Source of the DNA: a virus | DNA: 38,188 bases | Reading direction: 5' to 3' (one strand) | Virus record (IMG/VR): IMGVR_UViG_3300012931_000044 | Span: 1-38,188 of that record | Shown: piece by piece, positions 1 through 38,188 of the stretch | How the letters are laid out: the number at the start of each line of letters is the position of its first letter | How positions within the stretch are numbered: the first letter of the stretch is position 1 | Position numbers and translations under genes: made by a program | The notes under the pieces: generated by a model | Told to the model about the DNA's origin: nothing | The model's database searches: none | The model's input: only the letters and a program-made list of their open reading frames with translations

Positions 1-163
1 ACGCCGCCTAAACAAAGAGGGGGTTTTGTTTAATTCTTTCTTGGATGCAAAGAACTTCCTCATCGAGAAATCGAAGAATGAAATTGCGTATCTTCAGTCA
101 CGTTTAGATAGCGCAAAAGCAAAGCTGAAAAAGCGCAATGACATCCCGCATCCGAAGGTTTAA
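1..163 (+). CDS. Hypothetical protein, 3' part of the gene crossing the window ends
   Basis: The first 163 bases are open in the frame that continues the gene starting at 37962. They encode a segment LFNSFLDAKNFLIEK followed by a lysine-rich amphipathic helix of coiled-coil character, ending in IPHPKV and TAA. Protein-like content on both sides of the junction supports a real, continuous gene. No function can be assigned. Confidence 0.7.
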   Translation, partial: RRLNKEGVLFNSFLDAKNFLIEKSKNEIAYLQSRLDSAKAKLKKRNDIPHPKV

Positions 164-294
164 CCATGCCCCACTCCACCGACATGCTCTATCAAGTTAC
201 CTGGTAAGCATAAAAGGACTTGCACAAAATGGATAATATGATGCACAATAGCAGCGCATTCTATGGCTTTGATCGGTCAGCGAGTGCGGTAAAT

Positions 295-360
295 GGTGAG
301 AGAGTAACAGCCCGTATCAGTAAGGGTCTGGTGTTCTTCAAGGCAAAAGTCTCTCTCACC
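295..360. repeat. Inverted repeat of 10-11 bp with a 46-nt spacer
   Basis: GGTGAGAGAG at 295-304 is the exact reverse complement of CTCTCTCACC at 351-360; one more pair (294/361) extends it to 11 bp. It lies between the end of the terminal gene (163) and the U8 site at 409-416. It could be the closing stem of a small RNA or a pair of protein-binding half sites. The surrounding sequence is open in frame on both strands but has no good start codon with a ribosome site. Confidence 0.6.
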
Positions 361-386
361 AAATTCCGCCTTGCAGAACAGATCAA

Positions 387-416
387 CCGGACTCTTTCTA
401 ATTCGGGCTTTTTTTT
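387..416 (+). terminator. Putative rho-independent terminator (U8 tract)
   Basis: A short stem CCGGA (387-391) with TTCGG (402-406), containing one G-U pair, is followed two bases later by eight consecutive T residues (409-416). The stem is weak, but the long U tract is the strongest terminator signal on the plus strand here. It would end transcripts coming from the gene that crosses the window ends or from a small RNA at about 220-416. Confidence 0.45.
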
Positions 417-490
417 CGTCCATAGATGCCGTACTCCACACGATAGTAAGCGCGGTAGTCGGCGGCGTGGAAGATCAGACGTAATGCAAT

Positions 491-688
491 CCTGCGAAAG
501 CAGGGGTCGCGGCGCAAAGAGCCAAATAGTACCAGACGAGCGGAGTAAAAAGGGTTATATGCGTAGTTACTGGATTACGCAGAAGGGCAGTTGCAGATAC
601 TGGCTTATCTGATCGCTCAATGAATAGGATTGCAGGAATAGGCTTTGGAACTGGGATGCAGGTAGGGATATAACCCTTAACCCCTGCT
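491..688 (+). ncRNA. Structured RNA-like leader region
   Basis: Two nested perfect helices can form: AGCAGGGGT (499-507) with ACCCCTGCT (680-688), and AAGGGTTATAT (550-560) with ATATAACCCTT (668-678). Inside lie local hairpins at 561-580 (GCGTA/TACGC) and 594-611 (CAGATA/TATCTG). A hairpin CCTGC-GAAA-GCAGG with a GNRA tetraloop (491-504) shares bases 499-504 with the outer helix, so the two are mutually exclusive, as in switch-type leaders. The region stands just before the first gene of the plus-strand operon. No known RNA family is assigned. The repeats could instead be operators. Confidence 0.4.
645..674 (+). promoter_or_regulatory. Putative sigma70-type promoter for the plus-strand early operon
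   Basis: TTGGAA (645-650) and TATAAC (669-674) are separated by 18 bp, with a predicted start near 681, about 48 bp before the first gene at 729. The -10 element lies inside one arm of the inverted repeat at 668-678, so occupancy or folding of that repeat could control it. The match is moderate. Confidence 0.35.
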
Positions 689-728
689 AATGGCTTGTTA
701 TTCTCTAAATAAATAGGAAGGAATGGAA

Positions 729-941
729 ATGCCATACCGACAAGCACAAGCCGACCAGGAGCATCAAGAATATCTGATCGCTAATCCTATGTCACCGGAA
801 GCGTATAAATATAGGGCGCAGCTTTGGGATTCGTTCTTTGATAGAGAAGTAGAAAAGATACGCCAATACGATTTCCAGGAATTCGTAACCGCACATGAGG
901 AAGAAAATGGACATAGCACAAGCACTAAAGCGCCCTTTTGA
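729..941 (+). CDS. Hypothetical protein, 70 residues, first gene of early operon
   Basis: A strong AGGAAGGA ribosome site ends at 722, favouring the second ATG at 729 over the ATG at 723. The product is acidic and rich in aromatic residues (QEYLIANPMSPEAYKYRAQ). It overlaps the next gene by 35 bp, which is unusually long, but the downstream ribosome site lies inside this gene. No family recognised. Confidence 0.6.
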   Translation: MPYRQAQADQEHQEYLIANPMSPEAYKYRAQLWDSFFDREVEKIRQYDFQEFVTAHEEENGHSTSTKAPF

Positions 942-1623
942 CCCTAAAAAGATTAGCTGGCGTGTAGGTTCTACCAATAGCGAAAAAACAAAAGGGATTG
1001 CACTCGCCTATATTGATGCGCGGGATGTTATGCACAGGCTTGACGAAGTATTCGGGCTGAACTGGCAAAACAGATATACACACGCCGAGGGTAAAACTAT
1101 CTGTGAGATAGGGTGTAAAATTGATGGAGAATGGATATGGCGGGCAGGGGGCGCTGGAGATACAGATATTGAAGCAGAAAAAGGCGCTATCTCTGACGCA
1201 TTTAAACGCGCTGCTGTGCTTTGGGGGATTGGACAATACTTGTATGGTCTGCCTAATGAATGGGTTGATCTGGTGGCGTCTGGACGCTCCTATAAGCTCG
1301 CAAAAACTCCATCCTTGCCTAAATGGGCCACTCCCGAAGGGTTTGATGTAATTATGGCTAGTAGGGCCGCTGCTGAGCGTTTGGGGATTCCACAAGCATC
1401 ACATAAACCATCTGATAATTCTGCTTACAATCCAGAAGGAGAAGAACTTGAGTTCATAACAAACATTCGTGACACACTTCTTTCGTTCGGAGAAGACTAC
1501 CAAGTAGCCAATGAATATCTAATTGAACAACGATTGGATGCAGACCAATCCGCATGGATTAATAATTGCATGGACTCTAAATTCCGTGCAGCAATCAAAA
1601 AATTAAACTCTAAGGAGCAGTAA
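907..1623 (+). CDS. Rad52/Rad22-type single-strand annealing protein
   Basis: The 238-residue product has the Rad52/22 N-terminal fold signature: a conserved DARDVMHRLDEVFGLNWQ segment (about residues 35-52), then a beta-sheet, then GAISDAFKRAAVLWGIGQYLYG (about 95-115), which is typical of phage Rad52-like annealases. These proteins coat ssDNA and anneal complementary strands during phage recombination. I chose ATG 907 because GAGG at 897-900 sits six bases upstream; an in-frame ATG at 895 lacks such a site. It is followed directly by a SpoVG-like gene, a pairing that fits a recombination/ssDNA module. Confidence 0.85.
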   Translation: MDIAQALKRPFDPKKISWRVGSTNSEKTKGIALAYIDARDVMHRLDEVFGLNWQNRYTHAEGKTICEIGCKIDGEWIWRAGGAGDTDIEAEKGAISDAFKRAAVLWGIGQYLYGLPNEWVDLVASGRSYKLAKTPSLPKWATPEGFDVIMASRAAAERLGIPQASHKPSDNSAYNPEGEELEFITNIRDTLLSFGEDYQVANEYLIEQRLDADQSAWINNCMDSKFRAAIKKLNSKEQ

Positions 1624-1932
1624 ATGGAAATATCAGTAAAATGGTTTGACGGTCAATATCCCTCGTTCAATGTCGCAATCGCAAGCCAACCAGGGAAAGA
1701 CCCGTTCATTGAGGTAAAGGGTTGCCGAATCGTTCAGGGCAAGGATGGCGAATTTGTCGCTCCACCTTCTACAAAGGGAAAGAACGATAAATACTGGAAT
1801 CACGCCTATTTTTCCAAAGACTTCGCCGCTGTAGTTTTGGAGAAGGCCAAAGAATGCCAGCCGCAAAAGAGTGCTCCAGCCAAGAAACAATCTAAAGCCG
1901 ACGATTTTGATAATGATTCAATCCCGTTCTGA
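1624..1932 (+). CDS. SpoVG-like, putative ssDNA-binding protein with SSB-like tip
   Basis: The product is 102 residues and starts immediately after the annealase stop, with AAGGAG just upstream. Residues about 28-55 (FIEVKGCRIVQGKDGEFVAPPS) resemble the conserved core of SpoVG proteins, which bind nucleic acid. A lysine/alanine-rich linker leads to the C-terminal DDFDNDSIPF. That ending is nearly the acidic tip through which bacterial SSB proteins recruit repair and replication partners. I infer that this is the phage's SSB substitute working with the annealase. Confidence 0.65.
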   Translation: MEISVKWFDGQYPSFNVAIASQPGKDPFIEVKGCRIVQGKDGEFVAPPSTKGKNDKYWNHAYFSKDFAAVVLEKAKECQPQKSAPAKKQSKADDFDNDSIPF

Positions 1933-1934
1933 CC

Positions 1935-2240
1935 ATGCTAACCGCCCACGAAATCATAGATGCCGTCAAGAAAGGCGGCATATCTAACTGGAGTCCTGCT
2001 TGTGAAAAGAACCGGAAAGCAACACAAACTATAGCCCACAAGGAATTTCACTCCGAACTCCAAAACCGCATGGATGAGTTTATGACGGCTTTGGGGAATA
2101 ACCAGCTATCTACCGCTCAACTTGCCCAAAAACTCGGCTGGAAGGTCGAAACAACACGATCTAGGGCGGATATGCTTATGAGAAAGGGGAAGATCAAGCG
2201 GACTACTGGATTGCAGCCTTTCTTGTTCTTTAAGGTGTAG
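1935..2240 (+). CDS. Small winged-helix/HTH protein
   Basis: A 101-residue product. The C-terminal half reads as a helix-turn-helix: QLSTAQLAQKLGWKVETTRSRADMLMRKGKIKR, followed by a short beta hairpin ending in FLFFKV, the pattern of a winged-helix DNA-binding domain. The N-terminal half is helical and charged. It starts two bases after the preceding stop, without an obvious ribosome site, suggesting translational coupling. It may be an early regulator; the target is unknown. Confidence 0.6.
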   Translation: MLTAHEIIDAVKKGGISNWSPACEKNRKATQTIAHKEFHSELQNRMDEFMTALGNNQLSTAQLAQKLGWKVETTRSRADMLMRKGKIKRTTGLQPFLFFKV

Positions 2241-2339
2241 CACACATTTTTAAGTTTGTATATAGCCCGCGTAGGGTATAGGCAAACAGTTTTGCATGGC
2301 TCAGAATTCAGTCATCGCTTAACTACATGGGAGAAGGAA

Positions 2340-2987
2340 ATGAAATATGAAATCAAAAATCGCTGGGATGGATGCGTTTTACATTCTGGCGAATATGATT
2401 CAATGAAATTGTGTGTGATGGATGCGGTTAAATCCGGAGCCAACCTGTCCAGAGCCAACCTGTACGGGGCCAACCTGTCCAGAGCCAACCTGTCCGGGGC
2501 CGACCTGTCCGGGGCCGACCTGTCCGGGGCCAACCTGTCCGGGGCCGACCTGTACGGGGCCAACCTGTCCAGAGCCAACCTGTCCAGAGCCAACCTGTCC
2601 AGAGCCAACCTGTACGGGGCCAACCTGTCCAGAGCCGACCTGTACGGGGCAAAAGACGCTGAATATGTTATTGCAAAAACTCAAATCTGCCCGACAGAAG
2701 GCGCGTTTATTGGATGGAAAAAGCTTAGGAACGGAGTCATCGCAAAGCTAGTTATCTTGCACGATGCTGCTCGGATGAATTCGTTAGGAAGCCGCAAATG
2801 CAGAGCTTCAAAGGTGTTTGTGCATGAAATGTTTGGCGCTAAAGAGGAATACGATCAACACACAGGTAAATTGCTCTACACGGAAGGAAAAGAGATAACG
2901 CCAGATTCATTTGATCCTGATGTTCGTGTTGAATGTTCGCATGGCATACATTTCTTTTTGACGCGGATAGAAGCAGAGAGGTATTAA
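2340..2987 (+). CDS. Pentapeptide-repeat protein
   Basis: The 215-residue product contains 14 uninterrupted A(N/D)LxX pentapeptides at residues 34-103, which should form a right-handed quadrilateral beta-helix. The N-terminus ([17 protein letters not shown]) and a C-terminal domain of about 110 residues ([16 protein letters not shown] ... [13 protein letters not shown]) are typical of a phage family, often labelled DUF5758. ATG 2340 follows GGGAGAAGGA; the in-frame ATG at 2256 has no ribosome site. Some pentapeptide proteins mimic DNA and bind gyrase, but nothing here shows that. Confidence 0.8.
2439..2648 (+). repeat. Tandem 15-bp repeats, 14 units, inside pentapeptide gene
   Basis: Fourteen near-identical 15-bp units of the form GCC(A/G)ACCTGT(C/A)C(AGA/GGG) run head to tail. 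Third codon positions are almost invariant, which protein selection does not require, so recent expansion by slippage or unequal recombination is likely. Copy number may vary between relatives and be error-prone in assembly. Confidence 0.9.
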
Positions 2988-2989
2988 TC

Positions 2990-3178
2990 ATGTCCAATCC
3001 TGGAATAATCATGGCAGAACTTAGAGACCTACATGAGTGCATAGAAGTCCTGTGCTTCAACATCGGGCGGATTAGCATGGGCGCAACTGAGTGCGATATG
3101 ACCCAACAAGAAGCCAAGATAGCAGAGCATCGCTTGAGGATTGCCGAGCTTGAGGAAAAGCTGGTGAATCTGAAATGA
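2990..3178 (+). CDS. Small coiled-coil hypothetical protein
   Basis: 62 residues from ATG 2990, two bases after the preceding TAA. The C-terminal half is a leucine-zipper-like amphipathic helix (AKIAEHRLRIAELEEKLVNL). The ribosome site AGAGAGG lies in the end of the upstream gene. Function unknown. Confidence 0.6.
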   Translation: MSNPGIIMAELRDLHECIEVLCFNIGRISMGATECDMTQQEAKIAEHRLRIAELEEKLVNLK

Positions 3179-3212
3179 CTTGTGTGATGGATTCGATACG
3201 GAGGGGTGAGAA

Positions 3213-3527
3213 ATGAAAACTAACGGAAAAGAATTTAAAGCATTCATGGCATCAGATTGGCCTGAAGGTTGGTACATGGATGACGATGAAATACTGATTG
3301 ACGGAAAAGAAGATGATGGAAATATTCCATATGAAACTTTGAACGATGATTGCAAAGTTGAAATATTATGCGGTGTTGTATGTAGTGATAACGACAACAT
3401 AGACCCAATAAATTTGGAAACGTACTTCAAAAAATGGCGTAAATCTTTGACTGTTGAATATGTGTCTGTTGAAATTCCAAAAGGAAAAAAACAGGAGCTA
3501 ATGGAATTTGTTAAGGGCCTGAAATGA
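3213..3527 (+). CDS. Acidic hypothetical protein
   Basis: 104 residues, preceded by a good GGAGGGG ribosome site. The central part is strongly acidic (WYMDDDEILIDGKEDDG) and there are two cysteines around residue 50-55. The C-terminus is lysine-rich. No family recognised. Its stop overlaps the next start (ATGA). Confidence 0.6.
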   Translation: MKTNGKEFKAFMASDWPEGWYMDDDEILIDGKEDDGNIPYETLNDDCKVEILCGVVCSDNDNIDPINLETYFKKWRKSLTVEYVSVEIPKGKKQELMEFVKGLK

Positions 3528-3607
3528 TCGCCATCCTATCCGCCGAGGTCGCCAAGTTCCTGCTTGGTTTGTTGGTTGCTGAAATTGTTGCTAGGAGAGT
3601 GAAATGA
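3524..3607 (+). CDS. Tiny hydrophobic protein, 27 residues
   Basis: The start ATG overlaps the previous TGA and its own TGA overlaps the next ATG. The product is almost entirely a hydrophobic helix (AKFLLGLLVAEIVA) followed by RRVK, fitting a single membrane-spanning or membrane-associated peptide. Evidence is the tight overlap pattern and composition only. Confidence 0.45.
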   Translation: MIAILSAEVAKFLLGLLVAEIVARRVK

Positions 3608-3777
3608 ATACATCCATCGTATGGGTGCTGATTGAAATGAGCCAGATTGTCGGCTGGTATGCTTATGATGCTTGGGGAAAGCTAATCAGGACTGACCCGA
3701 GAGCGCATCCAGAATCATTCAAGCTGTATCGCAAGCTAGAAGCTCCACAACCAGCAGCGCAGAAGAAACCCACATGA
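3604..3777 (+). CDS. Small hypothetical protein, 57 residues
   Basis: ATGA overlap with the genes on both sides, and a GGAGAG ribosome site inside the upstream gene. The product begins with a hydrophobic, tryptophan-containing stretch (SIVWVLIEMSQIVGWYAYDAW) and ends in a proline/lysine-rich tail. Function unknown. Confidence 0.45.
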   Translation: MNTSIVWVLIEMSQIVGWYAYDAWGKLIRTDPRAHPESFKLYRKLEAPQPAAQKKPT

Positions 3778-3878
3778 AGCGCGCAAAGAAAACTAGGCCT
3801 GTATTTCCGCGCTATAAATGGTCGCAGCATGGTGCATACAATGCGCGTGTAATTGAATGGCGTAGACCACAACTTTAG
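3774..3878 (+). CDS. Tiny basic protein, 34 residues
   Basis: ATGA overlap with the upstream gene. The product is very basic, with KRAKKTRP at the N-terminus and a WRRPQL end. It could bind nucleic acid, but this is composition only. Confidence 0.4.
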   Translation: MKRAKKTRPVFPRYKWSQHGAYNARVIEWRRPQL

Positions 3879-3889
3879 GGAGAACCCAA

Positions 3890-4507
3890 ATGACTGACAT
3901 ACTGAGCGACCGAATCCGAGCTGGGAGCGAAGCCGCTCCGTGGGTGATTGAGTCTGTAAGGAAACTTGAATCTGAGATTGCCGCTCTCAAGCAAAAACTA
4001 TTCAAAGCTGAAACAGAGCGCGGCGTAATGATCGAAAGCTACGACGAGTGCAAGCGCAATCTTGATGCTCTCAAGCAACGCATGGAAGACTGTGAAGAAG
4101 TTGACGCAGATCATAAACGCTTAGTCCGTGAATTGGATGTGTTGTTGAACGGGAATGGCGCGGCCAAACAGGCCAGTCTATGCGACATAGTTTGTCAATT
4201 GAAGCAATCTGCGAAGCCGTTCATCACGATACTTTCTAGCGACCCATACGATGACCGTACAAATGGCGCGTTCCTTTCTCTGGAAGACGCAGAGAAGTTT
4301 TCAAGACTGTTGCCATGCACGAAGCTATACCTTCATCCATCACCAGCAAAGGAAGATATAGACCGAGCGATTGAAATGCTTATGGTTTGCAGTCGAGTTA
4401 TCAGGGAGCAAGGTGCCGAAATGATGTGGAAATACGACGAGGCCGAGTGCGATGGGTTGTGCATTGCTGACGATTGCGAAACCGCTGCGACTATGCTCAA
4501 AGCCTAG
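3890..4507 (+). CDS. Hypothetical protein with N-terminal coiled coil
   Basis: 205 residues starting after GGGAGAA. Residues about 20-90 form heptad-rich helix (VRKLESEIAALKQKLFKAE). The C-terminal part contains several cysteines (CDIVCQLK, CDGLCIADDCE). It resembles modular early-region proteins of siphophages that share such coiled-coil starts. No enzymatic motif seen. Confidence 0.6.
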   Translation: MTDILSDRIRAGSEAAPWVIESVRKLESEIAALKQKLFKAETERGVMIESYDECKRNLDALKQRMEDCEEVDADHKRLVRELDVLLNGNGAAKQASLCDIVCQLKQSAKPFITILSSDPYDDRTNGAFLSLEDAEKFSRLLPCTKLYLHPSPAKEDIDRAIEMLMVCSRVIREQGAEMMWKYDEAECDGLCIADDCETAATMLKA

Positions 4508-4527
4508 TCCGAAGCAAAGGATGAATG

Positions 4528-4785
4528 ATGGACAAAGAAACGGTTAAGCGGTTGGCTTTCCAAAACGACACTACCAATCCGTTTATGGTTGATTTCAAGT
4601 TCTCAGAAGAAGGGCTTATAGCATTCGCCCAAGCCTGCTTCAATGCTGGATGCGCGGCGCAGATAGAAAAGGATGCGCAAGAATGCGAACGCATGATGAT
4701 GTATCCTGGCGGACGATGTGAAGCGTCTGCACACAATACCGTATGGGACGCTGCACAAGCAATCAGAAACGCAAAGGACGACTAA
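4528..4785 (+). CDS. Small conserved-looking hypothetical protein
   Basis: 85 residues from ATG 4528, seven bases after AAAGG; an ATG at 4525 is also possible. Contains FAQACFNAGCAAQIEKDAQE and an alanine-rich C-terminal helix. Similar short proteins occur in early regions of many proteobacterial phages, but I cannot name the function. Confidence 0.6.
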   Translation: MDKETVKRLAFQNDTTNPFMVDFKFSEEGLIAFAQACFNAGCAAQIEKDAQECERMMMYPGGRCEASAHNTVWDAAQAIRNAKDD

Positions 4786-4890
4786 ATGAAGCTCAAAACG
4801 CTTATAGCCCTGTGCATGATCTTCGCTCTATCTGTCGGCATCATCGTCGGATGGTCTTCTGCAATCTACATTAACGTGGTGGCAAAATGA
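4786..4890 (+). CDS. Single-helix membrane peptide, 34 residues
   Basis: Starts directly after the preceding TAA. After KLK the peptide is one hydrophobic helix (TLIALCMIFALSVGIIVGW) and it ends in VVAK; it may be an uncleaved signal anchor. Overlaps the next gene by ATGA. Confidence 0.45.
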   Translation: MKLKTLIALCMIFALSVGIIVGWSSAIYINVVAK

Positions 4891-5072
4891 TATTCAAAAC
4901 CGGAATTGTTCTAATCGCTACATTCCTGGTCATGCTGACCGGGTGGAAGTTTTACGCAGCGGAGAAATGGTATCGCGGAGTACTGGCGTACCTGCTTGGT
5001 ATTGGGGTGTTCTGTATTTTCATTTCGGCGCTGATTGCGTTGCTTAGTGCGGCGTGGGCGGTGCTGCCATGA
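4887..5072 (+). CDS. Two-helix small membrane protein
   Basis: 61 residues with two predicted membrane segments, IVLIATFLVMLTGWKF and YLLGIGVFCIFISALIALL, joined by a short charged loop (AAEKWYRG). The topology resembles a small holin-like or membrane-stress protein, but it lies in the early cluster, away from the lysis genes. ATGA overlaps on both sides indicate coupled translation. Confidence 0.5.
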   Translation: MIFKTGIVLIATFLVMLTGWKFYAAEKWYRGVLAYLLGIGVFCIFISALIALLSAAWAVLP

Positions 5073-5341
5073 CAGAATCCATGAAAGAGATTGTCGGAGC
5101 TAAGATTGGAATAATAATCACAAATAATCGAAAAACGATTGCGGATGCTTTTGAGCGTGGCGCTGTTACAGAGTGGCTAGATAGGAAACGAATGCAATTT
5201 ATGGCCGATATGGACTTGGGAAGAAACTGGGAATTGATGGCTAATGGGCCGACTCTGTTTTATCTGGACGATGAAGGTAAGCCGCACGCCCATAACGCAG
5301 GTGTATATCCTAACGCGCCTACTCCACCTCGCACCGATTAG
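5069..5341 (+). CDS. Hypothetical protein, 90 residues
   Basis: I chose ATG 5069, which overlaps the upstream TGA, over a GTG at 5054. The product is soluble with an ERGAVTEWLDRKRMQFMAD helix and a proline-rich C-terminus (PNAPTPPRTD). No family recognised. Confidence 0.5.
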   Translation: MTESMKEIVGAKIGIIITNNRKTIADAFERGAVTEWLDRKRMQFMADMDLGRNWELMANGPTLFYLDDEGKPHAHNAGVYPNAPTPPRTD

Positions 5342-5383
5342 CCTTGCACAGTTCCTGCCAGCGAATCACTTATGAGGCATTAA

Positions 5384-5491
5384 ATGAACTTTAACGATGA
5401 GCAAAAAGAATTTATAAGATACGCGCTAGTTATCGCAATGTGCTTCGGGTTTGTGATCGGGTATGCCGCTTGTATTTTTGTTAACGCTTAG
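5384..5491 (+). CDS. Single-helix membrane peptide, 35 residues
   Basis: The last plus-strand gene of the early operon. A short charged N-terminus (NFNDEQKEFIR) precedes one hydrophobic helix (YALVIAMCFGFVIGYAACIF). Its 3' end overlaps by 11 bp, tail to tail, with the minus-strand holin-like gene. Confidence 0.4.
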   Translation: MNFNDEQKEFIRYALVIAMCFGFVIGYAACIFVNA

Positions 5492-6011
5492 GCGGTTCTG
5501 AATTCGCCAAAAGTGTGTTTTTTTGTGCGCTTCCGTTAGTTGTTCCGTACCAGTAGGCAAGTACCATCATGGCAACAGCATCCATAAGCCCCAGGACGCG
5601 CCCTACGATGATTTCAGGCAGTGCATCAGGGTAGCCATTAAACAGCACCCAAATCTCTGTTCCGAGCGTCACTATAAGCAGAATGACGGACATATTGAAT
5701 AGCTCTTTCTGGATACCACTAGCGACATTCGCTTGACGGGCAGAATCCCTATCCTTGAAAGCTAGTTCTTCGTACCTGAATCCTCGTTCTTTCTCTTCGG
5801 ATTGGTATTTCAGTTCAAGCTGTTTTAGATCGGTGATTTGTTGCGGAGTGAGAGAGCCAGAAGATACCGCATCAGCAATTGATTCTGGAGTGGCGTTGGT
5901 AATTCCCAGTAATTCTCCAAGTGCGGATATGGCCGTACCGGCCAGCGGACCGCCTAATGCTGTGGCTACAGTTGGGGCTAATTTAGCCAATGTGTTTTTC
6001 CAGTCACTCAT
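5481..6011 (-). CDS. Putative holin-like membrane protein
   Basis: 176 residues. The N-terminus has a small hydrophobic region rich in Gly/Ala (VATALGGPLAGTAISALGELLG), the middle is a charged helix with KDRDSAR, and the C-terminal third has two membrane helices (SVILLIVTLGTEIWVLF and LMDAVAMMVLAYWYGT), then a GSAQK tail. This matches a proteobacterial phage family placed in lysis regions and often called a three-helix holin. It overlaps the DUF5675-type gene by 8 bp at its start. Location and topology support a role in membrane permeabilisation; direct proof is lacking. Confidence 0.55.
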   Translation of the reverse strand: MSDWKNTLAKLAPTVATALGGPLAGTAISALGELLGITNATPESIADAVSSGSLTPQQITDLKQLELKYQSEEKERGFRYEELAFKDRDSARQANVASGIQKELFNMSVILLIVTLGTEIWVLFNGYPDALPEIIVGRVLGLMDAVAMMVLAYWYGTTNGSAQKNTLLANSEPPKR

Positions 6012-6453
6012 TCTTCAACCCCTCAACAATCCAAGCGATAGTTTCCCCATGCAATAACGCCTGATCCATACGTTCATACAGCGCGTCACGAGCTACGCGG
6101 CTACCAGACACCTCGCCGTTCTTTTCGTCGCGCTCCTTGCCGGTTATAGGGCATCCTTCTGTGTCATGCGACGTATTCCCAGCGTGAGGCCTGACACCAG
6201 AGAATCCTGGTATGTCCAAAATCTCCCACATCATTTTCGACCAGCGTCCGCTCCATGTCTTTTCGACTTGATAGGTTCCAACTGGTATAGCGGTTTCGCA
6301 TCTGACTTTCCATTGCTCAACCGGTTGTCCAGCAATTTCACGTACCGCGTCCTCAAGGATATAAGGACATCCAGCGAATGGTTTGCCGTCAACGAATACA
6401 CGCGACAGTGTAAACTCATCGCAGAATAGGTAGCGCTTTTGCAGGATAATCAC
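6004..6453 (-). CDS. DUF5675-family protein, candidate lysis enzyme
   Basis: 149 residues with the DUF5675 pattern: an N-terminal beta strand with TLSRVFVDG, CPYILEDAVRE, ETAIPVGTY near residue 55, IPGFSGVRPHAGNTSHDTEGCP near residue 82-103. The His-Gly-Asn ... Gly-Cys arrangement recalls active sites of L,D-transpeptidase-like cell-wall enzymes. It lies between two membrane protein genes with 4-8 bp overlaps, the place where an endolysin would be expected, and no other endolysin is present. I therefore suspect a role in cell-wall processing; the family itself is uncharacterised. Confidence 0.6.
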   Translation of the reverse strand: MIILQKRYLFCDEFTLSRVFVDGKPFAGCPYILEDAVREIAGQPVEQWKVRCETAIPVGTYQVEKTWSGRWSKMMWEILDIPGFSGVRPHAGNTSHDTEGCPITGKERDEKNGEVSGSRVARDALYERMDQALLHGETIAWIVEGLKNE

Positions 6454-6764
6454 TTCACTCTCCTATCACCAATCTCATGGATTGTGTTTTTCATCTCTGT
6501 GAACTTCTCGTCCAAGTATGATTTGAAAGTTGCAAACATCGCCGTAACTTCACCTTTTTCGTAGTGATTGCGAGCAAGTTGCAATTCAAGCGCGGCAAGT
6601 TTGTCCACATCAATCCTGTGTTTTGTGTACAGGTCGTCGATCAGTTTTGTGTGCCGCTGTTCCAAGTCTGCCATCTCTTTGCTTTGCGCCGCATCCTTGC
6701 GGGATAACAGATACCCAATCACGCCAAACACAATTGAAATTCCAACTATGATGTACGAATCCAT
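6450..6764 (-). CDS. Membrane-anchored coiled-coil protein (lysis region)
   Basis: 104 residues: one N-terminal membrane helix (YIIVGISIVFGVIGYLL) followed by a long charged coiled coil with KGEVTAMFATFKSYLDEKF. Overlaps the DUF5675-type gene by 4 bp. The N-in, C-out or reverse orientation cannot be told. It could be an i-spanin-like or a holin-related protein. Confidence 0.5.
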   Translation of the reverse strand: MDSYIIVGISIVFGVIGYLLSRKDAAQSKEMADLEQRHTKLIDDLYTKHRIDVDKLAALELQLARNHYEKGEVTAMFATFKSYLDEKFTEMKNTIHEIGDRRVK

Positions 6765-6773
6765 ACTATCCCC

Positions 6774-7253
6774 TCACTTGTGAAATCGAATAAGTGTTGT
6801 TACAAGCTGCCCCATCGTGGGATGCTCGTATCCTTCCGCAATGTTGTTCAGCCGCCAGCCGATGCCGCCAGTTGCAAGGCCAAGGCGATATGATAGATGG
6901 AAGTATCCGTTTCCGGTGTATAGATAGTTATCTCCATTGCGCCACCAAACTCTGATTGGCGTATGCATGGTTACATCGGCTTTTAGTTTCTGATCGAATC
7001 CCTGAGAAGGATTTCTCCACAACCATGTAACAGCAAGCCAATAACGCGAATATGTTGTGTGCTGTTTCGGCCAGAATGCAGGGTCGCCAGTTGCCTTATT
7101 GTCAGACGTTTGTAGCCAACCACGCAGATACTTTAAGTTTCCGTAATCATTAAGAAATATGCAGGTAACAGGAACCACAAAATAGCTTAGTATCGTTGCG
7201 ATGATGCTTGCGATTGCGTAGATTGGGTAACGAAAAAGTTTCCAAGTGGTCAT
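6774..7253 (-). CDS. Hypothetical phage membrane protein
   Basis: 159 residues with one or two N-terminal membrane segments (YAIASIIATILSYFVVPVTCIF) and then a tryptophan-rich soluble domain (YWLAVTWLWRNPSQGF, RVWWRNGDNYLYTGNGYFHLSY). Similar proteins (I believe DUF7338) occur next to tail and lysis genes in siphophages; the role is unknown. Start overlaps the stop of the fibre gene upstream. Confidence 0.55.
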   Translation of the reverse strand: MTTWKLFRYPIYAIASIIATILSYFVVPVTCIFLNDYGNLKYLRGWLQTSDNKATGDPAFWPKQHTTYSRYWLAVTWLWRNPSQGFDQKLKADVTMHTPIRVWWRNGDNYLYTGNGYFHLSYRLGLATGGIGWRLNNIAEGYEHPTMGQLVTTLIRFHK

Positions 7254-8404
7254 AGCTGCGCTCCAGTCAGAAACGCTGCGGTGGTCAGCGAAACATCAGA
7301 CCCAGCCGTCCAGTTATTCGCGCTATTAAATAGAGACACATTCTGCACTGATGCGTAACGCAATCCTACAGTGCCAGCGCTTCCGCCGCTAACCGAGAAC
7401 GCGCCACCAAGCACCCCTGTTGGAGCTACCCTTGCTGTAACTGGCAGCGCAACCAATCCGCCTCCGTATAGAATATTCGTTCCATAAGCAATGCCCAACC
7501 CAATAGTCGCCGGTATCGAAGGTAAATACCTCTGCGCCCTTCTCAACTGAGTCTCGTAAGGCAAAACTTCGAATGCTGTTGCCGTAGTTGCACCTGTCGA
7601 AACAACTTCAAATTGTGCCTTTCCAATAATCCATGTACCGCTAGTCTGCGCACCAACAGAAAATTTAATCTCTATACCTGTTGTTGCAGCGGAGGGTACG
7701 GACACTGGAATATAGAAGCGAGTCAGTGTGCTTGAAACAGTAATGGTTCCAGTTGCTATTTGAGTCACTGTGGGAGAAGCTAGAGTACCAAAAGTATCTG
7801 CGGTGTTAGCGTAGTTGACTGTATATGTTACCGAGGTCAATAACGAATTAGACATATCCACGCTAATCATTGTGGATTGTCCGTTCATGTCGTAACACGC
7901 ATTTTGTTCTATGCGCTGGGCAAAACCTATCGCTGTAACAGATGCAGCTCCGGTAAATTGATAACGGAATTGATCCTGTCCTGAACCTGCGATTCTCTGG
8001 CCCGTTACATTTGCCCCGGTACAATAGGCATACCACTGATCTATGACGTAATTAAGTGCAGCCGCAGCGGTGATTGTTACGGATGCAGAACCGTTGATCT
8101 GGGAAACACTGTAATCTCCATTCCCGAATCTGTTCCTGAGTGGGGACTGCGGCATCTGATCGAGACGAACAGCTTGTGTTGCTGTGGTGGCTGGGGCTAC
8201 GTCAACCCCACCCCACGCAGTATTTGCGCTATTCCTTTGCTTGATTATCCCGTTTGCAGTGTCATACCACAGCATATAAGCGTACATCGTAGCTGGTTCT
8301 GTTGCTCCTGAATTATTCCCGACAAGCGCAAGTAGAGCCGAGTTAATATCAGCCCTTACCGTTGCACCGACTGCATTTGCAATATCCATATCGTGCTGTG
8401 ACAT
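7250..8404 (-). CDS. Tail fibre / receptor-binding protein 1
   Basis: 384 residues. Residues 1-70 are a conserved virion-attachment module (MSQHDMDIANAVGATVRAD ... NNSGATEPATMYAYMLWYDT). Residues about 115-300 form a beta-rich domain with DQWYAYCTGANVTGQRI, ending in FEVLPYETQLRRAQRYL, a signature of carbohydrate-binding jelly-roll domains in phage tail appendages. The last part is Gly/Ser/Ala-rich beta structure. It shares its N-terminal module with the gene at 8887-9654, from which a plus-strand gene separates it. Confidence 0.8.
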   Translation of the reverse strand: MSQHDMDIANAVGATVRADINSALLALVGNNSGATEPATMYAYMLWYDTANGIIKQRNSANTAWGGVDVAPATTATQAVRLDQMPQSPLRNRFGNGDYSVSQINGSASVTITAAAALNYVIDQWYAYCTGANVTGQRIAGSGQDQFRYQFTGAASVTAIGFAQRIEQNACYDMNGQSTMISVDMSNSLLTSVTYTVNYANTADTFGTLASPTVTQIATGTITVSSTLTRFYIPVSVPSAATTGIEIKFSVGAQTSGTWIIGKAQFEVVSTGATTATAFEVLPYETQLRRAQRYLPSIPATIGLGIAYGTNILYGGGLVALPVTARVAPTGVLGGAFSVSGGSAGTVGLRYASVQNVSLFNSANNWTAGSDVSLTTAAFLTGAQL

Positions 8405-8426
8405 TTACAACCTCATTTCTTGCTGT

Positions 8427-8455
8427 TTGTCAATACCCCTCATGGGGTGTAGTTT
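8427..8455 (+). promoter_or_regulatory. Putative promoter for plus-strand insertion gene
   Basis: TTGTCA (8427-8432) and TAGTTT (8450-8455) are 17 bp apart. The spacer contains an inverted repeat ACCCC-TCAT-GGGGT (8435-8448) that could be an operator. The -10 match is weak, but the opposite-strand gene at 8501 needs its own promoter. Confidence 0.35.
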
Positions 8456-8500
8456 AACTCATTTTCCTGAGCGATAATGAACCATCGAAAAGGAGCAATC

Positions 8501-8890
8501 ATGTTCAAATTCATTCTGCTGTTTCTTGTTTCTTTCAACTGCTTTGCATTCGATGAATGGTCTGACGACGACAAGGTACGCGAGTCAATATTCATCGGCA
8601 TCACCTCAATTGACTGGCTGCAAACCAGAAACATTGCCCGCCACAATTGCACTAATCCAGCTACTGGCCTACATGACTGCTATGAGAGCGGCCCCGCAGC
8701 AATGTTCATCGGAAATAATCCGAGTGTGGGGAAAGTCAATAACTATTTCATAGGTGCCATGCTTACTCATGCTGGAATTGTAACCGTCCTTCCTTCAAAA
8801 TACCGTGCTGTGTTTCAGTTTACCTCTATTGCATATGAGGCAAGTTTTGTCGCCGGCAATTACAAGATCGGCATCAGCGCTAAATTCTAA
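8501..8890 (+). CDS. Secreted/periplasmic moron-like protein
   Basis: 129 residues from ATG 8501, after AAAGGAGC. The N-terminus is a clear signal peptide (hydrophobic core ILLFLVSFNCFA, likely cleaved after residue 16). The mature part has WSDDDKVRESIFIGITSIDWLQTR, NNPSVGKVNNYFIGAMLTHAG and a final KIGISAKF. I recall similar proteins in other proteobacterial phages as hypothetical. It is a single gene on the strand opposite to the late operon between two fibre genes and overlaps the next one tail to tail by 4 bp, the placement of a moron. It may alter the host envelope. Confidence 0.7.
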   Translation: MFKFILLFLVSFNCFAFDEWSDDDKVRESIFIGITSIDWLQTRNIARHNCTNPATGLHDCYESGPAAMFIGNNPSVGKVNNYFIGAMLTHAGIVTVLPSKYRAVFQFTSIAYEASFVAGNYKIGISAKF

Positions 8891-9654
8891 TCCAATGTCC
8901 ATGTGATGGTGCCATCATAAAGAGCCTTAGTTCCTGATGCTGTCCATGCCTGCCCCGCCCTTGCTGGTAACAGAGTAATAACATTGGCGGATATATATGC
9001 ATCACAAGCAACGTATGTACTAGTGTTATCTACTCCAGAAAGCAATCCTACACGTTTAGGGTTAGCTGGGTTAATTGCAGCAGGCAATCCGGTTAATGTA
9101 AAGGATGTAGCGTTTGAAGTTCCCTGTATCGTATTGATTGGAATGTTAAGCGTTACTACATTATTGTTTAAGTGCCATGTTGCTGTCGCAGTTGGGTTTG
9201 CAGTAAATCCAGTTCCGGTTATGGTAAATGTACCTGATGTTCCGCCATTGGTTGCGGTCGTCGCGGTCGCTGCATTACCAGTGCACGATCCAGAACTACC
9301 AGCAATATTACCTGTTGCTCCGGTTACACTGGATACTGTTGCTGCATTCCCGCCAATACTCAATCCTGCCGCTGTGCCTGTGCAGTTAGTCAGCACTCCG
9401 CTTGCAGGAGTACCCAACCCCTGCCCAAGCAGCGCACCAGTAGAAAGCGTGTACCTATTCAGCCATCCAGTATTTGCGGCGTTACGCTGTTTCAGGATGT
9501 CATTGGTAGTGTCTGCCCACCATTGGTGAGCATACATCACAGCAGGCTCTGTAGCTCCGGAAGAGTTGGAAAGTATTGCCGGGGTGAATAGATTTAAATC
9601 GGCAAGGAATGCCGATCCTGATGCGTCAGCAATAATCCCGTCGTGCTGACTCAT
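8887..9654 (-). CDS. Tail fibre protein 2 (paralogous N-terminus)
   Basis: 255 residues. The first 70 residues match the other fibre in pattern (MSQHDGIIADASGSAFLAD ... NSSGATEPAVMYAHQWWADT ... LKQRNAANTGW). The centre is a Gly/Ala/Thr-rich repetitive region (LGTPASGVLTNCTGTAAG, SSGSCTGNAATATTATNGG) typical of fibre shafts, and the C-terminus is beta-rich. Probably a second fibre or an alternative receptor-binding protein. Its stop overlaps the plus-strand gene end. Confidence 0.75.
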   Translation of the reverse strand: MSQHDGIIADASGSAFLADLNLFTPAILSNSSGATEPAVMYAHQWWADTTNDILKQRNAANTGWLNRYTLSTGALLGQGLGTPASGVLTNCTGTAAGLSIGGNAATVSSVTGATGNIAGSSGSCTGNAATATTATNGGTSGTFTITGTGFTANPTATATWHLNNNVVTLNIPINTIQGTSNATSFTLTGLPAAINPANPKRVGLLSGVDNTSTYVACDAYISANVITLLPARAGQAWTASGTKALYDGTITWTLD

Positions 9655-9947
9655 TTTTTACCGCCTATAGTGGTTTTGTAATATTTCGCCCACTTGTCGC
9701 ACTCTTCTGGGACAATATCCATAACCTCGATCATTGCGTACAAAGCATCTTCAAAACTTGGAGTATCTGGAGATGCGGTACGTTTTGATTTTGGCAAAGG
9801 GTCAAATCTGCTGTGTTCGATGTTCCAGACGTAAGCGCCTGGTGCAAGACTGCAATCTTCAGGAACTTCAACATCACCGTCAGCTAGTTCTTCAACCGGC
9901 TCAACGCCGCGATAAATTCCCTTTGCATCAATTTTAGCTCTGAACAT
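9651..9947 (-). CDS. Fibre-associated hypothetical protein
   Basis: 98 residues, ending in IGGKK and overlapping the fibre start by 4 bp. Contains DCSLAPGAYVWNIEHSRFDPLPK and an acidic C-terminal helix (MIEVMDIVPEECDKW). Such small genes between tip and fibre genes are often connectors or fibre chaperones, but I cannot assign a role. Confidence 0.6.
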   Translation of the reverse strand: MFRAKIDAKGIYRGVEPVEELADGDVEVPEDCSLAPGAYVWNIEHSRFDPLPKSKRTASPDTPSFEDALYAMIEVMDIVPEECDKWAKYYKTTIGGKK

Positions 9948-9956
9948 TTCGGCTCC

Positions 9957-12749
9957 TTATGCTGGTATTTTTACAGCTACACTCAATTCATTAATCTGGA
10001 TATTATGTGTATTGATTTGACTAGTTAATTCTGCCTTAAATTGGGCATATCTGCAATTGAAATCCGCTACCATAAATGGCGTCCAAGGGCCATAGGTTAT
10101 GTCGTCATTCGACACTCTTGCCGATACCGTAATATCACAATCATTTATTACCCCACCCGACACACTAGGCCATTCAGATACAATCCCGCGTTGGGATATG
10201 GTATCGCCTGTGTCGTAGCTAAATGATGTTATGTGAGCATGGAAGCGCCTCGCCGCTGCCGTGGTTAGGTCAATGGTCGAATCAAATAGGTAGGTGCCTG
10301 AAGAAGCAACGCCGCCGATTGTGTCTACGTAACCTAGATCGTCGACTAAACCGAGATCGTCCCATAGTGTTGAACCTGTGAGTTTGAGCGTTCCTGAGTC
10401 CACATATACCTGTGTTTTAGACCCTGCAAAAGCTGTATGCTGGGTTGATGTTGCTACAGTAGACCAGCCTGTCACCAGTGCCTCAGTCGCTACAAATGCA
10501 GTCACTGTGGTGCTGTAGTGACCTGTTGAGTCGATGAATTTTGCGTAGTATGTTCCAGTAGCCAAAGGAAGAGTACCATTTACAGAGTCACCATTAAACT
10601 CTTCCAGAATGTACGATTGTTCCCAAGTTGCGCCAGAAGTGAGCGGGCAGAATCTGATTACAATCTTTCCGCCGATCTTAACGTCAAGGCTTGTCGTTTT
10701 TGTCCAAGTTCCATAAGCCACACCACCCATCGGAGCGATTGAGAATCCTGATACGTTTTCAGGCGCGGCGGTCAATCCGTAAATTGTGAATGTGTAATAT
10801 GATGTATATGGGCCTGTGATGTTGAATATGTTTGTCGCGCGAACTCGGCAGTCATATTGACCGGGAGCAAGGTCTAGGAAGTCAAAAGATGTCGCTGTGA
10901 TATTCGGGAACTCTACCCACACTCCGCTAGTAAATAGTTTATATTCCGCTTCGTAATGAATTATCGAAGAGTCATTGGGAGCAGTCCATGAGAATGTTGC
11001 CTTCGATCTAACTCCGACACTTCCTGTAGTTTGGTAAAGTGTCTCAAGTACAGATAAGTTTCCGCATACTCCAACACTGAACGGATTAGGCAAGTTAGTG
11101 TTAGGTGTAGAATCAACCGTTACCGCATCAGCCAAGTCCCATATTGTTGATACATCCTCTTTCAATACCAAATCTACGGCTTTGTCCGCAGCGAACGACT
11201 TATCCATTACGCGGAATACTTTACTTGTCATTCCAAGTAAAGCGGATGTGAAAGTTACCCTATCACCTACCTGTAAATCCCATGTCTTGTATGAGAATGA
11301 TGCTTTAAGTGTGAAACCGTTTCGCTGATCTTCCGTGTAAATCCTGCAAAGGTCGTGCACTCTTTGTTTGTCATCGGTGAACATGAAGTCAATGTTTGAC
11401 CACAATTCAGAGCCGTCAGAACCAACATATCCGGTCGGCGGGGATAGCGTACCGTTTTGATATGGCTGGAAGTCGGTTACAACATACGAATTTGCAGAAG
11501 ATATGAATTGTCCCTTCACGCCATTAAAGAGGTCGGCTTCTGGCGTACCGGGAGCATATGACATATCACCAACAATGTCGGACTGATCTAACGCCATCAC
11601 TGGAGCTATATATTTACCTGCCGTTACTCCCCACGTGGTCGATACGATAGACCCTGCCATAGACTGAGCCATAGCTTCTAACACCTGCCCCTGATTCTGA
11701 TCTGCTGTTACTGTTCCATTCGCAAGATACCGCGTGCCATGCGCGTTAGTTTCGTCGCATACATTAGCAGCAGCTATAAAATCAGCCAAAGGTAAATCAG
11801 TCCAAGGAACATTGCACATTTCTGACGTGAGATAATCAGCAATCATCAGCGCATTATTTTGCGACCATGCCGGAGTATCAGAGGGGTAAGCACCATCACG
11901 AACGTCATGCAGTTTTTTACCACGTAGCAGAACCTCAACCGAAGGAACTCCTCCTTGGAATTCTCTATGGTTCAAATCCAGCATTACAACGGTGTAGCAG
12001 AAACCATTAAGAGTGCAAGTGCTAGTCCACTTGTCTGTCAGAGTTGATGTGTCTGAAATTAACTGAGCATCAGCAGCCTCACCTGAAGTTCCTAGATGTT
12101 TTTTTACTCTAACGCGAGATGTTGGAGGGTTGTCATGTTCATAATGGCAGTGATAATCATAACCCACATGGTTTGTTATTGTTACATTTAGTCCGACTAT
12201 CGTAAAAGGTACACTCCAATAAGTAGGATAACCACCCTCACCTAAAACTCCATCCGTATATGAAATCCTTAACGTTCCTGCCGTATATGTACTGTTTAGT
12301 GTAAATGTAGACCCTGTGTGAATCTCATCAACAACAGTAACGGGAATGGTAATTCCATAATCCGGGCTATTTATCGCGTACCCGTCAGCGTCAAGAGTCC
12401 CCAACGCTTTGCCATTGATATAAATCTCTTCAAATGCATCACACTCATGCGCAGCGTGTACGCATACCAAGTGTTTATACTCATCCCGTGTTCCACTGGT
12501 GAACATTGCAACAATTGCAGAGCCAACACGTGCGCGACCATACACATATACATGCGGGGCTTCTGATGCTATGCGTGTCGCTGCACGGTCTTTAAGGCTT
12601 GCGTTATATGCATCCCTAGCTGCTCTTTGCTGTTCTGCTAATTGCTTTCTTGCTTGATTGTTACCCCATACCGAATAAGCAACAACCAATATCTCAACGA
12701 GATAGTAGTATTCAATCGCATAGGCTACCCAATAGACTACCCAAGGCAT
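9957..12749 (-). CDS. Central tail tip / host specificity protein (gpJ-like)
   Basis: 930 residues, the largest gene. The N-terminus has a hydrophobic stretch followed by a charged helix (NNQARKQLAEQQRAARDAYNA), then the beta-rich tip domains; a fibronectin type III-like domain lies around residues 570-660 (ATFSWTAPNDSSIIHYEAEYK ... LAPGQYDCRVRATN). The C-terminal part has YVDSGTLKLTGSTLWDDLGL and a beta domain similar to adhesion modules. Position directly after gpL/gpK-like genes supports assignment as the baseplate hub/tip fibre that contacts the receptor. Start ATG overlaps the preceding stop by one base. Confidence 0.85.
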   Translation of the reverse strand: MPWVVYWVAYAIEYYYLVEILVVAYSVWGNNQARKQLAEQQRAARDAYNASLKDRAATRIASEAPHVYVYGRARVGSAIVAMFTSGTRDEYKHLVCVHAAHECDAFEEIYINGKALGTLDADGYAINSPDYGITIPVTVVDEIHTGSTFTLNSTYTAGTLRISYTDGVLGEGGYPTYWSVPFTIVGLNVTITNHVGYDYHCHYEHDNPPTSRVRVKKHLGTSGEAADAQLISDTSTLTDKWTSTCTLNGFCYTVVMLDLNHREFQGGVPSVEVLLRGKKLHDVRDGAYPSDTPAWSQNNALMIADYLTSEMCNVPWTDLPLADFIAAANVCDETNAHGTRYLANGTVTADQNQGQVLEAMAQSMAGSIVSTTWGVTAGKYIAPVMALDQSDIVGDMSYAPGTPEADLFNGVKGQFISSANSYVVTDFQPYQNGTLSPPTGYVGSDGSELWSNIDFMFTDDKQRVHDLCRIYTEDQRNGFTLKASFSYKTWDLQVGDRVTFTSALLGMTSKVFRVMDKSFAADKAVDLVLKEDVSTIWDLADAVTVDSTPNTNLPNPFSVGVCGNLSVLETLYQTTGSVGVRSKATFSWTAPNDSSIIHYEAEYKLFTSGVWVEFPNITATSFDFLDLAPGQYDCRVRATNIFNITGPYTSYYTFTIYGLTAAPENVSGFSIAPMGGVAYGTWTKTTSLDVKIGGKIVIRFCPLTSGATWEQSYILEEFNGDSVNGTLPLATGTYYAKFIDSTGHYSTTVTAFVATEALVTGWSTVATSTQHTAFAGSKTQVYVDSGTLKLTGSTLWDDLGLVDDLGYVDTIGGVASSGTYLFDSTIDLTTAAARRFHAHITSFSYDTGDTISQRGIVSEWPSVSGGVINDCDITVSARVSNDDITYGPWTPFMVADFNCRYAQFKAELTSQINTHNIQINELSVAVKIPA

Positions 12750-13135
12750 TATTTAACTCTCCATGCAAGTTTTGCCAATGATCTATTACGCGGAGAAATT
12801 CCATTCTTTCCAACAGAAACAACATACCTTCCTGAAAATATCGACGCCACCCCATCCAAAATAGTCAAGTCTCCATCCTTCGCAAAATTCACATCAATGC
12901 GCTCGAAGTTTTTATCGAATACTTTTTCTAGTCCGCCTTCTTTTTTCACTCTGCGCATTGCTTGTGTTTCATTCTTCCAAAGTGGTGAAGGCAGGTATTT
13001 TATTCCGGTTACATTCTCAACCCATCCAATCGTAAACGTCATGCAGTCGTGTACACCCCACTCGAACTGAGTGGTTAGATTCTTTCCAATGTATTCAGGA
13101 AGTGTCATTGTCTTTGGAATTTTACGCTTATCCAT
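12749..13135 (-). CDS. Tail tip assembly protein, DUF6950/NlpC-like (gpK-like)
   Basis: 128 residues. FEWGVHDCMTFTIGWV around Cys31 resembles the catalytic cysteine region of NlpC/P60-like domains found in lambda gpK-type proteins and DUF6950. The C-terminus has GDLTILDGVASIFSGRYVVSVG. Overlaps the upstream gpL-like gene by 31 bp. It may act as a tail-associated peptidoglycan hydrolase during DNA entry or only in assembly. Confidence 0.65.
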   Translation of the reverse strand: MDKRKIPKTMTLPEYIGKNLTTQFEWGVHDCMTFTIGWVENVTGIKYLPSPLWKNETQAMRRVKKEGGLEKVFDKNFERIDVNFAKDGDLTILDGVASIFSGRYVVSVGKNGISPRNRSLAKLAWRVK

Positions 13136-13695
13136 ACACCAGGGTCTGCGATTAGCTTAGTTAGGAAGTCGAATCCGGTATCAGTAGGATGTCTTTGCTT
13201 TTGTTGTGCAGCGTTAATTCTAAGATTAACCCTGCGCTTCAATCCATACGCAGAAGTCTCGCATTTGAGCGATATGGTTCCTGTTGCTTCTCCTTGTTTT
13301 CCAGAAATTGAAGATACCATTGTATCCATCGTTCCACGCCAGCAAACTACCGGAGTCCCTACCATGCGGAATTGTTCGTCAAGCGGGCAGAAATATAACT
13401 TCGCATCACGCCCACGATATTCTTCTACAGAGCCAACTCCAACAGCCAACAATTCACTGGCCGACATATTGAGTTGAAAAGTTAAAGACTGCGACGATGT
13501 TCCTTGTTTCTGGTCTATCGGAGTTACGTTACCTATTGCACCTAAACCAATCCATTCATGGCCGCCCCATGTCATATTCTGCATTAGCGAAGAAAGGTAA
13601 ACAGTAGTAGACAAGAAATGAAACTCGACAAAGTACACGAACCGAGTGACTGGCTTCTCCAATTCTGATTGCTGAGGTGCGCTTAACGTGGTCAT
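13105..13695 (-). CDS. Minor tail protein, DUF2163-like (gpL-like)
   Basis: 196 residues: an N-terminal beta domain with RFVYFVEFHFLSTTVYLSS and WGGHEWIGLGAIGNVTPIDQ, then YRGRDAKLYFCPLDEQFRMVG and CWRGTMDTM, and an NLRINAAQQKQRHPTDTGFDF end characteristic of siphophage distal tail proteins of this family. Position between the gpM-like and gpK-like genes supports it. Confidence 0.75.
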   Translation of the reverse strand: MTTLSAPQQSELEKPVTRFVYFVEFHFLSTTVYLSSLMQNMTWGGHEWIGLGAIGNVTPIDQKQGTSSQSLTFQLNMSASELLAVGVGSVEEYRGRDAKLYFCPLDEQFRMVGTPVVCWRGTMDTMVSSISGKQGEATGTISLKCETSAYGLKRRVNLRINAAQQKQRHPTDTGFDFLTKLIADPGVWISVKFQRQ

Positions 13696-14297
13696 GTTCG
13701 AGTGTCCTCGATCAATTCAAGCGTAAAATTGTTTGCATATGTTGTGTCATAATCCCATCCAGCAGCAGACTGTTTTCTGCGAAACAAAGCTACAGGCTTG
13801 TCCCAAACAACCGAAGCGCCGATTAAATGCGCATCACGTAGCGGAGGCTCCACCGTAACCGATATAACTCCTGAACCGTCAGCAGTCCCGCCAATAACCA
13901 CCATAACAAGCTGATTGCCTATCTGTAGCATGTCGCCAGTCACAAGCGTTGCGCCAGCCTGTGTTGCGTCCACAATCGTCACCACTACATCACCCTGCGC
14001 TGTGGCAGCATTAAGTACCATAGTTCCGCGCATCGTACCTCTAGGTGCTGGCCTGCCGATGTCCCAAACTTGCAGTTGATTAGTCTGCCCACGCAACAGC
14101 ATAAGCAGTGCCTTCCACTCTCCCGATGTATCCTCTGATATTCTGCTTGATACCAAAGTAGCCGCCCAAAGCGGACTGGATACCTCAGTACCTTGACTAC
14201 CAAACGCGGAATTGAACGTGAAGTCCAAGCGTACCTGCTCAAGTCGCATTGACTTAATCTGTCCAGCTAATGTCGATGAAAGTGCTATGACTGTCAT
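13692..14297 (-). CDS. Minor tail protein (distal tail, gpM-like position)
   Basis: 201 residues. Mostly beta, with MRLEQVRLDFTFNSAFGSQ, LLRGQTNQLQVWDIGRPAPRG and PLRDAHLIGASVVWDKPVALFR, a pattern I associate with siphophage tail tip proteins downstream of the tape measure. 4-bp overlaps with both neighbours. Confidence 0.65.
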   Translation of the reverse strand: MTVIALSSTLAGQIKSMRLEQVRLDFTFNSAFGSQGTEVSSPLWAATLVSSRISEDTSGEWKALLMLLRGQTNQLQVWDIGRPAPRGTMRGTMVLNAATAQGDVVVTIVDATQAGATLVTGDMLQIGNQLVMVVIGGTADGSGVISVTVEPPLRDAHLIGASVVWDKPVALFRRKQSAAGWDYDTTYANNFTLELIEDTRT

Positions 14298-15931
14298 GCT
14301 GTTATCGCTCCCATCCTGCGCAGTCTATCTTCCTGCTGTGCTTGCTTGTTGTCGATCATCTTTGATACTTCCTGAATAGTCTGCTGACGGTCTGCTCTGG
14401 CATCTACGTTAATCACATAGTTGTTATTCATCGTTACACCGCTACCGCCTAGAGCATTATTAGGGGTGATATTTCCGCTTGTTCCAGGCGTAAACAGTTC
14501 CGGCCCTTTCTCACCAACAAGATAAGTAGTACCGCTATTAACTGTGCCACCTGTTGCCTTACCACCACCAAATGCCATTAGTGCAGTTCCAATCCATCCG
14601 TTGCTAGATGATCCCGAACCAGAAGTACCAAATATTGCTTCCGACAATCTAGCCGCCGTTGCATTTGCCAACATACGCAAAAGCATATCGCTGAACATCT
14701 TTTCAATGTCGTTATACTTTCCTGTCATACCATCAAAAAAAACATCGGACATTGTTCTTTGAGTGTTATCTGCAAATGTTTTCCAGTGTTCTTGTGATGC
14801 CTTTGCAGACTTCTTTGCTGCTTCATCCATCAACTTTTGTTTTTCAATGTAATCTTGCGCTGTAATTTCAGCGCTTGCCCGCATTGATAGATTACCAGCC
14901 TGCCTTGCAAACTCAGCCTGAGTTAACGCTATTGTTCCGTTTTCTTGCTCAGTTAAAAGCTCAACAAGTTTTTTCTGACTTGCTGTAAGTTTTACATTAC
15001 TGCTTATTTCAATATCAACAATTCGAGCATACGATACAGCATCTTCATATTCTTTTGCGTGAGCTTGTTGTAATTTATTAAGCTCAGTTATTCTTTTAAG
15101 ATTTTCTACGCCTTGTTTTTCGTCGAGTTTATTTTGTATATCCTGACGCTGTTTTAACAAATCTGCTAAATTTCTTTCAAGAGCGTTGATCTGGCTTTTA
15201 CGGTTTATTACCTCATCACCAATAGCAGCAGAGTCCTTTGCACTTGTGTTTCCTGTTACTCCTCTGTTTCTGTTTTGCGCTGCCTGTAGTTGTCCGGTAG
15301 CCCCTGCTATTTGGTTTTGAACAGCGATAATATCTTCATCAATTGTTCGCTTTACACTAGCCCATGCTGTTTTAGAATCCTTCTCCGCTTCTTTTGCAGC
15401 ATCGTGTACACGCTTTGATGATTCGGCAGCAGCATCACCCCAATGATACCAAGCATACGCACCAGCAGCAGCAGCAGCAGTTACACCTGCTATTGCTAAA
15501 CCAATCGGAGAAATTAAAGCCGGTAGAATGTTTGAGTGTGTTGCAAGTGTTCCAAGTGTTCTAGGTATTCTGCTGAATTCTCCTGTAACCGCTTCCTTTC
15601 CAAGTAACATCATTTCGCGCTGTGCGAATTGAGTGTTTAGGCCAAGCTTGGTCATTAACCCTGCGGCGTTTTCAGTGGTAGCAGATGCCTTTACGATCTG
15701 CCCTCCGACTTCTTTATACCCGTTTGCAAGCGCCCACGCTTTATCAGCCGCAGCATCCTCTGCCGCAGTCATTACGTTAAGGCTTGCCCATGCGTTTACA
15801 TTGGCAGATTTGAAAGTGTTGGTTGCTTGTTCTGTTTTTCCTGAGGCGGCAGTTAGATTATCAAGGCTCTTTGTGGCCTTGTCTGCCGAGGTGGAGTCAA
15901 CCGCGATTGTTAGAGAGGCTATATCTGTCAT
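14294..15931 (-). CDS. Tail length tape measure protein
   Basis: 545 residues. N-terminal SLTIAVDSTSADKATKSLDNL is the common start of short lambda-type tape measures; a membrane-like segment (LISPIGLAIAGVTAAAAAGAYAWY) lies around residues 140-165; coiled coil follows at about 190-310; the C-terminus has FFDGMTGKYNDIEKMFSDML, then Gly-rich TSGSGSSSNGWIGTALM and VGEKGPELFTPGTSG, a conserved C-terminal motif. Length suggests a tail of very roughly 80 nm, using the usual 0.15 nm per residue. Its ATG overlaps the stop of the frameshifted chaperone. Confidence 0.9.
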   Translation of the reverse strand: MTDIASLTIAVDSTSADKATKSLDNLTAASGKTEQATNTFKSANVNAWASLNVMTAAEDAAADKAWALANGYKEVGGQIVKASATTENAAGLMTKLGLNTQFAQREMMLLGKEAVTGEFSRIPRTLGTLATHSNILPALISPIGLAIAGVTAAAAAGAYAWYHWGDAAAESSKRVHDAAKEAEKDSKTAWASVKRTIDEDIIAVQNQIAGATGQLQAAQNRNRGVTGNTSAKDSAAIGDEVINRKSQINALERNLADLLKQRQDIQNKLDEKQGVENLKRITELNKLQQAHAKEYEDAVSYARIVDIEISSNVKLTASQKKLVELLTEQENGTIALTQAEFARQAGNLSMRASAEITAQDYIEKQKLMDEAAKKSAKASQEHWKTFADNTQRTMSDVFFDGMTGKYNDIEKMFSDMLLRMLANATAARLSEAIFGTSGSGSSSNGWIGTALMAFGGGKATGGTVNSGTTYLVGEKGPELFTPGTSGNITPNNALGGSGVTMNNNYVINVDARADRQQTIQEVSKMIDNKQAQQEDRLRRMGAITA

Positions 15932-16553
15932 TTTAATACCCTATCAATAGCCCTCAAAGTTGCGAATTCCCACGTATTAGGCGTTCGGTTTGTTAGTTCA
16001 GCCCATGCCTTTAATTCAGACCATGTTAACGGTTCTTTCGTTCTTGCTTCACAATACCAGTATTCCAAATACTTTATCTGCTTCGGTACTGACGGCTGTT
16101 CTAGCTCGGGACAATTCGCCCCGGCCCTCTTTGCTGTTTCCAGATGCTGCCGTCGCGTGCATCCGTCTGGTTGTCGCTCACCTAAATACTTTTCGGACTG
16201 AGCAAAGGCGACAAGTGTATCTGTCAGTCCTTGATAAAATTTTTGATATTGTTGATCGTAGCCAATACCTGCCCATAAATAACAGGGAAATTTGCATATA
16301 CACGAGCAGCATTTTCAACAGTAAACGGGAGTTCTTTTCCGTTCTCTTCGACGTTCTCCCAGCCGATAGTAAATTTAGCCATAAGGTCGGCGGTTCCTTT
16401 TACGGTGTCTCCTGCTACTTCACGATACCCGTCTGCAAAGTACCCCTTGATGGTAATCGCAATATCCGTATCTTTACCCGTCTTGGGGTTGTTAATCAGA
16501 AAGCGATAACCCTCATTAGAGTACTTTACAACGTCAAGTTTTGAAATGTCCAT
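15928..16553 (-). CDS. Tail assembly chaperone, -1 frameshift product (gpGT-like)
   Basis: The zero frame starts at 16553; a -1 slip at AAATTTT (16242-16236) enters a second open frame that runs to TGA 15930-15928, overlapping the tape measure ATG. The product would be 106 + 102 = 208 residues. The extension has no start codon of its own, yet it is clearly protein-like: KQIKYLEYWYCEARTKEPL, TWSELKAWAELTNRTPNTWE, FATLRAIDRVLK, ending like other siphophage gpT segments. The gene order (tube, G, GT, tape measure) is exactly that of lambda. A short stem (AAGG/CCTT enclosing GACA/TGTC) starts three bases after the heptamer. Confidence 0.8.
16224..16553 (-). CDS. Tail assembly chaperone (gpG-like, unshifted product)
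   Basis: 109 residues starting two bases from the tube gene stop. Contains GYRFLINNPKTGKDTDIAITIKG, MAKFTIGWENVEENGKELPF and a C-terminal helix. It matches the small gpG-type chaperone that, with its frameshifted longer form, coats the tape measure before tube polymerisation. The last codons carry the slippery site. Confidence 0.75.
   Translation of the reverse strand: MDISKLDVVKYSNEGYRFLINNPKTGKDTDIAITIKGYFADGYREVAGDTVKGTADLMAKFTIGWENVEENGKELPFTVENAARVYANFPVIYGQVLATINNIKNFIKD
16236..16242 (-). promoter_or_regulatory. -1 programmed ribosomal frameshift site A AAT TTT
   Basis: On the minus strand the zero-frame codons are AAA AAT TTT ATC AAG GAC TGA; the heptamer A AAT TTT fits X XXY YYZ exactly, so both tRNAs can re-pair in the -1 frame. 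The zero-frame stop lies four codons further on, a typical distance. Confidence 0.8.
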
Positions 16554-16555
16554 GA

Positions 16556-17776
16556 TTAAGCCTGAGAGTCCTGGATAGAAAGAATTGTCTTGTCGTTTGC
16601 AAGAATTGCACTACCATCACCGTTAATCTGAGCGGTAAACGGATAGGTACGGATAATGCCCTTCGCTCCGTTGTCCTTGTCGTCACCATCCAACACTACC
16701 TTGCTCATCGAGAACGAAACAAACTCGCTTGCATTGGTGTTATCAACAGCGTCCACCAGAACGACACTGATAGGCGTAGCTGCATCGAAGTATCCGGACA
16801 TGATCGCGTCCTGATAGTACGCTGTGATCTGTCCGGATACTTTCGTAATCCCGCGCACTACGTCTGGTGATACGTTTGAACCTAAAACCGCCTCCATTGG
16901 GCTTACGCCTCCGTCAATCTTGATGTCCGCTCCTGTGATGTATGCCACCGTAGCGCCGTTAACGATAACCAGACCGTGAATGCCCTGCACCACGCTTGTA
17001 GTCGTCTCAGCGGTCGGTGTAGTGAGAACCTGCGCACCTGTTGACGAACGATTGAGAGCTACCGCATTGAACGCAACCGAAGTATTGCCAGATGCAGGAA
17101 TCTTGATGTCTGCCGACCCGATAACTGTATCGGTGAACAGTTCAGATTTGGTAATGTCGCTTTGGTACTCTTCGACAGTCCAGTAGTCCTTAGTCTGTGA
17201 AGTTGCGGCAGCGATACACTTCTTTCCTACCACCGTCACCGTGCAAGTCGTGATAGCTTCCAGCGTCAAAGCTGAAGCGTTCAAAGTAATTCCGGTGAAT
17301 ATCAGTTCTGAGGTAATGCCTAACACAAGGATATTGTTAGCCTTGTTTCCAGAAGTACCACCAGATGCGGACAAACGTACTACGTCGCCAATCTTCAAGC
17401 CGTTAGTCAGGAAGTTCGGAGTGGCCGCCGAAGCTGTGAAAGTGTACAGCGCAGACGTTCCTGAGATTGTGATAGTCGAAGCTGCAAACGCAGTCGTTGC
17501 AGTAAAAGCGCCGCGCAGCAAAGACTCGAAAAATCCCTTATATGTGGAGGGAGACAGCAAACCATTCAGCGTGAACGTAGCTGTGCGGCCTCCGTGTGTC
17601 TTGCCTGTTGATTGTTGATGAGAGGTAATCTCGTTGTTTTCGTAAGTCGCTACAGAAAGTTTACCGGATGATGTCTCGCGGCGAAGTGCCTGCGCACCAG
17701 AACCTGAACGTGGCACTCCCAATCCCGTCTGTTTGTAAACTGCTACGACTTTGTTAATTTCAAGTGCGATTGTCAT
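16556..17776 (-). CDS. Major tail tube protein
   Basis: 406 residues, beginning MTIALEINKVVAVYKQTGLG and ending SILANDKTILSIQDSQA. The beta-rich pattern, HQQSTGKTHGGRTATFTLNG and a large Thr/Ser-rich middle insertion (about residues 95-190), matches the tube family of siphophages with P22-type coats. It is flanked by the tail terminator and the tail chaperones, the standard place. The insertion may be a surface-exposed Ig-like domain. Confidence 0.8.
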   Translation of the reverse strand: MTIALEINKVVAVYKQTGLGVPRSGSGAQALRRETSSGKLSVATYENNEITSHQQSTGKTHGGRTATFTLNGLLSPSTYKGFFESLLRGAFTATTAFAASTITISGTSALYTFTASAATPNFLTNGLKIGDVVRLSASGGTSGNKANNILVLGITSELIFTGITLNASALTLEAITTCTVTVVGKKCIAAATSQTKDYWTVEEYQSDITKSELFTDTVIGSADIKIPASGNTSVAFNAVALNRSSTGAQVLTTPTAETTTSVVQGIHGLVIVNGATVAYITGADIKIDGGVSPMEAVLGSNVSPDVVRGITKVSGQITAYYQDAIMSGYFDAATPISVVLVDAVDNTNASEFVSFSMSKVVLDGDDKDNGAKGIIRTYPFTAQINGDGSAILANDKTILSIQDSQA

Positions 17777-17787
17777 AATGCTTCTCC

Positions 17788-18189
17788 TTAAACGTTAGAA
17801 AAAAACCGCACTTTGACAGGGATGGCGAAACGATCACCATCTACTGCGCCAGGCGGTATCTCTGGCGTTTTTTCAATGATTACCGTAACCCCGTCAGCAA
17901 CAAACGAAGCACCACGGTAAAACGTACTTCTAATCAATTCTGCCCTTGCTGCAATTGTTCCTGTACCTGCTTGCAAAGGGTACATGAGTTTGATCTGCAT
18001 GTAGCCCAATTCTCTATGCCTTGATCCGTATTCAGTGTTCTCAGGCTGTGCGAACAGGATGTTTACCTGCTGATATGGAGTTGACGCAGCAGGCGGCGTG
18101 AAGGCAGCATTCTCGAACGCAGTTGAGAGTGCGGGCGTCATCGCGTTAACCGCAGTCTCCAGCGCCTTCCTGATAGACACAACGCTCAT
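17788..18189 (-). CDS. Tail terminator, DUF4128-like
   Basis: 133 residues: helical N-terminus (SIRKALETAVNAMTPALSTAFE), then FTPPAASTPYQQVNILFAQPENTEYGS, GYMQIKLMYPLQAGTGTIAARAELIR and a closing VKVRFFSNV. This is the DUF4128 pattern of proteins that cap the tail tube and join it to the head. Its ATG overlaps the stop of a 59-residue gene. Confidence 0.75.
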   Translation of the reverse strand: MSVVSIRKALETAVNAMTPALSTAFENAAFTPPAASTPYQQVNILFAQPENTEYGSRHRELGYMQIKLMYPLQAGTGTIAARAELIRSTFYRGASFVADGVTVIIEKTPEIPPGAVDGDRFAIPVKVRFFSNV

Positions 18190-18365
18190 TCGTCAGCCTC
18201 TCCAATTGCTTCAATTTCTACATTAGCAAAAGTTAATCTAGCTCGGGCTGGCCCATCTGGATAAATAAACCACGTAACCTCGCAAATTCCTGTTATCTCT
18301 ATTCCGTTTTCATCAAGAACTTTCGTTCCAAGCGGAGTGCCGTCACTTATGATTTTTATTTTCAT
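18186..18365 (-). CDS. Small neck-region protein, 59 residues
   Basis: Starts at an ATG overlapping the stop of the gp10-like gene and ends in a TGA overlapping the start of the tail terminator, so it is translationally coupled on both sides. The protein starts KIKIISDGTPLGTKVLDENG and has a beta-rich body (ICEVTWFIYPDGPARARLTF). The ISDGTPxGTxVxD opening is a pattern I associate with a small conserved siphophage protein of unknown role. Confidence 0.75.
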   Translation of the reverse strand: MKIKIISDGTPLGTKVLDENGIEITGICEVTWFIYPDGPARARLTFANVEIEAIGEADE

Positions 18366-18802
18366 TTCAATTTACTCGCAATCTCATCAACTATCGCAGG
18401 CGCTTCCATCATCGTTAAACCTACTAATCCGCTTGGAGCTTGTTTGCTGTATCCATCTTCCAGGCGTTGCGCATAAGGCAAATTATTCGACAGATAATGT
18501 ACACCAGCCACCGGACTAGAAAATACACCAGCCTCAATCCGTCCATTTGATACTGTACCACTTGCGTCAATGTCGGGTAAGTCACCGGATGGGATTGAGT
18601 TAAACCCATATTGCCAATTTGCTCTAAACCGTCCACCAACATATCCAGGCGGAGGCTTGCTTGCCCATGCACTAGCATCACCAACCGGAGAGCGATATAC
18701 AACCCTGTTACCTATTTCCATAACAGTCTGCTTGACGCAAGTTCCAATGTTCTTATTGGCCTTGTCCACAAATTTCTGCATGTCGAGCGCGAAATTTCCC
18801 AT
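18362..18802 (-). CDS. Tail completion / neck protein (HK97 gp10-like)
   Basis: 146 residues: long N-terminal helix (FALDMQKFVDKANKNIGTCV), RVVYRSPVGDASAW, GYVGGRFRANWQYGFNSIP, and YLSNNLPYAQRLEDGYSKQAPSGLVGLT, which is the typical core of HK97-gp10-type head-tail joining proteins. Overlaps both neighbours. Confidence 0.75.
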   Translation of the reverse strand: MGNFALDMQKFVDKANKNIGTCVKQTVMEIGNRVVYRSPVGDASAWASKPPPGYVGGRFRANWQYGFNSIPSGDLPDIDASGTVSNGRIEAGVFSSPVAGVHYLSNNLPYAQRLEDGYSKQAPSGLVGLTMMEAPAIVDEIASKLK

Positions 18803-19158
18803 TACGTTCTCAAATGAATGTCGAAAAGTATCGAAGTACCAGCCGGTTTCAGTTCTCCGATTGAAACGATGGTGTATTCAATCGTGTCCACAATAAAATG
18901 ATCTTGCGGACTGATCGTAGCTGACGCATCAACATACAATCGTTTATCACCCGTCTGAATCAATGTCCCGCGCTCTAACGTCTGCCCAGATGCGAAGTCG
19001 AATAACACACCTTTACGTGTAGTGTCTGCGTAAGTGTTCGTCACTAAGCCTGTAGCCGGGTCATACGTCCCGATGGTGTACGCCCTGCGCGTCACATTCT
19101 GCCCGAACTTTGTCAGCAGTTTTAGCGCACTCGCGGCAGACTTGGAATAGTTAGGCAC
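18802..19158 (-). CDS. Head closure / head-tail joining protein
   Basis: 118 residues. Contains NVTRRAYTIGTYDPATGLVTNTY and GTLIQTGDKRLYVDASATISPQDHFIVD, the pattern of small beta-barrel head closure proteins. Sits between the adaptor and the gp10-like gene with overlaps of 1 and 8 bp. Confidence 0.65.
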   Translation of the reverse strand: MPNYSKSAASALKLLTKFGQNVTRRAYTIGTYDPATGLVTNTYADTTRKGVLFDFASGQTLERGTLIQTGDKRLYVDASATISPQDHFIVDTIEYTIVSIGELKPAGTSILFDIHLRT

Positions 19159-19672
19159 GTATCACCTGCATTCCGCCATGCTGCACAAAGTAAACAGCTA
19201 CCATCGCATCAATTGACTGATAGCGTTTATGTTGTGGGCTGTACTTGTCGTATTCAGTTTCAATCGGGCCAATCTTCTCACGGATAACGACCTGATCTGC
19301 ATCAGCAAGAAGTTCACCGGCAGCGGCTTTCAATGCCAATTCACAGCACGCATTTTTTACTTCGTCAGGAACTACATTATCAGGAATGTAGGCCGGAAGC
19401 ATTCCATACACTGCTACATAGTCAGGATATGGAACATATAGGCGAGGCCAGTCTAGTTTTTGCGTGGTGTTGAAGCGATAACCTACCCACCGATTGCGGT
19501 ACATTTGCACCATGTAATCAGTCGCACGGCGTAGTGCTTGTTCTTGCTGTGGAGTGGATAACAAAGCCCACGCTGCATTACCCCTATTTGCGTGATACGT
19601 TGTAGAATCTGCAACGCTAATGTATGACTCAGCGCCAGCAACTACCGTTCCATCTTCTACAATTAACGTCAT
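19151..19672 (-). CDS. Head-tail adaptor, 'DnaT-like' phage protein
   Basis: 173 residues beginning MTLIVEDGTVVAGAESYISVADSTTYHANRGNAAW and RRATDYMVQMYRNRWVGYRF; this opening defines phage proteins often annotated as putative DnaT-like ssDNA-binding proteins. Given the position before the head closure gene, a head-tail adaptor (gp6-like) role is more likely than DNA replication. Confidence 0.7.
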   Translation of the reverse strand: MTLIVEDGTVVAGAESYISVADSTTYHANRGNAAWALLSTPQQEQALRRATDYMVQMYRNRWVGYRFNTTQKLDWPRLYVPYPDYVAVYGMLPAYIPDNVVPDEVKNACCELALKAAAGELLADADQVVIREKIGPIETEYDKYSPQHKRYQSIDAMVAVYFVQHGGMQVIRA

Positions 19673-19693
19673 GGGAATCCTTAAATTTTAAAT

Positions 19694-20704
19694 CTATTCG
19701 AAATGCACCCAAGCATTCGAAGCCGCACCTGTAACAGTCAAGAACAATCCATCGTTGAAAGCCTCATCGCTTGCATTCAACGCTAACGGTTGCGTCTGTG
19801 CGCCCATTGTTCCACTGCTAAACATTACCGTCCCAGATGTCGATGTTCCATCATAGAGAGTAACAACAGAGTTATTTGTTACGCCGCTGAGTATCAAGCT
19901 GCGCAATGTGCCGGGGCCGTATTTGAGGATTACGCCAGCCGTTAGACCTTGCTGGAAATATCCATCAACCTGAGTATCTGCGACGCCAAATCGTGCTACA
20001 GTCAATAAACGAACTTGCATATCGACGTTTGTAGTCAATCCGTTCGTGTTGTAATTGGCAATCCATATCTTCAAGTGAAGATTACCAGTCCAAGAAGTAG
20101 CAGCGGCACTATATGTGTGTATGATCTTGTTGTCCGCCAGCCACACAACTTGCCTTGGCTGATAGATAACTTCAAAGAAGTGAGAATTAGTGCCTACTGA
20201 AAACGTCGTCCCGTATTGTCCGTTAAACGCACCGCTCGAAGCAATAACAGTTTCTACGCCTGATTTTTTTGTAACAAGCTGGAGCGTCGTTCCGTTTTGA
20301 CGAAAGAAAGCTCCATCGACAGTGGCTCCAGCAGAAGTTGTGGCAATTCCCCACTCTCGCACATTGTTAGCCGTCCCTCCGTCTGGAAGTTGAAGTGTTG
20401 CGCGTATCTTGTTCGGCGCAAGGCCAGAAAATCTGGCAACGTGAACAGATGTCAGTGATGTAGCATTATTCGCTGTCGTACCTGTGGAAAGATTCAACTG
20501 ACCGGCAGAAACCGCCGCATACCCACCAGTTCCAACCGATGCCGTCCATCGCCCCGTATCAAGCACCGAATCAAAGAACGTGTCACCTACCAGCTTATAC
20601 AGCGGAACGGCTACTACCTCGCCATTTGGGGCAAGATATTGCTGTGTGCCGTAGTGGTCTGCTCCTATTGATGAAGGTGGAAACATAATTAACGAATGCT
20701 CCAA
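19694..20704 (-). CDS. Putative head decoration or head fibre protein
   Basis: 336 residues. The centre (about residues 40-240) reads as a lectin/jelly-roll beta-sandwich (DTGRWTASVGTGGYAAVSAGQLNL, HFFEVIYQPRQVVWLADNKIIHTY), and the C-terminal 90 residues form a smaller beta domain (LILSGVTNNSVVTLYDGTSTSGTVMFSSG). Located between coat and neck genes, it may decorate the capsid and bind surfaces. An internal ATG at 20686 (MFPPSS) is an alternative start, as the first ATG lies within the upstream gene. Confidence 0.55.
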   Translation of the reverse strand: MEHSLIMFPPSSIGADHYGTQQYLAPNGEVVAVPLYKLVGDTFFDSVLDTGRWTASVGTGGYAAVSAGQLNLSTGTTANNATSLTSVHVARFSGLAPNKIRATLQLPDGGTANNVREWGIATTSAGATVDGAFFRQNGTTLQLVTKKSGVETVIASSGAFNGQYGTTFSVGTNSHFFEVIYQPRQVVWLADNKIIHTYSAAATSWTGNLHLKIWIANYNTNGLTTNVDMQVRLLTVARFGVADTQVDGYFQQGLTAGVILKYGPGTLRSLILSGVTNNSVVTLYDGTSTSGTVMFSSGTMGAQTQPLALNASDEAFNDGLFLTVTGAASNAWVHFE

Positions 20705-20967
20705 GTATCGGAAGTAACACCTGTAACCCGAATATGAGAAACAGGGGACATAAGCGACAGGACTATCATAGTGGATGATGTTACAGTCGGTACTGGAGTG
20801 AAATATTCTGTTCCGCCGTCTACAGATATTTCAATTTTTCGATTTGCATCGGAAGATTTTAATGTAACCGTCATCGGGTATGCCTGATTAATTGCATCAA
20901 TAACAACTGGAGTCGCGCTTGGAAAAACTCCATATTGTCTAGCGCCTACTGATATTTGCTCAGGCAT
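20689..20967 (-). CDS. Small beta-rich head-associated protein
   Basis: 92 residues after a good AAGGAA ribosome site. Opening PEQISVGARQYGVFPSATPVV resembles the opening of the next gene (PPSSIGADHYGTQQYLAPNGE), hinting at a shared capsid-binding peptide. The rest is beta-rich with ISVDGGTEYFTPVPTVTSS. Possible decoration protein. Confidence 0.55.
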   Translation of the reverse strand: MPEQISVGARQYGVFPSATPVVIDAINQAYPMTVTLKSSDANRKIEISVDGGTEYFTPVPTVTSSTMIVLSLMSPVSHIRVTGVTSDTWSIR

Positions 20968-20976
20968 AATTGTTCC

Positions 20977-21015
20977 TTACTTCTTAGGTGGTTTCTTGCC
21001 TTTTTTGCATCCCAT
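20977..21015 (-). CDS. Micro-ORF, 12 residues, lysine-rich
   Basis: ATG 21015 is preceded by AGGAGAG at an ideal distance (5-nt gap to the start). The peptide is MGCKKGKKPPKK. It lies directly after the coat gene terminator-like hairpin and 9 bp before the next gene. A perfect ribosome site for a 12-codon frame is hard to explain as chance, but it may instead serve as a translational coupler for the next gene. Confidence 0.4.
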   Translation of the reverse strand: MGCKKGKKPPKK

Positions 21016-21032
21016 GATTCTCTCCTAGAAAG

Positions 21033-21054
21033 AACCCCCTATTGCTAGGGGGTT
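21033..21054 (-). terminator. Hairpin terminator/attenuator after coat gene
   Basis: AACCCCCT (21033-21040) pairs with AGGGGGTT (21047-21054) around a 6-nt loop, 7 bp downstream of the coat protein stop. On the minus strand it is followed by CTTTCT. It would let coat mRNA accumulate above downstream genes. Confidence 0.65.
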
Positions 21055-21061
21055 TGGTCTA

Positions 21062-22231
21062 TTAACCCAACAGAATCGCAGTATGGGCAGGCTTGATAAG
21101 TTTCACACCCCAAGCAAGTGCCAACTCGTAACGCACCTTGCGATAGCCAGGATACACAGCTACCTCGAAGGTAAGGCCGGAACGCGGGTCTGTTACGCTG
21201 GAAACGTCGATTGCCATGTCGCCCTCGGTCGGGCGGGCTGGCATACGAGTCGCCAGAACGATAGCTGAACGGTTGAACGCCATGTTGCGGGCAGAGGTAG
21301 CGATAACCGTAATGGCACGAGTAGCAGCACCTTGAGCAACACGCAGACCAGGAGCCGCCAGCGTGATCGAGTCACCTGCGGCAGGGTTAGCGCCTGCGAA
21401 CGATACCGATGTAATTACGTACTTGTTGGTGTCATTTGCGAAGGTGACAACATCACCAGCCGCAACTACACCAGTACCGGCAGTTGCCAGAGGGATAACT
21501 GTCTGTCCAACCGTGAATGCCGCAGCCGTAGATGTTGCAGAAGCCATCGCGCCAGCAGTGAAAGTATTGATCTGCGCAGATTCGCGCAAGTCCATACCGG
21601 CAGTGGTCAGGAACACACCTTGGCGCATTATGGTCGGGTCGTTGGTTACAGAGTAGTTACCCTGCTTACCAAGGAAGTTAGCACCAGCAGTGGTATTCAT
21701 CACCAGATGGTTATCGCTCGCCGGTGCGCCGTTGTCCTTCAAGATTTTCAGGACGTTGGATGCATCGGTGAAGTCGCCAGCAGTGCCGAACGGGGTAGTT
21801 GTAGCAGCACCATAAGCACGAGAGAAGCCAGTTTGCAGAGCGGCAAGGTCGGTTTCAACTTCATTAACAGCAGCCCGCATTGCTTGAAGAATCTGGTTAT
21901 TGCGAATCTGGCTGTAACCCGGGCCGTTTGTATCCAAGCCTTTTTGCTCTTCACCGTCCCATGAGAACGGCCAAGCGCGATACTTGGAAATGGTGATAGC
22001 AGACGTTCCGACAGTCTGATCGGACTCAGCAGGCACTGACATCGCTGGGGTAATGTCACCACCGGCAGTATTGGCGGCAGTGATGGGTACGTACACGGTT
22101 TGATTCTTGGCAACGCGATCAACGCTTGCGTCCATCGTCACAGCAGGAATCAGGCCGGTCAGTTCGCGGGAAACAACGTCCAGCGAGGCGTACAGGTTGG
22201 GCAGCAGATTGGTAAGGGTATTCGTAGTCAT
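21062..22231 (-). CDS. Major capsid protein, P22 coat-like
   Basis: 389 residues. The opening TLTNLLPNLYASLDVVSRELTGLIPAVTMDASVDRVAKNQTVYVPI and the segment ISKYRAWPFSWDGEEQK match the P22 coat protein family (HK97 fold). A beta-rich insertion (about residues 225-310, TFTAGAMASATSTAAAFTVGQTVI ... ATRAITVIATSARNMAF) corresponds to the extra Ig-like or telokin-like domain region. The end is PGYRKVRYELALAWGVKLIKP. It is followed by a terminator-like hairpin and preceded by the scaffold gene. Confidence 0.9.
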   Translation of the reverse strand: MTTNTLTNLLPNLYASLDVVSRELTGLIPAVTMDASVDRVAKNQTVYVPITAANTAGGDITPAMSVPAESDQTVGTSAITISKYRAWPFSWDGEEQKGLDTNGPGYSQIRNNQILQAMRAAVNEVETDLAALQTGFSRAYGAATTTPFGTAGDFTDASNVLKILKDNGAPASDNHLVMNTTAGANFLGKQGNYSVTNDPTIMRQGVFLTTAGMDLRESAQINTFTAGAMASATSTAAAFTVGQTVIPLATAGTGVVAAGDVVTFANDTNKYVITSVSFAGANPAAGDSITLAAPGLRVAQGAATRAITVIATSARNMAFNRSAIVLATRMPARPTEGDMAIDVSSVTDPRSGLTFEVAVYPGYRKVRYELALAWGVKLIKPAHTAILLG

Positions 22232-22322
22232 GGTAAATCCTTTCGATTGAGTTATGAAAAATTACAATTTCCATCGGCTCAACCGAACGGACTATCAAGG
22301 CTCAACCCTGATTTACTGTTTG

Positions 22323-22949
22323 TTACTGGTCGGTAAGTTTACCGCCCTTTTTACTAAATTCAACTTTCTTGTCCAGCGCCAAACTGTCGAATGCGGCGCG
22401 GGTCATGGTCATGCCTTCAGCCCTTGAATTTCCGCTACCAGTAGCGTTTCCGCCAGAATTATTAGCCGCCGTAACGAAGTGCTTACCCTCATCACTTGCA
22501 GCCCATTCCTTGACGTAATCGCTCAGAGCTTTGTCGCCAAACTTTGCAACGCGGTTTTCGCCGTCTGCTTCCACCTTTACGCCAGCGCGGAGCATTGCTT
22601 GCGCGGCTTTCAGGCTTACAGGATTCGTTACGCCGTGCTTTGTCAATTCAGACACTAGGCCGTTATCAACTAGCAGTTTCTGCGTAAATCCCGTTTCTTG
22701 TTCCAGCGCCTTTACAGCTTGTTCGTGCGCCTTTGCTGCATCTTTCGCTGCCTTGTGAGCCGCTTGCAGTTCAGCTTGAGCCTTATCGCGCTCTGCTTCG
22801 ACTTCCGCCATCTGTTCCGGCGTGATCTCTGCGCTTTTCCGCGCCTTCTTCAGTTCTGTCAAAAGCTCGGTATTCTTGTTCTTCAATCCTGTTGTTGCTG
22901 TTTCAATCAGTGCATCAATTTCAGCTTGCTGCTCGGCAGTAAATGGCAT
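22323..22949 (-). CDS. Scaffolding protein
   Basis: 208 residues. Starts PFTAEQQAEIDALIETATTGLKNKNTELL, then a long alanine-rich coiled coil (ERDKAQAELQAAHKAAKDAAKAHEQ), then a helical domain with LVSELTKHGVTNPVSLKAAQAMLRAG and VKEWAASDEGKHFV, and a basic C-terminus (VEFSKKGGKLTDQ) as in P22-type scaffolds, which bind coat protein through a basic C-terminal helix. Directly upstream of the coat gene. Confidence 0.8.
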   Translation of the reverse strand: MPFTAEQQAEIDALIETATTGLKNKNTELLTELKKARKSAEITPEQMAEVEAERDKAQAELQAAHKAAKDAAKAHEQAVKALEQETGFTQKLLVDNGLVSELTKHGVTNPVSLKAAQAMLRAGVKVEADGENRVAKFGDKALSDYVKEWAASDEGKHFVTAANNSGGNATGSGNSRAEGMTMTRAAFDSLALDKKVEFSKKGGKLTDQ

Positions 22950-23033
22950 TTTTTACCCTCGGGGTTATTAATAGGCACAGCCTATATATTTACTTTATAT
23001 ATCAATGCGTTTGTTTAATCTATCATCTTATGC

Positions 23034-23062
23034 TTGCATATTTGCGCATAGTGGCGTAAAAT
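23034..23062 (+). promoter_or_regulatory. Putative promoter of plus-strand three-gene cassette
   Basis: TTGCAT (23034-23039) and TAAAAT (23057-23062) are 17 bp apart; the -10 matches consensus at five of six positions. It lies 27 bp before the ATG at 23089, with AAAGGAGA between. An AT-rich tract (22983-23002) precedes it. Confidence 0.5.
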
Positions 23063-23088
23063 TTGCAATTATCCCAAAGGAGAAAACA

Positions 23089-23280
23089 ATGGCGCATATC
23101 GAAAAGCTGTCAGATGAAGAAATTATGCGGATTAAAACAACAATTCAAGAACAGGCTAGATGTCTAGCAGATTTGGATGAAAATGGTTTTGGTGGTATTG
23201 AAATAGAACTTTCTATTTCTAGGGAGAATTACCTTGTTATTTATCCAGATTCTAAAATTTTAGACACAACTGATATATGA
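23089..23280 (+). CDS. Hypothetical protein, 63 residues (cassette gene 1)
   Basis: Chosen ATG 23089 follows AAAGGAGA. The product is acidic: IEKLSDEEIMRIKTTIQEQ helix, then GGIEIELSISRENYLVIYPD beta strands. Function unknown. First gene of a plus-strand cassette inside the minus-strand head operon. Confidence 0.65.
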   Translation: MAHIEKLSDEEIMRIKTTIQEQARCLADLDENGFGGIEIELSISRENYLVIYPDSKILDTTDI

Positions 23281-23441
23281 AACCAGCCACCGCAAAAGCT
23301 CTGCAATTAGTATCAGAAGGAAAAACCCCATACATGGCCGCAAAACTATGCGGGATTTCGGCATCAACCGTGGCGAGGGCAATTGAGCGACAGAAGAATG
23401 CTTGTCCTACGTGTGGTAAACCAATTAAAGAGGTGAAATGA
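23277..23441 (+). CDS. Small HTH protein with CxxC zinc knuckle (cassette gene 2)
   Basis: 54 residues; the ATG overlaps the previous TGA. A helix-turn-helix (ALQLVSEGKTPYMAAKLCG / ISASTVARAIERQ) resembling the resolvase/Hin type is followed by ACPTCGKPI, a half zinc-knuckle. Likely a DNA-binding regulator, perhaps of its own cassette or of late genes. Confidence 0.65.
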   Translation: MKPATAKALQLVSEGKTPYMAAKLCGISASTVARAIERQKNACPTCGKPIKEVK

Positions 23442-23773
23442 TGAAATTTCAAGTAAGCCGAACATCGCAGTTTGATTCAGACGTTCCACCGTGTGAGGGC
23501 GCAACGAGAGAAATGGTGCCCAATTATGATGTGCGAACATTCAAGACTTTTAAAGAGTATGACGATAGATTAGCCGCGTTTGATGGATCGTGGCTGTCTC
23601 GAGGAACAGAACATAAAGTACTTGAGAACAGCATCTCCCGCCGCCTACATGACGTAGAAGTGTGGACAGTAACCCTGACATCACTGGAACAATTGATGGA
23701 TTTTGTTGGTAAGTATGGGACGTGCGTACTTGGAGAAGGAGATATTGAAATCTATGACGACTATCGTGAATAG
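23438..23773 (+). CDS. Hypothetical protein, 111 residues (cassette gene 3)
   Basis: ATG 23438 overlaps the upstream TGA; the adjacent ATG at 23441 is equally placed after GAGG. Contains PPCEGATREMVPNYDVRTFKTFKEYDD and LTSLEQLMDFVGKYG. No function recognised. Ends 4 bp from the end of the converging head gene. Confidence 0.6.
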   Translation: MMKFQVSRTSQFDSDVPPCEGATREMVPNYDVRTFKTFKEYDDRLAAFDGSWLSRGTEHKVLENSISRRLHDVEVWTVTLTSLEQLMDFVGKYGTCVLGEGDIEIYDDYRE

Positions 23774-23777
23774 AAAG

Positions 23778-24770
23778 TTATTGATACTTTTCCTTGAGTT
23801 GCGCCAAAGAAATAGGATTCCCCTTACCATTAACCAAATCTTGCAGGGTTAGCTTCCCGGCACGGTACAAGTTCGCCCTGCCCTTGCCTAGTACCTCATC
23901 TTGATAATCAGCGCCCATCCGGTCAAGGAATTGCGTAAATGTGGTTTTGCTGTCGATTGGGCCGATTGAGCTTGCCCGCATTCCTGGTGTAGTCAAGCCC
24001 ATATCCCCTACCAGTACACATCTATCGTTAAAATGCAAAGGCGGGTTAAGGAATGGCAAAGCTCCGTCTATAGGGTCTAGTGTTGCAGTGTCCCACATCA
24101 TGCCATCGCGTGCGGCGCAGATGATGCACGTGTGCCCGTCGAGGGTTGCTACCCAACGCAACTGAGGCACTATCTCTGCATTAGCCTGCAATGTGGCAAG
24201 CCTCGCGTCATTGGCTACGGTCTGCACTGAGGTTTGAACAAGGGCAGCGGCATTTGCTCGGGATATATCCATCACGCTTGCAAACCCTTGCTTACCCAAT
24301 ATCCTAGCGATGATCTGAGCGTTAGTCTCACCAGCTACCAGACCTTGACGCACAGCCGCTGCGAATCGGAATTCTGTGTCTGCTTCCTGTTTTGCCCACC
24401 ATCCGGCCTGAGTAGCACCCATGATGATAGCGTCACCAGCAATAGAACTCAGCACCGTCTCAGTCGGGAGTCCTACGGCTACGCTCACAGTCGCTTGCAG
24501 TGCGTTCTGCGTGGCCTTGGCTGTGATATGAGCAAGTCCGTCAGTGGTTAGGTTAAGCTCAAGCTGTGCGGCTTTGTAGTAGGTCTGGATGGTGTCGCGG
24601 GCTTCTCTCAAAAGCTGGTTAATCCGTTGCTTTCCCCATTCTGTCTGTCTTTGGGAGAGTTGCGCGATAAGGTCTTTTTCCAGCTTGTTCAGGATGTCTA
24701 TAACCTTGGCGCGTGTACCAGCGTCTAGGCGGTACAGGTCAAGGCTATAGGCTATGGCGGAGTCAAGCAT
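23778..24770 (-). CDS. Minor head / head morphogenesis protein (Mu gpF-like)
   Basis: 330 residues. Helical N-terminal half; the C-terminal part contains LRWVATLDGHTCIICAARDGMMW (about residues 210-230) and PPLHFNDRCVLV, the conserved cysteine/histidine motif of the Mu gpF-like/SPP1 gp7-like minor head proteins. These are injected or stay at the portal. Overlaps the portal gene by 8 bp. Confidence 0.85.
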   Translation of the reverse strand: MLDSAIAYSLDLYRLDAGTRAKVIDILNKLEKDLIAQLSQRQTEWGKQRINQLLREARDTIQTYYKAAQLELNLTTDGLAHITAKATQNALQATVSVAVGLPTETVLSSIAGDAIIMGATQAGWWAKQEADTEFRFAAAVRQGLVAGETNAQIIARILGKQGFASVMDISRANAAALVQTSVQTVANDARLATLQANAEIVPQLRWVATLDGHTCIICAARDGMMWDTATLDPIDGALPFLNPPLHFNDRCVLVGDMGLTTPGMRASSIGPIDSKTTFTQFLDRMGADYQDEVLGKGRANLYRAGKLTLQDLVNGKGNPISLAQLKEKYQ

Positions 24771-26205
24771 TTACAGGAGCCTGTCCCTGCAACACAGGCG
24801 CTTTGATCTGCACATTGGCCTGATGTTCTTCAAATGTCACATCGGACTTGATTACTTCCTTTTCCTGCATCTTGACGAAGAATTCCTGTTCACTCAGTGC
24901 GCCGGTCTGCAAAGCTCCAACGTATGCGGTCAGTTCTTGTGCAGTGATCGAAGCGGGCACAAAGTCCTTGTTAATCTCATACTTCACATCACCATCAGCG
25001 CCAGACCACAAAGCCATCCATTGCAGGCACTTGGTAAGTGACATCCCTGTGATCTGCGCCATTCCTGCCAGTTGGGATTGTTCACCGGCAGAGCGTTCGC
25101 GAATTGTGTCTGCAGACGATACGGATTTTTGCTGTTGCTCGAGCATTCTCGCCCCGAGTACGGCCATTTCCGCTTTCTTCTCGTTCAGGTTCTCGCGCAG
25201 GGCTGTGAAGTTGCTAGACGTCTCAACAAAATACGCCTTTGCATTCGGGTCAGGCAGGCAGTTAGCACTAGGCCCTCCGATGTATATTTTGTTCGGCTGT
25301 CCTGGTTGTGCGTTGTCTGCGTTGTATCCAGAAATAAACAGCGTAGGAAGCCCGCTAAAATGGCATCCATGCTCATAGTCTGCACTCACTTGGTAGTGAT
25401 GGATTGTCATGTCCACTAAGTCCATCAGTGGTGGAGTGTCAACATCCGGCCCAACATCATCAACACCGATGAACTCGAACGGAATAAAGTTCAATGGCTG
25501 ATTGTTCATCAAAGGGATGATGTCGCTTCCTACCTGTTCGTCATTCCCTTTGTCGTCAATCCTGAATACTCGTTGACGATATACGCCATTGACCAAATCC
25601 AATACGCGGTATCTATCCTCGCACACATGGCTGAATTGATCTGAATTTAGCGCGGCCTCTTCCTTTAAGACTACAAGGGTCAGCATCATCACGTTGTTAA
25701 TGCGTTCCTGCTTCCAGTTAAGGATTGAGTCTGCTTCGTATTTCTGGAACATGGGGCGCAGGCCATAGGCTTCTGCTTGTGCGACTGTGATCGGTGTTCC
25801 GTCTGCATTCTCAGGCATTGGCGGGCGGTCAACCAGAATACCAATCCTGCCAGTGGTTAGAATCTCTTCGCAGGTGTCTTGAGCGAACACATCCAGCGGA
25901 GTACCAGCCATGTCAATGTCGGTAAGGTACGGTTCGATTGCGGCAGGTACTTCGACTACAGGAGCTTTGCGGAACAGCATCCCCTTGAGGCCGGAGATTG
26001 TGCGCCATACAGCATTGAAATATGGGGTGCGCTTGAGGCGGGATTGATAGTCGGCGTCTTTTTCTTCGGCTAACTTTGGGAGGTACTTGATTGTGCCTGC
26101 GTGAATCTCTTTTTCGCCATCGGTAGCGTCATCGCAACGCTGCCAAGTTTCAAGCATTTCATCGTATTCAGGATGGGTGGTGCGTACGCCTTTTGATTGT
26201 TCCAT
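24763..26205 (-). CDS. Portal protein (DUF4055 family)
   Basis: 480 residues beginning with THPEYDEMLETWQRCDDATDGE. The core has RTPYFNAVWRTISGLKGMLFRKAP, PLMDLVDMTIHHYQVSADYEHGCH and LGARMLEQQQKSVSSADTIRERSAGEQSQL, a pattern of DUF4055 portals of siphophages. Located between terminase and minor head protein. A sigma70-like promoter is found 50-76 bp upstream. Confidence 0.88.
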   Translation of the reverse strand: MEQSKGVRTTHPEYDEMLETWQRCDDATDGEKEIHAGTIKYLPKLAEEKDADYQSRLKRTPYFNAVWRTISGLKGMLFRKAPVVEVPAAIEPYLTDIDMAGTPLDVFAQDTCEEILTTGRIGILVDRPPMPENADGTPITVAQAEAYGLRPMFQKYEADSILNWKQERINNVMMLTLVVLKEEAALNSDQFSHVCEDRYRVLDLVNGVYRQRVFRIDDKGNDEQVGSDIIPLMNNQPLNFIPFEFIGVDDVGPDVDTPPLMDLVDMTIHHYQVSADYEHGCHFSGLPTLFISGYNADNAQPGQPNKIYIGGPSANCLPDPNAKAYFVETSSNFTALRENLNEKKAEMAVLGARMLEQQQKSVSSADTIRERSAGEQSQLAGMAQITGMSLTKCLQWMALWSGADGDVKYEINKDFVPASITAQELTAYVGALQTGALSEQEFFVKMQEKEVIKSDVTFEEHQANVQIKAPVLQGQAPVNA

Positions 26206-26254
26206 GCTTACTCCCTCAAGGTTAATTTTCCCCCCAAGGGAATGCTGCCTTTGA

Positions 26255-26281
26255 ATAATAACACAAATTCCTATTTGTCAA
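26255..26281 (-). promoter_or_regulatory. Putative promoter before the portal gene
   Basis: On the minus strand a perfect TTGACA (26281-26276) is followed after 15 bp by TATTAT (26260-26255). The spacer is short by one or two bases, but both hexamers are good. The region between terminase and portal is otherwise empty. Confidence 0.45.
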
Positions 26282-26284
26282 TAG

Positions 26285-27535
26285 TTATGTGCCAGACATT
26301 CTAATCTGCGTCATCGGGCGGATGATGGGGAATTCATAGGCTATCGGGTAGCCTGTCGCATCGTTCTGGTGGTCGAATCCGCTTTTCTTGTCAGGATCTC
26401 CATTGTCGTATGCCTGCTGTTCTAGGCACTTCGCAACGGTAGGACATTTTTGAGCGTTTACCCATAGCCTGCCTGTCTCGAATTGCTTATTGACCGACAA
26501 GATACGGTCACGCACACGAGGATTTATTGATTTTACGCGAATCTCAAAACCAGCTGATTGAAGTATGGACAGGTCTGATACGCTGGCATTCTTGGTCGAG
26601 GCCGAGTTACCGGACGCATCAGGATATACCACTTTGCGATTCTTTTCGTACCTGTCCTTTATCAGCCTTGCCATCGTCGGGGTATCGAATACATCCTTGA
26701 ACTCATCGACAGCGTGCCATCCGTTCTCACGATGGACATAGATAGTAGCTGCCATCTTGCCTATATTGAAGTCCATACCGATCAGCAATGGCTCTCCATC
26801 CTTTACCGTTTCTGTCGAGTTGCAGCGTGCCCGGTTGTATGACCTGTACACCGTGCCGGTAGTTAGATTGCAGAATTGCCCGTCAATGTATGCGTCAACA
26901 AGCTCAGCAGGGTAGGTGTCTAGAAGGGATTGAATGTAATCTGAGGGTAGGTTTGCTTCGTTGTCCCTGGTTGAAGCCTGGACAAGACCATAAGATGATT
27001 TAAGCGTAGGGTTTGATTCTACCTCCGACACAAATAGCCTATGAGTCTCTCTAAACCCTTCCGGAGTGGTTGTTACGTCTACGCCATTACTCGCATTAGG
27101 CCACCGCATACGGGCAATGATCTTGCGCCATGCATCCTGTGCTTTATTGGCTGGCAGTGTGTCTAGTTCGTCAACAAGGCTATGCCCCACCTTGTAACCG
27201 ATGATCGTCGCCGGGCGTTCCATGCTCCGGCAGATAGTTGTTCCCCTGTACCGACTGCCTGAGTAGAAATTCACCTCTTTGTTGCTTTCCATGATCTCAA
27301 TGCGCAATTGCAGTCCGTGCGCTACTTCTTCGATGGTTGGGTAGAAAATATCCCTGATATGCGGGTAGGTTGGAGCATAGTAGGCTTGATTTACTTTGGG
27401 CTGTGAGTAGTACCGTAGCCCCATTGCCGTAGCGCCTACCCACGTCTTTCCCCCGCCGTAGCCAGAGACAAATGCCCTGAACTTGTGCGGCAACTCAAGA
27501 AAGTCCGCCTGCGGGTCATTTAGCGATACGAGCAT
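26285..27535 (-). CDS. Terminase large subunit
   Basis: 416 residues. Walker A GYGGGKT at 25-31, Walker B HSLVDE at 118-123, a coupling-type TTTPEG motif near residue 160, and a C-terminal RNase H-like nuclease with LLIGMDFN (first acidic residue), VVYPDASGN, and a late FDHQNDATGYPIAYEF. The enzyme packages DNA into the prohead through the portal. Overlaps the small subunit by 20 bp. Confidence 0.92.
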   Translation of the reverse strand: MLVSLNDPQADFLELPHKFRAFVSGYGGGKTWVGATAMGLRYYSQPKVNQAYYAPTYPHIRDIFYPTIEEVAHGLQLRIEIMESNKEVNFYSGSRYRGTTICRSMERPATIIGYKVGHSLVDELDTLPANKAQDAWRKIIARMRWPNASNGVDVTTTPEGFRETHRLFVSEVESNPTLKSSYGLVQASTRDNEANLPSDYIQSLLDTYPAELVDAYIDGQFCNLTTGTVYRSYNRARCNSTETVKDGEPLLIGMDFNIGKMAATIYVHRENGWHAVDEFKDVFDTPTMARLIKDRYEKNRKVVYPDASGNSASTKNASVSDLSILQSAGFEIRVKSINPRVRDRILSVNKQFETGRLWVNAQKCPTVAKCLEQQAYDNGDPDKKSGFDHQNDATGYPIAYEFPIIRPMTQIRMSGT

Positions 27536-27959
27536 CTTTGCGTTGTACCGTTATGGTACTCGGAATTATTGGCTCATCATCTTCTGGATTTACTTCTGTT
27601 CGGTCACGCCATAAATCAGGTCTGCGATTTTTTAGCCAGAATATACATGCAGTGGTGTCTGGTGCGTAATGCTTAATTATCGGAGTGATGCAGACCTGCC
27701 CTTGATAGTTACTGATATGCACATCGTCATGGCTGTACCCTGTAGCCCTTTGAAACAGCTTGTTAGCCACTTCCGCATCCGCCAACTCTTTGCCTTCTTT
27801 TAGGGACTTAATGAATTCAGGAAAGTCTTGTTTCCATTTGTTTATTGTTACTTCGGAAACGCCAAAGAAGTCCGCCAATTCCTTATCAATAGCTCCAAGT
27901 CGGCACAGTTTAAGCGCCTGCTCTGCGTACTCTTCTTTGTATGATGAGGGTCTTGCCAT
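27516..27959 (-). CDS. Terminase small subunit
   Basis: 147 residues. N-terminal HTH (EYAEQALKLCRLGAIDKELADFFGVSEVTINKWKQ), central helices (LADAEVANKLFQRATGYSH) and a C-terminal FWLKNRRPDLWRDRTEV motif typical of TerS proteins of this type, which recognise packaging sites. No ribosome site precedes the ATG; a -10-like TATCAT ends six bases upstream, so a leaderless transcript is possible. Confidence 0.88.
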   Translation of the reverse strand: MARPSSYKEEYAEQALKLCRLGAIDKELADFFGVSEVTINKWKQDFPEFIKSLKEGKELADAEVANKLFQRATGYSHDDVHISNYQGQVCITPIIKHYAPDTTACIFWLKNRRPDLWRDRTEVNPEDDEPIIPSTITVQRKDARIAK

Positions 27960-27965
27960 ATATGC

Positions 27966-27971
27966 ATGATA
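27966..27971 (-). promoter_or_regulatory. Extended -10 element upstream of small terminase
   Basis: The minus strand reads TGTGCTATCATGCATATATGG; TGC-TATCAT fits an extended -10. A start point near 27959-27960 would coincide with the start codon. No good -35 is seen. Sits just after the terminator at 27984-28013. Confidence 0.3.
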
Positions 27972-27983
27972 GCACAGAAAAAT

Positions 27984-28013
27984 CCCTCAGACCGAGAATC
28001 CCCAGTCTGAGGG
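27984..28013 (-). terminator. Strong rho-independent terminator
   Basis: CCCTCAGAC (27984-27992) and GTCTGAGGG (28005-28013) form a perfect 9-bp stem with a 12-nt loop; on the minus strand it is followed by ATTTTTC. It ends transcription coming from the tRNA-like unit and the genes above it, and insulates the terminase genes. Confidence 0.85.
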
Positions 28014-28019
28014 CCAAGT

Positions 28020-28209
28020 GCGCTTCTTGCGCTATCACACAGCAGGGGCGGACTGTGTAAGGAGTTGATGTTCAGTCTGCAATTGTCTGATTCGCTTGTG
28101 CGTCGGATATACCAGTTGCAGCGCCAGTTCCCGCTAAAAGCTACACCAACACGGAACCGCTATCCGGCGATTGTTGTCATCCAATCACTTGCAAAGCCTG
28201 CCAGCGGTT
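28020..28209 (-). other. Hairpin-rich non-coding trailer after tRNA-like gene
   Basis: No convincing gene. Stems include AACCGCT/AGCGGTT (28155-28161 with 28203-28209, 7 bp), GATTG/CAATC inside it (28169-28173 with 28182-28186), ACACAG/CTGTGT (28037-28042 with 28053-28058) and a GCGC hairpin at 28020-28032. It lies between the tRNA-like cloverleaf and the terminator, so it would be part of the same transcript. It could be a further small RNA domain. Confidence 0.4.
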
Positions 28210-28215
28210 GCGTCT

Positions 28216-28290
28216 TGGAGCTACGCGGGGCGCTTGCATCCCCTTATCTGCATTACAAGTGCAGCGCATCACGATCAATGCTTGCATAGC
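28216..28290 (-). tRNA. Divergent tRNA-Thr-like gene, anticodon TGT, encoded CCA
   Basis: Reading down from 28290: acceptor GCTATGC pairs with GCGTAGC (28226-28220, one G-U); two-base spacer; D-stem GCAT/ATGC with 8-nt loop; one base; anticodon stem CTGCA/TGCAG with loop CTTGTAA (anticodon TGT at 28257-28255); 4-base variable region; T-arm GGGGA-TGCAAGC-GCCCC (four of five pairs); T73; CCA at 28218-28216. G1-C72, C2-G71, G35 and U36 are threonine identity features. Unusual: A8, no GG in the D-loop, G55 instead of T55, and an A53-G61 mismatch. It is either a very divergent tRNA or a tRNA-like RNA. Confidence 0.55.
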
Positions 28291-28302
28291 TTTGTTACAT
28301 GA

Positions 28303-28331
28303 ATTACAGCATAAATATAGCTATTTGTCTA
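28303..28331 (-). promoter_or_regulatory. Strong promoter for the tRNA-like unit
   Basis: On the minus strand TAGACA (28331-28326) and TGTAAT (28308-28303) are exactly 17 bp apart, each matching consensus at five of six bases. The predicted start (about 28296) is six bases before the first tRNA nucleotide. The -35 overlaps the end of the preceding small gene. Confidence 0.6.
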
Positions 28332-28488
28332 TTACTTCCGTCTGATTTGCGTTAAATTGTCGTTGCATTTCAGCCATCCTCATTTGGTTTTCAAACTGCA
28401 TTAGGCTTAAAATTTCAGCCATCCTTTTCTCTTTCTTCTGTTCGTAGTATTCAACCCACTTCTGGTCTAATTTCCATCCTTTTATCAT
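28321..28488 (-). CDS. Small charged coiled-coil protein
   Basis: 55 residues from ATG 28488, which overlaps the upstream TGA (ATGA); a longer reading from 28512 is less likely. Sequence is helical and charged: IKGWKLDQKWVEYYEQKKEKRM then QFENQMRMAEMQRQFNANQ. Function unknown. Confidence 0.5.
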   Translation of the reverse strand: MIKGWKLDQKWVEYYEQKKEKRMAEILSLMQFENQMRMAEMQRQFNANQTEVIDK

Positions 28489-28646
28489 TTCGGCAGCTTC
28501 TCCCAAACCCAAGTTTGTAGCTTAATTGCAACAGTCACCATGTCTACAGAAGTGGCAAACGCGGCTTTGTAGTCCTCCTGGTTCAGTTCGGACTCAAGCT
28601 GCTGGGTTAGCTGGTGTTGCTTTATGGTTAGTTCGGCCCAGTCCAT
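28485..28646 (-). CDS. Small hypothetical protein, 53 residues
   Basis: Starts at 28646 seven bases after the NinG stop. The product is helical and glutamine-rich (DWAELTIKQHQLTQQLESEL), then ATSVDMVTVAIKLQTWVWEK. Coupled to the next gene by ATGA. No function recognised. Confidence 0.5.
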   Translation of the reverse strand: MDWAELTIKQHQLTQQLESELNQEDYKAAFATSVDMVTVAIKLQTWVWEKLPK

Positions 28647-28652
28647 TTATGT

Positions 28653-29210
28653 CTACAATGCCTTCAGTTTAGCCTTGTACTCAGCCTTGATCGCTTTCAG
28701 GTCGTCAATACTGTAATGCTTATGCGGGTGCGGCCCTTCAATCCAATCAACTTTTAGCTGTCCGACCCGCAAAACAAGTGCCGTTCGGTAGTTAATAAGG
28801 TTTCCTGACAGGTAGGAATTGCATTTTTCGCACTGGAGATGCACCTGGCTCTCTTCAAAGCGTAAAGACGGGCAACTTCCGACCGATCTGTAATGTCCTG
28901 CATTCTCTTTTCCGGTATGACTTCCGCAGCTAATACACCCATAGCCTGCCTTTTTGTCTCTAGCCCGTATAAAAGCATTAAACGCTGCTTGTGCTTCTCT
29001 CGCCCAATCCCCACGACTTTTCAACCTTTCATTTGCTGTACGCAGTTCTGCGCGGTCTTTCTTTGTTCTTGATACCTTTGCTGCCTCAATAGCACATTCG
29101 ATGCTGCATCTGCTTTGTAGTGGCTTGGCAGGGGTGAATTTTACACCACACTGCTTGCACTTCTTCTGCTTTGCGGCCTTCTGGGATATTGGGCGATGGC
29201 AAAGGCTCAT
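28653..29210 (-). CDS. ninG: NinG/Rap-like recombination endonuclease
   Basis: 185 residues from ATG 29210 (AAGGAT upstream, ATGA overlap); a GTG at 29228 is possible. N-terminal zinc cluster CKQCGVKFTP ... CSIEC, then a basic helical region, then GYGCISCGSHTG, NAGHYRSVGSCPSLRFEESQVHLQCEKCNSYLSGN, the HNH-like core of lambda NinG (Rap), a structure-specific nuclease that resolves recombination intermediates. Fits with the Rad52-type annealase on the other strand. Confidence 0.88.
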   Translation of the reverse strand: MSLCHRPISQKAAKQKKCKQCGVKFTPAKPLQSRCSIECAIEAAKVSRTKKDRAELRTANERLKSRGDWAREAQAAFNAFIRARDKKAGYGCISCGSHTGKENAGHYRSVGSCPSLRFEESQVHLQCEKCNSYLSGNLINYRTALVLRVGQLKVDWIEGPHPHKHYSIDDLKAIKAEYKAKLKAL

Positions 29211-29395
29211 TTTATCCTTGATTCGCACTTCTCGATTGCCTTGCTTTGCGAGTACCGAAGCCCATCCATTGGGTCAACCCAGCATTCAAACTTCATGCCA
29301 TTTCCCCAGATTGATTCGTACTTCCAGCCGTAGCACCAAAGTATTGCAGGATTGATCGCATGGTAAATCAGCCATAAAAGAGCTTTAGGTATCAT
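29207..29395 (-). CDS. Small hypothetical protein, tryptophan-rich
   Basis: 62 residues from ATG 29395, which overlaps the upstream TGA. Contains a hydrophobic N-terminus (PKALLWLIYHAINPAILWCYGW) and FECWVDPMDGLRYSQSKAIE. Coupled to the NinG gene by ATGA. Role unknown. Confidence 0.55.
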   Translation of the reverse strand: MIPKALLWLIYHAINPAILWCYGWKYESIWGNGMKFECWVDPMDGLRYSQSKAIEKCESRIK

Positions 29396-29604
29396 AGCGT
29401 CCATTTCAAATATTCAGCGCACTTAGTTGGCATATCACTTATCCCAAAAGCTACTTTATCTGCGCTGCTTCCTAACCACTTTCCCGCCAGCCAGTCGCTT
29501 TTCAATCCAAATGTTAGGAGCTTCTTTTTGCATCCGTACAAAAGAAATTGTCCTGGCGCTGGCGTTGTCTTTGATGCTCTGTTTCTGCATGTATGGCATA
29601 TCAT
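29392..29604 (-). CDS. Small cysteine-containing protein, 70 residues
   Basis: ICHTCRNRASKTTPAPGQFLLYGCKKK suggests a short zinc-binding N-terminus; the rest (SDWLAGKWLGSSADKVAFGISDMPTKCAEYLKW) looks like real protein. The ribosome site is poor, and an alternative frame (TTG 29695 to 29456) overlaps part of it. I favour this frame because its stop is coupled by ATGA to the next gene. Confidence 0.5.
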   Translation of the reverse strand: MICHTCRNRASKTTPAPGQFLLYGCKKKLLTFGLKSDWLAGKWLGSSADKVAFGISDMPTKCAEYLKWTL

Positions 29605-29703
29605 AATTTGGCCGGATTAGCAGATTGAAGCTCCGGCGTACCTCTTTCCATTCCATGCCAGCGTTGTTAGAGAACTGGCACAGCACAATCTGCAATAGTG
29701 ATT

Positions 29704-30384
29704 TCAGAGCCTGCCAAGTGGTGCAAAATTCTCCTTAATGTCGGATATTTTACCCTTGTATGCGACAATAATCTTCTGCTCACGCTTCGGGAACTTGCGG
29801 GTATGCAAAGTCTTTTTCGCATGTGCCAATCGGGTGAACTCGCATTCGACATAGACGATCTGATTGTAAACCGAAAGGCCGTTCTCTTTGAAGAAAACAA
29901 CAGTCTCAGCTTCATGGCAATGATACCCTCCGGTCTTGTCCCTGCTATCTCCGGTCATCACCACAAAGAAACAACCGTCTTTCAAATGTTCGATTGCCTT
30001 TTTGTATCCGGTGAAAAGCAAGTCGCGGAATTCTTCATAGGACGAAAACGAATTAAGCTCCCCTGGTGGAGGATTGCCGTCATAGTCAACATAATGTTCA
30101 ACCTTGTAGTAAGGCGGGCAAGTGAATACAAGGTCAAACATTCCATCCGGTGAGTGTGTCGATGAGTCACTTTGTACCCACTTCACGCGCCCATCGAATT
30201 CAGAACAAATCTTGTTGTTCGCATCCGTCTGGTTTTGGCGAATCTCGCTGGCGTAATACTCATACCCACAAGCGCCAGCAACATAACCCATCTGAACACC
30301 GCCTCCGAACGGGTTGTAAATCCTTTTCCCTTCTTTCGGCATGAACATGCGGGCGATAACTTCACAGGCCACAGGGTCAAGCAC
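29704..30384 (-). CDS. DNA methyltransferase catalytic domain (separated by a frame change)
   Basis: 226 residues if translation starts at GTG 30384. SAM-binding motif I NPFGGG at 24-29, acidic SEI near 46-48, catalytic TCPPYY at 88-93, then FVVMTGDSRDKTGGYHCH and a C-terminal REQKIIVAYKG. The order (I before IV) and CPPYY loop are those of amino-methyltransferases acting on A or C. The open frame extends upstream to about 30477 with plausible protein (KRNEQRGQLEKKINDEGEIETT ...) but no start, and its N-terminal region is found in another frame at the end of the composite gene. So this is the 3' half of that gene after a -1 shift or one-base loss. Confidence 0.8.
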   Translation of the reverse strand: MLDPVACEVIARMFMPKEGKRIYNPFGGGVQMGYVAGACGYEYYASEIRQNQTDANNKICSEFDGRVKWVQSDSSTHSPDGMFDLVFTCPPYYKVEHYVDYDGNPPPGELNSFSSYEEFRDLLFTGYKKAIEHLKDGCFFVVMTGDSRDKTGGYHCHEAETVVFFKENGLSVYNQIVYVECEFTRLAHAKKTLHTRKFPKREQKIIVAYKGKISDIKENFAPLGRL

Positions 30385-31937
30385 TGAGGCATTCCCATTG
30401 TGCGACTTGGTTGTGGTTTCAATTTCGCCTTCGTCGTTGATCTTCTTTTCGAGTTGACCACGTTGCTCATTCCGTTTTCACCTTGCCAGCATCCCTCTCG
30501 GGTTGCGTAAGACGGGTTTGCAACTCCGTTTCTTTCCCCAGCAGCGTCGATACGTTCGCGCCACTCAGTTTTAAGACGTAGCCAATCACCTTTAACCGTG
30601 TTCCAGACGTTTGTCATTGTGATGTGTGCCAACAGCTTCAGACGCATCGTTTCAATCGACCCATAGACCATGTAGTGAAAGCCGGACATTTTCAGGTAGG
30701 TCTGAAAGCCAATCGACTCAAACAATGCCGGAGTTTCAAACTTGCTTTTCGGGTCAGTGGTAATCATCGCTGGATAGCCTTCAGGCAATTGCGCGATAAC
30801 CTCGCGCACCATTTGCGCGTACAATTCTTTGGTGTATTTGTTCGGCTCGATCACGGATTGCAGCAGGCAGAATTCACGCGAAACATCGTTCACCTGAAAT
30901 GTGAAAAATCCGCTAAACACATCGTTTATTTTCAAAATGATAGCAGAGTGAATCTGCATATTCTTGCGGGCGGCACGTTTGGCAATGCCATCTTCGATAG
31001 CTAGGCGCGACACATCTTCCTCATAACCAGATCCAAGTACGCTCTTAACGTAAACCCATTCGATGGTATCCTCGAATAGTGCTGTCTGATCTTTATGTAC
31101 GGTCATATCCATTTTATTTTCCTTTGGTTTGATTTTTGAAACTTCAACTCCGCATTGATCTGGACATGCGTTACACGTCCCAAGATAAATGCTAGCGTTA
31201 TGTAGTGAGACGAACTTGCCGCCTCCGATTGCTTCTTCGATCTTAGTTAAAATTATGTCGCCATTCATTACCCTTTCGTTGTTTGAACTTGCGCGGAGTG
31301 GATTGTCGATTACCGGAGTTAGAGATAACAAATAGTCCTGTTTTGCTTGGCACTGTTGCGCCCATTCAGACGTACCATATTCACACGTTACCACCCTGCA
31401 AATGCTTCGCACACCAGCAGCGCGTAGTCGCTCGATCTGCTTTACCCTGTGCTTCATTTCTGCGTCTGTATCTAGTCCGCTGGTTGAAGTGTTCACAACA
31501 GCATTGACGTTTTTCAATCTTTCAATATCATCATCCGAAAGTGTTTTCCAGTGCTTTGTGATAATTACCGGAATCTTTCCTGTGCCGCGCAGTGCTTCGC
31601 AAACTGAAATTGTGTTTTCCCAATCAATAGACGGGTCGCCAGCAGTACCAACCCGATACCACGGCGCGTAGAAATCCTTTACGGCAAAAAAAACATCCCC
31701 ATAATTATCAGCAGTGAGCTTCCGAGAAACGCTAGCAGTAAAATCAATTCCATATCGTGAAGCGGTCTTATTCGCATAGCATTCCCCATAGCACCCGCCT
31801 TCAGGATGAGCATTCATTCCCTGCGTACATCCTTTTACGGTGTCCACATCAAGTACGCCCTTGGCGTTTTCTACGGCTGTGAGAATTGGAAGATACCGAT
31901 TAGCGTGGTTTTCTTCTTCCAGAAATGATAATTGCAT
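30183..31937 (-). CDS. Composite radical-SAM-like + GNAT-like protein with methyltransferase N-terminus
   Basis: The frame encodes 584 residues, of which about 487 look genuine. Residues 1-270: a TIM-barrel-like domain with C37, C49, C53 (GCTQGMNAHPEGGCYGECYA), TKHW near 127-130, NTSTSGLD near 149-156 and a C-terminal C255xxC258xxxC262 cluster, suggesting iron-sulfur and radical SAM chemistry. Residues about 280-430: a GNAT-like domain (FSGFFTFQVND, ETPALFESIGFQTYLKMSGF). Residues 441-487: the N-terminus of a methyltransferase (NVWNTVKGDWLRLKTEWRERI). After that the frame is a shadow of the methyltransferase gene. ATG 31937 follows AGAGGA. Confidence 0.65.
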   Translation of the reverse strand: MQLSFLEEENHANRYLPILTAVENAKGVLDVDTVKGCTQGMNAHPEGGCYGECYANKTASRYGIDFTASVSRKLTADNYGDVFFAVKDFYAPWYRVGTAGDPSIDWENTISVCEALRGTGKIPVIITKHWKTLSDDDIERLKNVNAVVNTSTSGLDTDAEMKHRVKQIERLRAAGVRSICRVVTCEYGTSEWAQQCQAKQDYLLSLTPVIDNPLRASSNNERVMNGDIILTKIEEAIGGGKFVSLHNASIYLGTCNACPDQCGVEVSKIKPKENKMDMTVHKDQTALFEDTIEWVYVKSVLGSGYEEDVSRLAIEDGIAKRAARKNMQIHSAIILKINDVFSGFFTFQVNDVSREFCLLQSVIEPNKYTKELYAQMVREVIAQLPEGYPAMITTDPKSKFETPALFESIGFQTYLKMSGFHYMVYGSIETMRLKLLAHITMTNVWNTVKGDWLRLKTEWRERIDAAGERNGVANPSYATREGCWQGENGMSNVVNSKRRSTTKAKLKPQPSRTMGMPQCLTLWPVKLSPACSCRKKGKGFTTRSEAVFRWVMLLALVGMSITPARFAKTRRMRTTRFVLNSMGA

Positions 31938-32054
31938 GGTGTCCTCTAAGACGTTTGGTTGAGTGGTGTAGGCCGACTAATGTTAGAGCAGAAGTCGTTT
32001 AAAGCCTCCGCTACCTACAAAACGAACTATACCTAAATTACTTTCTCTCCGCAA

Positions 32055-32297
32055 TCACTTCTTCCTCGCCGCCACCATCGCATCAACCAGATTGTCGAAT
32101 CCGGTTCCTTGCGAGATGTTTTCCTGATACAACTGCTTGAACTCGCGCGGAGTGAGTGTGCGCAGCAGTTCGTATCGCTCGGCAGCTTTCACAACTTCGT
32201 CCAGAGCGACTCCAATGATGGTAGGAGACAGTTGTTCTGTTTCTGCGCCACGCCGCCATTCGTTGAAGTCCTTTACGGTCTTGATGTGTTGTTTCAT
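32055..32297 (-). CDS. Hypothetical protein, 80 residues
   Basis: Helical product: VKDFNEWRRGAETEQLSPTIIGVALDEVVKAAERYELLRTLTPREFKQLY. No motif recognised. Its start overlaps the upstream stop (ATGA). The 117 bp after it, up to the composite modification gene, hold no gene that I can support. Confidence 0.6.
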   Translation of the reverse strand: MKQHIKTVKDFNEWRRGAETEQLSPTIIGVALDEVVKAAERYELLRTLTPREFKQLYQENISQGTGFDNLVDAMVAARKK

Positions 32298-32476
32298 TTG
32301 AAATACTGCTCCACAATTTCAGGTTCATCATTCAAAACTGTCTGCAAGAAGGCAACAGGCTCAATCGTTCCAATGTGCAAAAACAAGTCATGCTGGCTGT
32401 ATGCGGTTGCATCGTCTATGGTTGAAACTACTATGCGTCCATCGGTAATGCATCGGTAAATAAATAGAGGGTTCAT
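32294..32476 (-). CDS. Hypothetical protein, 60 residues
   Basis: NPLFIYRCITDGRIVVSTIDDATAYSQHD and an acidic C-terminus. Coupled by ATGA to both neighbours. Function unknown. Confidence 0.55.
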   Translation of the reverse strand: MNPLFIYRCITDGRIVVSTIDDATAYSQHDLFLHIGTIEPVAFLQTVLNDEPEIVEQYFK

Positions 32477-32817
32477 AGTACTTTATCCTGTGCACGTTGA
32501 TTCGCCCCAATTGAGCGCCAAACTTCCAATTTAGCCTGTGCAGCAATCAGCCTCCAGCGTAATGTCTCTTCCGACTCTACGGCGGCTTCCAGTGCCTTCA
32601 GGTGCGCTTCGTACTCTGGGTTAGCATAAGCGTCCCTTTCCTGTGTAGCGGAGGCTGTAGCGCCTTCCTGTTGGGCTTTCTGCATTAGTTTAGCCTTTAG
32701 CGTCTTGCGGTACTCTTCGATGTACACCCTGTTCGCCTTGGCTTGTGCGTATGCCTTGGCGTTGTCCCGGATGAAGTCTAGGACTTTGAAGATGTTTATT
32801 TCTGCTTGGTCGCTCAT
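32473..32817 (-). CDS. Coiled-coil phage protein, 114 residues
   Basis: Nearly all helical: VLDFIRDNAKAYAQAKANRVYIEEYRKTLKAKLM, then YANPEYEAHLKALEAAVESEETLRWRLIAAQAKLEVWRSIGANQRA. I associate this pattern with a conserved hypothetical protein in replication/recombination regions of proteobacterial siphophages. No catalytic motif; might be a recombination accessory. Confidence 0.65.
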   Translation of the reverse strand: MSDQAEINIFKVLDFIRDNAKAYAQAKANRVYIEEYRKTLKAKLMQKAQQEGATASATQERDAYANPEYEAHLKALEAAVESEETLRWRLIAAQAKLEVWRSIGANQRAQDKVL

Positions 32818-32839
32818 GTTCGTTTACCTGGATGGAGCT

Positions 32840-33115
32840 TTATAGGTTAGGCGGAAGGCTGTATGTCCAAACCCATTTAGGAAAGCCAACTTGCCAATTG
32901 CCTCCGAGGCTTATCTTTCCGCGCTTAAGTTTTCCTTGGTTAAACATGCTTTTTGCAAGGCGCATTGCTTTATATACAGTCTGCGCTCCAAAATAACATT
33001 CATGTCTTTTTCCACCGAATAACTTATGGAATTCTTCATGAAATTCTGTATCTAGCGCGTCAAAACCGCAATGGTTTCCACACCAGTTTATAATAAACTT
33101 TTCCTGCTCATTCAT
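32840..33115 (-). CDS. Hypothetical protein, 91 residues
   Basis: WCGNHCGFDALDTEFHEEFHKLFGGKRHECYFGAQTVYKAMRLAKSMFNQGKLKRG shows a wHTH-like C-terminal half; the end WVWTYSLPPN is hydrophobic. Function unknown. Start coupled to the upstream gene by ATGA. Confidence 0.6.
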   Translation of the reverse strand: MNEQEKFIINWCGNHCGFDALDTEFHEEFHKLFGGKRHECYFGAQTVYKAMRLAKSMFNQGKLKRGKISLGGNWQVGFPKWVWTYSLPPNL

Positions 33116-33318
33116 TTTCTAGACTCCATCCCACATTCACACCGCAATGCGGACATTCTTTCCTCTTCTTCGTCCTGCAATGCCATCGCTTTGTGCTGCT
33201 TTATCGCGGATTCCAAAACTTCCAATCTTTCGATATTGTGGCTTGCAATTGCCATTGAGCGCTCGGCGTGGAGATTGTCCAAAAGTTTCTGGTTGTATTG
33301 TTTTTTGGAGTGGGTCAT
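33112..33318 (-). CDS. Small helical protein with terminal cysteines
   Basis: 68 residues from ATG 33318, which overlaps the DUF551 gene stop. LLDNLHAERSMAIASHNIERLEVLESAI helix, then DEEEERMSALRCECGMES. Role unknown. Confidence 0.5.
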   Translation of the reverse strand: MTHSKKQYNQKLLDNLHAERSMAIASHNIERLEVLESAIKQHKAMALQDEEEERMSALRCECGMESRK

Positions 33319-33530
33319 TTTGGCGCTTCTGGTAGTGGCATCCAGTGAGACGGTGAGCAAAAATCATCCTCTGTTACTTCGAGACTCCACCAAGAATTGT
33401 CCTTGCGGAACTTAACTACTGAATAATTCAGTCCGGTAATTTTTTTTGATTCTGAATACAGAGGCCAGTACCCAAATACGTCTTGCCCATCTTCCGGCAA
33501 TCTTTCTTTTACGCTAATCCATTTCATCAC
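33315..33530 (-). CDS. DUF551-family protein
   Basis: 71 residues: KWISVKERLPEDGQDVFGYWPLY at the start and SHWMPLPEAPK at the end are the defining features of DUF551, a small domain common in phage early regions of unknown function. Confidence 0.85.
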   Translation of the reverse strand: MMKWISVKERLPEDGQDVFGYWPLYSESKKITGLNYSVVKFRKDNSWWSLEVTEDDFCSPSHWMPLPEAPK

Positions 33531-33548
33531 ATCACCTCACTCTTGGAG

Positions 33549-33761
33549 TTACAATTCACCAGTTATACGCAGCGGCCAAACTGGCTCGTAGTTTGAATCT
33601 ATTGCGGTAAGGATAAAAAACATCGCGCCGAATATCCACTCATTCAAAATCATCACCGGAATAAATATCCAATGCCTTTCATGCACGACTGGCGCAATTG
33701 AATCAAGATCAGCAAAATACACAGGGCAACATCCAAACCATCCTTTGTGTGTGAATTTCAT
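33549..33761 (-). CDS. Small membrane protein, 70 residues
   Basis: ATG 33761 overlaps the upstream TGA. Contains CCPVYFADLDSIAPVVHERHWIFIPVMILNEWIFGAMFFILTAID, with one membrane segment. Function unknown. Confidence 0.5.
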   Translation of the reverse strand: MKFTHKGWFGCCPVYFADLDSIAPVVHERHWIFIPVMILNEWIFGAMFFILTAIDSNYEPVWPLRITGEL

Positions 33762-33973
33762 TTTTTCCCCTTCGCGTAACTTTTTCGATACACAGCGCAA
33801 ACCTTATCGCCAAGCATAGAGGTTTGTTTTGCAAACCTTGCTTCTTTTGGGTTTGCGCTTATGCCATCATACTCTCCACGAAGAATGGATATTCTTACAT
33901 CCATGATCGCATCATGCACAACTCGGTACAGTTCATCTTCACGGCGCTTGCTGTAATGTTTCCTATCTTCCAT
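33758..33973 (-). CDS. Basic hypothetical protein, 71 residues
   Basis: Chosen ATG 33973 lies seven bases after AAGGAG; an ATG at 33988 is upstream of that site. Charged N-terminus (EDRKHYSKRREDELYRVVHDA), ending YAKGKK. Function unknown. Confidence 0.55.
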   Translation of the reverse strand: MEDRKHYSKRREDELYRVVHDAIMDVRISILRGEYDGISANPKEARFAKQTSMLGDKVCAVYRKSYAKGKK

Positions 33974-34025
33974 TTCATTCTCCTTCACCGTTACACACCG
34001 GGCATGGTAGCCCGCGCTTTGCTTC

Positions 34026-34151
34026 TTAATCTTTACGAAAATTTACCCACAATGCGGCAGCAATCCATCCCCATGCCCAATATCCGCTTGACGTATTTGC
34101 AAGGATTATAAATGCCCACACCATCACATCATCTTGCGTTGCTGGTCTCAT
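34026..34151 (-). CDS. Single-helix membrane peptide, 41 residues
   Basis: ATG 34151 follows AAGGAG in the end of the preceding micro gene. Sequence RPATQDDVMVWAFIILANTS then SGYWAWGWIAAALWVNFRKD; one tryptophan-rich membrane segment. The 52 bp that follow hold only the ribosome site of the next gene. Confidence 0.45.
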   Translation of the reverse strand: MRPATQDDVMVWAFIILANTSSGYWAWGWIAAALWVNFRKD

Positions 34152-34153
34152 TT

Positions 34154-34207
34154 TCAAATCTCCTTGCGCTTCTTGCGCGGCTTGTCGAACATTTCAGAGG
34201 TTCTCAT
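34154..34207 (-). CDS. Micro-ORF, 17 residues, basic
   Basis: ATG 34207 overlaps the TGA of the gene before. Peptide MRTSEMFDKPRKKRKEI. Its last codons (AAGGAGATT) provide the ribosome site of the next gene, so its main role may be translational coupling. Confidence 0.3.
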   Translation of the reverse strand: MRTSEMFDKPRKKRKEI

Positions 34208-34464
34208 TTTTCGCTTTCAATTATCTTTATTCCATATCTTGCTTTTAACAATTGATATTCGTGCCATTTGTGGATGGTTTCAAACTTCGCAAATCCAAAT
34301 TGATCTTTTTTTACCTTATCCAAAATACTCTTCCTGTTTTGTTTGTACCACGCATCGGCGTCAGATATTTTGTAGAACAACCGCACAGCAGAGCTTAACG
34401 CTTGTGATGTGCAATAATTCTCAGGCTCATAAAAAGGGCTTTTAAGCCTAACATGATCGTTCAT
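34204..34464 (-). CDS. Hypothetical protein, 86 residues
   Basis: ATG 34464 follows AAGGGAGATTGA, the end of the upstream gene. Sequence SPFYEPENYCTSQALSSAVRLFYKISDADAWYKQNRKS; mixed helix. Function unknown. Confidence 0.5.
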   Translation of the reverse strand: MNDHVRLKSPFYEPENYCTSQALSSAVRLFYKISDADAWYKQNRKSILDKVKKDQFGFAKFETIHKWHEYQLLKARYGIKIIESEK

Positions 34465-34468
34465 TTCT

Positions 34469-34876
34469 TCAATCTCCCTTTGCTTTATCAATACTATATG
34501 GCGTCATTTCAACTAACAGATTCCCCATTGTTCCAATTATGTTGCCGTTTTTCTTTATGTTTTTTGCAACATACTCATTGGAATTATCCGCCTCGATTAG
34601 CAGTTTTGAAATGTTAGACCAGTTAGTTAGGCGCGCATTTCTATCTGACATTTGCCAATCAAGTTCCTCCAGTAATGATTCAATACTATCTCCATGTCCG
34701 GTAGCAAAACCATGCCGAACAATAAAAGATGCAATTGATTTTTTAACTTCAGATTCCAGATCGCGCAGATAAATTATTTCATATGCAATTTCATCGTGCG
34801 CTTCGCCGTTTCCCAATTGTTCAAGAATTGATTCTGCTCGAACTCTCTGCGATGAATCTAATTTAATTTTTTCCAT
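34469..34876 (-). CDS. Hypothetical protein, 135 residues
   Basis: Chosen ATG 34876 is two bases after the upstream stop. Helical N-terminal half (QRVRAESILEQLGNGEAHDEIAYEIIYLRDLESEV), middle ESLLEELDWQMSDRNARLTNW. Ends in DKAKGD, a C-terminus shared with two neighbouring genes. Function unknown. Confidence 0.55.
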   Translation of the reverse strand: MEKIKLDSSQRVRAESILEQLGNGEAHDEIAYEIIYLRDLESEVKKSIASFIVRHGFATGHGDSIESLLEELDWQMSDRNARLTNWSNISKLLIEADNSNEYVAKNIKKNGNIIGTMGNLLVEMTPYSIDKAKGD

Positions 34877-34877
34877 T

Positions 34878-35042
34878 TCACTCTCCCTTTGCTTTTTCCA
34901 CAATCTCCGTGAAGTAATCATCTGATAAATTTATGTCAATACCAGCCGCAACTTTTACGGCCTTGCGTTCACTCATTGGGCCTAGCTCTTTTACAACTTT
35001 GCCAGTATCTTCTTCTTTCACTTGTACGTAAAAATTATCCAT
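34878..35042 (-). CDS. Small conserved-looking phage protein, 54 residues
   Basis: DNFYVQVKEEDTGKVVKELGPMSERKAVKVAAGIDINL is a pattern I have met in other phage proteins of unknown role. Ends in EKAKGE; that end contains the ribosome site of the next gene. ATG 35042 chosen for the same reason. Confidence 0.6.
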   Translation of the reverse strand: MDNFYVQVKEEDTGKVVKELGPMSERKAVKVAAGIDINLSDDYFTEIVEKAKGE

Positions 35043-35043
35043 T

Positions 35044-35280
35044 TCAATCTCCCTTTGCTTTACGTCCGTTATGAAATACATGCAACTTAATTTTTTCTGT
35101 TACTTCTACTTCCACGCACCGCCATCCATTCGCATAAGCTGCTTTTGTTGGGTTGTTTGAATAAGCGTATTGCAACGTTTTATGTAGCACCTTCTCGTAA
35201 GCTAGATGCCATGCCCATGCTCTATTGGTAGAAGTTGTTTCAACCAACAAAAAACCGCTAGGTGATTTAATTGCGAACAT
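35044..35280 (-). CDS. Hypothetical protein, 78 residues
   Basis: FAIKSPSGFLLVETTSTNRAWAWHLAYEKVLHKTLQYAY then GWRCVEVEVTEKIKLHVFHNGRKAKGD. Alpha/beta; may be a small phage domain. AAAGG precedes its ATG. Function unknown. Confidence 0.6.
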   Translation of the reverse strand: MFAIKSPSGFLLVETTSTNRAWAWHLAYEKVLHKTLQYAYSNNPTKAAYANGWRCVEVEVTEKIKLHVFHNGRKAKGD

Positions 35281-35294
35281 TATTCATTTACCTT

Positions 35295-35471
35295 TCACAA
35301 ACACCGATGGATAATCACTTTCCCATCTACCTGGAGCCTGTGCTTTTCAGCATAAGCTCTTTCCTGTGCTGCTGAATTCTTGCTGACCTCAGTGTCGTCT
35401 ACCTTTTTGGCGTAGTGGTTTGGCTTTCTCTTTTCAATCACTTTCTTTTCGCATTGCATTTTAAAGCTCAT
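35295..35471 (-). CDS. Basic hypothetical protein, 58 residues
   Basis: ATG 35471 overlaps the helicase TGA. Lysine-rich: KMQCEKKVIEKRKPNHYAKKV, then AAQERAYAEKHRLQVDGKV. May bind nucleic acid. Function unknown. Confidence 0.5.
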   Translation of the reverse strand: MSFKMQCEKKVIEKRKPNHYAKKVDDTEVSKNSAAQERAYAEKHRLQVDGKVIIHRCL

Positions 35472-36406
35472 CTCAAATTCTCCCTATATCTCATTGATTG
35501 AATATCGTACCAAAGAGCTATGCGCCCTTCCCATTCTCCATTGCGTTGCTTGTCGCAAATAATCATCGTGTCCGGCGCATCTTTGTTTTCTTCTGTTGCT
35601 TTTCCTTCCGCGATAAGCAGTTCTTTTTTCTTGTTCCGCCATACCGTAAGAACGTTGTCTGCCTGATCTGTAATCGCGCCTGTTCCCTTAACGCTCATCT
35701 TGTTTGGCATTTCCATTTCGCTATCACCTTTCCTTGCGTGAGTGACTAAGTGAATATGGCATTCTGTGTCTTTCGCAGCAGCACATAGCCGGTCAACAAA
35801 TCTCTTCTGTCCGTTGTAATCGTCCTCTCCTAGTCCGCACTTCATAAGTGAGTCAATCACGAAGTGTTCGCAAAGTAACTTTTCAGCCGCGTAGTAAATA
35901 ACCTGGATTATCCTATCCGCTGCTACTGTTCCTTGTTGGTCGTAAAGCCAGAGTTTATTTTCTGCCCTAACCAAAAATTGATTTACATATTCAGGTGTAG
36001 GATACTTCCCGCCCAAAGATTGTTTTACCATTCTCGCCAGCGTAATAACTGGCTTCATTTCTAGAGAGGCAATACAGCATCTTCTCTGACGCATGAATCC
36101 CATAATGATCTGGCCTAATACCGCGCTCTTTCCATGCCCGTTAATCCCGTTCCAGATAGAAAGTTCTGAATGCCTGAACTTAATCAAGTCATCGGTCTTT
36201 GACCACGGCATAGAATCTCCGCTTGCTTCGTTGTTTGGGTCAAAGTAACTATTAAGTTCATCCTCGAAATGCGATGCTGGTTTAACTGATTCGTGGCAGT
36301 CGTTATCCCTTCCATTCATGTATGCGTCAAAATCAACTTGATCTAACATCAGTCGTTTGATTCTGGATTCATCCAGCGCAATAGCGGCTTTTTCTAAGTT
36401 ACTCAT
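35468..36406 (-). CDS. Replicative DNA helicase (DnaB/RecA-like ATPase)
   Basis: 312 residues. Walker A GINGHGKS at 87-94, SLEMKPVITLARM (motif near 114-126), Walker B HFVIDS at 181-186, VTHARK at 221-226 and GTGAITDQADNVLTVWRNK (arginine finger region), all as in phage DnaB/Twinkle-type hexameric helicases. The N-terminal DnaB domain is missing. Overlaps the primase-like gene by 4 bp, forming a replication module. Confidence 0.87.
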   Translation of the reverse strand: MSNLEKAAIALDESRIKRLMLDQVDFDAYMNGRDNDCHESVKPASHFEDELNSYFDPNNEASGDSMPWSKTDDLIKFRHSELSIWNGINGHGKSAVLGQIIMGFMRQRRCCIASLEMKPVITLARMVKQSLGGKYPTPEYVNQFLVRAENKLWLYDQQGTVAADRIIQVIYYAAEKLLCEHFVIDSLMKCGLGEDDYNGQKRFVDRLCAAAKDTECHIHLVTHARKGDSEMEMPNKMSVKGTGAITDQADNVLTVWRNKKKELLIAEGKATEENKDAPDTMIICDKQRNGEWEGRIALWYDIQSMRYRENLR

Positions 36407-36825
36407 ACGCCAGCAAGCTCCGCAGCTTCGTTAAGACGTTCTGCCGATAACAACACACGTTTTCTATCTTGGTCTGATAGTTCGATACCATGAGAGATAT
36501 TTAATGCCGCCAGCGCAACTAAGCGCGTTTCAAACTGTACTAAGGCTAAAACGTCATTCGCATTGAAGGCGCGGCGTACTGGTTTTGCGCGGTGGAATAA
36601 TGCATGGTCTTGTGGAAACAAGTCGTTAAACTCAAGACCGATTGCGTCCAGGATTGACTGAGTATCGCATCCGCCAAAGCAATGCATAAGGATACGTCCA
36701 TCTCCGCAATCTCTAACCGTCATAGATGGCGAACGATCTTCGTGAGCAGGACAACAAGCTATGTATGCTCCGCGTCCGGTGGATTTTACTTTATGCAAAC
36801 GGTTTAACAGATTATCAATGCTCAT
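36403..36825 (-). CDS. Primase CHC2-type zinc-binding domain protein
   Basis: 140 residues. Zinc ligands C25, H28 (CCPAHEDRSPS) and C49, C53 (MHCFGGCD) match the N-terminal zinc ribbon of DnaG-type primases, followed by SILDAIGLEFNDLFP. The TOPRIM catalytic core is absent, so the protein may recognise the template and rely on a host or another primase. Confidence 0.78.
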   Translation of the reverse strand: MSIDNLLNRLHKVKSTGRGAYIACCPAHEDRSPSMTVRDCGDGRILMHCFGGCDTQSILDAIGLEFNDLFPQDHALFHRAKPVRRAFNANDVLALVQFETRLVALAALNISHGIELSDQDRKRVLLSAERLNEAAELAGV

Positions 36826-37511
36826 ATGAAATTCCCTAATTCTGATTGTCCCGACTTAATTTCTGCGCCTTCCCATTTTCTTTGGTTCAGGTAAACCAAA
36901 GGAGCAGAGATAAAATCAGGGTCTTTCCAAACTCCATTTCCCTTGCAATACTCGACGTGGGAAATAATTACTTGAGAAACAGTATCAAGATTAAACTTTT
37001 TCCACACTTCCCAGCATTTTCCTTGAGCCCCCTTCCTTTTACTCGAAGGCCATGCATTCCAGAAGTCACCGAATGCAGTAGAAAACGATATTTGTTTATT
37101 TCTTAAATGCTTTAATTCTTGTTCTTGTGTTACCCGTGTGTTGGCAGCGTGTTGTTCGTTTGTTGTTTCGCGTGTTGATTGTTCTGTAACATCGTTATAT
37201 TTGTTATAATTAACAATGGTATATACGCTAAATGCGTGTGTTGGTTTGAGTGTTAAAATTTCCATTTTTTCTAATCTGACCAAAATAGTGCGGATTGATT
37301 GAATTGATAGTTTCATATCCTTTGCCAACACCCGAATTGCTAATATCCCTTGGCCGCGCTCAAGCTCTACAACACCGTATTTTGTACCTCGCTTTGTCGC
37401 CTTGTGTGTGGCGTGAAGGATTAAAAACAACATTGTCGCTAGAGTATCCGGCATTTGAAGAAGGCCAGAATCCTCCAGCTTACGCCAGATTTTTATATAC
37501 CCACGTTGCAC
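36822..37511 (-). CDS. Replication initiation protein (O-like/DnaD-like)
   Basis: 229 residues. N-terminal wHTH: RGYIKIWRKLEDSGLLQMPDT ... RGQGILAIRVLAKDMKLSIQSIRTILVRLEKMEILTLK, as in lambda O-like and many phage initiation proteins. The middle is a polar linker; the C-terminus has FGDFWNAWPSSKRKGAQGKCWEVWKKF, typical of these replication proteins. Likely binds the origin and loads the helicase encoded two genes downstream. Confidence 0.82.
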   Translation of the reverse strand: MQRGYIKIWRKLEDSGLLQMPDTLATMLFLILHATHKATKRGTKYGVVELERGQGILAIRVLAKDMKLSIQSIRTILVRLEKMEILTLKPTHAFSVYTIVNYNKYNDVTEQSTRETTNEQHAANTRVTQEQELKHLRNKQISFSTAFGDFWNAWPSSKRKGAQGKCWEVWKKFNLDTVSQVIISHVEYCKGNGVWKDPDFISAPLVYLNQRKWEGAEIKSGQSELGNFI

Positions 37512-37513
37512 AT

Positions 37514-37651
37514 TCAGCTACCGATAGACTTCTTCAACTCAACACAAAGCGCCAGCACAGCCTCGCGTTTGTATTGCGGCAATACCATAGGGATTAGCTT
37601 TGATATTCTCAAGGCTGTGGCAAATTTCGGGTTACTCGAATGAGTGTGCAT
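37514..37651 (-). CDS. Small hypothetical protein, 45 residues
   Basis: ATG 37651 follows a strong AGGAGGGAG inside the upstream gene and lies within it in another frame (20-bp overlap). Sequence SNPKFATALRISKLIPMVLPQ then YKREAVLALCVELKKSIGS; helical. Function unknown. Confidence 0.55.
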   Translation of the reverse strand: MHTHSSNPKFATALRISKLIPMVLPQYKREAVLALCVELKKSIGS

Positions 37652-37820
37652 TGCGCTCCCTCCTGGCCTTGATAAGTTGCAGAGACATCCTTGCGCGGGT
37701 AACGCTATGCTTTTCTGCAAATTCTGTAATGGTTGTGCCTTCTGGTAGCTTCTCGAATTGAGCTAGTAATTTAGCCCTGCGCTTCTGTGCTACCGCTTCA
37801 ATATCTCGCATACGTGCCAT
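37632..37820 (-). CDS. Small HTH regulator, first gene of the replication operon
   Basis: 62 residues: RDIEAVAQKRRAKLLAQFEK, then GTTITEFAEKHSVTRARMSLQLIKARRE, a clear helix-turn-helix. ATG follows AAAGGAGGATTT. It stands immediately after a promoter with a perfect palindrome, so autoregulation is plausible. Confidence 0.7.
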   Translation of the reverse strand: MARMRDIEAVAQKRRAKLLAQFEKLPEGTTITEFAEKHSVTRARMSLQLIKARRERNAHSFE

Positions 37821-37821
37821 A

Positions 37822-37839
37822 AATCCTCCTTTGAGGATT
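37822..37839 (-). promoter_or_regulatory. Palindrome covering the ribosome site (operator or RNA switch)
   Basis: AATCCTC (37822-37828) and GAGGATT (37833-37839) are perfect inverted arms around 4 bases. In the transcript the hairpin AAUCCUC-AAAG-GAGGAUU traps the ribosome site of the HTH gene at 37820. On DNA it sits just after the -10 element, where a repressor dimer could bind. Confidence 0.55.
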
Positions 37840-37841
37840 AC

Positions 37842-37870
37842 GTTATACGCCTAGTTTTATTTTTGCGCAA
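37842..37870 (-). promoter_or_regulatory. Promoter of the minus-strand replication operon
   Basis: On the minus strand TTGCGC (37870-37865) and TATAAC (37847-37842) are 17 bp apart, with the -10 matching at five of six positions. The predicted start is near 37835, inside the palindrome that precedes the HTH gene. Confidence 0.5.
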
Positions 37871-37886
37871 CAGGGTAAGAAATATA

Positions 37887-37916
37887 TTGACAAGATATTT
37901 TAACCTATGGCAAGAT
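37887..37916 (+). promoter_or_regulatory. Possible divergent promoter for the end-crossing gene
   Basis: A perfect TTGACA (37887-37892) is followed after 18 bp by CAAGAT (37911-37916), a poor -10. The direct repeat CAAGAT at 37891-37896 and 37911-37916, 20 bp apart, could be a pair of regulator sites on one DNA face. Confidence 0.3.
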
Positions 37917-37961
37917 GCGGCTGTCGGTTCGGTAATTGATGTTTAACTTTTGAGGTGTAAC

Positions 37962-38188
37962 GTGATTGAATTTAACGAAACAGATAACCACTGGACTAAT
38001 GGCGCATCATTTGAGAATGCTGTTGTTGGCGATACGTTCTCATGGGTGTCTTATGGTCAATGGGAGCGCGGCCCATCATCGGCATATGATATGAAAATCA
38101 TTCGTGCCGGTAAGCGCGATATTATTTGTGTTCCGGTAAATTCATCCAATGGCTCTGCGGAAACTAAATTTTCACGCAAAGATAGAGC
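37962..38188 (+). CDS. Hypothetical protein, 5' part (continues at base 1)
   Basis: Starts at a GTG preceded by a GAGGTG ribosome site and stays open to the window edge. Joining the last base to base 1 keeps the frame open to a TAA at 161-163, giving 129 residues in total. The N-terminal half contains a WVSYGQWERGP stretch and a KFSRKD motif close to the junction. I do not recognise the family. It is divergent from the replication operon, and a TTGACA element lies about 70 bp upstream. The gene is the main evidence that the window is a circular molecule. Confidence 0.75.
   Translation, partial: MIEFNETDNHWTNGASFENAVVGDTFSWVSYGQWERGPSSAYDMKIIRAGKRDIICVPVNSSNGSAETKFSRKDR

Follow-up and report, generated by a model that had tools for sequence, protein, structure and literature searches.

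Phages M6 and ViI hypermodify thymidine by a pathway that begins with 5-hydroxymethyl-dU and the transfer of an amino acid, and in which radical SAM isomerases and acetyltransferases act on groups borne by the DNA. The involvement of GNATs in DNA modification is known from Mom (PMC7824862). A multi-enzyme phage system for DNA base modification, CmoA/CmoX/CmoY, employs a transferase of the methyltransferase fold and often has ParB nearby (PMC12783734). The locus described here combines a radical SAM-like, a GNAT-like and a methyltransferase domain, and is located in a 38,188-base record of an uncultivated virus, the whole of which is referred to as the window. By gene content the virus is a tailed phage: genes were annotated for the terminase large subunit, portal, head morphogenesis, major head and tape-measure proteins, as well as for the central tail fibre J, an Erf-like annealing protein, a DnaB-like helicase and a primase Zn ribbon. 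Neither ParB_N nor a thymidylate synthase-type gene was found within the window, and the absence of the latter distinguishes the locus from the thymidine pathway of M6 and ViI.

The locus lies on the minus strand (31937-29704) and is flanked by a NinG gene (28653-29228) and by small unknown genes (32055 onward). An earlier note, made from this sequence alone, had described a single frame joining a cysteine-rich domain, a GNAT-like domain and the N-terminus of a methyltransferase, and this was borne out by a 584-aa ORF in frame 0 (30183-31937, minus strand), in which residues 1-275 are cysteine-rich and residues 276-435 are GNAT-like, followed by the start of the methyltransferase. The methyltransferase continues in the -1 frame, where the ORF ends at 29704; NPFGGG (30298-30315) and TCPPYY (30106-30123) were both located in that frame, as had been claimed. 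The features of the locus are as follows.

31113..31937, minus strand: atypical radical SAM domain, residues 1-275 (C37-x11-C49-x3-C53; C255-x2-C258-x3-C262), from the AlphaFold model, fold matches and hhalign
31779..31829, minus strand: putative [4Fe-4S]/SAM cluster cysteines C37, C49 and C53, invariant in 65/65 relatives
31152..31175, minus strand: C-terminal CxxCxxxC cluster (C255, C258, C262), a possible auxiliary Fe-S or metal site, invariant in 65/65 relatives
31110..31124, minus strand: Shine-Dalgarno-like AAGGA and in-frame ATG (residue 276), the likely internal start of the GNAT-methyltransferase part, conserved in fused relatives
30648..31112, minus strand: GNAT-fold domain without the CoA pyrophosphate-loop motif, from structural comparison and a motif count
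30441..30647, minus strand: conserved linker ("mid"), REGCWQGE.G.SNVV, at the GNAT-methyltransferase junction, present in every complete GNAT-methyltransferase relative
30441..30450, minus strand: frame break, from frame 0 to the -1 frame, adjoining an A-run (30446-30449), located by blastp of both frames against relatives
29704..30450, minus strand: -1-frame DNA methyltransferase domain, apparently of the N6/N4 type, from matches to N6_N4_Mtase, phrog_12517 and phrog_498

When the locus was aligned to its relatives, frame 0 was followed up to residue 499-507, at which point the -1 frame took over without a gap. Because 42 distinct relatives are open throughout in one frame, with a length of about 730-860 codons in the complete ones, the break is peculiar to this contig. 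It reflects either a mistake in sequencing or assembly or a mutation of recent date; a near-identical contig by which to judge it was searched for, and none was found. A programmed frameshift was rejected, since the relatives are open in one frame and there is no slippery heptamer at the break. Intact copies of the fusion occur in related phages. The view that all three domains reside in one polypeptide therefore holds for the relatives and fails for this contig as sequenced, which does not encode the fusion intact. Radical SAM frames split by frame breaks or stops were also seen in five other contigs (L038:4914-5796, L052:4989-5798, L064:3003-3788, L151:7371-8239 and L183:4989-5843), so that breaks like that of the window are not rare in such metagenomic assemblies.

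The AlphaFold model of residues 1-275 (pLDDT, 92.8) is a (beta/alpha)6 barrel of the radical SAM kind, as the earlier note had suspected. The best 50 structural matches listed from the PDB were all radical SAM proteins; the first was spore photoproduct lyase (4fhf; Z 12.2, rmsd 4.2, 222 residues aligned), viperin-like enzymes were also among the best, and RlmN and TYW1 were further fold matches. Foldseek alone ranked radical SAM enzymes first, both in the PDB and among viral models. The six cysteines C37, C49, C53, C255, C258 and C262 were found at the residues previously given, and the spacing of the first three among the 65 relatives was C-x9-11-C (rarely x18-20) followed by x3-C. This spacing departs from the canonical CxxxCxxC motif, and Pfam Radical_SAM (PF04055) was not one of the 25 families listed for the 65 members of this family. 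Comparison by hhalign of the atypical family with 28 canonical phage radical SAM proteins gave an E-value of 1.3e-5 over 175 columns, and canonical members were matched by the atypical-family HMM at 3e-5 to 8e-5. This alignment paired only C49 and C53 with canonical cysteines (the first and third), and C37 would stand in for the missing middle ligand of the cluster. Several radical SAM families are recognised as such despite atypical cysteine motifs, and we describe the domain, as modelled, as an atypical radical SAM relative rather than a canonical member. No convincing match to Pfam, PHROG or NCBIfam was obtained for either the atypical radical SAM or the GNAT domain, the weak hints being GP88 (E 0.05) and DUF5131 (E 0.13), and a search of the PDB by sequence yielded nothing credible.

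The GNAT assignment was likewise upheld by the AlphaFold model, in which residues 276-435 show the strand and helix order of the GNAT fold. The best structural match was 1xeb (Z 16.6, rmsd 2.0, 130 residues aligned), and all of the matches listed were GNAT proteins. The acyl-CoA loop, (R/Q)xxGx(G/A), was found in none of 67 GNAT-domain sequences, indicating that this is not an ordinary acetyltransferase and that an ordinary reaction with acetyl-CoA is doubtful. Mu Mom and five homologues showed no detectable homology to the domain by hhalign (E 0.28 and 0.62, over 16-18 columns only). Weak matches to the JBP1 DNA-binding domain were seen in 7/67 GNAT-plus-linker relatives (best E 0.007), one of them at the linker, and are probably due to chance. 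The Shine-Dalgarno-like sequence and start codon that precede the GNAT domain were present in the linker of 29 of the 44 fused relatives, compared with 8.1 expected when the linker's own codons were permuted and 3.9 expected from windows of equal length elsewhere in these ORFs. It may be that a free GNAT-methyltransferase is made besides the fusion; alternatively, the fusions may have arisen when the stop that separated two overlapping genes was lost.

The methyltransferase matched N6_N4_Mtase with an E-value of 1.7e-5, just under the Pfam cut-off, which is exceeded in the ParB relatives, and it gave strong PHROG matches (phrog_12517, 1.7e-36; phrog_498, 1.2e-35). A homologous methyltransferase with the motif (S/T)CPPY occurs in phage ParB-methyltransferases (phrog_498; Listeria phage B054 gp77, Croceibacter P2559S_66 and HCTV2_11), to which the domain shows 28-35% identity; its family is that of the phage ParB-methyltransferases. 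In the isolated phages this domain is fused to ParB, and the GNAT domain thus takes the place of ParB here. Where an N6/N4 amino-methyltransferase would have an FxGxG-type motif I and (D/N/S)PP(Y/F) as motif IV, NPFGGG and CPPYY are present here. The first residue of motif IV is C in nearly all relatives, and CPPY is common to the GNAT-methyltransferases and the ParB-methyltransferases; since it replaces (D/N/S)PPY, the target atom is uncertain. In Croceibacter phage P2559S (genes 66-67; L234:4344-5985), a methyltransferase with CPPYF is directly followed by a gene with a SAM decarboxylase domain (PF02675, E 2e-19), and aminopropyl transfer to DNA is possible for this pair.

Among 2.9 million viral contigs, 127 stretches were related to the radical-SAM-like part and 234 to the GNAT part, and this conservation excludes a chance origin of the locus. 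Homologues with the same domain order, for which the earlier note had proposed a search, were among them. Domain HMMs applied to the fetched loci revealed three layouts: one ORF encoding radical SAM, GNAT and methyltransferase in this order; a radical SAM gene followed by a GNAT-methyltransferase gene; and a GNAT-methyltransferase gene followed by a radical SAM gene. The radical SAM domain or gene was fused or adjacent in 77 of 80 GNAT-seeded loci, the GNAT-seeded set alone being counted to avoid circularity. The exceptions were L115, which is cut by the contig end, and L099 and L100, which have the same sequence. On the 40.8-kb contig L100, which carries the GNAT-methyltransferase, a radical SAM gene was not detected; the partner may not always be needed, or this contig may be a fragment. 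All of the fetched distinct loci comprised 42 fused, 45 adjacent atypical and 14 adjacent canonical cases and 3 without radical SAM, totals that mix searches seeded with different parts. In five GNAT-seeded loci (L122, L123, L130, L143 and L151) the neighbour was a radical SAM protein with the canonical CxxxCxxC motif, a homologue of the atypical protein, and the four of these that were scanned all scored above the Pfam Radical_SAM cut-off. The near-obligate association, its occurrence in three layouts and the replacement of the radical SAM partner point to one pathway.

Canonical radical SAM genes also adjoin ParB and ParB-methyltransferase genes. One phage cluster (L165:4974-8082) contains a canonical radical SAM protein, ParB_N, an ABC ATPase whose C-terminal half may be GNAT-like, and a formyltransferase domain (PF00551), and looks like another base-modification cassette. 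A PAPS-reductase-like gene, recognised by sequence reading (L193:3199-4245), was observed near canonical radical SAM genes in L191, L192, L193, L195 and L223. Neither the atypical radical SAM nor the GNAT part was found, by DNA or protein, in 50,697 records of isolated phages. A pattern scan of bacterial genomes detected the single-ORF fusion only in two Desulfobacterales MAG contigs (L152 and L153), and 1 of 297 genomes of that phylum gave a hit. The copies in L152 and L153 are probably prophage or phage contamination, and the two contigs are the only hint of a host that was obtained.

We propose, with a probability of roughly 0.6, that the locus encodes a phage DNA-base modification enzyme whose reaction comprises two or three coupled steps. 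Together with the linker that precedes it, the methyltransferase domain would bind a DNA site, flip a base and transfer to it a SAM-derived group, with an exocyclic amine as the most probable acceptor. The radical SAM domain would generate the 5'-deoxyadenosyl radical and activate a carbon, be it of the base, of the group just transferred or of a small precursor, and the GNAT-fold domain, devoid of the CoA loop, would complete or position the added group, working as Mom-type GNATs do and not as a simple acetyltransferase. Selected sites in the DNA would then carry a bulky mark that prevents restriction by the host. We infer DNA as the target, the order and chemistry of these steps, and restriction escape as the benefit. 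A stronger version, which we put forward only tentatively, is that the radical SAM/GNAT pair and a sequence-specific methyltransferase could build a C-C or C-N linked group directly on a DNA base within one polypeptide, using a new atypical (Cx11Cx3C) class of radical SAM domain and a CoA-independent GNAT; this would be a site-specific hypermodification of DNA by radical chemistry.

One specific form of the proposed base modification is modelled on Elongator plus Trm9, which produce mcm5U in tRNA: the GNAT domain would present an acyl group, the radical SAM domain would convert this group into a carbon radical and add it to a base carbon, and the methyltransferase would then methylate the product. 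The domain order is the same as in that system, with radical SAM and GNAT on one chain and the methyltransferase after them, and the elongated first cysteine spacing resembles that of Elp3. Elp3 itself was not among the best 50 structural matches listed, which by itself says little against a relationship. However, neither ELP3 (TIGR01211) nor any other NCBIfam model matched residues 1-275 or 276 onward at E<=1, and there was no credible match in the window; moreover, the CoA loop is missing in 67/67 sequences and the methyltransferase appears to be of the amino-methyltransferase type, not Trm9-like, so that Elp3-like chemistry on DNA appears rather improbable. Equally doubtful is an RNA target, in which case the enzyme would act on host tRNA or rRNA and thereby counter RNA-targeting defences or retune translation. 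Radical SAM, GNAT and methyltransferase domains together are a theme of RNA modification (Elp3, RlmN, MiaB), which speaks for this explanation, as does the presence of RlmN and TYW1 among the fold matches, but the methyltransferase has its matches in families of DNA methyltransferases and among the ParB-methyltransferases of phages, and the closest folds include the DNA-acting spore photoproduct lyase.

The radical SAM and GNAT domains might instead synthesise a donor, that is, an altered SAM or other small molecule from which the methyltransferase moves a group to DNA, comparable to the carboxy-SAM of CmoA/CmoX. CmoX shows that DNA methyltransferases can use SAM analogues (PMC12783734), and an AdoMet_dc gene directly follows a related methyltransferase in Croceibacter phage P2559S. 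We regard donor synthesis as unlikely, because the motif here is CPPY and not the SPPC of CmoX and because the fusion favours direct channelling, although it is compatible with a donor. Phages deploy polyvalent proteins of several domains, and also GNATs, against proteins of the host (PMC7824862), and a plain DNA methyltransferase could in principle be translated along with enzymes that are unrelated to it and have host proteins or metabolites as substrates. This explanation is very improbable for an association that is near-obligate, occurs in three layouts and is retained when the radical SAM partner is exchanged.

Many uncultivated phages carry the parts as one enzyme or as two neighbouring genes. 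If the proposed coupled modification of DNA bases is correct, the locus would represent a self-contained way of modifying phage DNA that is widespread and involves both a new family of atypical radical SAM domains and a GNAT that lacks the CoA loop. A new base would be predicted, which could be looked for in E. coli cells producing a single ~750-aa protein, and the enzyme would bear on restriction evasion and might serve as a tool for DNA labelling.

The phage ParB-methyltransferases differ from the present proteins in having an N-terminal ParB where the GNAT domain sits here (by a ParB_N match in B054 gp77 and as annotated in HCTV2_11), and radical SAM is not annotated in the stretches of those phages that were read. 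The canonical phage radical SAM protein encoded beside ParB or ParB-methyltransferase genes (L175, L182, L201 and L208) is a homologous enzyme, which 14 loci pair with a GNAT-methyltransferase, but it carries CxxxCxxC instead of Cx11Cx3C and was encoded by a separate gene in every locus read. Mu Mom, which forms N6-carbamoylmethyladenine, resembles the GNAT domain in its proposed DNA-modifying GNAT fold, whereas it has no detectable sequence homology to it and lacks a radical SAM or methyltransferase domain. CmoX is an SPPC C5-cytosine enzyme with Cx-SAM as donor, and radical SAM or GNAT proteins are not mentioned with it (PMC12783734). Elp3 of Elongator has radical SAM and then GNAT on one chain, as here, but there is no family match, and the locus differs by the missing CoA loop and the fused DNA-type methyltransferase. 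The combination was not described in the literature searched, the coverage of which lacks several key papers, so that its absence is unproven. Radical SAM enzymes, acetyltransferases and GNATs are already known in DNA modification, and we regard the locus as a new form of an established kind of phage DNA modification.
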